DNA of 49,286 bases from Arcobacter sp. (GTDB lineage: Bacteria > Campylobacterota > Campylobacteria > Campylobacterales > Arcobacteraceae). The notes beneath the pieces were generated by a model. The model did not search any database. It was not told the DNA's origin and saw only the letters and a list, made by a program, of their open reading frames with translations. Of the stretch, positions 1 through 49,286 are shown in pieces; within the stretch, counting starts at the first letter, position 1, and each line of letters begins with the position of its first letter. Both the position numbers and the translations under genes were made by a program. The DNA lies in contig DQSS01000354.1 in NCBI GenBank assembly GCA_015663165.1, positions 1 through 49,286 on the forward strand, in the 5' to 3' direction.

Positions 1-134
1 ATATCCATAATACTACAAATTCTATTGAAGGTGGAGTCTTCTCTCATATGAAAAATAAGATCAGTTTACATAGAGGAATTCCAAAAGGAAAAAAAGTTAA
101 GTTTTATAGATTTTTATTTGATGAAATTGGGTAA
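1..134 (+). mobile_element. Transposase C-terminal end (partial, runs off left edge)
   Basis: Reading frame 3 is open from the window edge to a TAA at 132-134. It encodes about 43 residues containing TNSIEGGVF and a downstream HRG, a pattern found near the C-terminus of IS256/MULE-type transposases, where the E of the N-x-E-G motif is the last acidic catalytic residue. Only the 3' end is visible, so whether the element is intact cannot be judged. No terminal inverted repeat was confirmed. The piece is too short to name the IS family firmly, and a domesticated remnant is possible. Confidence 0.55.
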
Positions 135-227
135 AAAAACCTGATTTCAAACCCCCGATAGTTTCATTAAGCCTAAAATAACAATAGATACAATTTTATC
201 AAGTATGTTATTTAACTTATTCATTGT
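135..227. other. Spacer after transposase, nothing else recognised
   Basis: About 90 bases between the transposase stop and the stop of the minus-strand 89-aa gene. It holds a short C-run (cccccgatag) that could belong to an IS end, but no partner repeat is visible because the left end of the element is outside the window. No ORF or hairpin with a T-run was seen. Confidence 0.3.
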
Positions 228-497
228 TTACTCAGTTTCCATCTCTTTAATCATAAGTGTAAATTCTTCAAACAATTCTTTACACTCTTCATCTTCTAGT
301 TCATTTTCTTTTATTTCTTTTAATATATCTTCTAAATCTTCTTTAAATTCATTCATATCTTTTAGTAATGATTCTTGCTCTTTTGATGGCTTTTTACTAT
401 TTGCTATCTCTTCAAATACATCATCAATTGCATCCTCAATATCTGGGAATACCGTGTCTTCTATTAGTTCTTTTAGTTGTTGTTTACAATCTGTCAT
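228..497 (-). CDS. Acidic 89-aa protein of unknown function
   Basis: Not recognised. The product is very rich in Glu, Asp and Lys (for example ELEDEECKEL) and should be almost entirely alpha-helical, probably coiled coil, with no signal peptide or membrane segment. A good ribosome site (AAGGAAA) lies 5 nt before the ATG. It starts 21 nt after the RND permease stop on the same strand, so it is probably the last gene of the ruvA-ddl-rlmF-RND run. The plus-strand ORFs at 205-549 and 368-559 are antisense shadows of it. Confidence 0.7.
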   Translation of the reverse strand: MTDCKQQLKELIEDTVFPDIEDAIDDVFEEIANSKKPSKEQESLLKDMNEFKEDLEDILKEIKENELEDEECKELFEEFTLMIKEMETE

Positions 498-518
498 TTA
501 TTTTCCTTTTTTATTTGT

Positions 519-3500
519 TTATTTTTGTTTTCTTAAATATACTATTTGATAAATCATAGGTACATAGTATAAGTTTAGCACAGTTGCCCATAATATTCCA
601 AATCCAAGTGCCACTGCCATTGGTTGAAGTATAAGTGCTTGACCTGATGCAAAGAATATTAGTGTGCTTAAACCTAATATAGTTGTAAGTGAAGTAAGAA
701 GTATAGGTCTTAATCTTAAAAGTGCAAATTCCTTTAACTCTTCAAGACTTTTAGCCTTTTGAATAAAGTCCATCATAATAATTCCATCATTTACAACAAC
801 TCCTGCAAGTCCTACTATACCAATAAGTCCTGGCATTGTAAGATTTAATCCCATAAGTAAATGTCCAGCAAGTACACCAACAACGGCAAGTGGTATAGTA
901 CTAAGTATAATTATAGATTTTACAATCGAATCAAACATTAAAATAAGTGATATAAAAATAAGCACAGAAGCAATTATAAATGCTTGAAACATCTCTTCTT
1001 TTACTTTTTTATTTTCTTCTTGCTCCCCTTTTACTTTTATACTTACATTTTTTCGTAAATTATCAAGTACTGGATTTAATACCGTATATACTTCTTCACT
1101 TGTAATATCATTTAAAGATGCTGTTATACTTTGTATTCTTGTACCATTTTCTTTAAATATTTGACTTAGTGTTGGAACTTCGTTATAAGAAACAACATCT
1201 TTTAAGAATACTTTTTGATTTGTATTTGGTATAGATAGTTCAAAAGAATCTAAAGATAGTTTTTCTTCTTTGTTTTTACTTTGAAATATAATCTCAACTA
1301 TTCCAGTATCATCATACATTTTACTAAATGCAGCTTTGAAATAATATGGCTTAAGTGCATTCACTATGCTTGTTTCACTAAAGCCTAGATTTTGTCCATA
1401 AGCATTTACAGTAAACTTTAAATCAATATTTCCAAACAATACATCATCTGCAACATTTGCAACACCAGATATGCTATCTAGCTTCTCTTTTATTGTTTTT
1501 ACAGCTTTTGATACTTCTATAGATGAACCAGCACTTATTGAAAGCTCAATATCATTTTTTACTATTCCTGCACCTGGTACATATACTTTTAGCTCATCAA
1601 ATACATCTGAGTTTAACTCTTCTTTTAAGACTTCTGACATTTGATTTGATATGCTATGTGCTGTATTTATTCTTGTCATATCTGTAGCATCGTATTTTGG
1701 GCTTAAAATTGGATTGATATATTTATCAAATATATTTGAAGGCGCTCTTTCTTGTAGATTTATGAAAATATGAAAATAAAACTCTTCACTTTGAGGCAAC
1801 TGTTTTCCATCAAGCTTCAATCCACTAACAGAACTAATAGAATTTAACTCATCACCTATTTCAAAGTTTTTAAGAAGTTTTTCTTCTAGTTTTTGAACTA
1901 TTTGTTCTGTTTGATTTACTGTATGCCCTACTCCAACTGAACCTGATACATATATCTGTGTTGTATCAAACTTTGGCATAAACTCAAACTTTAATGCTTT
2001 TGCAAAACTTATAGTTGCAAAAATTATTATACTTACAAGTACAATTGGAGCAATATATTTAAATCTCAGAACAAAGTCCAATATCGCTTTATATATTGCT
2101 TTATTTTTATCCCAAAAACTATCTGATTTAGTACCTTCTTTATTTACTTTAAATGTATGCTTAGCGTGTAAAGGCAAAAAGAAAAATGCTTCAACTAACG
2201 AACTAAGAAGAAGTATAGATATCATCACGGGCAATATACGCATAAATACGCCTGTATCTCCTGTCATCATAAGTATAGGTAAAAAAGCAAATATTGTTGT
2301 AGCAGTTGCAGTTAACACAGCAGGATACATTTCCACAGCACCATCAACAGCAGCAGTCATTTTATCTTTACCCATTTCAAGGTGTCTGTATATATTCTCT
2401 CCTACAACTATAGCTTCATCTACAAGCATACCAAGAGCCAAAAGAGCCCCAAGTAATGAAAGCATATTTAAACTATATCCAAGTTGCTCAGCACTTATAA
2501 GTCCAATCATAAAACTTGTAGGAATACCAACAGCAACAACAAATGCAATTCTTACATTTATAAAGAAAAATAAAGCAATCGAAAGTAGTATAATTCCAAA
2601 TAATATATTTGAAACAACAGTATTAAGTCTATTTTTTATCCATACAGATGTATCAATATATGTATCAAATTTTATATCTGTATATTTTTTTTGCTCTTCT
2701 TTTAATATATCTTTTATCTCTTTTACTAAAGCTATGCTATCTCCAGTTTTACCTTTATTGATACCTATTGACATATTTTTTTTTGCATTAAAGTGAGATA
2801 CTGTACTTACATCTGCAAGAGTATATTTTATACTTGCTATATCTTTTAAATATATAGATTTATTTGATATATTTAATACTGTATTTTCTAGTTTTGATAT
2901 ATCTTTTTCACCATTTTGACTACTGAGATAATAGTGTCTTTGTGTATCTTTTATAATACCTGCAGGAAATATAGAACTCATTTGAGATACAGTATTTATC
3001 ACTTGAACTTTATCTAATCCATAAGCTTCTATTTTACTATCATTAAATGTAATCAGAAGTTGTTTATCGCTATCTCCCCATACTGTAATATTTGATAAAT
3101 CTCCGAGCTTAGTTAGCTTATCTTTTATATCATTTGCTACTTTTAATAGTTCTTCGTCAGTTTTATCTCCATATATTGCAACACTTATTAAAGGGAAAGA
3201 TTGTACTATTTCTTTTACTGTTGGTTCATCCATATCACTTGGAAAGTTTACTTTTGCTTTTGTAACTATATCTTTTACATCTGAAAGTATATCATCAACT
3301 TCATAGCCACTTTTTAGTTCAACTTTTATATTAAAATACCCAGATTTTACAACTGTAGATATTTTACTAGCTTCAGTTACACTTGCTAACTCATCTTCTA
3401 TTTTAGATACAGCCATAAGGTCAAGCATATCACTACTTGAACCTGGGTATACTCCTGTGATACTTATAGCATCAAGTGAAGATGGCGGAAATATCTCTTT

Positions 3501-3605
3501 TGGTATTTTGATATAAGAAAATACTGTTAGTAAAAATATAAAAAGTAGTAAGATATAATTTAGTATTGGTTTTTCTAGTCCAAATTTTATAATATTTTTT
3601 ATCAT
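519..3605 (-). CDS. RND-family efflux transporter permease
   Basis: Inner-membrane pump of 1028 aa, the usual length of the AcrB/HAE family, which drives drug or metabolite export with the proton gradient. Visible features are the N-terminal TM1, two large periplasmic loops and two blocks of membrane segments. TM4 carries LVDEAIVV, where AcrB has the Asp-Asp proton relay, so the second Asp is Glu here. The TM10 region reads GVVVNDGII where AcrB has its essential Lys, so this is not a close AcrB orthologue. The start overlaps the rlmF stop by 4 nt. No periplasmic adaptor or TolC-like channel is encoded nearby, so partners must come from elsewhere. Substrate unknown. Confidence 0.88.
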   Translation of the reverse strand: MIKNIIKFGLEKPILNYILLLFIFLLTVFSYIKIPKEIFPPSSLDAISITGVYPGSSSDMLDLMAVSKIEDELASVTEASKISTVVKSGYFNIKVELKSGYEVDDILSDVKDIVTKAKVNFPSDMDEPTVKEIVQSFPLISVAIYGDKTDEELLKVANDIKDKLTKLGDLSNITVWGDSDKQLLITFNDSKIEAYGLDKVQVINTVSQMSSIFPAGIIKDTQRHYYLSSQNGEKDISKLENTVLNISNKSIYLKDIASIKYTLADVSTVSHFNAKKNMSIGINKGKTGDSIALVKEIKDILKEEQKKYTDIKFDTYIDTSVWIKNRLNTVVSNILFGIILLSIALFFFINVRIAFVVAVGIPTSFMIGLISAEQLGYSLNMLSLLGALLALGMLVDEAIVVGENIYRHLEMGKDKMTAAVDGAVEMYPAVLTATATTIFAFLPILMMTGDTGVFMRILPVMISILLLSSLVEAFFFLPLHAKHTFKVNKEGTKSDSFWDKNKAIYKAILDFVLRFKYIAPIVLVSIIIFATISFAKALKFEFMPKFDTTQIYVSGSVGVGHTVNQTEQIVQKLEEKLLKNFEIGDELNSISSVSGLKLDGKQLPQSEEFYFHIFINLQERAPSNIFDKYINPILSPKYDATDMTRINTAHSISNQMSEVLKEELNSDVFDELKVYVPGAGIVKNDIELSISAGSSIEVSKAVKTIKEKLDSISGVANVADDVLFGNIDLKFTVNAYGQNLGFSETSIVNALKPYYFKAAFSKMYDDTGIVEIIFQSKNKEEKLSLDSFELSIPNTNQKVFLKDVVSYNEVPTLSQIFKENGTRIQSITASLNDITSEEVYTVLNPVLDNLRKNVSIKVKGEQEENKKVKEEMFQAFIIASVLIFISLILMFDSIVKSIIILSTIPLAVVGVLAGHLLMGLNLTMPGLIGIVGLAGVVVNDGIIMMDFIQKAKSLEELKEFALLRLRPILLTSLTTILGLSTLIFFASGQALILQPMAVALGFGILWATVLNLYYVPMIYQIVYLRKQK

Positions 3606-4504
3606 TTGCTATCCTTTTGAAAGCTCCAAGCCACTATTCTACTTTGTTTATTACCTTGGCTCATATTTATTGTTTTTATTTGTGTTGGGTTTACTTTTTT
3701 TAATTCTTTATATATTGTATCAAGGCTTTCTTTTTTTGATACAAGAGTTGTAAACCATATAGAGTTATTTTTATATATCTCACTTTGTTTTATCATTGTA
3801 GTTATAAAAACCACTTCTCCACCCTTACACCATAGCTCATTATTTTGTCCACCGAAGTTTAGGTTTGCTTTTCTTTTTTTAGATTTTGTAAGATTATTTA
3901 CTTTTCTTTTACTTCCTGCTATTGCTTCTTTTTTTGACTTATGAAATGGTGGGTTACAAATAGTCAATGAATACTTATCGTTTTCTTGTATGATATTTTT
4001 AAAGATATCATCACTTGATGTTTGTAAAAGTATATTTACATTTGAATTTAAAGATTTATTATTTTTTACAATATCTTTTGCACTATTAACTGCATCTTCA
4101 TCTATATCACTTCCTGTAAAACTCCATCCATAGATACTATTTCCAACTATAGGGTAAATACAATTAGCCCCTACCCCAATATCAAGTACTTTTACTGCTT
4201 TACCTTTTGGTATAGTTCCTCTGTTTGATTCTTTTAATAAATCTGCAATATAGTGAATATGGTCTGCTCGTCCTGGAATTGGCGGGCATAGATAATTTTT
4301 GGGAATCTCCCAAAATTCTAGATTGTAAAAGTAACTCAGTAATGCTTTGTTTAAAGCTAGAACTGCATCTGCATTAAAAAAATCTATTGAAAGGTCATCA
4401 TATTTATTTAAACTTACATATTGTTCTAAAGAAGTGTTTGATTTTGTCAGTTCTTTAAAGTCATATCTATCGTTGTGTAAGTTTCTTTTATGGAGAGTTT
4501 TCAT
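3602..4504 (-). CDS. rlmF: 23S rRNA (adenine(1618)-N6)-methyltransferase RlmF
   Basis: Cytoplasmic SAM-dependent enzyme that methylates N6 of A1618 (E. coli numbering) in 23S rRNA. At 300 aa it is close to the family length. The N-terminal KRNLHNDRYDF, the PPIPGRADHIHY segment, the SAM-binding DIGVGANCIYP and the N6-adenine methyltransferase motif NPPFH are all typical of the RlmF/YbiN family. It sits 9 nt after the 143-aa unknown and overlaps the RND permease by 4 nt, so the genes are probably co-transcribed although the functions look unrelated. No clear Shine-Dalgarno precedes the ATG. Confidence 0.9.
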   Translation of the reverse strand: MKTLHKRNLHNDRYDFKELTKSNTSLEQYVSLNKYDDLSIDFFNADAVLALNKALLSYFYNLEFWEIPKNYLCPPIPGRADHIHYIADLLKESNRGTIPKGKAVKVLDIGVGANCIYPIVGNSIYGWSFTGSDIDEDAVNSAKDIVKNNKSLNSNVNILLQTSSDDIFKNIIQENDKYSLTICNPPFHKSKKEAIAGSKRKVNNLTKSKKRKANLNFGGQNNELWCKGGEVVFITTMIKQSEIYKNNSIWFTTLVSKKESLDTIYKELKKVNPTQIKTINMSQGNKQSRIVAWSFQKDSK

Positions 4505-4513
4505 TTTGATTTA

Positions 4514-4945
4514 TTATTTAGATTCCACTGAAACATAAAAGTTTGATTTACTTGCTTGCTTATCAAAAAGCTTTGAATCTTTAGATGTATATTTAGAGAT
4601 AATCGCTCTTGCATTTATGTGTGAACTTGTATTTTCAATTAATTCTATTTTATCATTTGCAGTTATTATACTTTTATCTTGAGTCTTTTTAAATCTTGAA
4701 GCTCTATGTGTATCTGTAAAAGAGTATTTAAATACATCAATATCTCTTTTTACATCTATAGTTGCTTTTTTCTTTTCATCTGTAAATCTAAGTATTCTAT
4801 TACCATTTGATGATATTTTCATAGTGATTGCTGTTTCAATATCTTCTGTACCTTCTATAATTACATATTCTTTTTCGTTGATTTGTATTATATCTTCACT
4901 TAGAAGTTTGATTTGTCTGATTGTTGTTTTTTTACCTTTAGCCAT
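4514..4945 (-). CDS. Conserved-looking 143-aa protein of unknown function
   Basis: Not recognised. It begins MAKGKKTTIRQIKLL, has a basic N-terminus, mixed alpha/beta composition and no signal peptide or membrane segment. The ATG overlaps the last base of the ddl stop (TAATG) and has GGGA a few bases upstream, so translation is probably coupled to ddl. Position between ddl and rlmF gives no firm functional clue. A basic N-terminal tail might bind nucleic acid, but that is only an inference from composition. Confidence 0.75.
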   Translation of the reverse strand: MAKGKKTTIRQIKLLSEDIIQINEKEYVIIEGTEDIETAITMKISSNGNRILRFTDEKKKATIDVKRDIDVFKYSFTDTHRASRFKKTQDKSIITANDKIELIENTSSHINARAIISKYTSKDSKLFDKQASKSNFYVSVESK

Positions 4946-5982
4946 TATTTTCCCTTTGCTTTTTGTATTTTATTTACATATTCGTATGTTATGTTTATGT
5001 GTTTTGATTTTGGTAGATTGTTTGATAGTTCATTTATAAGTGAATTGAAGTCATCAAATAAATAGTTTGCCATAGATCCTGGAATAGAGTTTATTTCATT
5101 TAAATATACTTCATCATCTATAACAAAAAAATCACATCTTATTAAAGAACCATCAAAAGTATTGTTGTATATCTTTGTAAAGTTGTCTTTTAGTTTAGAT
5201 ATTAGTTCAAAAGATATATCTGCTTTAGCAACCTGCTCTGTTCTATTGAAATCTAAATACTTTTTATCAAAATCTAAAAATTCTTCTTTTTGTGGCTCTT
5301 CTACTATAGAAAAGTTAATTTCTCCATTTATTTTAGTACCTGCTAGATTGTATTCTTTTACTCCATTTATAAATGGCTCTACAATTATCTCATCATCATA
5401 TTCAAAAGCAACATCACAAGCATAAGATAGTTCATCTTCATTCTTAACAATACTTACCCCAATACTAGAACCAAGCTTTGTAGGCTTAATAATTACAGGA
5501 TATTTAGCTATCTTTATATCTTGACCTTTTCTAAAGTATTGACACTCTAATGTTTTTACATCATGAGAACTAGCATATCCTTTAGTAATATATTTATCAC
5601 AAGATACAACAGAAGCAGAAGTTCGTGGACCAATAAATGGAATATTGAAAAACTCAAACATAGAAGCTAAAACACCATCTTCACCATCTCCTCCATGTAC
5701 AAGGTTTAGTACTACATCAAACTCTATAGCCTTTGAGCCAAAAAATGAAGACTTGTAAAACCCACCTTGCGTAATTGAAAGCTTATCAAACTTTTTATAT
5801 TCACCAGTAGAAAATAACTTTGATGTAATCTTCTGCGTTGGTATAAGATAAAACTCTCTATGCTTATCAATAAATATATATATTAGTTCATTTTTTAAAA
5901 CTTTTTTCATAGATATAGAGCTTACTATACTTATCTCATGTTCAAAACTCTTTGCTCCAAATATTATTGCTATTTTTTTCAT
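4945..5982 (-). CDS. ddl: D-alanine--D-alanine ligase
   Basis: ATP-grasp enzyme that joins two D-alanines for peptidoglycan precursor synthesis in the cytoplasm. At 345 aa it has the family layout: N-terminal FGAKSFEHEIS (D-Ala site His-Glu), a central ATP-binding region with KPTKLGSSIGVS, and the metal-binding C-terminal segment NEINSIPGSM. The start overlaps the ruvA stop by one base (TAATG), implying co-transcription with ruvA. Alanine racemase (alr), which supplies D-alanine, lies elsewhere in the window at 26.4 kb. Confidence 0.95.
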   Translation of the reverse strand: MKKIAIIFGAKSFEHEISIVSSISMKKVLKNELIYIFIDKHREFYLIPTQKITSKLFSTGEYKKFDKLSITQGGFYKSSFFGSKAIEFDVVLNLVHGGDGEDGVLASMFEFFNIPFIGPRTSASVVSCDKYITKGYASSHDVKTLECQYFRKGQDIKIAKYPVIIKPTKLGSSIGVSIVKNEDELSYACDVAFEYDDEIIVEPFINGVKEYNLAGTKINGEINFSIVEEPQKEEFLDFDKKYLDFNRTEQVAKADISFELISKLKDNFTKIYNNTFDGSLIRCDFFVIDDEVYLNEINSIPGSMANYLFDDFNSLINELSNNLPKSKHINITYEYVNKIQKAKGK

Positions 5983-6542
5983 TATCTTTGTAACCTTTTT
6001 AATGCTTCTTTTACAAGCTCAGATATTGTTGAACCTGTACAGTCTTTTAAAACTCTACTTATCTGTTCTTTTTTAAATCCAAGTGATTCTAATGCTAGAC
6101 TTGCTTCACTAGCTTTTGCACCAGTATTATTTTCTTCTTTAGAGCCATCTACAACAAAACCACTAAGTGAAGATAAAATTATACCAGCACTCTTTGGTCC
6201 AATACCAGGAACTCTTTTAAGTGTTCCTACATCAGATGTTGAAACTATTTGAGCAAAGCTACTAGGTGTGAAAGTACTACAAATAGCAAGTGCAACTTTA
6301 GGACCTACTCCATTTACTTTGATAACGGTATCAAATAGTTTTTTTTCATTTAAATCTACAAAACCATATAGGTTATTTGCATCTTCTCTTATAATTTGTG
6401 TTGTAAATAGTTTTACATTGTTATCAACTATAGAACTAGAACAGTTAACAGATACAAATACTTCGTATATTAAACCACTTGTATTTATATGTAAAAATGT
6501 TGGTTCTTTTTTTTCAATTATTCCTTGAATTCCGACTATCAT
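5982..6542 (-). CDS. ruvA: Holliday junction branch migration protein RuvA
   Basis: RuvA tetramers bind Holliday junctions and load the RuvB motor during recombination repair. At 186 aa it has the usual domains: OB-fold (about 1-65) starting [14 protein letters not shown], the double helix-hairpin-helix region with [10 protein letters not shown] and [10 protein letters not shown], a low-complexity linker near 137-145, and the small C-terminal RuvB-contact domain (LALESLGFK). It is first in the minus-strand run ruvA-ddl-143aa-rlmF-RND and diverges from argF across a 116-nt gap. ruvB and ruvC are not in the window. Confidence 0.95.
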
Positions 6543-6610
6543 TTAACTCATCTTGTATTAATATAGTATTTATATTAGCCAAAAATTGTTTCTTTTAAGG
6601 TTAAACCGAT

Positions 6611-6616
6611 TATAAT
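6611..6616 (+). promoter_or_regulatory. Putative -10 box for argF
   Basis: A perfect TATAAT lies 42 nt before the argF ATG in the ruvA/argF divergent gap. No good -35 hexamer is visible, which is common for the housekeeping sigma factor of Campylobacterota. Confidence 0.4.
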
Positions 6617-6658
6617 TATTGCTTTTTAAAAATATTAGCATAAAGTAGGAACCAAACA

Positions 6659-7582
6659 ATGAGACACTTTTTAACACTTAAAGATTATTCTAAAGAAGAG
6701 ATCTTAGAGATTATTCAACTATCTATTAAAATAAAAGCAGAAACAAAATCTAAAGTATTTAAAAACTATATGCCAAAACAAACACTTGGTATGATTTTTG
6801 AAAAGTCTAGTACAAGAACTAGAGTTAGTTTTGAAACTGGTATTTATCAACTAGGTGGTGTTGGACTTTTCTTATCTTCAAATGATATTCAACTTGGTCG
6901 TGGTGAACCTATATCTGATACATCAAGAGTAATATCTCGTATGGTAGATATGATAATGATAAGAAATGATTCTCAAAAAGAATTAGAAGAATTTGCTTCT
7001 TATTCAAAAGTTCCTATTATAAATGGACTTACAGACAAATACCATCCAGTACAACTTATGGCTGATTATTTAACCATCATAGAAAATAACTTAGAAAAAG
7101 ATTTAAAAGTTGCATATATAGGTGATGGAAACAATATGACTCATTCTTGGCTTATGTTAGCTTCAAAATTAGGATTTGACTTATCAATAGCAACTCCTAA
7201 AGGATATGAAGTTGATAAAGATATTTTAGCTCAAGCTTTGGAGTTTGCAAAAATATCAGGAGCAACAATCAGAACTACAAATGACCCAAAAGATGCCGTT
7301 AAAAATGCAACAGTAGTTACAACAGATACATGGATATCAATGGGTCGAGAAGATGAAAAAGAAAAAAGAGTAAAAGATTTTGATGGATTTATTGTAGATG
7401 ATATACTTATGAACAACGCAAACAAAAAAGCAATATTCCTACACTGTTTACCAGCATACAGAGAATACGAAGTAAGCACAGAAGTATTCGAAAGACACAG
7501 CGAAGTTATATTCTCAGAAGCAGAAAATAGACTACACGCACAAAAAGGAATAATGGTCTGGTTAGACCAACAAAGAGATTAA
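6659..7582 (+). CDS. argF: Ornithine carbamoyltransferase
   Basis: Cytoplasmic enzyme of arginine biosynthesis that makes citrulline from ornithine and carbamoyl phosphate. The 307-aa product carries the carbamoyl-phosphate motif STRTR, the HPVQLMADY motif, and the ornithine-site FLHCLPAYR, which separates it from aspartate carbamoyltransferase. AGGAA precedes the ATG. It is flanked by a strong terminator and stands alone, with no other arg genes nearby. SpeA, encoded at 38 kb, consumes arginine. Confidence 0.96.
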
Positions 7583-7598
7583 GAAAATCTTCCACAAA

Positions 7599-7632
7599 AA
7601 AAAAGGGAAGCTCAAAAGAGTTTCCCTTTTTT
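7599..7632 (+). terminator. Rho-independent terminator after argF (bidirectional)
   Basis: A stem of AAAAAAGGGAA-g-CTC pairs with GAG-t-TTCCCTTTTTT around an AAAA loop, with A- and T-runs on both sides. It ends argF on the plus strand and can also end the CNNM gene on the minus strand. Confidence 0.85.
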
Positions 7633-7694
7633 AATACCTACTTCCAAAACAAATAAAGAAGTAGTAAGATTTTAAATAATTTACAGATTGCTGT

Positions 7695-8735
7695 TTATTT
7701 GTTTGTTTTCTTTCGGTTGGCTTTCATTTTTAGAGATGCTAGTTTTCTCATGTCTTCAGTTGTATCAGACTCATCCATAATCTCCAAACCAAGCAAAGTC
7801 TCAATACAATCTTCAAGAGTAACTAAACCCTCAGTTTGATCATACCCATCAGTTACAACTAACATATGACCTTTTACTTTAGTAAATGAATCAAGAGCTT
7901 TAGATACAGGAATATTTTCATTAATAGTATTTATTTCTATCATAATTGATTCTATAGTTACTTTTTTATTTCTAATTGCATGTTTAAATAGCTTTTTAGT
8001 AAGTACCATACCAACGATATCATCAATATCTTTATCATATACAGGCACTCTTGAAAATTTATATGTATTTTTATCTTCAAGAATATCTTCAATAATAGTA
8101 TCTTTTTGAACTGCAAACATAACAGACCTAGGAGTTAAAATATCTTTTATCTTAATCTCTTTTAATGTCAATGTATTTTCAATAATATCTGATTCCATAT
8201 CATTAATGATTCCATCTTCTTCACTTAAAAGTGCTGAATGCAAGATATCTTCTCTTGATATTTGATCACTGTCATTATTTTTATTTATTTTTCTTGTCAC
8301 GAATAAAGTCATTATAATGATTGGATAAGTGATAAATATAAATACTTGTATCACTTTAGAACCTGCTGGTGCTAATTGTTTCCAATAAACTGCACCAATA
8401 GTCTTAGGTATTATTTCTGCAACAAATAGTATTAAAAATGTTAAAAGAATAGTAACAGCCAATATCATATTGTTATCACTACCAAATACATGTTGAGCTT
8501 GAATACCAATAGCAGTTGCACCTAAAGTATTTGCAAAAGTATTAAGTATCAAGATTGAAGCAATTGATTCATCTATATTTGTTTTTAATTTTTTAAGAAG
8601 TTTTCCAGCAGAGGGATTTTTTTCTTCAAGTATAGATGTATATGGTGCATTTGTTGATAGAAGTATAGATTCTAAAATTGAACATAAAAATGAAACACTA
8701 AGAACTAGTGCAAATAATAAAACTAATATATCCAT
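7695..8735 (-). CDS. CNNM (DUF21) and CBS-pair membrane protein
   Basis: 346-aa inner-membrane protein. An N-terminal CNNM/DUF21 block with about four hydrophobic segments (roughly 1-150, including ESILLSTNAPY and FVAEIIPKTIG) precedes a cytoplasmic CBS-domain pair (about 190-320, with a typical ILTPRSVMF opening). The family (CorB/CorC, YfjD, 'hemolysin-like') is linked to magnesium or cobalt transport. The protein stops soon after the CBS pair, so the C-terminal CorC_HlyC domain of longer relatives is absent. Divalent-cation transport is an inference from family only. Confidence 0.85.
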   Translation of the reverse strand: MDILVLLFALVLSVSFLCSILESILLSTNAPYTSILEEKNPSAGKLLKKLKTNIDESIASILILNTFANTLGATAIGIQAQHVFGSDNNMILAVTILLTFLILFVAEIIPKTIGAVYWKQLAPAGSKVIQVFIFITYPIIIMTLFVTRKINKNNDSDQISREDILHSALLSEEDGIINDMESDIIENTLTLKEIKIKDILTPRSVMFAVQKDTIIEDILEDKNTYKFSRVPVYDKDIDDIVGMVLTKKLFKHAIRNKKVTIESIMIEINTINENIPVSKALDSFTKVKGHMLVVTDGYDQTEGLVTLEDCIETLLGLEIMDESDTTEDMRKLASLKMKANRKKTNK

Positions 8736-8864
8736 ATTAGCTCATTTTGTTGTATAAAAACGATGGGGCGATAATTGTCCAAAGTTGTAGGTCCTTTTTT
8801 CCTATTATTATATAGGTATTTGTAAATTTTTATTATTATAACATAAATTGTTAAAAATAGTCTT
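8736..8864 (-). promoter_or_regulatory. Leader/promoter region of the CNNM gene with a dyad
   Basis: This gap carries a 5-bp inverted repeat CCTAT-N6-ATAGG that overlaps a TATAAT-like sequence reading toward the CNNM gene. Downstream on the minus strand is a stretch clearly richer in G and C than its surroundings (GGACCTACAACTTTGGAC, then CGCCCCATCG). It could be an operator plus a structured 5' leader; no known riboswitch consensus was matched. Confidence 0.35.
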
Positions 8865-9518
8865 TTAAAATATTGAACCAAAAGAACCAACAATCTTACC
8901 TAAGATATTTATCTCATCTTTTCTTACTACTTGGATAGGATATTCTTTATTATCCGAAATAATATCAAGTTGCCCATCTATTCTTTTTTGAATTCTTTTT
9001 ACAAATAAACCATTCTCATTTACAAAAGCATAAATACCATCTTTACTTACGTCATATTTTGTTTTATCAAGAAAAATAATATTTCCACTGTTAAGTGTAG
9101 GTTCCATACTATCTCCTGTAACATTTATAGCTTCAATATTTTTCATATTTTGTTCACCACCTAACATATTTGTAAAGTATGGTGGAACTTCAAGTTTCTC
9201 ATAATCTTCATCTCCATCATATGCACCACCACCAGCACTTACACTTACACTAGGAAAATACTTAATCCAATACTTATCTGTACTATCTATAAGACTACTT
9301 GGGTCTTGTCCATATAAAAGCCAATTTATTGATATCTTCTTTAAAGCACAAAAATCTAAAATATTAGCAAATGGTATTTTATTTCTTTGTTTGATAGTTG
9401 CAAAATTTGCTTGAGTTATATCTAAAGCACTTGCAACATCTTTATCAAATATTTTCTTATCATTTTCACTGCTTAGTACATCTTTTAACTTTTCAATTAT
9501 ATTTAAAACATCCATCAT
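8865..9518 (-). CDS. S24 family (LexA/CI-like) transcriptional repressor
   Basis: 217-aa repressor. An N-terminal CI-type helix-turn-helix domain (about 1-70, with DVASALDITQANF and INWLLYGQ) is joined to a C-terminal S24 peptidase-like domain. The Ser-Lys dyad is visible: Ser in GDSMEPTL (about 137) and Lys in LFVKRI (about 174). SVSAGGG near 91-98 is the likely hinge with an Ala-Gly cleavage site. Such proteins repress prophage or stress genes and self-cleave with RecA. No phage structural genes occur nearby, so this is a chromosomal regulator or phage relic. Inverted repeats upstream suggest autoregulation. Confidence 0.87.
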   Translation of the reverse strand: MMDVLNIIEKLKDVLSSENDKKIFDKDVASALDITQANFATIKQRNKIPFANILDFCALKKISINWLLYGQDPSSLIDSTDKYWIKYFPSVSVSAGGGAYDGDEDYEKLEVPPYFTNMLGGEQNMKNIEAINVTGDSMEPTLNSGNIIFLDKTKYDVSKDGIYAFVNENGLFVKRIQKRIDGQLDIISDNKEYPIQVVRKDEINILGKIVGSFGSIF

Positions 9519-9533
9519 TTTCTATCCTTTTTA

Positions 9534-9545
9534 TTTCATATGAAA
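9534..9545. promoter_or_regulatory. Palindrome TTTCATATGAAA upstream of the S24 repressor
   Basis: A perfect 12-bp palindrome lies 16 nt before the repressor start, just upstream of its ribosome site. Its position suits an autoregulatory operator for a dimeric CI-like repressor, though AT-rich DNA produces such palindromes by chance. Confidence 0.4.
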
Positions 9546-9561
9546 ATATTATAACATAAAA

Positions 9562-9609
9562 TATTGCAAAATGACATATTTTTAGTATAAATTATTTATT
9601 TATGCAATA
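9562..9609. repeat. Spaced inverted repeat TATTGCA ... TGCAATA
   Basis: Heptamers TATTGCA (9562-9568) and TGCAATA (9603-9609) form an inverted repeat with a 34-nt spacer between the repressor gene and the divergent small ORF. They contain scarce G/C bases and flank the likely promoters, so they are candidate repressor half-sites. Confidence 0.35.
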
Positions 9610-9641
9610 CTTCTTCAATAAAAAAGCAAAAAGGATATAAA

Positions 9642-9737
9642 ATGGAAAAATCAATCAAACTTTTAAATAACAAATTCACAACTCTATCAAATAACTTTGA
9701 TGTGTTAATATGTAAGATTGCAGACATAATTTTATAA
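9642..9737 (+). CDS. Possible 31-aa small protein divergent from the S24 repressor
   Basis: A short ORF (MEKSIKLLNNKF..., ending ...CKIADIIL) preceded by AAAAAGGATATAAA, a ribosome site as good as those of its neighbours. It is amphipathic, has one Cys, and shows no recognised domain. It lies head-to-head with the repressor, where a repressor-controlled gene would sit. It may be an expressed microprotein, a Cro-like remnant or chance; length alone cannot decide. Confidence 0.35.
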   Translation: MEKSIKLLNNKFTTLSNNFDVLICKIADIIL

Positions 9738-9820
9738 TTTCTAACAAAACTAATACTTACTAAAGCATTATTTCTATAAAATTTGGAAATTACATTTTAA
9801 ATGAATAAATAAGGTATTAA
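9738..9820 (+). promoter_or_regulatory. Leader region before the oad operon
   Basis: A TATAAT hexamer at 9733-9738 overlaps the stop of the 31-aa ORF and is the best -10 candidate for oadG-oadA-oadB-pckA. AAGG lies 8 nt before the oadG ATG. Nothing else was recognised. Confidence 0.35.
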
Positions 9821-10072
9821 ATGGAAGAAGTAAATTTAATTAACGAAGCATTTAAATTCATGGCTTTAGGTATGGGAATTGTATTCTTATTCTTAATAGT
9901 TATGATTTTTGCTTTAAAATTACAAGCGAAGCTTATAGCAAAGTTTTTCCCTGAAGAGGTAAAAAAATCTGACAATTCGAAACATTTACAATCTAATGTA
10001 AATAACGAAGACCAAGTAACAGCTGCAATCACAGCTGCTATCATACATCATAATAATAACACAAAAGGTTAA
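9821..10072 (+). CDS. oadG: Oxaloacetate decarboxylase gamma chain (OadG)
   Basis: Small membrane-anchor subunit of the sodium-pumping oxaloacetate decarboxylase. The 83-aa product has one N-terminal membrane helix (GMGIVFLFLIVMIFAL) followed by a short hydrophilic cytoplasmic tail, the expected layout. OadG holds the alpha and beta subunits together and contributes a metal site. The tail ends with HHNNN-type residues, as is common in this family. oadA starts 6 nt after the stop, supporting one operon. Confidence 0.82.
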   Translation: MEEVNLINEAFKFMALGMGIVFLFLIVMIFALKLQAKLIAKFFPEEVKKSDNSKHLQSNVNNEDQVTAAITAAIIHHNNNTKG

Positions 10073-10078
10073 TCAAAT

Positions 10079-11872
10079 ATGGCAAAAAAATTTATTGATA
10101 TAATGGATACAACTTTCAGAGACGGATTCCAATCTGTTTTTGGTGGTAGAGTTCTAATGAATGACTTCTTTCCAGCTGTAGAAGCTGCAAAGAACGCAGG
10201 AATAACACACTTTGAATTTGGTGGTGGAGCTAGATTCCAGTCACTTTATTTCTATTTACAAGAAGATGCATTTGCAATGATGGATAAATTTAGATCTATT
10301 GTTGGTCCTGATGCTAACTTACAAACTCTTTCAAGAGGTATAAATACTGTAATGTTAGACACAGGTTCAAGAGAGTTAGTTGATCTACATGCAAAAATGT
10401 TTGCAAAGCATGGTACAACAACTATTAGAAACTTTGATGCTCTTAACGATGTTAGAAACTTAGAGTATTCAGCACAATGTATCAGAAACCATGGTTTAAA
10501 ACATGAAGCAGTTGTAACTATGATGGATTTACCACCAGGTTGTGAAGGTGCACATGATGTAGCATTTTATGAGAAGACTTTAAGAGGAATATTAGATTCT
10601 GGTTTACCATATGATTCTATTTGTTTTAAAGATGCAAGTGGAACTGCAAATCCTCATAAGATTCATGAAACAATTAAAATGGCAAGAAAGTTATTAGGTG
10701 ATGATACTCATATTAGACTTCATACACATGAAACTGCTGGTGTTAGTGTAGCTGCATATTTAGCTGCACTTGATGCAGGTGCAGACGGTATTGATTTAGC
10801 TGCTAGTCCTGTAAGTGGTGGAACATCTCAACCAGATATTCTTACACTTTTACACGCTACTAAAGGTATGAACTATGACCTTGGTGGATTAGAAGTATCT
10901 AAAATATTAACTTATGAAGAAACTTTAAAAGATTGTTTAAGTGACTATATGATGCCACCTGAAGCAACACAAGTTTCTGCACTTATTCCATTCTCTCCTA
11001 TGCCAGGTGGAGCTTTAACAGCAAACACTCAAATGATGAGAGATGATAATACTTTAGATAAATTCCCTGAAGTTATTAAAGCTATGCAAGAAGTTGTAGA
11101 AAAAGGTGGTTTCGGAACTTCTGTTACTCCTGTATCTCAATTTTATTGGCAACAAGCATACGCAAATGTTATGTTTGGACCTTGGAAGCAAATTGCTCCA
11201 GGTTATGGAAAAATGGTTCTTGGATACTTTGGTACTACACCAACAACTCCAAACCAAGAGATTATAGATTTAGCTTCTAAAAAGTTAAAACTAGAGCCAA
11301 CTAATGAAAATCCTTTAGATATCGCAGATAAAGATCCAAGAAAATCTTTAGCAGCATGGAAAGAAAGATTAGAAATAGAAGGTTTAGCGACAAGTGATGA
11401 AAATATATTTATCGCAGCAGCTTGTGAAGAAAAAGGTATTGCATTCTTAAAAGGTGATTCACCTTTAAGTATTAGAAAAATTAGTGAAGAAGAAACTGAA
11501 GAAAAAGGAAACAATGAAATGGCAGATGGTAATTATACAGTAGTAGTAGATGGTAAGAAATTTAGTGTTCAAGTAGCTCAAGGTGATGTTGAAATTCAAG
11601 TTGCTCCAAGTGCAACTCCTGCAGCTGTAGCTCCAGTTGCATCTCCTGCCACATCTGGAGGAACTGAAGTTGGTGCTAGTGTAAATGGTAGTGTATGGAA
11701 AATGTTAGTACATGTTGGCGATAAAGTTGAAAAAGGTCAAGTAGTATCAATACTTGAAGCTATGAAAATGGAAATTGATATTGAAGCACCATGTGCTGGA
11801 ACAGTTAGTGCAGTACCTGCAAAACCAAATGATGCCGTTGAAGAGGGTCAAACTTTAGTCGTAATTAGCTAA
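10079..11872 (+). CDS. oadA: Oxaloacetate decarboxylase alpha / carboxyltransferase-biotin carrier subunit
   Basis: 597-aa two-domain protein. The N-terminal carboxyltransferase TIM barrel (DTTFRDGFQS, CFKDASG with the catalytic Lys, and LHTHETAG with metal-binding His) transfers CO2 from oxaloacetate to biotin. After an Ala/Pro-rich linker (ATPAAVAPVASPA) a C-terminal biotinyl domain carries EAMKMEI, with the biotinylated Lys near 563. The sequence type is close to what is called PycB in Campylobacter, so a role as pyruvate carboxylase B subunit must be considered. OadG and OadB immediately flanking favour the sodium-pump decarboxylase. No biotin carboxylase subunit (PycA) is in the window. 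Confidence 0.9.
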   Translation: MAKKFIDIMDTTFRDGFQSVFGGRVLMNDFFPAVEAAKNAGITHFEFGGGARFQSLYFYLQEDAFAMMDKFRSIVGPDANLQTLSRGINTVMLDTGSRELVDLHAKMFAKHGTTTIRNFDALNDVRNLEYSAQCIRNHGLKHEAVVTMMDLPPGCEGAHDVAFYEKTLRGILDSGLPYDSICFKDASGTANPHKIHETIKMARKLLGDDTHIRLHTHETAGVSVAAYLAALDAGADGIDLAASPVSGGTSQPDILTLLHATKGMNYDLGGLEVSKILTYEETLKDCLSDYMMPPEATQVSALIPFSPMPGGALTANTQMMRDDNTLDKFPEVIKAMQEVVEKGGFGTSVTPVSQFYWQQAYANVMFGPWKQIAPGYGKMVLGYFGTTPTTPNQEIIDLASKKLKLEPTNENPLDIADKDPRKSLAAWKERLEIEGLATSDENIFIAAACEEKGIAFLKGDSPLSIRKISEEETEEKGNNEMADGNYTVVVDGKKFSVQVAQGDVEIQVAPSATPAAVAPVASPATSGGTEVGASVNGSVWKMLVHVGDKVEKGQVVSILEAMKMEIDIEAPCAGTVSAVPAKPNDAVEEGQTLVVIS

Positions 11873-11896
11873 ATATAAAATATTTTGGAGAAATCA

Positions 11897-13219
11897 ATGA
11901 ACAAAAAAATAATTATATCTTTATTAATTATGTTTTTTAGTGCTTTTGCATTTAATTTAAATGCGTCTGCTGTGCAAGCAACAGAAGCACAAACTGAAAA
12001 AAAAGAGTACGAATCTAAGACATTGAGTGAACTTATTGATTCATTCTATGCAACTACTGGTATTAACGCTATTGTTAATCCAAGTGATGACGTAATGACA
12101 TCTGAACCAAATGCAAAAGATATCAGACATATGACAACTTTTGAACAAACTTGGGGAAGAATCATAATGTTTATACTTGTTGGTATATTGTTTTACTTAG
12201 CAATTGCTAAAAACTTTGAACCATTATTATTGTTACCTATTGCTTTTGGTGGTTTATTAGCCAATATTCCTTTAGCAAATATGGGTGGAGAGCATGGTAT
12301 GCTTGGTATTATTTATAATATGGGTATAGCCAACGAATTCTTCCCACTTCTGATATTTATGGGTGTTGGAGCTATGACTGACTTTACACCTTTACTTGCA
12401 AACCCTAAAACAGCTCTCCTTGGTGGAGCTGCACAATTTGGAATCTTTGGTTCTTTAGTTGGTGCGGTTGCTATTGGATTTAGTTTACAAGATGCAAGTG
12501 CTATATCTATCATTGGTGGGGCTGATGGTCCTACATCAATCTTTATTGCAAATAGACTAGCTCCTGAGATGCTTGGTGCTATTGCTGTTGCTGCTTATTC
12601 TTATATGGCTTTGGTTCCTGTAATTCAACCTCCAATTATGAAGGCACTTACAACTGAAGCTGAGAGAAGAATCAGAATGCCTAAACTTAGAAAAGTTCAT
12701 AAATTAGAAAAATTATTTTTACCAATTCTTATTTTAATGATGGCTATTTTAGTTTTACCTGAGTCTACTCCACTTATTGGTGCTTTTGCATTTGGTAACT
12801 TCTTACAACAATCTGGTGTTGTTGATAGACTTACTGATACTATGCAAAATTCACTTATCAATGTTGTAACTATATTCTTGGGTCTAGGAGTTGGTTCTAA
12901 ACTAGCTGCTGATAAATTCCTTGTATTAGATACAATGGGAATCATGGTAATTGGTCTTCTTGCATTCTCAGCTGGTACAGCTGCTGGTGTTATTATGGCT
13001 AAAATTATGAATAAACTTAGTCCTGCTGATCAGCAAATCAATCCACTAATTGGAGCTGCAGGAGTTTCTGCAGTTCCTATGAGTGCTAGAGTTGTTAGTA
13101 AAGTAGGTCAAGAATATGATAAATCAAATATATTATTAATGCATGCAATGGGTCCAAATGTTGCGGGTGTTATTGGTTCAGCTGTTGCAGCTGGTGTATT
13201 GTTATCAATATTTAAATAG
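11897..13219 (+). CDS. oadB: Sodium-translocating decarboxylase beta subunit (OadB)
   Basis: Membrane subunit that decarboxylates carboxybiotin and exports Na+. I place the start at ATG 11897, not the TTG at 11885 used by the ORF track, because TTTTGGAG then lies 6 nt upstream; this gives 440 aa. A signal-like hydrophobic N-terminus ([15 protein letters not shown]) precedes an extra N-terminal stretch, then about nine membrane helices. Family motifs visible include [10 protein letters not shown], which holds the sodium-site Asp, and [14 protein letters not shown] near the C-terminus. It sits 24 nt after oadA and is followed by pckA. Confidence 0.92.
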
Positions 13220-13240
13220 AAAATTTAGGAAGAAAAAATT

Positions 13241-14818
13241 ATGTCTGATATTAAAAACTCACTTGGTTTAGAAAATGTAGGAGAGGTTTATTTAAACCTT
13301 GACGTTGATACTTTAATAGATCACGCTGTAGAAAATGAAGGAGCTAAAATAAGCTCTGCTGGTGCTTTGATGATTGATACTGGTATATTTACTGGGAGAA
13401 GCCCAAAAGATAAGTATTTTGTAAATGCTGATCCTTCAAATAAATACATCGCTTGGGGTGATGTAAATGCAAAAATTGATGCTGATACTTATAAGTCATT
13501 ACTTTTAAATTCAAAAAAGCAATTAGACGGTAAAGATTTATATGTAACTGATGTATATTGTGGTTCAAGTATAAACAGTAGAAAATCTGTAAGATTTATT
13601 ACTGAAATTGCATGGCAAGCACATTTTATTAAAAATATGTTTATTGTTCCACCTGATTCTGATTTAGAAAACTTTACACCTGATTTTACAGTTTACAATT
13701 CTTGTAAAACTACAAATAAAGATTGGAAAGCTCAAGGTTTACATTCTGAAGTTTATGTTGCATTTGATGTAGAAGCAAACGAATGTGTTATTGGTGGTAC
13801 TTGGTACGCTGGTGAGATGAAAAAAGGTATTTTCTCTATGATGAATTACTGGCTTCCTTTAGATGGGAAGATGGCAATGCATTGTTCTGCAAATGTTGGA
13901 GCGTCTGGAGATACTGCACTTTTCTTTGGACTATCTGGTACAGGAAAAACTACACTTTCAACTGACCCAAAAAGAGCTCTTATAGGTGATGACGAACATG
14001 GTTGGGATGATGATGGAGTATTTAACTTTGAAGGTGGTTGTTACGCAAAAGTAATCAATCTTGATGCTTCAAGTGAACCTGAAATATTTGCAGCTATTAA
14101 AAAAGGTGCTATTTTAGAAAATGTAGTTTCAGATGATGAAGGCAATGTTGATTATAATGATGGTTCTAAAACAGAAAATACAAGAGTTTCTTATCCAATA
14201 GACCATATTGAAAATATTCAAGAAGGTAGTATTGCTGGACATCCAACAAATATTATTTTCTTAAGTGCTGATGCATTTGGTGTATTACCTCCTGTAGCAA
14301 AACTTACAAATGAACAAGCTATGTATTACTTTTTAAGTGGTTATACTGCTAAAGTTGCGGGAACTGAAAGAGGAGTAAAAGAACCTACTGCTACTTTCTC
14401 TGCATGTTTTGGTGAGGCATTCTTACCTTTACATCCAACAGACTATGCAAAACTTCTTGGTGAAAAAATCAATAAGCACAATGTAAATGTTTACCTTGTA
14501 AATACAGGTTGGACTGGTGGTGCTTATGGAACTGGTACAAGAATGAGTATTAAAAATACAAGAGCTTGTATAAATGGTATCTTAGATGGTAACATCAACG
14601 ATAGTCAATTTGAAACATTAGATACATTTAACCTAGCTATTCCTAAAACTTTAGCTGGTGTTGATACTGAAGTTTTAAATCCTAAAAATACTTGGCAAGA
14701 TAAAAAAGCTTATGAAGAAGCTTCTGATAAACTTGCTGCTATGTATGTAGAAAACTTTAAAAAATACTTAACAGAGGACAGTGACTTTGATTTTACAGCT
14801 GCTGGACCACAAATTTAA
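13241..14818 (+). CDS. pckA: Phosphoenolpyruvate carboxykinase (ATP)
   Basis: Cytoplasmic enzyme interconverting oxaloacetate plus ATP with PEP plus CO2, usually the committed step of gluconeogenesis. The 525-aa length fits the ATP-dependent family. Motifs seen are GRSPKDKY, the kinase loop [11 protein letters not shown], the metal/ATP segment IGDDEHGW, and [16 protein letters not shown] lies 11 nt before the ATG. It is last in the oadGAB-pckA run, so oxaloacetate use is grouped genetically, and it ends at a clear terminator. Confidence 0.97.
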
Positions 14819-14838
14819 GTACAATTAGTAAATAATTT

Positions 14839-14874
14839 AAAAAGGTAATAGAATTATTTCTATTACCTTTTTTT
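14839..14874 (+). terminator. Rho-independent terminator after pckA
   Basis: Perfect 15-bp stem AAAAAGGTAATAGAA / TTCTATTACCTTTTT with a TTAT loop and a following T-run, 20 nt after the pckA stop. It closes the oadGAB-pckA transcription unit. Confidence 0.9.
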
Positions 14875-14908
14875 ATTTTATAACTAAACAAACCATTTAG
14901 GAAATACA

Positions 14909-15403
14909 ATGAAAATAATAGACTTTATAGATGAAGTTAAATTTAACTGTTCAGAAATAGCATATCTAAGTACATATCATATTTTAAACAAAATATACGA
15001 TGATGTTGAAACACAAGAAGAAAATAAAGAAATACTTTTAGATATTTTAGAAAATTATTCTTTAGTATTACAATATCTAAACGACTATGCAGGACCAATA
15101 TATAGAAGACACAATTCATCTACAAAAAAAATATATGACGAGCTTTCTTCTTACTTTGGTTTTGATACAGATAACAAATATACATTTGAACATATTGTAA
15201 AAAAGCTAAAAACTCAAACTCCAAGTTTAATTATGAGTTTAGAAGATGATGAGATAAAACTACAAACAATAGAAAACTTTGAGGAAAAATTAGAAGTTCT
15301 TACTTCATCAAAATATTATACTCAAAATAAAAATGATTTAGAAGAAAAGATAAATAAACTACAAAAAAATATATCGCTAGTAAGAAGAGCATCAAATTTT
15401 TAA
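14909..15403 (+). CDS. Helical 164-aa protein of unknown function
   Basis: Not recognised. The product is hydrophilic, Glu/Lys/Asn-rich and predicted helical, with YAGPIYRRHNSSTKK as its most distinctive segment and a basic, probably coiled-coil C-terminus (EEKINKLQKNISLVRRASNF). No signal peptide or membrane helix. AGGAAATACA precedes the ATG. It starts a four-gene plus-strand run (this gene, a lipoprotein, a radical SAM protein and a zinc-ribbon protein) with overlaps throughout, so a shared transcript is likely. Confidence 0.75.
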   Translation: MKIIDFIDEVKFNCSEIAYLSTYHILNKIYDDVETQEENKEILLDILENYSLVLQYLNDYAGPIYRRHNSSTKKIYDELSSYFGFDTDNKYTFEHIVKKLKTQTPSLIMSLEDDEIKLQTIENFEEKLEVLTSSKYYTQNKNDLEEKINKLQKNISLVRRASNF

Positions 15404-15419
15404 ATTTGCTTTTCTTTTT

Positions 15420-15797
15420 TTGATACTTATCTTTTTTACTTCATGTATAAAAGATGATTATATTACACAAACTTACGATAAAGACTTAGTAAAAGAACAA
15501 TTTACCTGTCTAAAACTACATTTAAGCCCCTATTCTTCTAAAACTATTAATACAGCTAAGTCATTGTATACTTTCAACGATAATTGCCAAAATACACTAG
15601 AGATTAAATATAAATCAAAAATTGCTTGTAATAGTAAACACAATACAAATAAGCAATTTAATTCATTTATTCAACTTAGTATTTTAAAAGACAATAAACT
15701 TATTTATGTAGTTTATAAAGATTTAAAAGATGATGTAAATATCAATGAAGAGATAAAAAAAGGATACAAAAAATTATGTCAAACGATCAACCTTTAA
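15420..15797 (+). CDS. Small putative lipoprotein with non-standard start
   Basis: Not recognised by fold. The N-terminus LIFFTSC followed by a hydrophilic chain is lipoprotein-like, the Cys being the lipid attachment site. The TTG at 15420 leaves only eight residues before the Cys and no positive charge. Reading upstream in frame without a stop gives FKFAFLFLILIFFTSC after an ATT codon at 15396, a much better signal peptide, preceded by AAGAAGAG. ATT initiation overlapping the previous stop is therefore plausible. The 3' end overlaps the radical SAM gene by 22 nt. About 125-133 aa; function unknown. Confidence 0.6.
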   Translation: MILIFFTSCIKDDYITQTYDKDLVKEQFTCLKLHLSPYSSKTINTAKSLYTFNDNCQNTLEIKYKSKIACNSKHNTNKQFNSFIQLSILKDNKLIYVVYKDLKDDVNINEEIKKGYKKLCQTINL

Positions 15798-16708
15798 CAT
15801 TTGGTCCTGTAAATTCAAGAAGATTTGGAATAAGTTTAGGAATTGACCTTTCTCCAGATTCTAAGCAATGTAACTTTGACTGCTTATATTGTGAATTAGA
15901 AAAAGCATCAACAGTAACAAAACAAGACCAATCAATAGAAGTATCAAAATACATAAGTGAAGTACAAAATGCACTTATAAAATATCCAGAAACTCAAGTT
16001 ATAACTATAACTGCAAATGGTGAGCCTACTTTATATCCTTATTTGGATGAGTTAGTAGATGAACTAAATAAGATTAAAAAAGATAAAAAGATATTGATAC
16101 TTTCAAATGCATCTTTAATAAACGATGTAAAGATTTCTGCTATCTTACAAAAAATAGATATAGTAAAACTATCTATGGATTGTGCAAGTAAAGAGTGCTT
16201 TAAAAAACTAGATAGAATAGATAAAAACATAAATCATCTTGATATTCTTGATGGTCTTATCAGATTTTCAAAAGACTTTAAAAATGAATTTGTACTTGAA
16301 GTATTATTTGTAGATACAATAAACAACAAAGAAACAGAAATCAATGCAATATATAAACTTCTATGTACATTACATCCATCAAGAGTAGATATAGGCACTA
16401 TAGACAGACCACCAGCATATGATGTAAAGCCTATATCATACAATGAACTACAAAGTATTGCATATACTATGGAAGGACTTAATATATCGATTGCTCATAA
16501 AACAAAAACAAAACTAGATAAGTTTTTAGAAAAAAATGAGCTTTTAAACTTACTAGATAAAAGACCGCAAACAAAAGAAGATATTGAAAACCTTTTAAAT
16601 GATGAGTCAAAAATAATATTTGAAGACTTAGTAAAAAACAACTTTATAACAACAAAAAACCAAGCAGGAGTAATTTTCTATGGAAGAAACAAATCTAAAA
16701 AAGTGTAG
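15776..16708 (+). CDS. Radical SAM protein (COG0731/Wyosine-synthase-like)
   Basis: 310-aa radical SAM enzyme. The 4Fe-4S binding CNFDCLYC (C-x3-C-x2-C) follows the opening FGPVNSRRFGISLGIDL, which is typical of the COG0731 group related to TYW1. Downstream ITANGEPTLY matches the SAM-binding GGEP region. The C-terminal part (RPQTKEDIENLL) looks like a small winged-helix region. Archaeal TYW1 makes wybutosine precursors in tRNA, but bacteria lack that pathway, so the substrate here is unknown. It is embedded between the lipoprotein and the 56-aa zinc-ribbon gene, overlapping both. Confidence 0.82.
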   Translation: MSNDQPLTFGPVNSRRFGISLGIDLSPDSKQCNFDCLYCELEKASTVTKQDQSIEVSKYISEVQNALIKYPETQVITITANGEPTLYPYLDELVDELNKIKKDKKILILSNASLINDVKISAILQKIDIVKLSMDCASKECFKKLDRIDKNINHLDILDGLIRFSKDFKNEFVLEVLFVDTINNKETEINAIYKLLCTLHPSRVDIGTIDRPPAYDVKPISYNELQSIAYTMEGLNISIAHKTKTKLDKFLEKNELLNLLDKRPQTKEDIENLLNDESKIIFEDLVKNNFITTKNQAGVIFYGRNKSKKV

Positions 16709-16850
16709 AAACTGTACGTACGACGTAAAAAAAGGTATCAGAAGATGCCCATATTGTGGAATAGTAAATCCATCTGTAGATATAAAAGATGTATTTCAAA
16801 TGATATTTATAGTTGTATTAGTTATGGGAATATACACATATTTCCAATAA
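16680..16850 (+). CDS. 56-aa zinc-ribbon, single-pass membrane protein
   Basis: Too short for the ORF track but well supported. It starts at ATG 16680 inside the end of the radical SAM gene (29-nt overlap) and ends at TAA 16848-16850. The sequence holds KCRNC and RCPYCG, a four-Cys zinc ribbon, followed by one hydrophobic helix (MIFIVVLVMGIYTYF) at the C-terminus. That gives a cytoplasmic zinc finger anchored in the membrane. The close overlap suggests translational coupling with the radical SAM protein. Function unknown. Confidence 0.7.
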   Translation: MEETNLKKCRNCTYDVKKGIRRCPYCGIVNPSVDIKDVFQMIFIVVLVMGIYTYFQ

Positions 16851-16860
16851 AACATAATAC

Positions 16861-16883
16861 TAGCTTATAAATATAATAAGCTA
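16861..16883 (+). terminator. Possible weak terminator hairpin
   Basis: TAGCTTAT pairs with ATAAGCTA around a 7-nt loop, followed by TTTAATT. It sits 10 nt after the zinc-ribbon gene; the T-run is weak. Confidence 0.5.
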
Positions 16884-16918
16884 TTTAATTAAGACTAATT
16901 TTATCCTATTTAAGATAC

Positions 16919-16924
16919 TATACT
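16919..16924 (+). promoter_or_regulatory. Putative -10 box for the DUF2249-like operon
   Basis: TATACT lies 29 nt before the ATG at 16954, with AAGGAG as ribosome site between them. Confidence 0.35.
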
Positions 16925-16953
16925 CTTATAGAATTTAAATAAGGAGTTAATAA

Positions 16954-17313
16954 ATGAATTTATTACCACAAAATGCACAAGAGATTGAAGTAGTTGGAGC
17001 GACTGTTCCCTTTTATAAATATGAAGAAAATGGTGTAACTTTTATACAATTTGATTCAAGTAAAGCAGGTCATCCAGAGCCTATGATAAATGCGATGTCA
17101 GGTTTACAAACTATACAAGGTGATGAAAAACTTATCATGCTAAATAGTAAGCCACCTATGGGTCTTTTTCCTAAGATAGAAAATGAATTTGATTTTGAAC
17201 ATGAAGAGATAAAACCAGGACTTACTAGAGTTGTTTTTTCTAAAAAGGGTCAAAATACAACTGACACTAATTTTAATGATACTACTTGTGGTGGTGGGAG
17301 CTGTAGTAATTAA
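16954..17313 (+). CDS. DUF2249-like 119-aa protein with Cys-rich tail
   Basis: The central part (MSGLQTIQGDEKLIMLNSKPP and MGLFPKIEN) has the strand-helix pattern and 'P-x-x-L' centre of DUF2249 proteins, small domains often found near hemerythrin, NO-related and Fe-S genes. The C-terminus ends CGGGSCSN, two Cys in a Gly-rich tail that could hold metal or a persulfide. It has no signal peptide, so it is cytoplasmic. Start has AAGGAG 8 nt upstream. It leads a tight cluster, 2 nt before the 12-TM protein. The domain assignment is by eye and moderate. Confidence 0.65.
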   Translation: MNLLPQNAQEIEVVGATVPFYKYEENGVTFIQFDSSKAGHPEPMINAMSGLQTIQGDEKLIMLNSKPPMGLFPKIENEFDFEHEEIKPGLTRVVFSKKGQNTTDTNFNDTTCGGGSCSN

Positions 17314-17315
17314 AT

Positions 17316-18548
17316 ATGGCTATTTCTCAAGACTTTGCACCACCATTTAAATTAATATCTCCATATTTTATTATTGGGAGTTTATTTTTTGTAATCTCTT
17401 CTATACTATTATTTGGATTTGATATATCTAGTTTAAATACTATGCAACACACAACATTATCTTGGGTACATATCTTTTTACTTGGATTTGTAATGATGGT
17501 TATATTTGGTGCAATGGCACAGTTAGTTCCTGTAGTTTTAGAAGTTGGTCACTTTGCTGTTGAGTTATACTATATAATCTACCCCCTACTTCTAATAGGT
17601 ACTATTCTTATGGGATACGGCTTTTTAAGCTCACCTGCTCTTTTACCTTATGGTGGGATTGTGGTACTTATATCTTTGATGGTATTTGTACTTGAAACAT
17701 TTTTAACTATAAACAAAGTAGAAAAACTAAACCTAGTGATGATGAGTGTACTTCTTGCAAATACATTTTTATTTATGGGTTTAATATTTGGAATACTTAT
17801 GGCTTTAGGATATGCTGGAACTATAGATATTGATATACTTGCTTTACTTAAAGCACATATATATTTAGTGCTTGCTGGATATGTTGGAGTTACTATTATG
17901 GGAATGAGTTTGATACTTCTTCCCATGTTTTGGTTATCTCATAGTTTTTCTTGGAAACCTGTGACATACGCTTTATGGACTATGTCTATTGCAGTTATAC
18001 TTGTGATGCTTTCTTCTATATTTAGTAGCACTATTTTAGAACAAACTGGATATATACTAACTCTGACTACTCTTATTTTGTACTTTTATCAGATATATAC
18101 TATTTATAAGACACGAGTTAGAATGGATAAAGATATATATTTATTTTCACTTATATTTTCTTATTCATCTTTAGTTCTTAGTATAATTTTAGGGCTTGTT
18201 TATTTACTAAGTCCTAGTCAAGCTTTACTTTTAACTATTGGATGGATTCTATTTCTAGGATATATTACATTTATCATAAATGGTCATTTATATAAAATAG
18301 TTCCATTTTTAGTATGGTATGAAAGATTTTCTCCACTTATTGGAAAACAAAAAGTTCCAATGTTAGCAGATATGGTACCTATAAGAAGTGCAAAGTTTCA
18401 GTTTATATTTTCATCTATGGGTGTAGTACTAGGAGCCATTGGTATATTTTTTGCTTCAAATGATATATTTAAAGCTGGTGTTAGTTTTTTAGTTGTAGGT
18501 TCAATCTTTATGCTAAAAGACTTATTGTATATGATAAATTTCAAATAA
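17316..18548 (+). CDS. Polytopic membrane protein with conserved-type His, NnrS/heme-copper-oxidase-I-like
   Basis: 410 aa with about 12 hydrophobic helices and short loops. Several His sit at helix ends: QHTTLSWVHIFLLGF (H45, H52), EVGHF (H79), KAHIYLVLAGY, and INGHLYKIVPFLVWYERF. This layout resembles NnrS-type and subunit-I-like heme proteins of unknown role. I infer possible heme or metal binding; it is not a canonical oxidase because the full ligand set and the Tyr-His motif are not evident. It lies between a DUF2249-like gene (2-nt gap) and a DUF59 Fe-S factor (18-nt gap), so the three probably act together. Confidence 0.6.
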   Translation: MAISQDFAPPFKLISPYFIIGSLFFVISSILLFGFDISSLNTMQHTTLSWVHIFLLGFVMMVIFGAMAQLVPVVLEVGHFAVELYYIIYPLLLIGTILMGYGFLSSPALLPYGGIVVLISLMVFVLETFLTINKVEKLNLVMMSVLLANTFLFMGLIFGILMALGYAGTIDIDILALLKAHIYLVLAGYVGVTIMGMSLILLPMFWLSHSFSWKPVTYALWTMSIAVILVMLSSIFSSTILEQTGYILTLTTLILYFYQIYTIYKTRVRMDKDIYLFSLIFSYSSLVLSIILGLVYLLSPSQALLLTIGWILFLGYITFIINGHLYKIVPFLVWYERFSPLIGKQKVPMLADMVPIRSAKFQFIFSSMGVVLGAIGIFFASNDIFKAGVSFLVVGSIFMLKDLLYMINFK

Positions 18549-18566
18549 AAGAAAAAAGGAAATAAA

Positions 18567-18875
18567 ATGGTAAGTAAAGAAGAATTATTCAAAGCAGTAT
18601 CAACTGTAAATGATCCAGAAGTTGGATTCAATCTTGTAGAGATGGGTTTAATATATGATGCGTCATGCGATGAGCAGTTCAATGCAAAAATCACAATGAC
18701 ACTTTCAACAAAAGCATGTCCACTACACCAGATGATAGTTCAATGGGTAGAAGAAGCAGTTTTAAGAGAATGTGAAAGCATACAAAATGTTGAAGTAGAA
18801 GTTGTATGGGAACCTGTATGGAATATCACAATGGCAACTGAAGAAGTTATGAATAAACTAAGTGGAAATGCTTAA
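18567..18875 (+). CDS. DUF59/MIP18-type metal-sulfur cluster assembly factor
   Basis: 102-aa cytoplasmic protein of the DUF59 family (SufT, PaaD and MIP18 relatives), which helps mature Fe-S proteins. Visible family features are VNDPEVGFNLVEMGLIY near the N-terminus, the conserved Cys in STKACPLHQMI, and WEPVWNI near the C-terminus. AAAAAAGGAAATAAA provides the ribosome site. Its place after the DUF2249-like and 12-TM genes suggests it services a metal centre made or used by that cluster. The target protein is not known. Confidence 0.85.
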   Translation: MVSKEELFKAVSTVNDPEVGFNLVEMGLIYDASCDEQFNAKITMTLSTKACPLHQMIVQWVEEAVLRECESIQNVEVEVVWEPVWNITMATEEVMNKLSGNA

Positions 18876-18878
18876 AAA

Positions 18879-19085
18879 GTGAAAATTATATATGGTACTT
18901 TGATATTTTTCTTTTATTTTATCAAGTACCCTACTGTGATATTTTTACCAATAGCATACTTGTATTTGGACTATCCAAATAATTATCCTATGGATATACT
19001 TGCTTTTATATCTGCACTATTAATTATAAAAGATTGGTTTTTCCCACATGAAAAGCCAGAAAACTGCCAAGGTGTTAAAAAATAA
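18879..19085 (+). CDS. Small 68-aa membrane protein, GTG start
   Basis: Not recognised. Two hydrophobic segments (IIYGTLIFFFYFI... and MDILAFISALLII) separated by a Tyr/Pro-rich turn, with a short charged tail ending CQGVKK. GTG at 18879 is 3 nt after the DUF59 stop, so translation is probably coupled. It ends exactly where the convergent lysE-type gene ends (adjacent stop codons). Confidence 0.6.
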   Translation: MKIIYGTLIFFFYFIKYPTVIFLPIAYLYLDYPNNYPMDILAFISALLIIKDWFFPHEKPENCQGVKK

Positions 19086-19697
19086 TCACTCAAATATAAA
19101 AGGTAATATAGATACTATTAACAATATAGCCATAGTTCTGTTAAATATTTTTATTACTTTTTCATCTTTTAAAAACTTTTTTAAAACTACCCCACCAAGT
19201 GTCCAAGAGTTAGTTGAAACTATACCACTCAACAAATAGATAAATGCTATTATCAGTACTTGTAAAATTGTATTATCGTTTGATGTAACAAATACAGACA
19301 TAGATGTAACAGCCATAATCCAAGCTTTTGGATTTAACCATTGAAAAGCTGCACTTTGAATAAAATTAAATGGTTTAGATTTGTTATTTACATCAATAGC
19401 ACTTGTGTTTGTAGCTATTTTATAAGCCATCCAAATTAAATACAACATACAAACATATTTCAAAACTATAAAAACTACAGGATACAATTCAAAAATAGCC
19501 CCAAGCCCTAATCCAATAAGAACAACCATAAAAGGAAAGCCCAATATAATACCAAGCATATGTGGTAGAGTTCTCTTATACCCAAAAGTAAGTCCTGAAG
19601 TTAGTAACATAATATTATTAGGTCCAGGAGATAGTACTGTTGAAAGGGTAAATGTAGCTATTGAAGCCATCATTGTGATAGTATAAATATTTTCCAT
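19086..19697 (-). CDS. LysE/RhtB family amino-acid exporter
   Basis: 203-aa inner-membrane protein with about six helices. The N-terminal LSPGPNNIMLLTSGL and FGYKRTLPHMLGI match the SPGP-centred signature of LysE/RhtB carriers, which export amino acids using the proton gradient. It follows the PLP aminotransferase by 12 nt on the same strand and is probably co-transcribed. That pairing suggests export of an amino acid handled by the aminotransferase, or relief from a toxic one. The substrate cannot be told from sequence. Confidence 0.88.
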   Translation of the reverse strand: MENIYTITMMASIATFTLSTVLSPGPNNIMLLTSGLTFGYKRTLPHMLGIILGFPFMVVLIGLGLGAIFELYPVVFIVLKYVCMLYLIWMAYKIATNTSAIDVNNKSKPFNFIQSAAFQWLNPKAWIMAVTSMSVFVTSNDNTILQVLIIAFIYLLSGIVSTNSWTLGGVVLKKFLKDEKVIKIFNRTMAILLIVSILPFIFE

Positions 19698-19709
19698 TTT
19701 TATTCCCTT

Positions 19710-20837
19710 TTACGCTGATTTGATATCATTTTTAGATATCAATTGTTTAATTATATTCAAACCTTTATATATATCGTTTGAACTACAATGAGTAAAGTTA
19801 AATCTTATCTCACTATTTACATTTTCATTGTTGTAAAACTCTGCACCAGGTACAAATACTACACCTTTTTCCATGCATTTATTTACAAGTTCTGAGCTAT
19901 TTATATCTTCAAACTTTCCATATATAAACATACCACCTTTTGGTTTTGTGTATTTAAACTCTGGAAGTATCTCATCTAAAAAGCCTGCAAATATTTGCAT
20001 ATTTTTTTTGTACACTTTTCGTATAAGATTTTTATGACTTATAAAGTTAGTATTGTTTTTCAAATAATCACTAAGTATAGATTGAGCTAGACCATTTGTA
20101 TGTAAATCCATAGCTTCTTTATATGCTACCAGTGGCTCTAACAATTCTTTTGAAGCTCTTATCCAACCAACTCTAAGTGCAGGTGATAATGTCTTTGAAA
20201 AGCTTCCTAAATGATATGAGTTGTTTGGTATATTTTTACTTATACTGTCATATTTTTTTTCAAAATATATCTCACTATATGGTGCATCTTCTATTAATAT
20301 ACCATCATATTGTTTAACTATATTTGCAACTTCTTTTCTTTTTTCTTCACTATAGGTATATCCTGTAGGATTTTGAAAGTCTGGTATCAAATATGCTAGT
20401 TTAGATTTTTTGAAACTTGTATTAAACATAAATGTATCACAACCACCTTCTTTTAAAGTAATAGAATCTTGACTCATATTATTTAAAGCAAATACATTCA
20501 TAGCGCCTAAATAGGAAGGTGCTTCTATTGTAATACTTTTATTGTTATTATATCTTGATATTATGTCTAGTGCTTGTTGAGAACCTGAAGTAATCATGAT
20601 ATTTTCTTTTGATGTTTCAAACCCATCATTATTATATATTTGTGAAATTTTTTCTTTTAACTTATCTAATCCTGTTGATGTAAAGTATTGCAATGAAACT
20701 GCATCATTCATAACTCTAGCGGCTGATTTCTTTAATTCTTCTTGTGGAAACAATTTTGCATCAGGTAAACCGCCTGCAAAAGATATTGTTTCATTTGTTG
20801 TATTTTCTAAAATTTCTCGTATAAATGATCGTTTCAT
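19710..20837 (-). CDS. PLP-dependent aminotransferase, class I (AAA/LysN-MocR type)
   Basis: 375-aa fold-type I aminotransferase. The PLP Lys is in LGSFSKTLSPALRVGW; other family marks are SFAGGLPDAKLFP, TSGSQQALD, IPDFQNPTG and the Arg in IRFNFTH near the C-terminus. The SFAGGLP opening is typical of the 2-aminoadipate/valine-pyruvate/MocR-catalytic group. There is no N-terminal GntR helix-turn-helix, so it is an enzyme and not a MocR regulator. It is first of a two-gene unit with the LysE exporter and divergent from the AraC/Rob-type gene, its likely regulator. Amino donor unknown. Confidence 0.87.
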   Translation of the reverse strand: MKRSFIREILENTTNETISFAGGLPDAKLFPQEELKKSAARVMNDAVSLQYFTSTGLDKLKEKISQIYNNDGFETSKENIMITSGSQQALDIISRYNNNKSITIEAPSYLGAMNVFALNNMSQDSITLKEGGCDTFMFNTSFKKSKLAYLIPDFQNPTGYTYSEEKRKEVANIVKQYDGILIEDAPYSEIYFEKKYDSISKNIPNNSYHLGSFSKTLSPALRVGWIRASKELLEPLVAYKEAMDLHTNGLAQSILSDYLKNNTNFISHKNLIRKVYKKNMQIFAGFLDEILPEFKYTKPKGGMFIYGKFEDINSSELVNKCMEKGVVFVPGAEFYNNENVNSEIRFNFTHCSSNDIYKGLNIIKQLISKNDIKSA

Positions 20838-21050
20838 CTTTACTCCTTTTGTTTATTTATTTTTGTAGGTGAATTTTAGCGTTTAATGATAATTTATTCT
20901 TCACATATAGACAATATATAATTATCTATTTTTGTTTATTATAGTTACTATTAATTATAAAATAACTATTAAATATAGATATATAATATATCTATATTTA
21001 AACTTATTATATTCATATTATGATATAATTATTTTCAAATAGGAAAAATT
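20838..21050. promoter_or_regulatory. Divergent intergenic region with 33-bp perfect palindrome
   Basis: The region between the aminotransferase and the AraC-type gene is extremely AT-rich. At 20969-21001 a 16-bp arm (TTAAATATAGATATAT) is followed by one central A and its exact reverse complement. A GATATAAT-type -10 for the regulator lies at about 21020-21027 and AGGAAAAA before its ATG. The palindrome lies upstream of that -10 and could be an operator for both directions. No T-run follows it, so it is not a standard terminator. Confidence 0.55.
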
Positions 21051-21932
21051 ATGCATAAAAAAGAAACAACTCTACTACACAGTCAAATAGCAAACGATAT
21101 GATGAACTATATAAACAATAATATTGATACAGACATAAATATAGATGATTTAGCACTACAGTTTGGAATAAGTAAGTATCACTTTCATAAAATATTCAAA
21201 GAACAAATGGGTTCAAATATATATGAAACCATAAAATCAATAAGATTACAAAAAGCATCAAACCTACTAATAACAAACAAATACTCTACAATCACACAAG
21301 TAGCTTCAATATGTGGATATAGCTCACAGACATCATTTATAAGAGCATTTAAACAAAGATTTGACCAAACACCAAAAGTATGGAGAAACGGTGGATATAA
21401 AGAATACTCAAACAAAATACTTTCAAGTTCACAAACAGCATCTCTTTCAAACGCAGACTTTTCACACTTAAAAGTAAAAATAGTAAAAACAAAAGCAAAA
21501 AAAGCATACTATATAAGACAAAAAGGATACAACTCAAAAGCTATGAATACTTGGCAAAAGATGATGGCATGGGTATATACTCATGATATTAAAAACTACG
21601 AACAAATTGGTATATACCATGACAATCCGATTATCACTCCACTTGAAGATTGCTATTATGTTGCTGCAATCGTTCCACCTGCTAGTAAAAAGTTTGATAA
21701 GATGACTCTTCCTTCTTTTAATATAGGTGCAGGTATTTGTGCAACTTTTGAAGTTGAAGGAAAGTATGGAGATATACTTAAACTTATACAGTGGGTTTAC
21801 CATCATTGGCTACCAAACAGTGGCTTTGAAACTACAACTATTCCTTCATATACAATTTTTGAAAAAAATCATTTCTTAGATGATGATGGTATGTTTAAAG
21901 TGACATATTATGTTCCTGTTATATATGTATAG
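21051..21932 (+). CDS. AraC family regulator with GyrI-like effector domain (Rob/SoxS-like)
   Basis: 293-aa transcription regulator. Two helix-turn-helix units occupy about 10-115 (INIDDLALQFGISKYHFHKIF and ITQVASICGYSSQTSFIRAF). The C-terminal part (about 140-293) is a GyrI-like/AraC-binding domain, marked by KAYYIRQKGY, DCYYVAAIVPP and HHWLPNSGFETT. Such proteins resemble Rob/BmrR and bind small ligands. It diverges from the aminotransferase-LysE pair, which it probably controls, and is followed 34 nt later by the acyl-CoA-dehydrogenase-like gene. Confidence 0.9.
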   Translation: MHKKETTLLHSQIANDMMNYINNNIDTDINIDDLALQFGISKYHFHKIFKEQMGSNIYETIKSIRLQKASNLLITNKYSTITQVASICGYSSQTSFIRAFKQRFDQTPKVWRNGGYKEYSNKILSSSQTASLSNADFSHLKVKIVKTKAKKAYYIRQKGYNSKAMNTWQKMMAWVYTHDIKNYEQIGIYHDNPIITPLEDCYYVAAIVPPASKKFDKMTLPSFNIGAGICATFEVEGKYGDILKLIQWVYHHWLPNSGFETTTIPSYTIFEKNHFLDDDGMFKVTYYVPVIYV

Positions 21933-21966
21933 ATATAATTCAAGCCATAAAAACATAGGTACTTAA

Positions 21967-22941
21967 ATGAATATAGAACAATATAAAGAAAAATTAGATT
22001 TATTAACAAATGAGTTAGAAAAAATAGATTTGCTAAATGCAGATACAGATTATAAAGTATTAAAACAACTATTTGATACTACTTATCAAAGTGGTGTATT
22101 AGATATAGTACATTTAGCTAAAAATCTTCAAGATGAGTTTAAACTAACTTTATTTACTTATCTTACCAAGATATCTGGATCATTGTCTTTTTTGGTTATA
22201 CAAATACTTGCAGCAAATAACATCATGCAAAAACACAACTGTAGTAAAAAAGAGTTTTACACAAAGAAAAAGTGTGGAATAGCTATAAATCACTTACGAG
22301 TAGCTAAGACTATAGTAAATGGTGTAAAAGTTGATTGCGGATATGAATTGAGTGGTATACTTACTTGGGCTAGTGGATATAAGATATTTGATACTTTACT
22401 TATAGGTTTTCACCATGATGGATATGAGTTTGAAGCAATGGCTAGCTTTTCTTTAAACGATGGATTTACACTAGGTGAAGCACCTGCTACTTTTGTAGGA
22501 AATAGTTTAAACACTATAAATATAAATTTAAAAAATTTCTTTGTAAAAGATGAAGATATAGTTTCTTCAAATTTACTAGGTAATTATACAAAACAAAAAT
22601 CTGCTTCTAAAACTGTACACTTTTGTATATATGCCATTGGAAATACTGCTTTAGAAAAAATAGAAGATGAAGATTTTAAAAAATCAGGATTTGAAAAATT
22701 AGAAAAAATAAAATCAGACTTTAACAATTCAAATGATATAGATGAACTAGATAACTTAAGAGTAGAACTTTTTATATTATCTCAAAGTATAGTTACAACA
22801 GCCATGGTCTTAAATGGAGGAAAATCTATACTTCTTGAATCTTATTTTCAAAGACTATATAGAGAACTTATTATGTTCAATTCAAATGGATTAAATAATA
22901 CTTTGAAGGGTATATTTAAAGATAGGTTTGCTACAAATTAA
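21967..22941 (+). CDS. Divergent acyl-CoA-dehydrogenase-like protein
   Basis: 324 aa. The middle segment YELSGILTWASGYKIFDTLLIGF follows the beta-domain pattern of acyl-CoA dehydrogenases (SG.-.W.SG...D.L.V). The C-terminal helices with SIVTTAMVLNGGKSILL and RLYREL resemble their helical domain, where a Gly-Gly and R-x-x-R are usual. The N-terminal helical domain is shortened and the family's catalytic Glu cannot be located by eye, so it may act on an unusual substrate, like DszC-type monooxygenases, or lack activity. A TATAAT lies 28 nt upstream and GGTACTT before the ATG. Confidence 0.55.
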   Translation: MNIEQYKEKLDLLTNELEKIDLLNADTDYKVLKQLFDTTYQSGVLDIVHLAKNLQDEFKLTLFTYLTKISGSLSFLVIQILAANNIMQKHNCSKKEFYTKKKCGIAINHLRVAKTIVNGVKVDCGYELSGILTWASGYKIFDTLLIGFHHDGYEFEAMASFSLNDGFTLGEAPATFVGNSLNTININLKNFFVKDEDIVSSNLLGNYTKQKSASKTVHFCIYAIGNTALEKIEDEDFKKSGFEKLEKIKSDFNNSNDIDELDNLRVELFILSQSIVTTAMVLNGGKSILLESYFQRLYRELIMFNSNGLNNTLKGIFKDRFATN

Positions 22942-22985
22942 CAATTTAAGATAAAATCACTTCTTCTAGTAAGCATTAAATATCT

Positions 22986-23594
22986 CTATTTATTACCCGT
23001 AAGCAAAAATATAGGAAAATTTCCATAAGGCTTTTTAGCTACAGTAACCGTCTCAATTTTAAGATTTTTAAACCCAACTTCTAAAGCAATATTTAAAAAC
23101 CAATCTTTATCAAACCCAAAGTGAAATACTCCTGTATCGACACTATGGAATGTTCCGTCTTCAGGTTCTAAGTCTGCAAGTGCAATTTTTCCACCTACTT
23201 CAAGTAAAGAATAAAACTGTTTAAATAGTATTTTTATATCTTTTACGTGGTGTATAGTCATAGATGATATTATCGCATCATATTTATCATCTATTTGTAT
23301 TTTTGTGATATCTACTTCTTTTATCTCTATTTGACAAGTAAAGTCTTTTGACTTTTCTCTTAATACATCTGTCATAGATTTTGACATATCTATACAAGTT
23401 ATTTTTTGTACATATGGAGCTATTTCTTGTGTTAGAAGTCCTGTACCACTTCCAAAGTCCATGATGTGTTGATCTTTTGTAAAAGTAAATTCTTTTAGTA
23501 TTCCATCTGCTATATTTGCTACATTTCCTGTTCTTCTTACATCTTTTTCATAATCATTTGCTTTAAATGCAAAATGGTCTTTTTTGATTTCCAT
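22986..23594 (-). CDS. Class I SAM-dependent methyltransferase
   Basis: 202-aa cytoplasmic Rossmann-fold methyltransferase. SAM motif I is MDFGSGTGLLTQEI, the acidic strand-2 end is CIDMSKSM, motif II is DAIISSMTIHHV, and DLEPEDGTFHS follows, all typical of the Methyltransf_11/UbiE-like group. The substrate is unknown. It is third in the minus-strand run thiF-like, CPXCG protein, methyltransferase, separated from the CPXCG gene by 8 nt. Confidence 0.85.
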   Translation of the reverse strand: MEIKKDHFAFKANDYEKDVRRTGNVANIADGILKEFTFTKDQHIMDFGSGTGLLTQEIAPYVQKITCIDMSKSMTDVLREKSKDFTCQIEIKEVDITKIQIDDKYDAIISSMTIHHVKDIKILFKQFYSLLEVGGKIALADLEPEDGTFHSVDTGVFHFGFDKDWFLNIALEVGFKNLKIETVTVAKKPYGNFPIFLLTGNK

Positions 23595-23602
23595 ATTATT
23601 TC

Positions 23603-23791
23603 CTAACTTATTCCATCTGTTGAGCTAGAATTAAATTTTACTAACTCATTATCTTGTATATTAAAAATCACTTCAATAGGTCTACAACATACTTCACAAT
23701 CTTCTACAAAAGGCTCATTATTCATCCCACTATCTAAAAGCATAGATATCTCTTCCCAACAATAAGGGCAAGTAAAATAGTGCTCTATCAT
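23603..23791 (-). CDS. CPXCG motif-containing cysteine-rich protein
   Basis: 62-aa protein with CPYCWEEI near the N-terminus and CEVCCRP in the middle, the two CxxC pairs of the CPXCG family, probably binding one zinc ion. These small proteins are widespread in Gammaproteobacteria and other groups, with no established role. Its start overlaps the ThiF-like stop by 4 nt, indicating translational coupling. Confidence 0.88.
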   Translation of the reverse strand: MIEHYFTCPYCWEEISMLLDSGMNNEPFVEDCEVCCRPIEVIFNIQDNELVKFNSSSTDGIS

Positions 23792-24462
23792 GTAGGTAAT
23801 CCAAACTTTTGAAGTGTAAACTCTCCAATATTATTAAAAAATACATAATATAAAAAGTCTTTTTTTACTTCAAGCCCAGCAAGATATCTTAAAGCCAAGT
23901 TTGCTTGAAATGAAGCTATATTCATAACTATAGGACAGGCAATACCAGCAGGTGTTCTTTCTTTTACAGAAAATACACTAGAAAATGATGACTTATCGAA
24001 AAAACATACTTGACCATGAAACTCTTCCACACTTCCATATACCCAAGGGGTATTTATAGTTTTACTATACTCATCTATTTTAGCTCTTACAGGTAAGTTA
24101 TCTGTAGCATCAAGTATTAGGTCAACTTTAGGTAAATCTTTTTTAGCTATATAGTCTTCAAAGCTACCATTTATAGCATTTACTTTTACATAAGGACATC
24201 TATCAACTATAAGTTCTTTTAAAACATCACATTTATAACGCCCCTCATCCCCACTTTTAAATCCTATTTGTCTATGTATATTATGTACACCAACATCATC
24301 AAAGTCTACTAAGGTAATAGTACCTATTCCACTAGCACCCAAAGCTACACCTAAACTACAGCCTAAACCGCCACAGCCTATTATCACTATATGTTTGTCT
24401 TGTAAACTATTTTGAGTTTCTTCGCCCCACAATTGTATTTGTCTATTAAAGTAATTATTCAT
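23788..24462 (-). CDS. HesA/MoeB/ThiF family adenylyltransferase
   Basis: 224-aa E1-like enzyme. The ATP loop GCGGLGCSLGVALGASGIG, the acidic VDFDDVGVHNIHRQ and the DATDNLPVRAKID segment are the core family motifs. MoeB/ThiF activate the C-terminal Gly of MoaD/ThiS. The four zinc-binding Cys of MoeB (two CxxC) are not present and no ubiquitin-like partner is in the window, so the substrate is uncertain; TcdA-like tRNA modification is another possibility. A TACAAT box ends 6 nt before its ATG, so the mRNA may be leaderless. Confidence 0.83.
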   Translation of the reverse strand: MNNYFNRQIQLWGEETQNSLQDKHIVIIGCGGLGCSLGVALGASGIGTITLVDFDDVGVHNIHRQIGFKSGDEGRYKCDVLKELIVDRCPYVKVNAINGSFEDYIAKKDLPKVDLILDATDNLPVRAKIDEYSKTINTPWVYGSVEEFHGQVCFFDKSSFSSVFSVKERTPAGIACPIVMNIASFQANLALRYLAGLEVKKDFLYYVFFNNIGEFTLQKFGLPT

Positions 24463-24468
24463 AAAAAG

Positions 24469-24474
24469 ATTGTA
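24469..24474 (-). promoter_or_regulatory. -10 box 6 nt before the ThiF-like start codon
   Basis: Minus-strand TACAAT, then CTTTTT, then ATG at 24462. Transcription would begin at or next to the A of ATG, leaving no room for a ribosome site. Confidence 0.45.
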
Positions 24475-24560
24475 GGTAATTTTGGCTTTAAGGTGGTATA
24501 AGTTTCGTATTAGTAAGTGAACTTAAGTTATTTTAAATCAAATCCTTACCACTCATTTGA

Positions 24561-24566
24561 TACAAT
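24561..24566 (+). promoter_or_regulatory. Extended -10 box 5 nt before the uvrC start codon
   Basis: TGATACAAT is an extended -10 (TG-N-TACAAT), followed by TGCGA and the ATG at 24572. Predicted initiation coincides with the start codon, so uvrC looks leaderless. Confidence 0.5.
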
Positions 24567-24571
24567 TGCGA

Positions 24572-26377
24572 ATGAACTTAGAAGAAAAACTAAAAAACTT
24601 ACCATCAAATCCAGGTGTATATCAATACTTTGATAAAAATGGTCGTTTACTATATGTAGGAAAAGCAAAAGTACTTAAAAATAGAGTTAAGAGCTACTTT
24701 CAATTCAAGCCTACCTTAGCACCCTCTTCTAAACTTGGACCTCGTATATATAAGATGATATCAGAAGTTCAAGCCTTAGACTATATAGTTGTACCAAACG
24801 AAAATGATGCTCTTATTTTAGAGAATTCACTTATAAAACAACTAAAGCCAAAATACAATATTTTACTTCGAGATGACAAAACATATCCTTACATATATAT
24901 AGATACAAGTGAAGACTTTCCAAGACTTGATATCACTCGAAAAGTTATAAAATCTAAAGATATAAAATACTTCGGACCTTTTAGTATAGGTGCTAGAGAT
25001 ATGCTTGATAGTATATATGAGATTTTACCTTTAGTGCAAAAAAAATCATGTCTAAAAGAAAAAAAAGCTTGTCTATTTTATCAGATGAAAAAGTGTCTTG
25101 CACCATGTGAAGGAAAAGTATCTAAGCAAGAGTATGCAAAACTAATAGAAAAAGCCCTACTTTTCATACATAATAAAGTAAAACTAATAGTAAGCATAGA
25201 AGAGAAGATGGAGTTTTACAGCGAAAACTTTAGATTTGAAGAAGCATTAGTTTTAAGAGATAGAATAAAAACTATAGAAAAATCACACATAAAATCAACA
25301 CTAGACTTCGCAAACAATGAAAACTTAGACCTATTTGCTGTACAAATAAAAGAACAAAGAGCAGTGATAATAAAAATGTTCGTAAGAGAAGGTAAGCTTA
25401 TCTCAAGCTCTCACAACTATATAAATATAACTGAAATATCATCTTTTGAAGATATATATAAAACAGCGATTATAAACTACTACTCATCAGATTTACCATA
25501 CATATCAAAAGATATTTTAGTAGCACACACTATAAAAAATAAAGAAGAATTAGAGTCATTTATAAGTACTAAATACAACAAAAAAGTAAACATCACACAA
25601 GCTAAAATAGGAAGAAAAAAAGACCTAACAAATGTAGCTATTCAAAACTGTAACGAACTACTAAAAGTAGATAACTCTATATTTAACGCAGAACTTTACA
25701 TAACACTTAAAGACCTATTTAACCTAGACAAAGTGTCATATAGATATGAAGCCTATGACAACTCACATATTATGGGTCAAGCTACAGTTGGAGCTATGAT
25801 AGTATGGGATGAAAATAAGTTTATAAAAGAGGATTATAGATTATACAATCTTGAAGCAAAAGATGAATATGCTCAAATGAGAGAGATGCTTACAAGAAGA
25901 GTACTAAAATTCAAAGAAAACCCTCCTCCTGATGTATGGATAATTGATGGTGGAAAAACACTTATTACCCTTGCTAATGATATCTTACAAAGTGTAGGAG
26001 TTACTATAGATGTAATTGGAATAGCAAAAGAAAAAATAGACAAAAAAGCAAACAGAAGTAAAGGTAGCGCTAGAGATATTTTATATATAAAAAATGAAGT
26101 ATTCAAACTAGAAACATCAGATAAAAGACTTCATTTTTGTCAAAGACTAAGAGATGAAGTTCATAGATGTGCTATAGGATTTCATAAAAAACAAAAAAGA
26201 AAAGAAGATAAGCAAATATCACTTTTACAAGTAAAAGGAATAGGTCCTGCAAAAGTAGCAAAATTGCTAAACTTTTTTGGCACATTTGAAACTGTGAAAT
26301 CATCTTCCTTAGATGAGCTAAAAGAGGTATTAAATGAAAAAGACGCTATACTCTTAGAAAATCACTTTAAAGAATAA
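24572..26377 (+). CDS. uvrC: Excinuclease ABC subunit C
   Basis: Nuclease that makes both incisions in nucleotide excision repair with UvrA/UvrB. I use ATG 24572, not the track's TTG at 24557, because the TTG overlaps the -10 box; length becomes 601 aa. Domains in order: N-terminal GIY-YIG nuclease (NPGVYQYFDKNG, LLYVGKAK), Cys-rich segment (CLFYQMKKCLAPCEG), UVR helix pair near 205-240, RNase H-like C-terminal nuclease (YDNSHIMGQATVGAMIV, WIIDGGKTL), and helix-hairpin-helix (LLQVKGIGPAKVAKLL). alr follows after 2 nt. Confidence 0.97.
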   Translation: MNLEEKLKNLPSNPGVYQYFDKNGRLLYVGKAKVLKNRVKSYFQFKPTLAPSSKLGPRIYKMISEVQALDYIVVPNENDALILENSLIKQLKPKYNILLRDDKTYPYIYIDTSEDFPRLDITRKVIKSKDIKYFGPFSIGARDMLDSIYEILPLVQKKSCLKEKKACLFYQMKKCLAPCEGKVSKQEYAKLIEKALLFIHNKVKLIVSIEEKMEFYSENFRFEEALVLRDRIKTIEKSHIKSTLDFANNENLDLFAVQIKEQRAVIIKMFVREGKLISSSHNYINITEISSFEDIYKTAIINYYSSDLPYISKDILVAHTIKNKEELESFISTKYNKKVNITQAKIGRKKDLTNVAIQNCNELLKVDNSIFNAELYITLKDLFNLDKVSYRYEAYDNSHIMGQATVGAMIVWDENKFIKEDYRLYNLEAKDEYAQMREMLTRRVLKFKENPPPDVWIIDGGKTLITLANDILQSVGVTIDVIGIAKEKIDKKANRSKGSARDILYIKNEVFKLETSDKRLHFCQRLRDEVHRCAIGFHKKQKRKEDKQISLLQVKGIGPAKVAKLLNFFGTFETVKSSSLDELKEVLNEKDAILLENHFKE

Positions 26378-26379
26378 AA

Positions 26380-27402
26380 TTGTCATATATCACAATAAAC
26401 AAACAAAACTTTTTTCATAATTTAGATATTTGTTCAAAAAGAGCAAAATGTAAAGAAAATGTAGCAATAGTACTAAAAGATAATGCATATGGACATGGAT
26501 TGTTAGAAATATCTTCTTTAGCAAAAGAATATGGACTAACAAAAGCAGTGGTTCAAAACATCCAAGAAGCTAAAAAAATCCAATCTTATTTTGAATATAT
26601 CTTAATCCTTGCTGATACGAAAAAAGAGAGTTTGTCACATTCTTTTCACATAACAATCAACAGTATCGATGACATCGAGCATCTGGAAGAAAACACTAAT
26701 ATTCATATCAAAATAGATACAGGAATGCATAGAAATGGAATAGCACCCAATGAACTTGAAAGTACTATACACAAAGCTATTGAGCAAAATTTAAATATCA
26801 CAGGAGTATTTACACATTTTAAAAGTGCAGATATTATGTCGAGTGTTTATTTTTGGCAAAAGTCTATTTTTAGGGACATTAAAAAAAATTTAAGTTTAAT
26901 ATGTGAACAACTAAATATAAGTGAAATAAAACTACATTCTTGTAACTCTTCAGCACTATTTAGAGAAGAGAATTTTAGTGAAGATTTCTGCAGAATTGGA
27001 TTAGCAGCTTATGGTTATGTAGAAAATGAAAATCCTCTATATATTCCAGATTTAAAACCCGTATTATCACTAAATACTCAAAAACTATCTTCAAGAACGA
27101 TAAAAAAAGGTCAAAGTATTGGGTATGGTGGAAATTTTGTAGCAAGTGAAGATATGACATTTTCTACTTATGATATTGGATATGGAGATGGCTTTAAAAG
27201 ATTATCTAATGAGAGATATTTTCAGATAAATAAAAAAGAAAGAACTCTAGGAAATACATCTATGGATAATATGTCTATAAACTCAACAAGAGAAGAAATA
27301 TCTCTATTTGATGATGTAAGACCTTTAGCCAAACTTCACAACACAATTTCATACGAAATACTAACTTCACTAAATCCAAGTATAAAAAGAGTTATAGTTT
27401 AG
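26380..27402 (+). CDS. alr: Alanine racemase
   Basis: PLP enzyme that converts L- to D-alanine for peptidoglycan; Ddl in this window uses the product. 340 aa from a TTG start two bases after the uvrC stop. PLP Lys is in AIVLKDNAYGHG, the catalytic Tyr in SIGYGGNF, and the barrel motif HIKIDTGMHRNGI and HSCNSSA are also present. Length is slightly under the usual 360-370 aa. It forms part of a long plus-strand run with very short gaps, so it likely shares the uvrC transcript. Confidence 0.94.
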   Translation: MSYITINKQNFFHNLDICSKRAKCKENVAIVLKDNAYGHGLLEISSLAKEYGLTKAVVQNIQEAKKIQSYFEYILILADTKKESLSHSFHITINSIDDIEHLEENTNIHIKIDTGMHRNGIAPNELESTIHKAIEQNLNITGVFTHFKSADIMSSVYFWQKSIFRDIKKNLSLICEQLNISEIKLHSCNSSALFREENFSEDFCRIGLAAYGYVENENPLYIPDLKPVLSLNTQKLSSRTIKKGQSIGYGGNFVASEDMTFSTYDIGYGDGFKRLSNERYFQINKKERTLGNTSMDNMSINSTREEISLFDDVRPLAKLHNTISYEILTSLNPSIKRVIV

Positions 27403-27651
27403 ATGAATTTAGAAATCATAAAATCTATCAATAAACAAAAAGCAATAAACGCTCTAAATACAATTTGTGAAAATATAAATATTTTAGAAAAAAGAGATAA
27501 ACAAAATACTTCTTTAGACTTAGAAAATATACTAAAACAAACACAAACATATCTAGTGACACTAAACATACAAGAGTTAAACTTACAAGAAATAGATGAA
27601 ATACTATCTTTTGTAGAAGTAACTCATATCAAAATTATGGAAGCCGTATGA
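27403..27651 (+). CDS. Helical 82-aa protein of unknown function
   Basis: Not recognised. It starts directly after the alr stop and overlaps the ABC-F start by 4 nt. Composition (Ile, Asn, Gln, Lys, Leu) predicts two or three helices, perhaps coiled coil, with no signal or membrane helix. Tight coupling to alr and the ABC-F gene is the only functional hint. Confidence 0.65.
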   Translation: MNLEIIKSINKQKAINALNTICENINILEKRDKQNTSLDLENILKQTQTYLVTLNIQELNLQEIDEILSFVEVTHIKIMEAV

Positions 27652-29486
27652 TTCAACTTACAAACATCGCAAAAAGTTATGGTTCTCAAGACTTATTTAA
27701 AAATCTTGATTTTAGACTAAATAAAAATCAAAGAGTAGGACTTGTAGGAAGAAATGGTTCGGGTAAATCTACTTTGTTTAAACTTATTTTAGGTGAAGAC
27801 CACTATGATGAAGGGGAGATATCTATTCCTAAAGGTTATAAAATAGGTGCTTTAAAACAACATCTTGTATTTACAGAATCTACACTTGTAGATGAAGTAG
27901 CACTTGCACTTAGTGAAGATGATAAGTATTCTATATATAAAGTTGAAAAGTTTTTATTTGGTTTAGGCTTTACGCATGAAGACTTAGACAAATCGCCTCT
28001 TTCTTTTTCAGGTGGATTTCAAATCAGAATCAATCTTGCAAAGCTACTTCTTACCGAACCAAACTTACTTTTACTAGATGAGCCTACGAATTACCTTGAT
28101 ATTTTATCTTTAAGATGGTTGAAGCAATTTTTATGTACTTTTGATGGTGAAGTTATACTTATCACTCATGATAGGGATTTTATGGATGCTGTATCTACAC
28201 ATACTATGGGATTAAATAGAAAACAACTAAGTATCATCCAAGGAGATACTCATAAGTTCTATGCACAACTTCAAAGTGATGATGAGCTATATCAAAAACA
28301 AAAAATAACTCAAGATAAAAAAGTAAAAGAACTAGAAGAATTTATAGCAAAAAACAAAGCCAGAGCTTCAACAGCAGCACAAGCCCAATCAAAAGTGAAA
28401 CTACTAGAAAAAATGGACATCATGGATAGCTTAGGCTATGATAATACTTTAAAGTTTGACTTTAACTTCAAAGATACTCCTGCAAAAGTTTTACTTGAAG
28501 TAAACAACTTATCTTTTGGATATAGCACTGATAATATTCTTTTCAAAGATATATCTTTTACACTTAAAAAAGGTGAGACGATAGGAATAATAGGAAAAAA
28601 TGGGAAAGGTAAATCTACACTTTTAAATACAATAGCAAAAGAACTAACACCTATAAGTGGGAATATAGACTATCATGGAACATCTTCTTTTGGTCACTTT
28701 GGACAAACAAATATATCTCACTTAAATCCTAAAAACAATGTAATGGATGAAATCTATGTATCAAATCCAAAACTTCCAGCATCTGTTGTACGAAGTATCT
28801 GTGGTACTATGATGTTTACAGGCGATAGTGCTGAGAAAAAGATATCTTTACTTTCAGGTGGTGAAAAATCACGAGTAATGCTAGGACAAATAATAGCAAA
28901 AGATGTAAATGTACTATTTCTTGATGAGCCTACAAATCACCTAGATATGGACTCTATAGATGCACTAACAAAAGCTATAAAAAACTTTGAGGGTTCTTGT
29001 ATAATTGTAACACATAGTGAAGCCCTACTTCGTGCTGTATGTGATAGACTTGTAGTATTTTCAAAAGGAAGTGCTAGTACTTTTGATGGAAATTATGATG
29101 AGTTTTTAAGCAAAATTGGATGGAAAGAAGAAAATGACCAAGATAATGTTGAAGTCAAAAAAGAAATTCCAAAAGTAAATAAAAAAGAAAATAAAAAGTT
29201 AAGAAGTGAACTTATTAAACAAAGAAATAAATTAACCTCTCCACTTAAAAAAGAAGTAGATAAGCTAGAATCACAAATAATGAAAATAGAAGAAGACCTA
29301 GAAGTTCATCACGAAGAACTAATATCTGCATCAAATGCTTGTGACAATAGTAAAGTTATGGATATATCAAGAATAGTAACAACACAAGAAAAAGAAGTTG
29401 AAGATAAATTTGAACTACTTGAAATAGCACAAAATAAAGTAGATGACATCACACAAGAATACGATATAAAATTAGAAGGTCTATAA
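27648..29486 (+). CDS. ABC-F ATPase (YheS/ABCF3-like)
   Basis: 612-aa soluble protein with two ABC ATPase domains and no membrane segments, typical of ABC-F factors that act on the ribosome. Domain 1: Walker A GRNGSGKST, signature FSGGFQIRI, Walker B LLLLDEPTNYLD. A charged linker of about 80 residues follows (KVKELEEFIAKNKARAST). Domain 2: Walker A GKNGKGKST, signature LSGGEKSRV, Walker B LFLDEPTNHLD. The C-terminal coiled coil is Lys/Glu-rich. The FSGG form and linker point to the YheS group. The DEAD-box gene begins after one base. Confidence 0.92.
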   Translation: MIQLTNIAKSYGSQDLFKNLDFRLNKNQRVGLVGRNGSGKSTLFKLILGEDHYDEGEISIPKGYKIGALKQHLVFTESTLVDEVALALSEDDKYSIYKVEKFLFGLGFTHEDLDKSPLSFSGGFQIRINLAKLLLTEPNLLLLDEPTNYLDILSLRWLKQFLCTFDGEVILITHDRDFMDAVSTHTMGLNRKQLSIIQGDTHKFYAQLQSDDELYQKQKITQDKKVKELEEFIAKNKARASTAAQAQSKVKLLEKMDIMDSLGYDNTLKFDFNFKDTPAKVLLEVNNLSFGYSTDNILFKDISFTLKKGETIGIIGKNGKGKSTLLNTIAKELTPISGNIDYHGTSSFGHFGQTNISHLNPKNNVMDEIYVSNPKLPASVVRSICGTMMFTGDSAEKKISLLSGGEKSRVMLGQIIAKDVNVLFLDEPTNHLDMDSIDALTKAIKNFEGSCIIVTHSEALLRAVCDRLVVFSKGSASTFDGNYDEFLSKIGWKEENDQDNVEVKKEIPKVNKKENKKLRSELIKQRNKLTSPLKKEVDKLESQIMKIEEDLEVHHEELISASNACDNSKVMDISRIVTTQEKEVEDKFELLEIAQNKVDDITQEYDIKLEGL

Positions 29487-29487
29487 T

Positions 29488-30744
29488 ATGAATTTTAACA
29501 ACTTTGCTTTAAATCAAAACATCCTAAAAGCACTAGAAGATATCAAATATACAAAAACTACAAGTATCCAAGAAAAAGTTATCCCTTTGATACTAAAAGG
29601 TGAAGATATACTTGCAAAATCTCAAACAGGAAGTGGAAAAACTGCTTCTTTTGTTTTACCTATTTTAAATCAATTTATTGAAGATGAAAAAGTAAAGGTG
29701 AAGAAAAAAGCTTTTATATCTACTATCATTCTTACTCCTACAAGAGATTTAACTATACAAGTAGCACAAACTTTCGAGCTATTTTCAAAGTACTTAGATA
29801 AAAAACCAAAAGTAGTAACAGTTATAGGTGGACTTGAAATACAACAGCAACTTTTAGATATACAAAGTGGTTGTGATATAGTTGTAGCAACTTCAGGAAG
29901 ACTACTAGATATCATAGATAAAAAACAAATAAACTTGTCTTTTGTAAAAAACTTTATTCTGGATGAAGCGGATAAAATGCTTGATTTAGGATTTGCAGAT
30001 GAATTAGACTTGATACTAGAAGAGTTACCTAAGCAAAGACAAAACCTACTATTTTCAGCAACCTACCCAGATAAGATGATGAAAATTGCTTCAAAGATTA
30101 CAGCAAGTGCTTTAAAAGTCGAGATTCAAAAAGAAGCGCCAACAGTTCAAGATATAGAACAAAGAGTTATAGAAGTAAACAAAGAAAACAGAAGTCCACT
30201 TTTAAGGTTTTTACTTAAAACAAACAAATGGAATCAAGTTTTAGTATTTATGGCAAACAAAAGAGCTACAGATAATATTGCAGCAAAGTTTAGAAAGCAT
30301 GGATATCTTGCGGAGTCTTTTCATGGGGATTTAGATCAAGAAGATAGAAACTATACACTTGATGAATTTAAAAAGAAAAATATCAAGATATTATTTTGTA
30401 CAGATATTGCTAGTCGTGGTTTGCATATAGATGATATATCTTGTGTAATAAACTTTGATTTACCAAGAGGAACAGATAGCTATGTACACAGAATAGGTAG
30501 AACTGGACGAGCTGGTAAAAAAGGTGAGGCTATAACATTTATAGACCATGAAGATATAATGCACTTTAAACTTATAGAAAAAAGATGCAATTTGGATATA
30601 ACTTATGAACAAATAGAAGGCTTTGAACTACGGGGTGAGATAAAAGCCAAAGAAAAAGGCTCTGCCCCAATCAAGGGAAAAAGAAAAAGTAAAAAAGACA
30701 AACTAAGAGAAGAGTTAGCAAAAAAGGGAAACAATGAAGTTTAA
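29488..30744 (+). CDS. DEAD-box RNA helicase (RhlE-like)
   Basis: 418-aa ATP-dependent RNA helicase with all the classical motifs: Q motif (TSIQEKVIP), motif I AKSQTGSGKT, Ia PTRDLT, II DEAD in LDEADKMLD, III SAT, V RGLHID, VI HRIGRTGRAG. A short basic tail (KGKRKSKKDK) probably aids RNA binding. The length and tail fit RhlE/SrmB-type helicases in ribosome assembly or mRNA turnover. It overlaps the next gene by 11 nt. Confidence 0.93.
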   Translation: MNFNNFALNQNILKALEDIKYTKTTSIQEKVIPLILKGEDILAKSQTGSGKTASFVLPILNQFIEDEKVKVKKKAFISTIILTPTRDLTIQVAQTFELFSKYLDKKPKVVTVIGGLEIQQQLLDIQSGCDIVVATSGRLLDIIDKKQINLSFVKNFILDEADKMLDLGFADELDLILEELPKQRQNLLFSATYPDKMMKIASKITASALKVEIQKEAPTVQDIEQRVIEVNKENRSPLLRFLLKTNKWNQVLVFMANKRATDNIAAKFRKHGYLAESFHGDLDQEDRNYTLDEFKKKNIKILFCTDIASRGLHIDDISCVINFDLPRGTDSYVHRIGRTGRAGKKGEAITFIDHEDIMHFKLIEKRCNLDITYEQIEGFELRGEIKAKEKGSAPIKGKRKSKKDKLREELAKKGNNEV

Positions 30745-31225
30745 CAGCAATGTTGTATTTGTAATAGTTATGTTTTTATTTGCTATAACTGTTATATATA
30801 GAAATGATGTAGAAAAAAATAGAGTTGATATCTCTTCTTATCACTTTGATGTAAACGATACTGTACGATACCTTTTAAAAGAAGAGAGTATTTATGTATA
30901 CAATACTTCTAAAAATACTCTAGGAAAAATACACTTCTATAATAGCCCAAAAGGTATACTTTTTGAAGAAGCCTACTTCTTAAATATTCCAAAAAATAAT
31001 TTAGATAAATCTTCTCAAAGCACTAAATATACGAAAGGTTTATCTACTCTTTCATGTAAAGAAGAAAATATATCTATATGTTTAGATTCAAATATAAAAA
31101 GCAATATAAACTATGTACAAAAAGATGGTACAAAATATACTATTCTAAAAAATGATTTTGCATCAAAACTATATGAAAATGTAAATGATTATCAAGAATA
31201 CCTAAATAAAGAGAAACAAAATTAA
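30734..31225 (+). CDS. 163-aa membrane-anchored protein of unknown function
   Basis: Not recognised. One N-terminal hydrophobic helix (VVFVIVMFLFAITVIY) precedes a hydrophilic domain of about 140 residues with two Cys (LSCKEENISICL) that could form a disulfide, so the domain is probably periplasmic. The start overlaps the helicase stop by 11 nt and hrpB begins 9 nt after its stop. It has no obvious link to its helicase neighbours. Confidence 0.7.
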   Translation: MKFNSNVVFVIVMFLFAITVIYRNDVEKNRVDISSYHFDVNDTVRYLLKEESIYVYNTSKNTLGKIHFYNSPKGILFEEAYFLNIPKNNLDKSSQSTKYTKGLSTLSCKEENISICLDSNIKSNINYVQKDGTKYTILKNDFASKLYENVNDYQEYLNKEKQN

Positions 31226-31234
31226 CATACTCTT

Positions 31235-33754
31235 ATGTCAAACCTACCTATAAATGAAGTCCTTGATGATATAAAGTCAGCATTTCAAACAAACCATAAG
31301 TTAATACTCCAAGCACCACCAGGTGCTGGAAAAAGTACTGCTGTTCCTATTTCATTTCTAAAAGAATCTTGGATTGAACATAAAATCATAATAATGCTAG
31401 AACCAAGAAGAGTAGCTGTACGAATGGTAGCTTCAAGAATGGCAGAACTACTAGGAGAAAAAGTAGGAGAAACTATAGGATACACCATCAAAATGGAATC
31501 TGTAAAATCTTCTAAAACAAAAGTATTAGTTGTAACAGAAGCAGTACTCGTACGAATGATACAAAGCGATCAAGAACTATCAAATGTAGCCATGGTGATA
31601 TTTGATGAGTACCATGAAAGAAGCATACACACAGACCTATCACTTGCTTTATGTTTACAAAGTCAAGAGCTATTAAGAGAAGATTTAAAAATACTTCTGA
31701 TGTCTGCAACACTAAACGAAAAAGAGCTAACAACCCTACTTCCAAATACTCCCGTAATCACATCAAAAGGAAGACTATACGAAGTAGAAAATATATATCT
31801 TCAATCAAATATACTCCAACCAAATCCAAAAACGATAAATACCCTACTTTTAAAAACTATTTTAAATTCTATTAAAAATGATAGCGGAGATATCTTAGTG
31901 TTTTTAGCAGGATTAAAAGAGATAAAGAACTTACAAAAGTCTTTATCGCAGAATATAAAAGAAGATATACAAATACTTCCCTTATATTCAAGCCTAAGTA
32001 AAAAAGAGCAAGATAAAGCAATAAAGCCATCAAGTACAAGAAAGATAATACTATCTACAAATATATCGCAAACCTCTCTTACTATAAAAGGTGTAAAGGT
32101 TGTTGTTGATTCAGGATATGAAAAACTATCAAGATTCAACTACAACACAAGTATGAACCATCTAGAGCTATCTTTCATATCAAAAGATTCTGCAATTCAA
32201 AGAGGTGGAAGAGCAGGAAGAATAGAAGATGGAAAATGCTACAAACTATGGCACAAAGCAAAAATACTAGAGCAAAGTACAAAGCCAGAGATATTAAGAA
32301 GTGATTTATCTTCTTTGATACTTGACTTATCTTTATGGGGTGTTGATGAATTTGAAGAGCTTACATGGATGGATATACCATCAGAAAAAATCATAAACGA
32401 AACAAAAGAAGTGTTAAACGAACTTCAAATGCTAGATGATGGCTTTAAAATAACATCATTTGGAAAAGAAGCTTTAAGCTTAGGAGTTCATCCTAGATTT
32501 TCATATATGATACTAAAAGCTCATACTTTAGGCTACGCTTATGAAGCTTGTATGCTAGCTTCTATTTTAGAACAAAAAGATATATTTAATACCCAACATA
32601 AAAGTTCAGATATAAAAGAAAGATTTATTGCACTTTATGAAAATAACATACACACGCCATATATCAATACTTTTGTAGCAAAAGACATACTAAAACAAAC
32701 AGACTTTTACTATAGTAAACTAAAGAAAATCAAAAAAATTCAAACTAAAAAAGATATAAACAACTATGAAATCATATCTGTACTTTTACTATTTGCATAT
32801 CCAGATAGACTAGCAAAGATAAGAAAAAAAGATGATGTAAAATACAAACTAAGCAATGCAAAAGGTGCAATACTAGATATAGAAGATACCTTATACAACG
32901 AAGAATATTTATGTGTAGCAAACCTAAATGCAGCAAATAAAGACTCATATATAAATCTAGCTGGAAGTATTTGCCTAAATGATATAGAAAAATATTTCAA
33001 ACACCTAATCAAACAAAACCAAAGCATCACTTACAATAAAGATAAAAATAGATTAGATATCAAAGAACATACTACCTTTTTAAATCTTGAACTTTATAAT
33101 ATAAATGTACAAAATCAAAGCAATATAGACTTTGAAGAACTTATTTTAAAGTTGTTAGAAAAAGAAGGATTATCTCTCCTTTTTTGGAGTAAAAAAGCTA
33201 TAGCACTACAAGATAAAATCAACTATTTGAACAATTATGACTCAAATTTATTAGAAATAGACTTTTCTAACAAATGGCTAAAAACCAATCTTTACTTATG
33301 GATAAAGCCATACTTAAAGGGGATTAACACCATTACAAAACTACAAGACTTAGATGTATATAATATCTTGTTAGGACTTATAAATTGGAACGACCAACAA
33401 ACCCTAGAACAACTTCTTCCAACATCTATAAAAGTACCAAGTGGCTCAAATATCTATATAGATTATTCAAATATAAACACAGCTGTATTAAGTGTAAAAA
33501 TCCAAGAGATGTTTGGTCTTATGAATACTCCAAAAATCTTAAACAACACTATAGATTTACAAATACACCTTTTAAGTCCTGCTAAAAAACCCATACAAAT
33601 AACATACGATATAAAAAGCTTTTGGGAAAATTCATACGGTGAAGTAAGAAAAGAGCTAAGAGGAAAGTACAAAAGACACTATTGGCCAGAAGACCCATAT
33701 GAAGCTATTGCAACAGCAAAGACCAAGAAGCATATGATGAAAGGCTTAGAGTAG
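31235..33754 (+). CDS. hrpB: ATP-dependent helicase HrpB
   Basis: 839-aa DExH-box helicase with the HrpB layout. Motif I is APPGAGKST, Ia LEPRRVA, II DEYHERS (DExH), III SAT, V STNISQTSLTI, VI QRGGRAGR. The helicase-associated region follows, and the HrpB C-terminal domain includes DIKSFWENSYGEVRKELRGKYKRHYWPEDP, split here as SFWENSY and RGKYKRHYWP, a hallmark of the family. The cellular role of HrpB is poorly understood. It ends 10 nt from the convergent mazF, marking the edge of the plus-strand block. Confidence 0.93.
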   Translation: MSNLPINEVLDDIKSAFQTNHKLILQAPPGAGKSTAVPISFLKESWIEHKIIIMLEPRRVAVRMVASRMAELLGEKVGETIGYTIKMESVKSSKTKVLVVTEAVLVRMIQSDQELSNVAMVIFDEYHERSIHTDLSLALCLQSQELLREDLKILLMSATLNEKELTTLLPNTPVITSKGRLYEVENIYLQSNILQPNPKTINTLLLKTILNSIKNDSGDILVFLAGLKEIKNLQKSLSQNIKEDIQILPLYSSLSKKEQDKAIKPSSTRKIILSTNISQTSLTIKGVKVVVDSGYEKLSRFNYNTSMNHLELSFISKDSAIQRGGRAGRIEDGKCYKLWHKAKILEQSTKPEILRSDLSSLILDLSLWGVDEFEELTWMDIPSEKIINETKEVLNELQMLDDGFKITSFGKEALSLGVHPRFSYMILKAHTLGYAYEACMLASILEQKDIFNTQHKSSDIKERFIALYENNIHTPYINTFVAKDILKQTDFYYSKLKKIKKIQTKKDINNYEIISVLLLFAYPDRLAKIRKKDDVKYKLSNAKGAILDIEDTLYNEEYLCVANLNAANKDSYINLAGSICLNDIEKYFKHLIKQNQSITYNKDKNRLDIKEHTTFLNLELYNINVQNQSNIDFEELILKLLEKEGLSLLFWSKKAIALQDKINYLNNYDSNLLEIDFSNKWLKTNLYLWIKPYLKGINTITKLQDLDVYNILLGLINWNDQQTLEQLLPTSIKVPSGSNIYIDYSNINTAVLSVKIQEMFGLMNTPKILNNTIDLQIHLLSPAKKPIQITYDIKSFWENSYGEVRKELRGKYKRHYWPEDPYEAIATAKTKKHMMKGLE

Positions 33755-33764
33755 CCCTTATGTA

Positions 33765-34097
33765 CTATTGTATTATACTATCAATGATACCTAATATTTG
33801 ATTTATAGTTTTTTGATTTGCTTTTTCAATAAATTTTATATTTCTTGAATTATAATCTATTGACTTCATTTGTTCAGCCATTATAAACCCAGTGATATTT
33901 TCACTTTCTACTTCAATATGAAATGGAAAATCCATATTTGTATTGGTAATAAGACAAGCAAAGGCAAGTCCAAGATGCTTATTAAATACTTTATTACTTA
34001 TTATTATAGCGGGTCTTCTTCCCTTTTGTTCATGACCACTTTGTGGTTCAAAACTTAATGCTACTATATCACCTTGATTAGGGATATATTTTACCAT
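33765..34097 (-). CDS. mazF: MazF/PemK-type endoribonuclease toxin
   Basis: 110-aa toxin of the MazF fold, a sequence-specific mRNA interferase. Family features: GDIVALSFEPQSGHEQKGRRPAII, with the conserved GHEQ and RRPA, and a later CLITNTNMDFPFHIEV strand region carrying the Thr/Ser equivalent of the active site. The reading frame is intact and full length. Its ATG overlaps a mazE-like TGG-TAA end (ATGGTAA), the normal mazEF arrangement, but the upstream antitoxin frame is headless. Toxicity of this copy cannot be judged from sequence. Confidence 0.92.
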   Translation of the reverse strand: MVKYIPNQGDIVALSFEPQSGHEQKGRRPAIIISNKVFNKHLGLAFACLITNTNMDFPFHIEVESENITGFIMAEQMKSIDYNSRNIKFIEKANQKTINQILGIIDSIIQ

Positions 34098-34201
34098 TCT
34101 TCTAAACCAACTTTATTGTCAAACTCTTCACACGCTTTATAATTAGATGGTAACTGTTTAACCAAATCACTAATATTATATTTTTCTCGTTTATTTGTAT
34201 A
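34091..34201 (-). pseudogene. Headless mazE antitoxin remnant (C-terminal MazF-binding tail only)
   Basis: Overlapping the mazF start, a 36-codon open stretch encodes YNISDLVKQLPSNY and EEFDNKVGLEEW, then TAA. This matches the C-terminal toxin-binding part of MazE antitoxins (LxELV...N.H.E.D.G...G.E.W). The in-frame codon before it is TGA at 34202-34204, with no ATG or GTG within; only weak TTG or ATT starts are available. The N-terminal AbrB-like DNA-binding half is missing, and none of it was found in the 100 bases upstream. It is either a decayed gene or a minimal antitoxin peptide. Confidence 0.65.
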
Positions 34202-34206
34202 TCAGA

Positions 34207-34235
34207 AGTATATCATCTGTTTTATTGACTGTCAA
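34207..34235 (-). promoter_or_regulatory. Consensus sigma-70 promoter for the mazE remnant/mazF
   Basis: On the minus strand TTGACA (34235-34230) and TATACT (34212-34207) are separated by exactly 17 nt. It is the best consensus promoter seen in the window, and it directs transcription from about 34200, right at the start of the mazE remnant. Confidence 0.65.
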
Positions 34236-34257
34236 TATATAGCTAAATAAAAGACAT

Positions 34258-34288
34258 AAAAAAAGTAGAAACATTACATCCCTACTTT
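34258..34288 (-). terminator. Terminator after the recombinase-like gene
   Basis: On the minus strand AAAGTAG pairs with CTACTTT around a 13-nt loop, followed by a run of Ts, 23 nt past the recombinase-like stop. Confidence 0.6.
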
Positions 34289-34310
34289 CATTCAATTAAT
34301 CTTTAACAAA

Positions 34311-34952
34311 TTAGCTAGCTAATACATCCGTACCCATAGCAGATTCTCTTATATTTCTTTTTTTAACATAGTTATTTAAACCTATATGGTTGTTGTATCC
34401 TAGTAGTTTTGCTATTTTTCTTACACTTAAACCTACACTTAGTAATTCTTCAATTTTATCTCTTTGCTCATCAAACTTTGACTTTTGTATTGTGCCTTTT
34501 GGTTTACCAAGACATACACCTTCAAGCTTTTTAGCTGTAAGTGCTTCTTTAGTTCTTAAACTCATTAAATCTTTTTCTAGGTCTATTGTCATACCTATTA
34601 TACTTAGTATCATCTTTGTAAGCATATCATCCGCACTTATTAAGTCAAGGTTTTGTTTTACACTTATGATTCTAACTCCACCTTTTAGTAGAAACTCTAC
34701 CATAGATAAAACAGTAGATATCGTTCTACCAAATACATTTAGATCAGAAACTAAGATTGTACAACCTTTTTTACAATCTTCTAAAAGTATAGAAATATTC
34801 TTTTCTTCATCAGGAACATTTACTTCTATCTCTACATTTTTAAACAAAGAAAGTTTGTTTTTCTTAAGATATTTAGCAATTTCAATTGCCTGATTATTTG
34901 TATATTCTTCATTATTTTTATTTACTCTTATAAAACTTATTATCTTTTCCAC
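34311..34952 (-). CDS. Serine recombinase/resolvase-like protein lacking catalytic residues
   Basis: 213 aa with the resolvase fold: N-terminal domain to about 120, long E-helix (TKMILSIIGMTIDLEKDLM), linker with GKPKGT, and a C-terminal helix-turn-helix (GLSVRKIAKLLGY). Where active members have RVS with the nucleophilic Ser, this protein has FIRVNKNN (Asn at 11). The LDRLGR motif is LNVFGR, so Asp and the first Arg are also changed. The frame is intact and has a good ribosome site (TAGGAG). It likely binds DNA without recombining. Two identical 12-mers lie upstream, and the mazF islet is downstream. Confidence 0.78.
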   Translation of the reverse strand: MEKIISFIRVNKNNEEYTNNQAIEIAKYLKKNKLSLFKNVEIEVNVPDEEKNISILLEDCKKGCTILVSDLNVFGRTISTVLSMVEFLLKGGVRIISVKQNLDLISADDMLTKMILSIIGMTIDLEKDLMSLRTKEALTAKKLEGVCLGKPKGTIQKSKFDEQRDKIEELLSVGLSVRKIAKLLGYNNHIGLNNYVKKRNIRESAMGTDVLAS

Positions 34953-34968
34953 ATTTTCTCCTAGTTAT

Positions 34969-35012
34969 ATATATTGTATAATATATAGTTAAATAATAAC
35001 ATATATTGTATA
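34969..35012. repeat. Two direct repeats ATATATTGTATA, 32-bp period
   Basis: Identical 12-mers at 34969-34980 and 35001-35012 sit 17 and 49 nt upstream of the recombinase-like ATG, in its promoter zone. The 32-bp period is about three helical turns, so both would face the same side of the DNA. Confidence 0.5.
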
Positions 35013-35189
35013 TCAATTTGTTTAATGTTTATACATAATGATATACCATAATAGCTTTAACTAATATTAAGAATTGCATTATTTATAAGATATATTTAGA
35101 TCTCTTTCCCTTCTCTTTATTTGTTAAATTCCTTATCAAGTACTTTTTAGATAAAATCTCTTTTATATATAGAACAAAGGAAAGTCTTC
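35013..35189. other. Intergenic spacer before ubiX
   Basis: AT-rich spacer with no ORF. A CTCTTTCCCTTCTC pyrimidine stretch lies near 35102-35115. TAAAAT-like -10 sequences occur about 40 nt before ubiX, and AAGGAAAG is the ubiX ribosome site. Confidence 0.3.
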
Positions 35190-35735
35190 ATGAAATTAGT
35201 AGTTGGAATTACAGGAGCAAGTGGAGTTAGTTTAGGTCTTAAATTTATCTCACTACTTCCCAAAAGTATAGAAGTTTATGCTGTGATATCGTCAAGTGCC
35301 AAAACAGCACTAGCATATGAACAAAATATCTCTATGCCAAACAATTCAAACATAACTTTTTATGACGATGAAAGTATAGGTGCTTGTATAGCATCTGGGT
35401 CATTTCAAACTGATGCTATGATTATCTTACCTTGTAGTATGAATACAATTGCAAAATGTACTGTTGGAATAGCTGATACACTAATTACAAGAGCATTTTC
35501 AGTTATGTTAAAAGAAAAAAGAAAAGTAGTTTTAGCACCAAGAGAGATGCCTTTTAATACAATCCAATTAGAAAACATGACAAAATTATCAAGTCTTGGA
35601 GTTATCATTGCCCCACCAATGCTTGGCTACTATTCACAACAACAAACTTTAGAACAAATGGAAGATTTTATTATAGGTAAGTGGTTTGATAGTTTAGATA
35701 TCAAGCATAATTTATATAAAAGATGGGAAGGATAG
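35190..35735 (+). CDS. ubiX: Flavin prenyltransferase UbiX
   Basis: 181-aa cytoplasmic enzyme that makes prenylated FMN, the cofactor of UbiD-type decarboxylases, from FMN and dimethylallyl phosphate. Family motifs: GITGASGVSLG for the flavin phosphate, GSFQTDAMIILPCSMNT split as GSFQTDAM and PCSMNT, and VLAPREMPF. No ubiD lies in the window. It starts a plus-strand run with coaD, tmk, hisS, speA and cysE, overlapping or nearly so. Confidence 0.94.
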   Translation: MKLVVGITGASGVSLGLKFISLLPKSIEVYAVISSSAKTALAYEQNISMPNNSNITFYDDESIGACIASGSFQTDAMIILPCSMNTIAKCTVGIADTLITRAFSVMLKEKRKVVLAPREMPFNTIQLENMTKLSSLGVIIAPPMLGYYSQQQTLEQMEDFIIGKWFDSLDIKHNLYKRWEG

Positions 35736-35737
35736 AA

Positions 35738-36214
35738 ATGGCAAAAAGAGCTATATACAGTGGTACTTTTGATCCTATTACAAACGGACATATAGATATA
35801 ATCAAGCGTGCTTTAAATGTATTTGATGAAGTTATTATTGGTGTTGCATCATCAAATACTAAAAAACCAATGTTCACATTAGAACAAAGAGTACAGTTAA
35901 TAAAAAGTGCAACAAAAGATTTAAAGGGTGTAGATGTAAAGCCTTTTGATACTTTACTTGTAAAGTTTGCAAAACAAAACAATATATTAAGTATAGTACG
36001 AGGACTAAGGGCAGTAAGTGACTTTGAGTTTGAACTACAAATGGGTTATGCAAATAATTCACTTGATGATAGTATAGATACTATTTACTTTATGCCCAGT
36101 TTACAAAATGCTTTCGTAAGTTCTTCAATAGTGAGAGAACTTATAAGATTTGATGGAAACTACAACCATCTTATACCCACAAATATCAAAGAGGAGATTA
36201 AACAATGTATTTAA
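35738..36214 (+). CDS. coaD: Pantetheine-phosphate adenylyltransferase
   Basis: Fourth step of coenzyme A synthesis, adenylating 4'-phosphopantetheine. I start at ATG 35738 (MAKRAIYSGTFDP), 15 nt inside the track ORF, because GGAAGGATAGAA then forms the ribosome site and the length (158 aa) matches the family. The nucleotide motif SGTFDPITNGH (TxGH) and the C-terminal VSSSIVREL (ISSTxxR-like) are present. It begins 2 nt after ubiX and overlaps tmk by 10 nt. Confidence 0.95.
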   Translation: MAKRAIYSGTFDPITNGHIDIIKRALNVFDEVIIGVASSNTKKPMFTLEQRVQLIKSATKDLKGVDVKPFDTLLVKFAKQNNILSIVRGLRAVSDFEFELQMGYANNSLDDSIDTIYFMPSLQNAFVSSSIVRELIRFDGNYNHLIPTNIKEEIKQCI

Positions 36215-36771
36215 TAATAGAAGGAATAGACACAGCAGGTAAATCAACACAGTTAGATATCCTAAAACAAAAATATCCAATGGCACTTTTTACTAAAGAA
36301 CCAGGTGGAACAGCTATGGGTACAAAAGTACGTGAAATGGTTCTAGGTGGTGAAGCAAAAAGTAAAGTAGCAGAGATGTTACTATTTTTAGCAGATCGTG
36401 CTGAACATAGCTTTGAAGTTATTAGACAAAATCCTGATGAATTTATCATAAGTGATAGAGGTGTAATCTCTGGTATAGGATACGCAAAAGATGTACCAAT
36501 GGAAATAGCAATATCTCTAAACCTTATAGCTTTAAATGGAGCAGTACCATCTAAAATAGTCCTTCTAGAATTAAGCCCTGAAGAACTTACAAAAAGACTT
36601 GGTGCTAAAGAAAATGATTCTATAGAAAGTAGAGGTACGGAGTATCTTTTAGAAGTTCAAAATAGAATGAAGCAAGCAATCAAAGAGCTTAATTTTGATG
36701 CAAAATTTATTGATGCTAGTTTAAGTATCAGTGAAATATCTCAACAAATACAGGACTATATCAATGAGTAA
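36205..36771 (+). CDS. tmk: Thymidylate kinase
   Basis: 188-aa kinase phosphorylating dTMP to dTDP for DNA synthesis. The P-loop is EGIDTAGKST, the DRY-like motif is SDRGVISGIGYA, and the dTMP site has KEPGGT. The track frame starts inside coaD (10-nt overlap), a usual compact arrangement here, and the end overlaps hisS. The LID region is short. Confidence 0.95.
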   Translation: MYLIIEGIDTAGKSTQLDILKQKYPMALFTKEPGGTAMGTKVREMVLGGEAKSKVAEMLLFLADRAEHSFEVIRQNPDEFIISDRGVISGIGYAKDVPMEIAISLNLIALNGAVPSKIVLLELSPEELTKRLGAKENDSIESRGTEYLLEVQNRMKQAIKELNFDAKFIDASLSISEISQQIQDYINE

Positions 36772-37975
36772 CATCCAAAGCCTAAGAGGTATGAAAGATA
36801 TTTTAGATAAAAATAGTGAGTTATTTACTTACTTCATAGACAATGCTTCAAAAATAGCATCAAGGTATGGTTTTTCATATCTTGAAACTCCTATCTTAGA
36901 AGAAACAGCACTATTTAAAAGAAGTGTTGGAGAATCTAGTGATATTGTTGGAAAAGAGATGTATCAGTTTATAGACAAAGGTGAAAATGATGTATGTCTA
37001 AGACCTGAAGGAACTGCTGGGGTAGTTAGAATGTTTGTACAAAACAAACTAGACCGTGCAGGTGGTACAAGAAAATATTTTTATCATGGACCAATGTTCA
37101 GATATGAAAGACCTCAAAAAGGACGGCTTCGAGAGTTTCATCAGTTTGGATGTGAATCTTTTGGAGAATCGAATGTATATGAAGATGCAAATATCATCTT
37201 AATGATTAGTGAAATTCTATCTTTCTTTAAGATTGAATATAACTTACAACTTAACTCTTTAGGTTGTAAAGAATGTATGCCAAGCTATAAAGAAAATTTA
37301 GTTAAACATCTGGAAGGTTTATCTTTATGTAGTGACTGTGATAGAAGAGTTTTAACAAACCCTATACGAGTACTAGATTGTAAAAATGACTCATGTCAAA
37401 ACGAACTAAAAGATGCTCCAAAAATCACAAATAGCCTATGTAGCATTTGTGATACTGACTTTGAGAAACTAAAAGTTATCCTTGATAAAAACAACATAAC
37501 TTATGAAGTTGATTCAAATTTAGTGCGTGGACTGGACTACTATACTAAAACTGCCTTTGAATTTGTAAGTACAAATATAGGTGCGCAAAGTGCAATAGCT
37601 GGCGGTGGAAGATATGATAGACTTGTAGAATTTTTAGGTGGAAGAGAAACTTCTGCTATTGGTTTTGCTATAGGTATTGAAAGACTTTTAGAGCTTATCA
37701 TAAAAAATGAAACAAAAGAAGAGGTTCTGTATATTGGAGCTATGAGTGAAGATGCTATAGATACAGTGTTTACAAAAGTATCGCAAAAAAGAAAAGAACT
37801 TAAAGTTATAACAGACTACAAAGTAAGAGGTTTTGGAAAACACCTTAACAATGCTCAAAAACTGGGAGCTACAACAGTAGCACTTGTAGGAGAAAATGAA
37901 ATAAAAGACAATACTATCTGGATAAAAAAACTTGAAACAAAAGAGGAACAAACTATCTCTTTAGATGAGTTTTAA
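36764..37975 (+). CDS. hisS: Histidine--tRNA ligase
   Basis: Class II aminoacyl-tRNA synthetase. The start is set at ATG 36764 (MSNIQSLRGMKDIL), 33 nt inside the track ORF, overlapping the tmk stop and giving 403 aa. Motif 2 is FRYERPQKGRLREFHQFG, the His-specific motifs RGLDYYTKTAFEF and GGGRYDRLV are present, and motif 3 is IGFAIGIERLL. The C-terminal anticodon-binding domain follows (about 315-403). Confidence 0.97.
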   Translation: MSNIQSLRGMKDILDKNSELFTYFIDNASKIASRYGFSYLETPILEETALFKRSVGESSDIVGKEMYQFIDKGENDVCLRPEGTAGVVRMFVQNKLDRAGGTRKYFYHGPMFRYERPQKGRLREFHQFGCESFGESNVYEDANIILMISEILSFFKIEYNLQLNSLGCKECMPSYKENLVKHLEGLSLCSDCDRRVLTNPIRVLDCKNDSCQNELKDAPKITNSLCSICDTDFEKLKVILDKNNITYEVDSNLVRGLDYYTKTAFEFVSTNIGAQSAIAGGGRYDRLVEFLGGRETSAIGFAIGIERLLELIIKNETKEEVLYIGAMSEDAIDTVFTKVSQKRKELKVITDYKVRGFGKHLNNAQKLGATTVALVGENEIKDNTIWIKKLETKEEQTISLDEF

Positions 37976-37988
37976 GAGGAAATAAAAT

Positions 37989-39791
37989 TTGAATAATTAT
38001 GGATTAGATATATGGGGAGATGATAACTTTATAATACAAGATGGTGTTGTAAAGCTAAATATCAGCCCTTATCCTGCTGTTGTAGATATAGTAAAAGAGC
38101 TAAGAGCAGAAGGAAACAAATGTCCTTTACTTCTAAGGTTCCCACATATCACACAAAAACAGATATCTAAACTATACACAACTTTTAATGATACTATCAA
38201 AGAATATGATTACAAAGCATCATTTAAAGCCCTATTTCCACTAAAAGTAAACCAAAATCCAAACTTCTTACTTCCTTTACTAAAAAATAGTGAAGAATTA
38301 AACTATGGACTAGAAGCAGGAAGCAAAGCAGAACTGATTCTTGCAATGGCTTACAACAACAAAAATGCACCCATAACAGTAAATGGATTCAAAGACAAAG
38401 AGATAATAACTCTAGGATTTATAGCAAAACAACAAGGTCATAATATCACTTTAACTATAGAAGGTATAAATGAACTAAAAACTATCATAGAAGTGTACAA
38501 TGAGTTAAATCTTCCTTGTCCAAATATTGGATTAAGAGTAAGACTACATTCAAGTGGTGATGGTATTTGGGCAAAGAGTGGTGGAATAAACTCAAAGTTT
38601 GGATTAAGTGCTACAGAAATACTTGATGCTTTTGAATTAGTAAAAGAATATAATATGTTAGAATCACTTACAATGATTCACTTTCATATAGGTTCTTCTA
38701 TGTCAAATATATCTCCACTAAAAAAAGCTTTAAAAGAATCTGGACATATATATGCTCAACTAAAACAGTTAGGCGCTAATAATTTAAAAGCTATAAATAT
38801 TGGCGGTGGACTTGCTATTGAGTACTCACAATTTCAAAGTAAAAAGCAATATTCACTTGCAGAATTTTGTAGTGATGTTGTCTTTACTCTTAAAGATATA
38901 GCACAAAAAAATGATGTAGAAGAACCTGATATTTATACAGAATCTGGACGCTTTATTGCTGCACCAAATACTATACTTATCACTCCTGTATTAGAATTAT
39001 TTTCAAGTGATTATGATGAAAATAGTCTAAGACCAAAAGAAGTTAATCCAGAAATAATAAAAGAGCTTTATTCCTTATACAATGAGATAAAAGTAAAAAC
39101 TGCGAGAGAATATATGCACGATAGTTTAGATCATCTTGAGTCAATATTGACACTTTTTGATTTAGGCTATGTAGATTTACAAGATAGAAGTAATGCAGAG
39201 GTTTTAACGCATCTTATAATTAAAAAAGCTATACAGTTATTGGAGTTTAAGGATTATACAGAACTTAAAAATATAGAGCAAAAAATACAAGAAAAGTATC
39301 TTTTAAACTTTTCTATATTCCAATCACTTCCAGACTTTTGGGGAATTGGGCAAAACTTTCCTGTTATGCCATTAACCAAGCTTAACACTATTCCAACTAG
39401 GAGTTCAACTCTATGGGATATCACTTGCGATAGTGATGGAGAGATACCTTTTAATCCAAAAGAACCTTTATATTTACATGATGTAGATTTAGAAAAAGAG
39501 GAGTACTTTTTAGGCTTCTTTTTAGTTGGTGCATATCAAGATATACTTGGTATGAAACACAATTTATTTACATCTCCAACAGAAGTAAATATTGACTTTG
39601 AAAAAGACAAGTACAAACTATCATCACTTATAAAATCCCAAAAAACTTTAGATATTTTTGAAGATTTGGATTATGATATTGAAGATTTACAGAACAGATT
39701 ATTTTCAAAAATTCAAGATGAAAATTTAAAAGATATATTAAACAACTATTTAAATGACAATGGTTATTTAAAAACAACAGAAATAAAATAA
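37989..39791 (+). CDS. speA: Biosynthetic arginine decarboxylase
   Basis: PLP enzyme converting arginine to agmatine, the entry to polyamines by the agmatine route. 600 aa from a TTG start that has AGAGGAAAT upstream; no better ATG exists. The PLP Lys is in LFPLKVNQNP, followed by GLEAGSKAEL and the barrel motif MIHFHIGSS; the C-terminal domain carries DITCDSDGEI, with the catalytic Cys. Downstream agmatine enzymes (speB or aguA/aguB) are not in the window. Confidence 0.95.
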   Translation: MNNYGLDIWGDDNFIIQDGVVKLNISPYPAVVDIVKELRAEGNKCPLLLRFPHITQKQISKLYTTFNDTIKEYDYKASFKALFPLKVNQNPNFLLPLLKNSEELNYGLEAGSKAELILAMAYNNKNAPITVNGFKDKEIITLGFIAKQQGHNITLTIEGINELKTIIEVYNELNLPCPNIGLRVRLHSSGDGIWAKSGGINSKFGLSATEILDAFELVKEYNMLESLTMIHFHIGSSMSNISPLKKALKESGHIYAQLKQLGANNLKAINIGGGLAIEYSQFQSKKQYSLAEFCSDVVFTLKDIAQKNDVEEPDIYTESGRFIAAPNTILITPVLELFSSDYDENSLRPKEVNPEIIKELYSLYNEIKVKTAREYMHDSLDHLESILTLFDLGYVDLQDRSNAEVLTHLIIKKAIQLLEFKDYTELKNIEQKIQEKYLLNFSIFQSLPDFWGIGQNFPVMPLTKLNTIPTRSSTLWDITCDSDGEIPFNPKEPLYLHDVDLEKEEYFLGFFLVGAYQDILGMKHNLFTSPTEVNIDFEKDKYKLSSLIKSQKTLDIFEDLDYDIEDLQNRLFSKIQDENLKDILNNYLNDNGYLKTTEIK

Positions 39792-39804
39792 TAAGAAAGA
39801 GCAT

Positions 39805-40524
39805 ATGACACTACTACAACTTATAAAAGAAGATTTTTCACTACCAAGAGCAAATGACCCTGCTTTACATTCAAGCTTTGAATTGATATTTAACTACCCA
39901 GGTGTTTGGGCAATTGTAAATTATAGAATTGCAAACAAACTTTATACTAAAGGTTGGAAAAGATTTTCAAGAGTATTAAATGGACTTAGCCAGTTTCTTA
40001 CAAATGTAGATATTCATCCTTGTGCAACTATTGGAAGAAGAGTCTTTATAGACCACGGTTTTGGTGTGGTTATTGGTGAAACTACAATCATAGAAGATGA
40101 TGTGCTTATATATCAAGGTGTTACATTAGGTGGAGTAAACCTTACAAAAGGTAAAAGACACCCTACTATTAAAAGCAATTCAGTTATAGGTGCAGGTTCT
40201 AAAGTACTTGGAAATATAACAATTGGAGAAAACTGTAAAATTGGTGCAAACTCAGTAGTAGTTAAAAATGTACCTTGCTCGGCAACAGCAGTGGGGGTTC
40301 CAGCAAGAGTCATCAAAAGTACAAATGCAGATTGCAACGAACATATAGAACAAAATCAAGCAGACCTTCCAGATGTATCAAAAGAGATGATTGTATACCT
40401 TATGAAAAGACTAAGCGTAGTAGAAAAAGCTTTAAAAGAACAAGACAATATAGATATATCAAAAGAAGATAAAGAGCTTGAAGAGTACTATTCCAACTTT
40501 ATAGATTCTATGGAAACTAAATAG
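39805..40524 (+). CDS. cysE: Serine O-acetyltransferase
   Basis: First step of cysteine synthesis from serine and acetyl-CoA. 239 aa with a helical N-terminal part, then a left-handed beta-helix of hexapeptide repeats (VDIHPCATIGRRVFIDHG with the active-site Asp-His, VIGETTIIEDDV, KIGANSVV). AGAGCAT precedes the ATG. The GTG of the TSUP permease overlaps its stop by one base; together they could serve sulfur metabolism. Confidence 0.94.
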   Translation: MTLLQLIKEDFSLPRANDPALHSSFELIFNYPGVWAIVNYRIANKLYTKGWKRFSRVLNGLSQFLTNVDIHPCATIGRRVFIDHGFGVVIGETTIIEDDVLIYQGVTLGGVNLTKGKRHPTIKSNSVIGAGSKVLGNITIGENCKIGANSVVVKNVPCSATAVGVPARVIKSTNADCNEHIEQNQADLPDVSKEMIVYLMKRLSVVEKALKEQDNIDISKEDKELEEYYSNFIDSMETK

Positions 40525-41255
40525 TGGTTATTACCCTTTTAGCTTTTGGAATAGCTACAGGGTTTATTGCTGGTTTCTTTGGAGTTGGAGGAGGAATGGT
40601 TCTTATTCCTATGCTTTTGTTTGCAGGTTTTTCTATGAAAAATGCTATTGCTATATCTATCCTTCAGATGGTGTTTACATCTATTTTTGGAACATTCTTA
40701 AATGCAAAGAAAAATAAAGCTATATTAAAAGATGGTTTATTTTTAGGACTTGGTGGTTTTGTTGGTGGATTATTTTCTGGATATATCATATCTTTTCTTA
40801 GTAATGAAGAATTGAAATATATATTTATTACTATTGTTGTCCTTGCTATATATAGAGTAAGTACTACTTCCTCAAAGCAAATTACACAAAAAACAAATCA
40901 TAATATTTATTTACTACTAATTATAGGATTTATTATAGGCTCTATTGCTATGAGTATCGGAGTTGGTGGTTCTATTATGCTTACCCCTATTCTTGCATCG
41001 TATATGTACTATAGTTTAAAGGATGCTTCTTCTATGGGATTATTTTTTGTAGTATTTTCTTCTATTGCTGGATTTATATCTTTATCTTATCAAGGTTCTA
41101 TGCTTTACTATGAAGGAAGTTTAGTAGGTATCGCTTCTTTACTTGGAGTTTATTTTGGAATAAAAGTAAAAAATTCAGTAAATATAACTTCATACAAAAA
41201 GTTTATTCTTACTTTGTATGTAGTTATTTTCCTAAGTATAGTTATAAAACTTTAA
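40524..41255 (+). CDS. TSUP (TauE/SafE) family membrane permease
   Basis: 243-aa inner-membrane protein with about seven or eight helices in two homologous halves, each opened by a Gly-rich stretch (FFGVGGGMVLIPMLL and GVGGSIMLTPIL). This is the pattern of TSUP permeases, which move sulfite, sulfoacetate, thiosulfate or related anions. GTG start overlaps the cysE stop. The neighbour hints at a sulfur compound, but the family has many substrates. Confidence 0.88.
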   Translation: MVITLLAFGIATGFIAGFFGVGGGMVLIPMLLFAGFSMKNAIAISILQMVFTSIFGTFLNAKKNKAILKDGLFLGLGGFVGGLFSGYIISFLSNEELKYIFITIVVLAIYRVSTTSSKQITQKTNHNIYLLLIIGFIIGSIAMSIGVGGSIMLTPILASYMYYSLKDASSMGLFFVVFSSIAGFISLSYQGSMLYYEGSLVGIASLLGVYFGIKVKNSVNITSYKKFILTLYVVIFLSIVIKL

Positions 41256-41276
41256 AGTTTAAAGTTTAATTTTTTC
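41247..41276. terminator. Bidirectional hairpin between TSUP and cheZ
   Basis: A palindrome AAACTTTAAAGTTT spans the TSUP stop and is followed by AAAGTTTAATTTTTT. It lies between convergent genes and can end the plus-strand transcript. The stem is pure A/T apart from two G:C pairs, so its strength is uncertain. Confidence 0.45.
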
Positions 41277-41760
41277 CCATACTAGCTATAAGTTCAGCTA
41301 GTTCGTCTTCATTTACAGCTTCACCATCTGAATCATCTATATGTTTTGCTTCAGGTGCTTTTATAGAAGCTACTCCACTTAATGTTGTAGCCATCATTTG
41401 AGAGATATCAATCATAGTATTCATAACTCTTTCTATCTTTTGTCTGTGGATATCTTGGTATTGCATAGTTGACATGATTTCAAATACTATATTTCTAATA
41501 TCATCTACAATTATAAGTGCTTTTTCTTCACTTTTTTCTTTAATACAAGTTTCACTAGCATCAAGCTCTACTAAAACTTGATCAAGCATAGTCATGATCT
41601 CTGTAGCTTTTTTCTCACTATCAACTGTTATAGATGATAATTGTCCAGCCATATTGTCTTTTGTAGCTTCTGAGTCTGATTTCTCTTCTTTTTTCTCTTC
41701 AACTACCATATCATCTAAATTCTCTGAGTTCATTAATGCATCTAATTCTTCTTGTGTCAT
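41266..41760 (-). CDS. cheZ: Chemotaxis phosphatase CheZ
   Basis: 164-aa cytoplasmic protein that dephosphorylates CheY-P. The N-terminus MTQEELDALMN resembles the FliM/FliY-type binding peptide and is found in Helicobacter/Campylobacter CheZ. The helical core has MQYQDIHRQKIERVM, matching the CheZ catalytic QDxxxQ motif. A low-complexity linker leads to an acidic C-terminal helix (NEDELAELIASMG), the expected CheY-binding tail. Ribosome site AAAGGTATATC. No other chemotaxis genes are nearby. Confidence 0.85.
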   Translation of the reverse strand: MTQEELDALMNSENLDDMVVEEKKEEKSDSEATKDNMAGQLSSITVDSEKKATEIMTMLDQVLVELDASETCIKEKSEEKALIIVDDIRNIVFEIMSTMQYQDIHRQKIERVMNTMIDISQMMATTLSGVASIKAPEAKHIDDSDGEAVNEDELAELIASMGKN

Positions 41761-42082
41761 GATATACCTTTAATTATTTATTCTTATATAATAACAAAAT
41801 AAATATTAAAAACTATATTTAATATTTTTAGTTGTACAGTATTGAAAAATGCAAGGAGTTATTATGGATATATTATATGCACTCTATAGAACAAATAAAA
41901 AAAGTAATATTAAAAGAGAAAATCAAAGAAGTTGATACCCCCTTTTAGTGAAAGATACTGGCATGTTTTACAAACAATCCAAGGCTCACTTGAAAGTTGT
42001 TTATTGATTATTGAATAGTCTTAAAACTATAATATTTTAAGGCTCATTTATACTTTATTATATAGTACAATATATAAGTTAT
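41761..42082. other. 322-bp gap between cheZ and truD with a degraded small ORF
   Basis: On the plus strand AAGGAG precedes an ATG at 41864 that opens a 23-codon ORF. In the next frame ATG 41877 runs to TAG 41946-41948 at a CCCCCTTTT run. A one-base shift there continues as SERYWHVLQTIQGSLESCLLIIE to TAG 42016-42018. This looks like a small gene broken by one or two frameshifts, or chance. CTTAAAA-N8-TTTTAAG near 42020-42042 could weakly end truD on the minus strand. cheZ promoter sequences must also lie here. Confidence 0.35.
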
Positions 42083-43144
42083 CTAGTGAACTAATTCTCG
42101 TATCAATTCAGTAGCATAACACCCTTTTTGAAGTGTAAATTCTAACTCAAAATGATTTTTTTCTTCGTTGTAATTTGATGAAACATCATCTGGGAATATC
42201 CATGCAAATCTTCTTGTACCATCTACAATTGTTTGTACCACAAACTCTTCTTCTATTTTTGCTGCTTCTCCTACTGCCATCTTTGCTTTTTTACCTGCAA
42301 GTAGTCCTGTAGGTACTCTATCTTTTAGATTAAACTTTGAAGACTCACTTTCTAAATCTTCAGCAAAAAATATTCTTCCATAAGGGTAGTGACTCATTAC
42401 ATCACCTTCTATTACTTTAAAAGGGTGTGGTTGTGATTTTAGTTCTTTTACTTGAGATACTGTCATATTTAATTTATCTGCTATTTCTTTAGGCTCAAAA
42501 GCAGTAACTAACTTAGATATTTCTACTCTTTTTGATAGCCATTGGTTGAATATATAACTTTGATAAGAGTTTAAAAACATTTGTTTTAGTTTTCTATTTT
42601 TTTCTTTTAGAGTACCTTCACAAATAGCCTTACCTTTTATGTAGTTATCTCCATCTATTCCAAATCTTTGAAATCCAAAATAATTAGGCATACCAAAAGT
42701 AGCAATCTTTCCAAGAACTTCTTCAAGTTTTAAAGAATCTCTTTCAAGTACTCTTTTAAGTCTTATAAAAAATTTATTTCCTTTTAGGTGTCCTATTTTT
42801 ATCTTATTGTTATGGTAAGTAGTTTCAAGGATTTTCATCTTTGGATGACTAAACTTTTCTATTTGTTCTTTGTATTGTTTATGAATAGATAAATGCTGTA
42901 TAGTCATAGCATTTTTATCTTTTAGTCCTGCATATCCTATATCCCTACTCTTACAGCCTATTGTGTCTGAAAGTATTTGTATAGCATCCCAAGTGGATAA
43001 ATCTTTTTTTCGTAGTTTAATGATGATATGTTCACCCTCACCTGAAAATTCATACAATGGTATCTCTGTAACAACAAAGTCATCTTTACTTTGCTTGAAG
43101 TAAATATCTATTTTACTATGGTTTAAAAAAAACTGTTTTTCCAT
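42083..43144 (-). CDS. truD: tRNA pseudouridine(13) synthase TruD
   Basis: 353-aa enzyme forming pseudouridine at position 13 of certain tRNAs. The catalytic Asp is in GYAGLKDKNAMT, which is the TruD signature. NYFGFQRFGIDGDNY and the FLNSYQSYIFNQWL segment also fit the family, and the insertion TRUD domain occupies the middle. A ribosome site AGGATAAAAAT precedes the ATG, and a GATACAATCGTATC dyad lies about 40 nt upstream. thiL lies 57 nt upstream on the same strand. Confidence 0.95.
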   Translation of the reverse strand: MEKQFFLNHSKIDIYFKQSKDDFVVTEIPLYEFSGEGEHIIIKLRKKDLSTWDAIQILSDTIGCKSRDIGYAGLKDKNAMTIQHLSIHKQYKEQIEKFSHPKMKILETTYHNNKIKIGHLKGNKFFIRLKRVLERDSLKLEEVLGKIATFGMPNYFGFQRFGIDGDNYIKGKAICEGTLKEKNRKLKQMFLNSYQSYIFNQWLSKRVEISKLVTAFEPKEIADKLNMTVSQVKELKSQPHPFKVIEGDVMSHYPYGRIFFAEDLESESSKFNLKDRVPTGLLAGKKAKMAVGEAAKIEEEFVVQTIVDGTRRFAWIFPDDVSSNYNEEKNHFELEFTLQKGCYATELIRELVH

Positions 43145-43201
43145 ATTTTTATCCTATATAATTTATGATACGATTGTATCTAAAATGACAGGAAAATATG
43201 T

Positions 43202-44044
43202 TTAAAAGTGATGTCCTTGACATTTGCACTTATATTTTCCTTTGATAGCTTTAGCAAAAATATTTAATTTTATATTATATATTTTTGCAATTTTTACTAT
43301 TTTCTTTTTATTCTTAGGATTAAAAGTAAATAACACTTCATACTCTTCTCCACTACAAGCAATGTTAGGTTTGATTTCATCAAAAAATTCAAATCCTAAT
43401 TTATTCATCTTTGATAATCTTTCTAATTCAAAAGATAAACCATCAGAGATATCCAAAGCACTATTTATATATGGTGCAATTTCATAAAAAAACTTAGCAT
43501 TTAGTTTAGGGCTTATAAATTTTGATTTTTTAGATACTTTTTTATTTTGAAATAATCTTTCTAAATCTTTTTTTGTACTTCCAAGAGTTCCAGTATAACA
43601 AACTAAATCATCTTTTTTTGTTCCACTTCTATATATAGGGTTTGAAGTAATAGATATAATTGTTATAGAGATATCAAGTTTATTGTTTGATATAGTATCT
43701 CCACCTATTATGGTGATGCCATATTCTTTTGCTATTTTATTAAATCCACTTGCTAATTCTTTTAAATCTTTTTTTGTATATTCTTTTGGAATTGCTACAG
43801 TTAAAAGTGCATATTTAGGAATCGCATTCATAACAATTGCATCTGAGATATTGACAAGCATAGATTTAATTGCTATTTGTTTTAAGCTCATCCATTCTTT
43901 TTTGAAATGTACATTTTGGAAAAATCCATCCATGCTGTATACATATCTTTCATCTTTTTTTAGCTCATTTTCTACAACAGCTCCGTCATCGCCTATAAAG
44001 TTGTTATTTGCGATTTTTTTTATAAAATAGTTTTCTTTGTTCAT
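43202..44044 (-). CDS. thiL: Thiamine-monophosphate kinase
   Basis: Last step of thiamine diphosphate synthesis, phosphorylating TMP. I start at ATG 44044 (MNKENYFIKKIAN), 54 nt inside the track ORF, since TATAAT lies just upstream of it; this gives 280 aa. Family marks: FIGDDGAVV (metal/ATP site), NISDAIVMNAIPKYAL, IIGGDTISN, and SALDISDGLSFELERL. It is shorter than typical 320-aa ThiL, with a compressed C-terminus (GEEYEVLFTF is retained). Confidence 0.9.
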   Translation of the reverse strand: MNKENYFIKKIANNNFIGDDGAVVENELKKDERYVYSMDGFFQNVHFKKEWMSLKQIAIKSMLVNISDAIVMNAIPKYALLTVAIPKEYTKKDLKELASGFNKIAKEYGITIIGGDTISNNKLDISITIISITSNPIYRSGTKKDDLVCYTGTLGSTKKDLERLFQNKKVSKKSKFISPKLNAKFFYEIAPYINSALDISDGLSFELERLSKMNKLGFEFFDEIKPNIACSGEEYEVLFTFNPKNKKKIVKIAKIYNIKLNIFAKAIKGKYKCKCQGHHF

Positions 44045-44050
44045 AAAGTA

Positions 44051-44056
44051 ATTATA
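44051..44056 (-). promoter_or_regulatory. -10 box 6 nt before the thiL start codon
   Basis: Minus-strand TATAAT, then TACTTT, then ATG at 44044. Predicted transcription start coincides with the start codon, leaving no ribosome site. Confidence 0.5.
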
Positions 44057-44128
44057 GCCAGTATAGATTAAACTATTGTCTGCTTCACTTTGTAACAAGC
44101 AATCATATATTTGTTTATCTTATTTATA

Positions 44129-44153
44129 TATTTAAAGTATCTATTTAAAGTAT
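44129..44153. repeat. Tandem repeat TATTTAAAGTAT upstream of sdhA
   Basis: Two identical 12-mers, 44129-44140 and 44142-44153, period 13, in the promoter region 43-67 nt before the sdhA start. Candidate regulatory half-sites. Confidence 0.4.
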
Positions 44154-44195
44154 TGTGTTATTATCTAATTAAATTAATTTATTCAAGGAAATTAG

Positions 44196-45914
44196 ATGAG
44201 TATTCCAATTCATAAATATGATGTTGTAATTGTAGGTGCAGGACTAGCAGGTTGTGCAGCAGCAAGAGAAGCAGCAGCAGCAGGTTTAAGTGTATGTGTT
44301 CTTACTAAATTACACCCATTAAGAAGTCATAGTGGTGCAGCTCAGGGTGGTATCAATGCTGCTTTTAGCGATGAAGATAGTACAGAACTACATGAGTTTG
44401 ATACAGTTAAAGGTAGTGATTATTTATGTGATCAAGATGCTGTAAGACTTATGTGTGAAGGTGCTCCTGAAACAATCAGATGGGCTGAAAAAATGGGGGC
44501 TGTTTTTTCTAGAAGTGAAGATGGTAAAATAGCACAAAGACCATTTGGTGGACAAAGTTCTCCAAGAGCCTGTTATGCAAAAGATAGAACAGGTCTGACA
44601 CTATTACATACAATCTTTGAACAAGCGCACAGAGATGGTGTTGAGTTTAAAGATGAGTACTATGTTGCTGATATCATCTATAAAGATGGTAAAGTAAATG
44701 GTGTGTTTGCTTATAACCTTGTAGATAACGAACCAATGATATTCAATGCTAAAGCTGTTATGTTTGCTACTGGTGGATATGGTAGAGCATTTAGAATCAA
44801 TTCAAATGCACATGCAAATACAGGTGATGCACTTTCAATAGTTGCACGTCACGGTCTTCCATTAGAAGATATGGAGTTTGTACAATTTCACCCAACAGGT
44901 ATTGCTGGGTCTGGTGTACTTATTTCTGAAGCGGCAAGAGGAGAAGGTGGAAAATTATTTAACTCTCTTGGAGAAAGATTTATGGAAAAATATGCTCCAA
45001 ACAAACTAGAACTTGCTTCAAGAGATGTTGTTTCTAGAGCTATTACTCAAGAAATTCTTGAAGGTAGAGGATGTGGCGAAGATAAAGACCATGTTCATAT
45101 TGACTTAACTCACTTAGGTGCAGATTTAATCAACTCAAAACTTCCTGAACTAAGAGACTTAGCTATTACATTCCTAGGTCAAGATATGATTGAAGAGCCT
45201 ATTTCAATTGCAGCAACAGCTCACTACTCAATGGGTGGTATTCCTTGTGATATGGCTGGACATGTAAGACTTGATACAAAAAACTTTGTTGATGGATTCT
45301 ATGCAGCTGGTGAATGTGCTTGTGTAAGTGTACATGGTGCAAATAGACTTGGAGCTAACTCAGTTCTTGAAGCATTATTCTTTGGAAGACATGTAGGTCA
45401 ATCAATCGTTACAGATTTAAAAGCAAATAAAATTGCATTTAAAGAAGCAAGTGCATCTGATGTAGAAGCTGTAATGCAAAGACTTGAAACAATCAAAACT
45501 GGAAATGGTGAGGAAAGAGTTCCTACTCTTAGAGATGAACTTCAAGATAGTATGACAAAAAATGCTGGTGTATTTAGAACAGAAAAATCTCTTTTAGTTC
45601 AAAAAGAAAAACTTAAAGAATTAAAAGAAAGATTCAAAAATGTAAGAATAGATGATAAATCTAAGATTTACAATACTGACTTACAAGAAGCAGTTGAACT
45701 TTCTCATATGATTGACTTCTCAGCATTTATTGTTGAAGGTGCAATTTTAAGAAAAGAAAGTAGAGGTGCTCACTATAGAGAAGAGTTCCAAACTAGAGAC
45801 GATGAGAACTTCTTAAAACACACTATGACTTATATGGATAAAAATGGTGAATTAAGTACAGAATATATGGATGTAGTTTTAGGTAACCACGAGTTAGCTG
45901 AAAGAACCTACTAG
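44196..45914 (+). CDS. sdhA: Succinate dehydrogenase/fumarate reductase flavoprotein subunit (class E)
   Basis: 572-aa catalytic subunit oxidising succinate or reducing fumarate. The FAD Rossmann motif is [17 protein letters not shown]; the covalent-FAD His is H45 in [11 protein letters not shown]; substrate-site motifs include QFHPTG and the Arg in [12 protein letters not shown]. Unlike the periplasmic MfrA of Campylobacter/Wolinella, it has no twin-arginine signal, so it faces the cytoplasm. AAGGAAATTAG precedes the ATG. It heads sdhA-sdhB-sdhE; tandem repeats lie upstream. Confidence 0.94.
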
Positions 45915-45920
45915 GAGATA

Positions 45921-46907
45921 ATGATGAGTAACGAAACAAAAAAATTAACAGTTAAAGCGTTTAGATTCAATAAAGATACAGATTATCTTCCATATTATGA
46001 TACTTTTGAAATGGAAGTATCTAAAGATGAATTAATCTTAGATGTAATGAACAGAATCAAATGGGAACATGATGGAAGTTTTTCTTATAGAAGATCTTGT
46101 AGACATGGAATTTGTGGATCATGTGCTGTAAAAGTAAATGGTAAAGCAACACTTGCGTGTAAAGATAGAGCTTTTGATCTTGTAGATATTTTCGGTGAAG
46201 AATTAATCATCGATCCACAAGATAAAAGAAGAGCATATAAAGATATGGTTATTGATAAAGCTGATTTCTGGAATAAGTATGATTCAGTACAGCCTTATTT
46301 AGTAGCAGATATCGATGAAAACCCTACAGAAGAAAACTTAGTTTCTATTGAAGAAAATGAAAAGATTGATGAAGCTGATTTATGTATTCAGTGTGGTGCG
46401 TGTTACTATTCATGTCCTGCTGTTGAAGTTAACCCTAACTTTGTAGGGCCTGCTGCTTTAGTAAAAACTTGGAGATTTAATGCTGATGTTAGAGATAACG
46501 CTCATGAAAGCAGACTTGAAAACTTACAAGATATTGGTTCTGGTATGTGGGATTGTGTTAAGTGTTTTGAATGTGCGGAAGCATGTCCTAAGGAGATTAA
46601 TCCAATTGATAAGATTACTAAACTTCACCAACAAACATTTGAAAAAGGACTTGCTAGAAATAATGTAGCTGTTCGTCATGCTGTTGGATTTAAATGGTCT
46701 ATACAAAAGCATGGTATTTTAGATGAAGGTGAATTAGTAAGATATTCTGAAGGAAACATCGGTGTTATGAAACACATTCCTGAAGCAATTGCTATGTTTA
46801 CCAAAGGTAAGATTGTAATGCCTTGGAATATGCCAAAATCTAAAAACTTAGAAGAAATACAAAAGCTAGTTGAGATAGCATCAACTGCGAAATTTGGGAG
46901 AAGATAA
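45921..46907 (+). CDS. sdhB: Succinate dehydrogenase/fumarate reductase iron-sulfur subunit
   Basis: 328-aa electron-transfer subunit. A plant-type 2Fe-2S site (SCRHGICGSCAVKVNGK, then C in LACKD) is followed by two ferredoxin-like clusters, CIQCGACYYSCP and CVKCFECAEACPKEINP. The C-terminal extension of about 80 aa beyond the last cluster is longer than in classical SdhB and fits the class E form. It lies 6 nt after sdhA and overlaps the next start by one base (TAATG). Confidence 0.94.
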   Translation: MMSNETKKLTVKAFRFNKDTDYLPYYDTFEMEVSKDELILDVMNRIKWEHDGSFSYRRSCRHGICGSCAVKVNGKATLACKDRAFDLVDIFGEELIIDPQDKRRAYKDMVIDKADFWNKYDSVQPYLVADIDENPTEENLVSIEENEKIDEADLCIQCGACYYSCPAVEVNPNFVGPAALVKTWRFNADVRDNAHESRLENLQDIGSGMWDCVKCFECAEACPKEINPIDKITKLHQQTFEKGLARNNVAVRHAVGFKWSIQKHGILDEGELVRYSEGNIGVMKHIPEAIAMFTKGKIVMPWNMPKSKNLEEIQKLVEIASTAKFGRR

Positions 46908-47797
46908 TGGAAAAATTAAAATACGCTTTATATACAGGTTGTACAGCAAGAGAATCTACACCTGAATTACTAAAATCGACAATGGCTATTGCTGATAAAT
47001 TAGGTATCGAACTTGTACTATTAGATGAGGCTTCATGTTGTGGGGCTTCTCACTTACAAGATTTTGATGAAAACTTATCTTTATCTTTAAATGCAAGAAA
47101 TATTTGTTATGCTGAAAAGCTTGGTCTTACTATGGTAACTATTTGTAATACTTGTCAGTTAAATACATCTCTTACTAAAGAAAGATTAGATACAGACCCA
47201 GTAATGAAAGCAAAAATCAATGAAGGTCTTAAAGAGATTGGACTAGAATATAAAGGTACTTCTGAAGTTAAGCATTTTTTATATGCACTTCAAGATGACT
47301 TTGGATATGACAATATTGCTGCACTTGTAACAAACCCACTAAGTGATATAAATATTGCATCATTTTATGGATGTCACAATATCAGACCATCTCACTTACA
47401 AAATAAGTCAAATGGTGGAGAAAATTCATATAGACCAGTATCTTTAGATAACTTAGTTATAGCTCTTGGTGGAAATGCTGTAGATTATGAATCAAAAAAT
47501 AAGTGTTGTGGTTTCCATGTAGAGTTACAAAATCCTGAAACGGCAAATAAGCTAAGTGCTACAGCTATGACTGATGCTATTGATAACAATGCAGATGTTA
47601 TAGTTACTCCATGTCCACTTTGTCACTTAAGAATGGATGTACAACAACATGGTATTTCAGCACAAGCTGGAAGAGAAGTAAATATTCCAGTACTTCACTT
47701 ACCTCAAATGGTAGGGATTGCTCTTGGAATTGATCCTATTGAATTAGGTCTACACCATAATGTTACACAAACAGGACTAGACGCAATCAAAAAATAA
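46907..47797 (+). CDS. sdhE: Class E SQR membrane-association subunit (CCG-domain, SdhE/HdrB-like)
   Basis: 296-aa subunit replacing the heme-b membrane anchor of classical complexes. It has two Cys-rich CCG domains related to HdrB of heterodisulfide reductase: LLDEASCCGASHL and NKCCGFHVE, with partner Cys in TGCTARES, ICNTCQLN, YGCHNIRPS and TPCPLCHLR. There are no membrane helices; amphipathic binding and an unusual Fe-S cluster are expected from the family. It completes the sdhABE operon and ends in a hairpin. Confidence 0.9.
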   Translation: MEKLKYALYTGCTARESTPELLKSTMAIADKLGIELVLLDEASCCGASHLQDFDENLSLSLNARNICYAEKLGLTMVTICNTCQLNTSLTKERLDTDPVMKAKINEGLKEIGLEYKGTSEVKHFLYALQDDFGYDNIAALVTNPLSDINIASFYGCHNIRPSHLQNKSNGGENSYRPVSLDNLVIALGGNAVDYESKNKCCGFHVELQNPETANKLSATAMTDAIDNNADVIVTPCPLCHLRMDVQQHGISAQAGREVNIPVLHLPQMVGIALGIDPIELGLHHNVTQTGLDAIKK

Positions 47798-47813
47798 GGT
47801 TTTACACCTTATT
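47787..47813 (-). terminator. Terminator for the 163-aa gene, overlapping the sdhE stop
   Basis: AATAAGGT pairs with ACCTTATT around a 5-nt loop. On the minus strand it is followed by a T-run, so it acts as terminator for the leftward gene; the plus strand lacks the T-run. Confidence 0.6.
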
Positions 47814-47839
47814 CAAAAGTCAAGCTAAATTAAATAAAT

Positions 47840-48331
47840 TTATCTTGACATGTCTTTATAAATAGACAAATAATACAAAATATATCCAGCATCTTTTGGC
47901 ATCCAAGAATACTCTTCTCTAGCATTTGCTTCACTTATATCTTTTTTCACACCTTTATCAAATCTTTTAATTATGTCTGACATTTGTTTTTTCATTGTTT
48001 CATTTGTAGAGCTATAAATAAATGTAGGTAAATATTTCTTAGGTACCACAATCTTTAAGTCAATATTCTTTTTTAAAGCATTTAGTAATATTCCTATTTG
48101 ATAAATAGTATATTCTTTTTCTTCTATATTATTATTGCCACTTAGTCTATATCCAACTGAAGTAAAAGTTTTTAATTCAGTTTTAATATCTCTTATAACT
48201 CTATCATCATCCATACTATTATATATAATAGGTAATTCTATATCATCTATTGTTACAAGTTCTGGATCATAATCTCTTTTTGTAAGTCTTATACTCTCGT
48301 ATGCTTTTGCAAATATCCCACCAAATCCCAT
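47840..48331 (-). CDS. 163-aa protein of unknown function next to cmoA
   Basis: Not recognised. It starts MGFGGIFAKAYESIRL, is soluble with mixed helix and strand, and has a conserved-looking C-terminus (EYSWMPKDAGYILYYLSIY). No signal peptide. It starts one base after the cmoA stop, so it is probably translated with it. A link to tRNA modification is only positional. Confidence 0.7.
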   Translation of the reverse strand: MGFGGIFAKAYESIRLTKRDYDPELVTIDDIELPIIYNSMDDDRVIRDIKTELKTFTSVGYRLSGNNNIEEKEYTIYQIGILLNALKKNIDLKIVVPKKYLPTFIYSSTNETMKKQMSDIIKRFDKGVKKDISEANAREEYSWMPKDAGYILYYLSIYKDMSR

Positions 48332-48332
48332 T

Positions 48333-49043
48333 TTAAGCCTTTATTCCGATAAACATACCGAAATTTATCCATTTGAATACACAATCAAAATGTTTAAATC
48401 CAGCATCTATTATCATCTTTTTATTTTCTTCATAAGTATAAGGTATAAGTATATTTTCTAGTGATTCTCTTTTTTGAGATATTTCAAATTCACTATACCC
48501 TTGCTCTTTTTTAAAGTTGTAATACTCATCTATAAATTGTTTATTTAAAGTATTCTCTTCACTTATTACTTTTTCACTAAATATAAATACTCCCCCTACT
48601 TCTAAAGAATCATATATCTTTTTGATAAGTTTTTCTCTTTGTAGTGGTCTTATGAACTGTAAGGTATAGTTTGAAATAATAACACTAGAAGATTTAAAAT
48701 CAACATTAAAAATATCATCATTTATTAGCTCTATATTTATACCAAATGCATGAGCTTTTTGAAACGCTCTTTTAAGCATAGCTTCTGAATCATCTATTCC
48801 TATAAGCTCTAAGTTTACATCACTGTTTTTAGAGATATTTATAAGTGTAGATGCAGTTGAACAACCCAAATCATACACCCTACTTTCATCCTTACAGTAC
48901 TTTAGTGCAAATGATGTAGTAAGTTCTAACATCTCTTTATAGTAAGGTACAGAGCGTCCTAGCATATCATCAAATACACTTGCAACTTCTTCATCAAACT
49001 CAAACTGTTTTTTTATTTTATTTTTAAATACTTCGTCTTTCAT
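48333..49043 (-). CDS. cmoA: Carboxy-S-adenosyl-L-methionine synthase
   Basis: Makes carboxy-SAM from SAM and prephenate, used by CmoB to modify U34 of tRNA. 236 aa with [22 protein letters not shown] near the N-terminus (VFDDM and RSVPYY are family marks), SAM motif [10 protein letters not shown], and SNYTLQFI. cmoB is not in the window. A TATAAT ends 6 nt before the ATG, so the transcript may be leaderless. It leads the two-gene unit with the 163-aa unknown. Confidence 0.94.
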
Positions 49044-49049
49044 GGTGGC

Positions 49050-49055
49050 ATTATA
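49050..49055 (-). promoter_or_regulatory. -10 box 6 nt before the cmoA start codon
   Basis: Minus-strand TATAAT, then GCCACC, then ATG at 49043. Initiation is predicted at the start codon. Confidence 0.5.
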
Positions 49056-49134
49056 GCAAAGGTTAAAACATAAGCACTTTAAACTAAATACTACTATAAT
49101 ACAAAATTAAATTTAAAGACAAAAAAGATAAACA

Positions 49135-49286
49135 ATGATACATGAATTTGCACAATGGATTACAGATATGATTTTTGATATGGGATACTTCGGTATATTT
49201 TTACTTATGGCAATTGAAAGTTCTTTTATACCATTTCCTAGTGAAATAGTTCTTATACCAGCAGGGTATTTAGCACAAAAAGGTGA
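49135..49286 (+). CDS. DedA family membrane protein (partial, runs off right edge)
   Basis: ATG at 49135 opens a frame that continues past the window end; about 50 residues are visible. MGYFGIFLLMAIESSFIPFPSEIVLIPAGYLA is the N-terminal DedA/SNARE-associated signature, with ESSFIPFPSE as the conserved core. DedA proteins are inner-membrane flippases or transporters with broad links to envelope homeostasis. It diverges from cmoA across a 91-nt gap, with TATAAT near 49095. Confidence 0.8.
   Translation, partial: MIHEFAQWITDMIFDMGYFGIFLLMAIESSFIPFPSEIVLIPAGYLAQKG

Follow-up and report, generated by a model that had tools for sequence, protein, structure and literature searches.

The closest described systems are the TnpR resolvases of Tn3-family transposons, including those of Tn3 and gamma-delta and their relatives in Legionella, Megaera and Moellerella. 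Tn3 resolvase autoregulates tnpR and tnpA (PMC7157771). The master DNA invertase Mpi family (NCBIfam PRK13413) consists of enzymes that actively invert DNA. A mobile-element enzyme turned DNA-binding regulator is known in TldR, an RNA-guided transcription factor of transposon origin (PMC13418256). DNA-inverting serine recombinases appear in a review on how prokaryotes recruit mobile elements, in whose consulted passages no dead-resolvase regulator was found (PMC8987985). In the open-access literature we found no description of either of the two dead-resolvase families discussed below, which is weak evidence of novelty.

The gene studied here lies in a 49,286-nt stretch of Arcobacter sp. DNA (assembly GCA_015663165.1, contig DQSS01000354.1; hereafter the window), and we consider it likely to encode a domesticated Tn3-type resolvase that has lost DNA cleavage and works as a local (auto)repressor, with accessory res-like sites retained as its operator. 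Its likeness to Tn3-family TnpR extends from the fold, and an HTH domain with a LGKPKGTIQKSKFD-type hinge, to inverted TGTATAA/TTAWACA half-sites that lie upstream of two divergent genes and, probably, to self-repression. It differs in that the Arcobacteraceae protein lacks Arg68 and, in most members, the catalytic Ser, and in that the gene is a fixed core chromosomal gene, with neither a transposase nor a visible crossover site at its locus. TldR has an unrelated fold and is guided by RNA, whereas the Arcobacteraceae protein would recognise DNA with an HTH of its own. The features of the locus are as follows.

34311–34952, minus strand: apparently dead serine resolvase of 213 aa, with the catalytic-fold domain at residues ~1–146 and the HTH domain at ~150–205
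34966–34982, no strand assigned: site 3, a third TGTATAA-type copy near the ribosome site
34997–35014, no strand assigned: site 2, TAACATATATTGTATATC (plus-strand reading), the second copy of the element
35007–35035, minus strand: 29-bp inverted pair TGTATAAACATTAAACAAATTGATATACA, which joins sites 1 and 2 and is as long as a resolvase dimer site
35029–35043, minus strand: site 1, TATCATTATGTATAA, the most strongly conserved element of the promoter, with consensus TAWCATTTTGTATAA; its right arm holds a −10-like TATAAA
35054–35071, minus strand: HsrA/HP1043-like box, here CTTAAT-5 bp-GTTAAA, just upstream of site 1
35190–35735, plus strand: ubiX, the first gene of a conserved divergent ubiX-coaD-tmk-hisS cluster

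The open reading frame begins with a GTG at 34952, immediately preceded by an AGGAG ribosome site, and its product matches Pfam Resolvase over residues 5–146 (5e-15), followed by a helix-turn-helix. The N-terminal fold of small serine recombinases and the C-terminal HTH are thus both present, bearing out the initial annotation, which had described an intact frame with a complete fold and HTH behind a good ribosome site. The protein is the sole Resolvase-domain match in the host genome. Its best named family is PRK13413, but the score of 103 bits lies far below the cut-off of 272 and, unlike the Mpi-type enzymes, the protein appears dead; membership among the Mpi invertases was rejected on that score. 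An AlphaFold2 model built from 36 sequences (mean pLDDT 78.5) has as its best match in the PDB the Tn3 resolvase on site III (5cy1, E 2e-7).

The catalytic set of Ser10 with Arg8, Arg45, Arg68 and Arg71 is incomplete in this protein: Ser10, Arg45 and Arg68 are gone, and Arg8 and Arg71 are retained. In an alignment with gamma-delta resolvase, the window protein reads Tyr6 to Phe, Ser10 to Asn, Gln14 to Glu, Arg45 to Glu, Asp67 to Asn and Arg68 to Val, with Arg8, Gln19, Arg71 and Arg125 kept in family members. The initial annotation's reading of RVN (within FIRVN) and LNVFGR is exact, and it had counted three key positions as replaced; the losses of Ser10 and Arg68 stand, but that of Asp67 has no diagnostic value, since Ser occupies this position in the majority of the active relatives aligned (LSRLGR). 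By this comparison the telling losses are those of Arg68, Arg45, Ser10 and Gln14. Arg68 is missing in every orthologue read, and position 14 carries various replacements across the family. Among the homologues, Asn10 is present in all 40 coding sequences counted, encoded by AAT in 29 and AAC in 11, and therefore the amino acid is held while the codon varies.

Ser does occur at position 10 in three Aliarcobacter orthologues (L234–L236), two of whose genomes are represented in our tree as L159 and L162; this small clade has Ser again (RES, RAS, RGS) inside the dead family. The L159/L162 pair is nested within the dead clade with support of 100/100, a position that suggests a secondary change. Ser10 is also found in a divergent relative (43%) from another genome (G013; L120, 3203–3823), which is 1.3 Mb in size and places the gene in another neighbourhood; this relative lacks both Arg68 and Arg8 and has no clear promoter motif. 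Arg68 is missing from all of these Ser-bearing copies. Two ways in which the initial reading might have failed can be judged from these data. A nucleophile displaced to another Ser in an otherwise intact site was not found and was rejected: since Arg45 and Arg68 have been lost together with Ser10, another Ser would not restore the active site. That homologues might have Ser and the window copy be a lone mutant holds only in its first part, for one Aliarcobacter clade and G013 and always without Arg68, and the lone mutant was rejected because the losses are family-wide. That the active site is dead is well supported by these residue comparisons.

The gene is a core component of its bacterial family. 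An orthologue (E ≤ 1e-40) is present in 81 of 88 good Arcobacteraceae assemblies and in 17 of 18 genera, one per genome, and the genomes without it are mostly small (1.2–1.6 Mb). Public genomes yielded 40 relatives of 59–84% identity, mostly labelled Arcobacteraceae or Campylobacterales; a few labels of metagenome-assembled genomes among them are clearly mistaken, as judged by gene context, and one locus (L039) is labelled Sulfurospirillum. In nearly all loci with flanking sequence the divergent partner is ubiX-coaD-tmk-hisS, and rplI-hslV-hslU often lies downstream of the dead resolvase gene. The median dN/dS (NG86) over 68 pairs, a check that the initial annotation had proposed, is 0.103, equal to that of the housekeeping neighbours ubiX (0.104) and hisS (0.112), and the HTH region is nearly invariant across the family. 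Family-wide retention, these ratios and the near-invariant HTH indicate that purifying selection acts on a core gene, and they uphold the earlier judgement that the altered residues do not reflect simple decay. A phage or mobile context for the window copy was considered and rejected. Just downstream of the gene is an ORF for a PemK/MazF-type toxin (33765–34097, minus strand), preceded in frame at 34098–34210 by a short open stretch, REKYNISDLVKQLPSNYKACEEFDNKVGLEEW, of the presumed antitoxin; because only this stretch remains before the toxin, the antitoxin looks truncated in the host genome.

The ancestry of the family can be read from its active relatives. In a maximum-likelihood tree, the dead clade forms a single long-stemmed branch (100/99), to which two active sequences from viral-collection contigs, L207 and L208, are sister (98/93). 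L207 has intact YIRAST and LSRLGR motifs and a tail, LGKPKGTIQKSKFD...NHIALNTYINKRKL, common to the dead family, and its gene is divergent from a fragment of a Tn3-type transposase bearing DUF4158. Plasmids of Legionella fallonii, Megaera, Moellerella and Persicobacter carry close relatives that are annotated as recombinases and are divergent from a Tn3 family transposase; active relatives in this arrangement carry LGKPKGTIQKSKFD-type tails. The tree position and the divergent Tn3 transposases of the relatives together identify the family as a probable domesticated Tn3-type TnpR, and its domestication is well supported. At the Arcobacteraceae locus no divergent tnpA or transposon context was seen; ubiX is divergent instead.

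The repeats that the initial annotation had noticed upstream of the gene are real and conserved. The TAWCATTTTGTATAA element is nearly invariant in 36 of 40 of the family's own promoters, the other four lacking a clear site 1, and usually lies ~89 bp from the start codon; additional copies sit around −53 and −23. The right arm of the element includes a −10-like TATAA. It accompanies the gene even in L039, although the neighbour there is not ubiX. In 22 of the 36 promoters, an inverted TTAWACA lies 28–31 bp (outer-to-outer) from the invariant TGTATAA of site 1, so that the pair is as long as a resolvase dimer site; shuffles gave a mean of 2.7 and a maximum of 9, controls that overstate the significance because the promoters are related by descent and not independent. 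After this spacing test the paired half-sites replaced an interpretation of site 1 as a single 15–17 bp dyad, and an apparent spacing peak at 17 bp is probably a product of the AT-rich sequence beside site 1. Site 1 is itself AT-rich and overlaps the promoter, and RNA polymerase may account for part of its conservation. The box just upstream occurs at the same place in most homologous promoters, in the family form TTAAG-N6-TTAAG. Because the box, at 35054–35071 in the window, matches the HP1043/HsrA consensus, TTTAAG-5bp-TTTAAG (PMC8345958), it suggests that an HsrA/CosR homologue activates the dead resolvase promoter.

Half-sites of the same kind occur in the transposons. In the Moellerella Tn3 res, TAACATTATGTATAG and an inverted copy are the two best matches of an 8.6-kb locus (scores 17.4 and 16.1; next 8.0). 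The tnpA-tnpR gap of L. fallonii contains TGTATAGCATAAAACGGACGTTATTATACA, and L. israelensis, with no adjacent transposase, contains TGTATAACAAATAACGGCCGTTATTTAACA; both are 30 bp long with a GC-bearing centre that we take for the crossover site. Of 40 TGTATA/TATACA hexamers, 10 lie in these tnpA-tnpR gaps, with ~0.7 expected from length. The agreement is uneven: the Persicobacter res has no match to the motif, and three further loci (L238, L239 and L242) have better-scoring matches than the full motif elsewhere in the locus; L238 and L242 have a crossover core, AACGG-CGTT. No such GC core was seen in the Arcobacteraceae promoters, which have AT-rich sites only, and the locus has only accessory-like paired half-sites where a full res would combine accessory sites with crossover site I. 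Since the half-sites are common to the transposon gaps and the GC core is absent from these promoters, the simplest reading is that accessory res-like sites were kept as an operator and the crossover site was lost.

The target range appears narrow. With one mismatch allowed, the site was counted 92 times across six complete genomes and the reversed control 91 times, so that motif search gives no genome-wide regulon in excess of the reversed pattern; the paired half-site pattern elsewhere in the genomes is likewise at chance level. Exact matches elsewhere, among those inspected, fall mostly within unrelated genes. In one genome (G020), the only cluster of matches is at the promoter of the gene itself, where three fall within 80 bp. 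Because neither the element nor the paired half-sites exceed chance elsewhere, the role of the dead resolvase is probably local.

These observations suggest the following course. The TnpR resolvase of a Tn3-family transposon would have been captured in an ancestor of the Arcobacteraceae and would have lost strand cleavage through changes at Ser10, Arg45, Arg68 and Gln14. The transposase gene and the res crossover site would have been lost, with the divergent side now occupied by ubiX; two or three res subsites of the accessory type would have been retained along with the dimer fold and the HTH. These subsites lie across the −10-like element of the promoter and the leader of the gene, and dimers bound there would repress its transcription, with possible effects on the divergent ubiX. 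Such autorepression would match a second function that Tn3 resolvase is known to have (PMC7157771). We infer DNA binding, autorepression and any signal sensed; the earlier suggestion of a DNA-binding regulator gains support from retention, purifying selection, the near-invariant HTH and the conserved promoter element.

Other readings of the locus share parts of this evidence. The protein might be a local architectural factor that bends or loops DNA at the site cluster, or sets expression of ubiX-coaD-tmk, with autorepression secondary. Resolvase accessory sites normally have an architectural role, the cluster occurs at one place per genome with matches elsewhere at control level, and the gene order with ubiX is strongly conserved; yet L039 has the gene and motif without a ubiX neighbour, and the sites are not close to ubiX but lie in the −10-like region and leader of the dead resolvase gene, and we regard this reading as rather unlikely. 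It is improbable that the protein is a global regulator whose other sites are too degenerate for a pattern search: the strong conservation of the HTH and the remaining fold is typical of multi-target regulators, but neither motif nor paired half-sites are in excess elsewhere, and the extra exact matches examined sit mostly inside unrelated genes.

Continued recombinase activity, through another nucleophile or in some species only, could appeal to the retained Arg8 and Arg71 and to Ser10 in some Aliarcobacter members. We give it very little credence, as no member read has Arg68, other residues stand in for Arg45 and Gln14, the promoter region has AT-rich sites without a core like that of L238 and L242, and the Ser-bearing pair is nested in the dead clade. 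A decaying pseudogene, to which the missing catalytic residues alone might point, has next to no probability and was rejected, contradicted by a dN/dS of 0.10, the lack of stop codons, retention throughout the family and the near-invariant HTH. A local autorepressor derived from a Tn3-type resolvase is thus the reading that we prefer.

A second family in the same order resembles the Arcobacteraceae one in having a resolvase fold without catalytic residues, here Ser, Arg68 and Arg71, and conserved inverted sites at its own promoter. It is present in 38 of 100 Campylobacterales genomes, one per genome and none of them Arcobacteraceae (loci L172–L202, L091–L093, L123 and L124, from other Campylobacterales families). 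It differs in its neighbour gene and its sites: in most loci read it lies upstream of a gene that starts like ccoG, as judged from the N-terminal sequence, and in about two thirds of loci an inverted TGACGAW...WTCGTCA pair of 38–40 bp lies over a TTGAC promoter element. In some pairs both arms change together (TGACGTA/TACGTCA, TGGCGAA/TTCGCCA). In the unrooted tree the second family is a separate clade (100/100). One early loss of catalysis may be common to both families, yet active enzymes are the neighbours of the dead Arcobacteraceae clade in that unrooted tree. We see an even chance that serine resolvases were converted to dead core regulators at least twice independently in Campylobacterota, once linked to ubiX in Arcobacteraceae and once to ccoG in many of the order's other families, with the Arcobacteraceae family also keeping accessory parts of res as a chromosomal operator.

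For annotation, the two families carry a warning: in Campylobacterota, the label 'recombinase family protein' or 'resolvase' can stand on a core regulator that is inactive as an enzyme. For the Arcobacteraceae, the locus offers a clear case in which a transposon recombinase has lost catalysis and its regulatory half, protein and sites together, has apparently been preserved for the age of the bacterial family, providing a testable route from recombinase to regulator.
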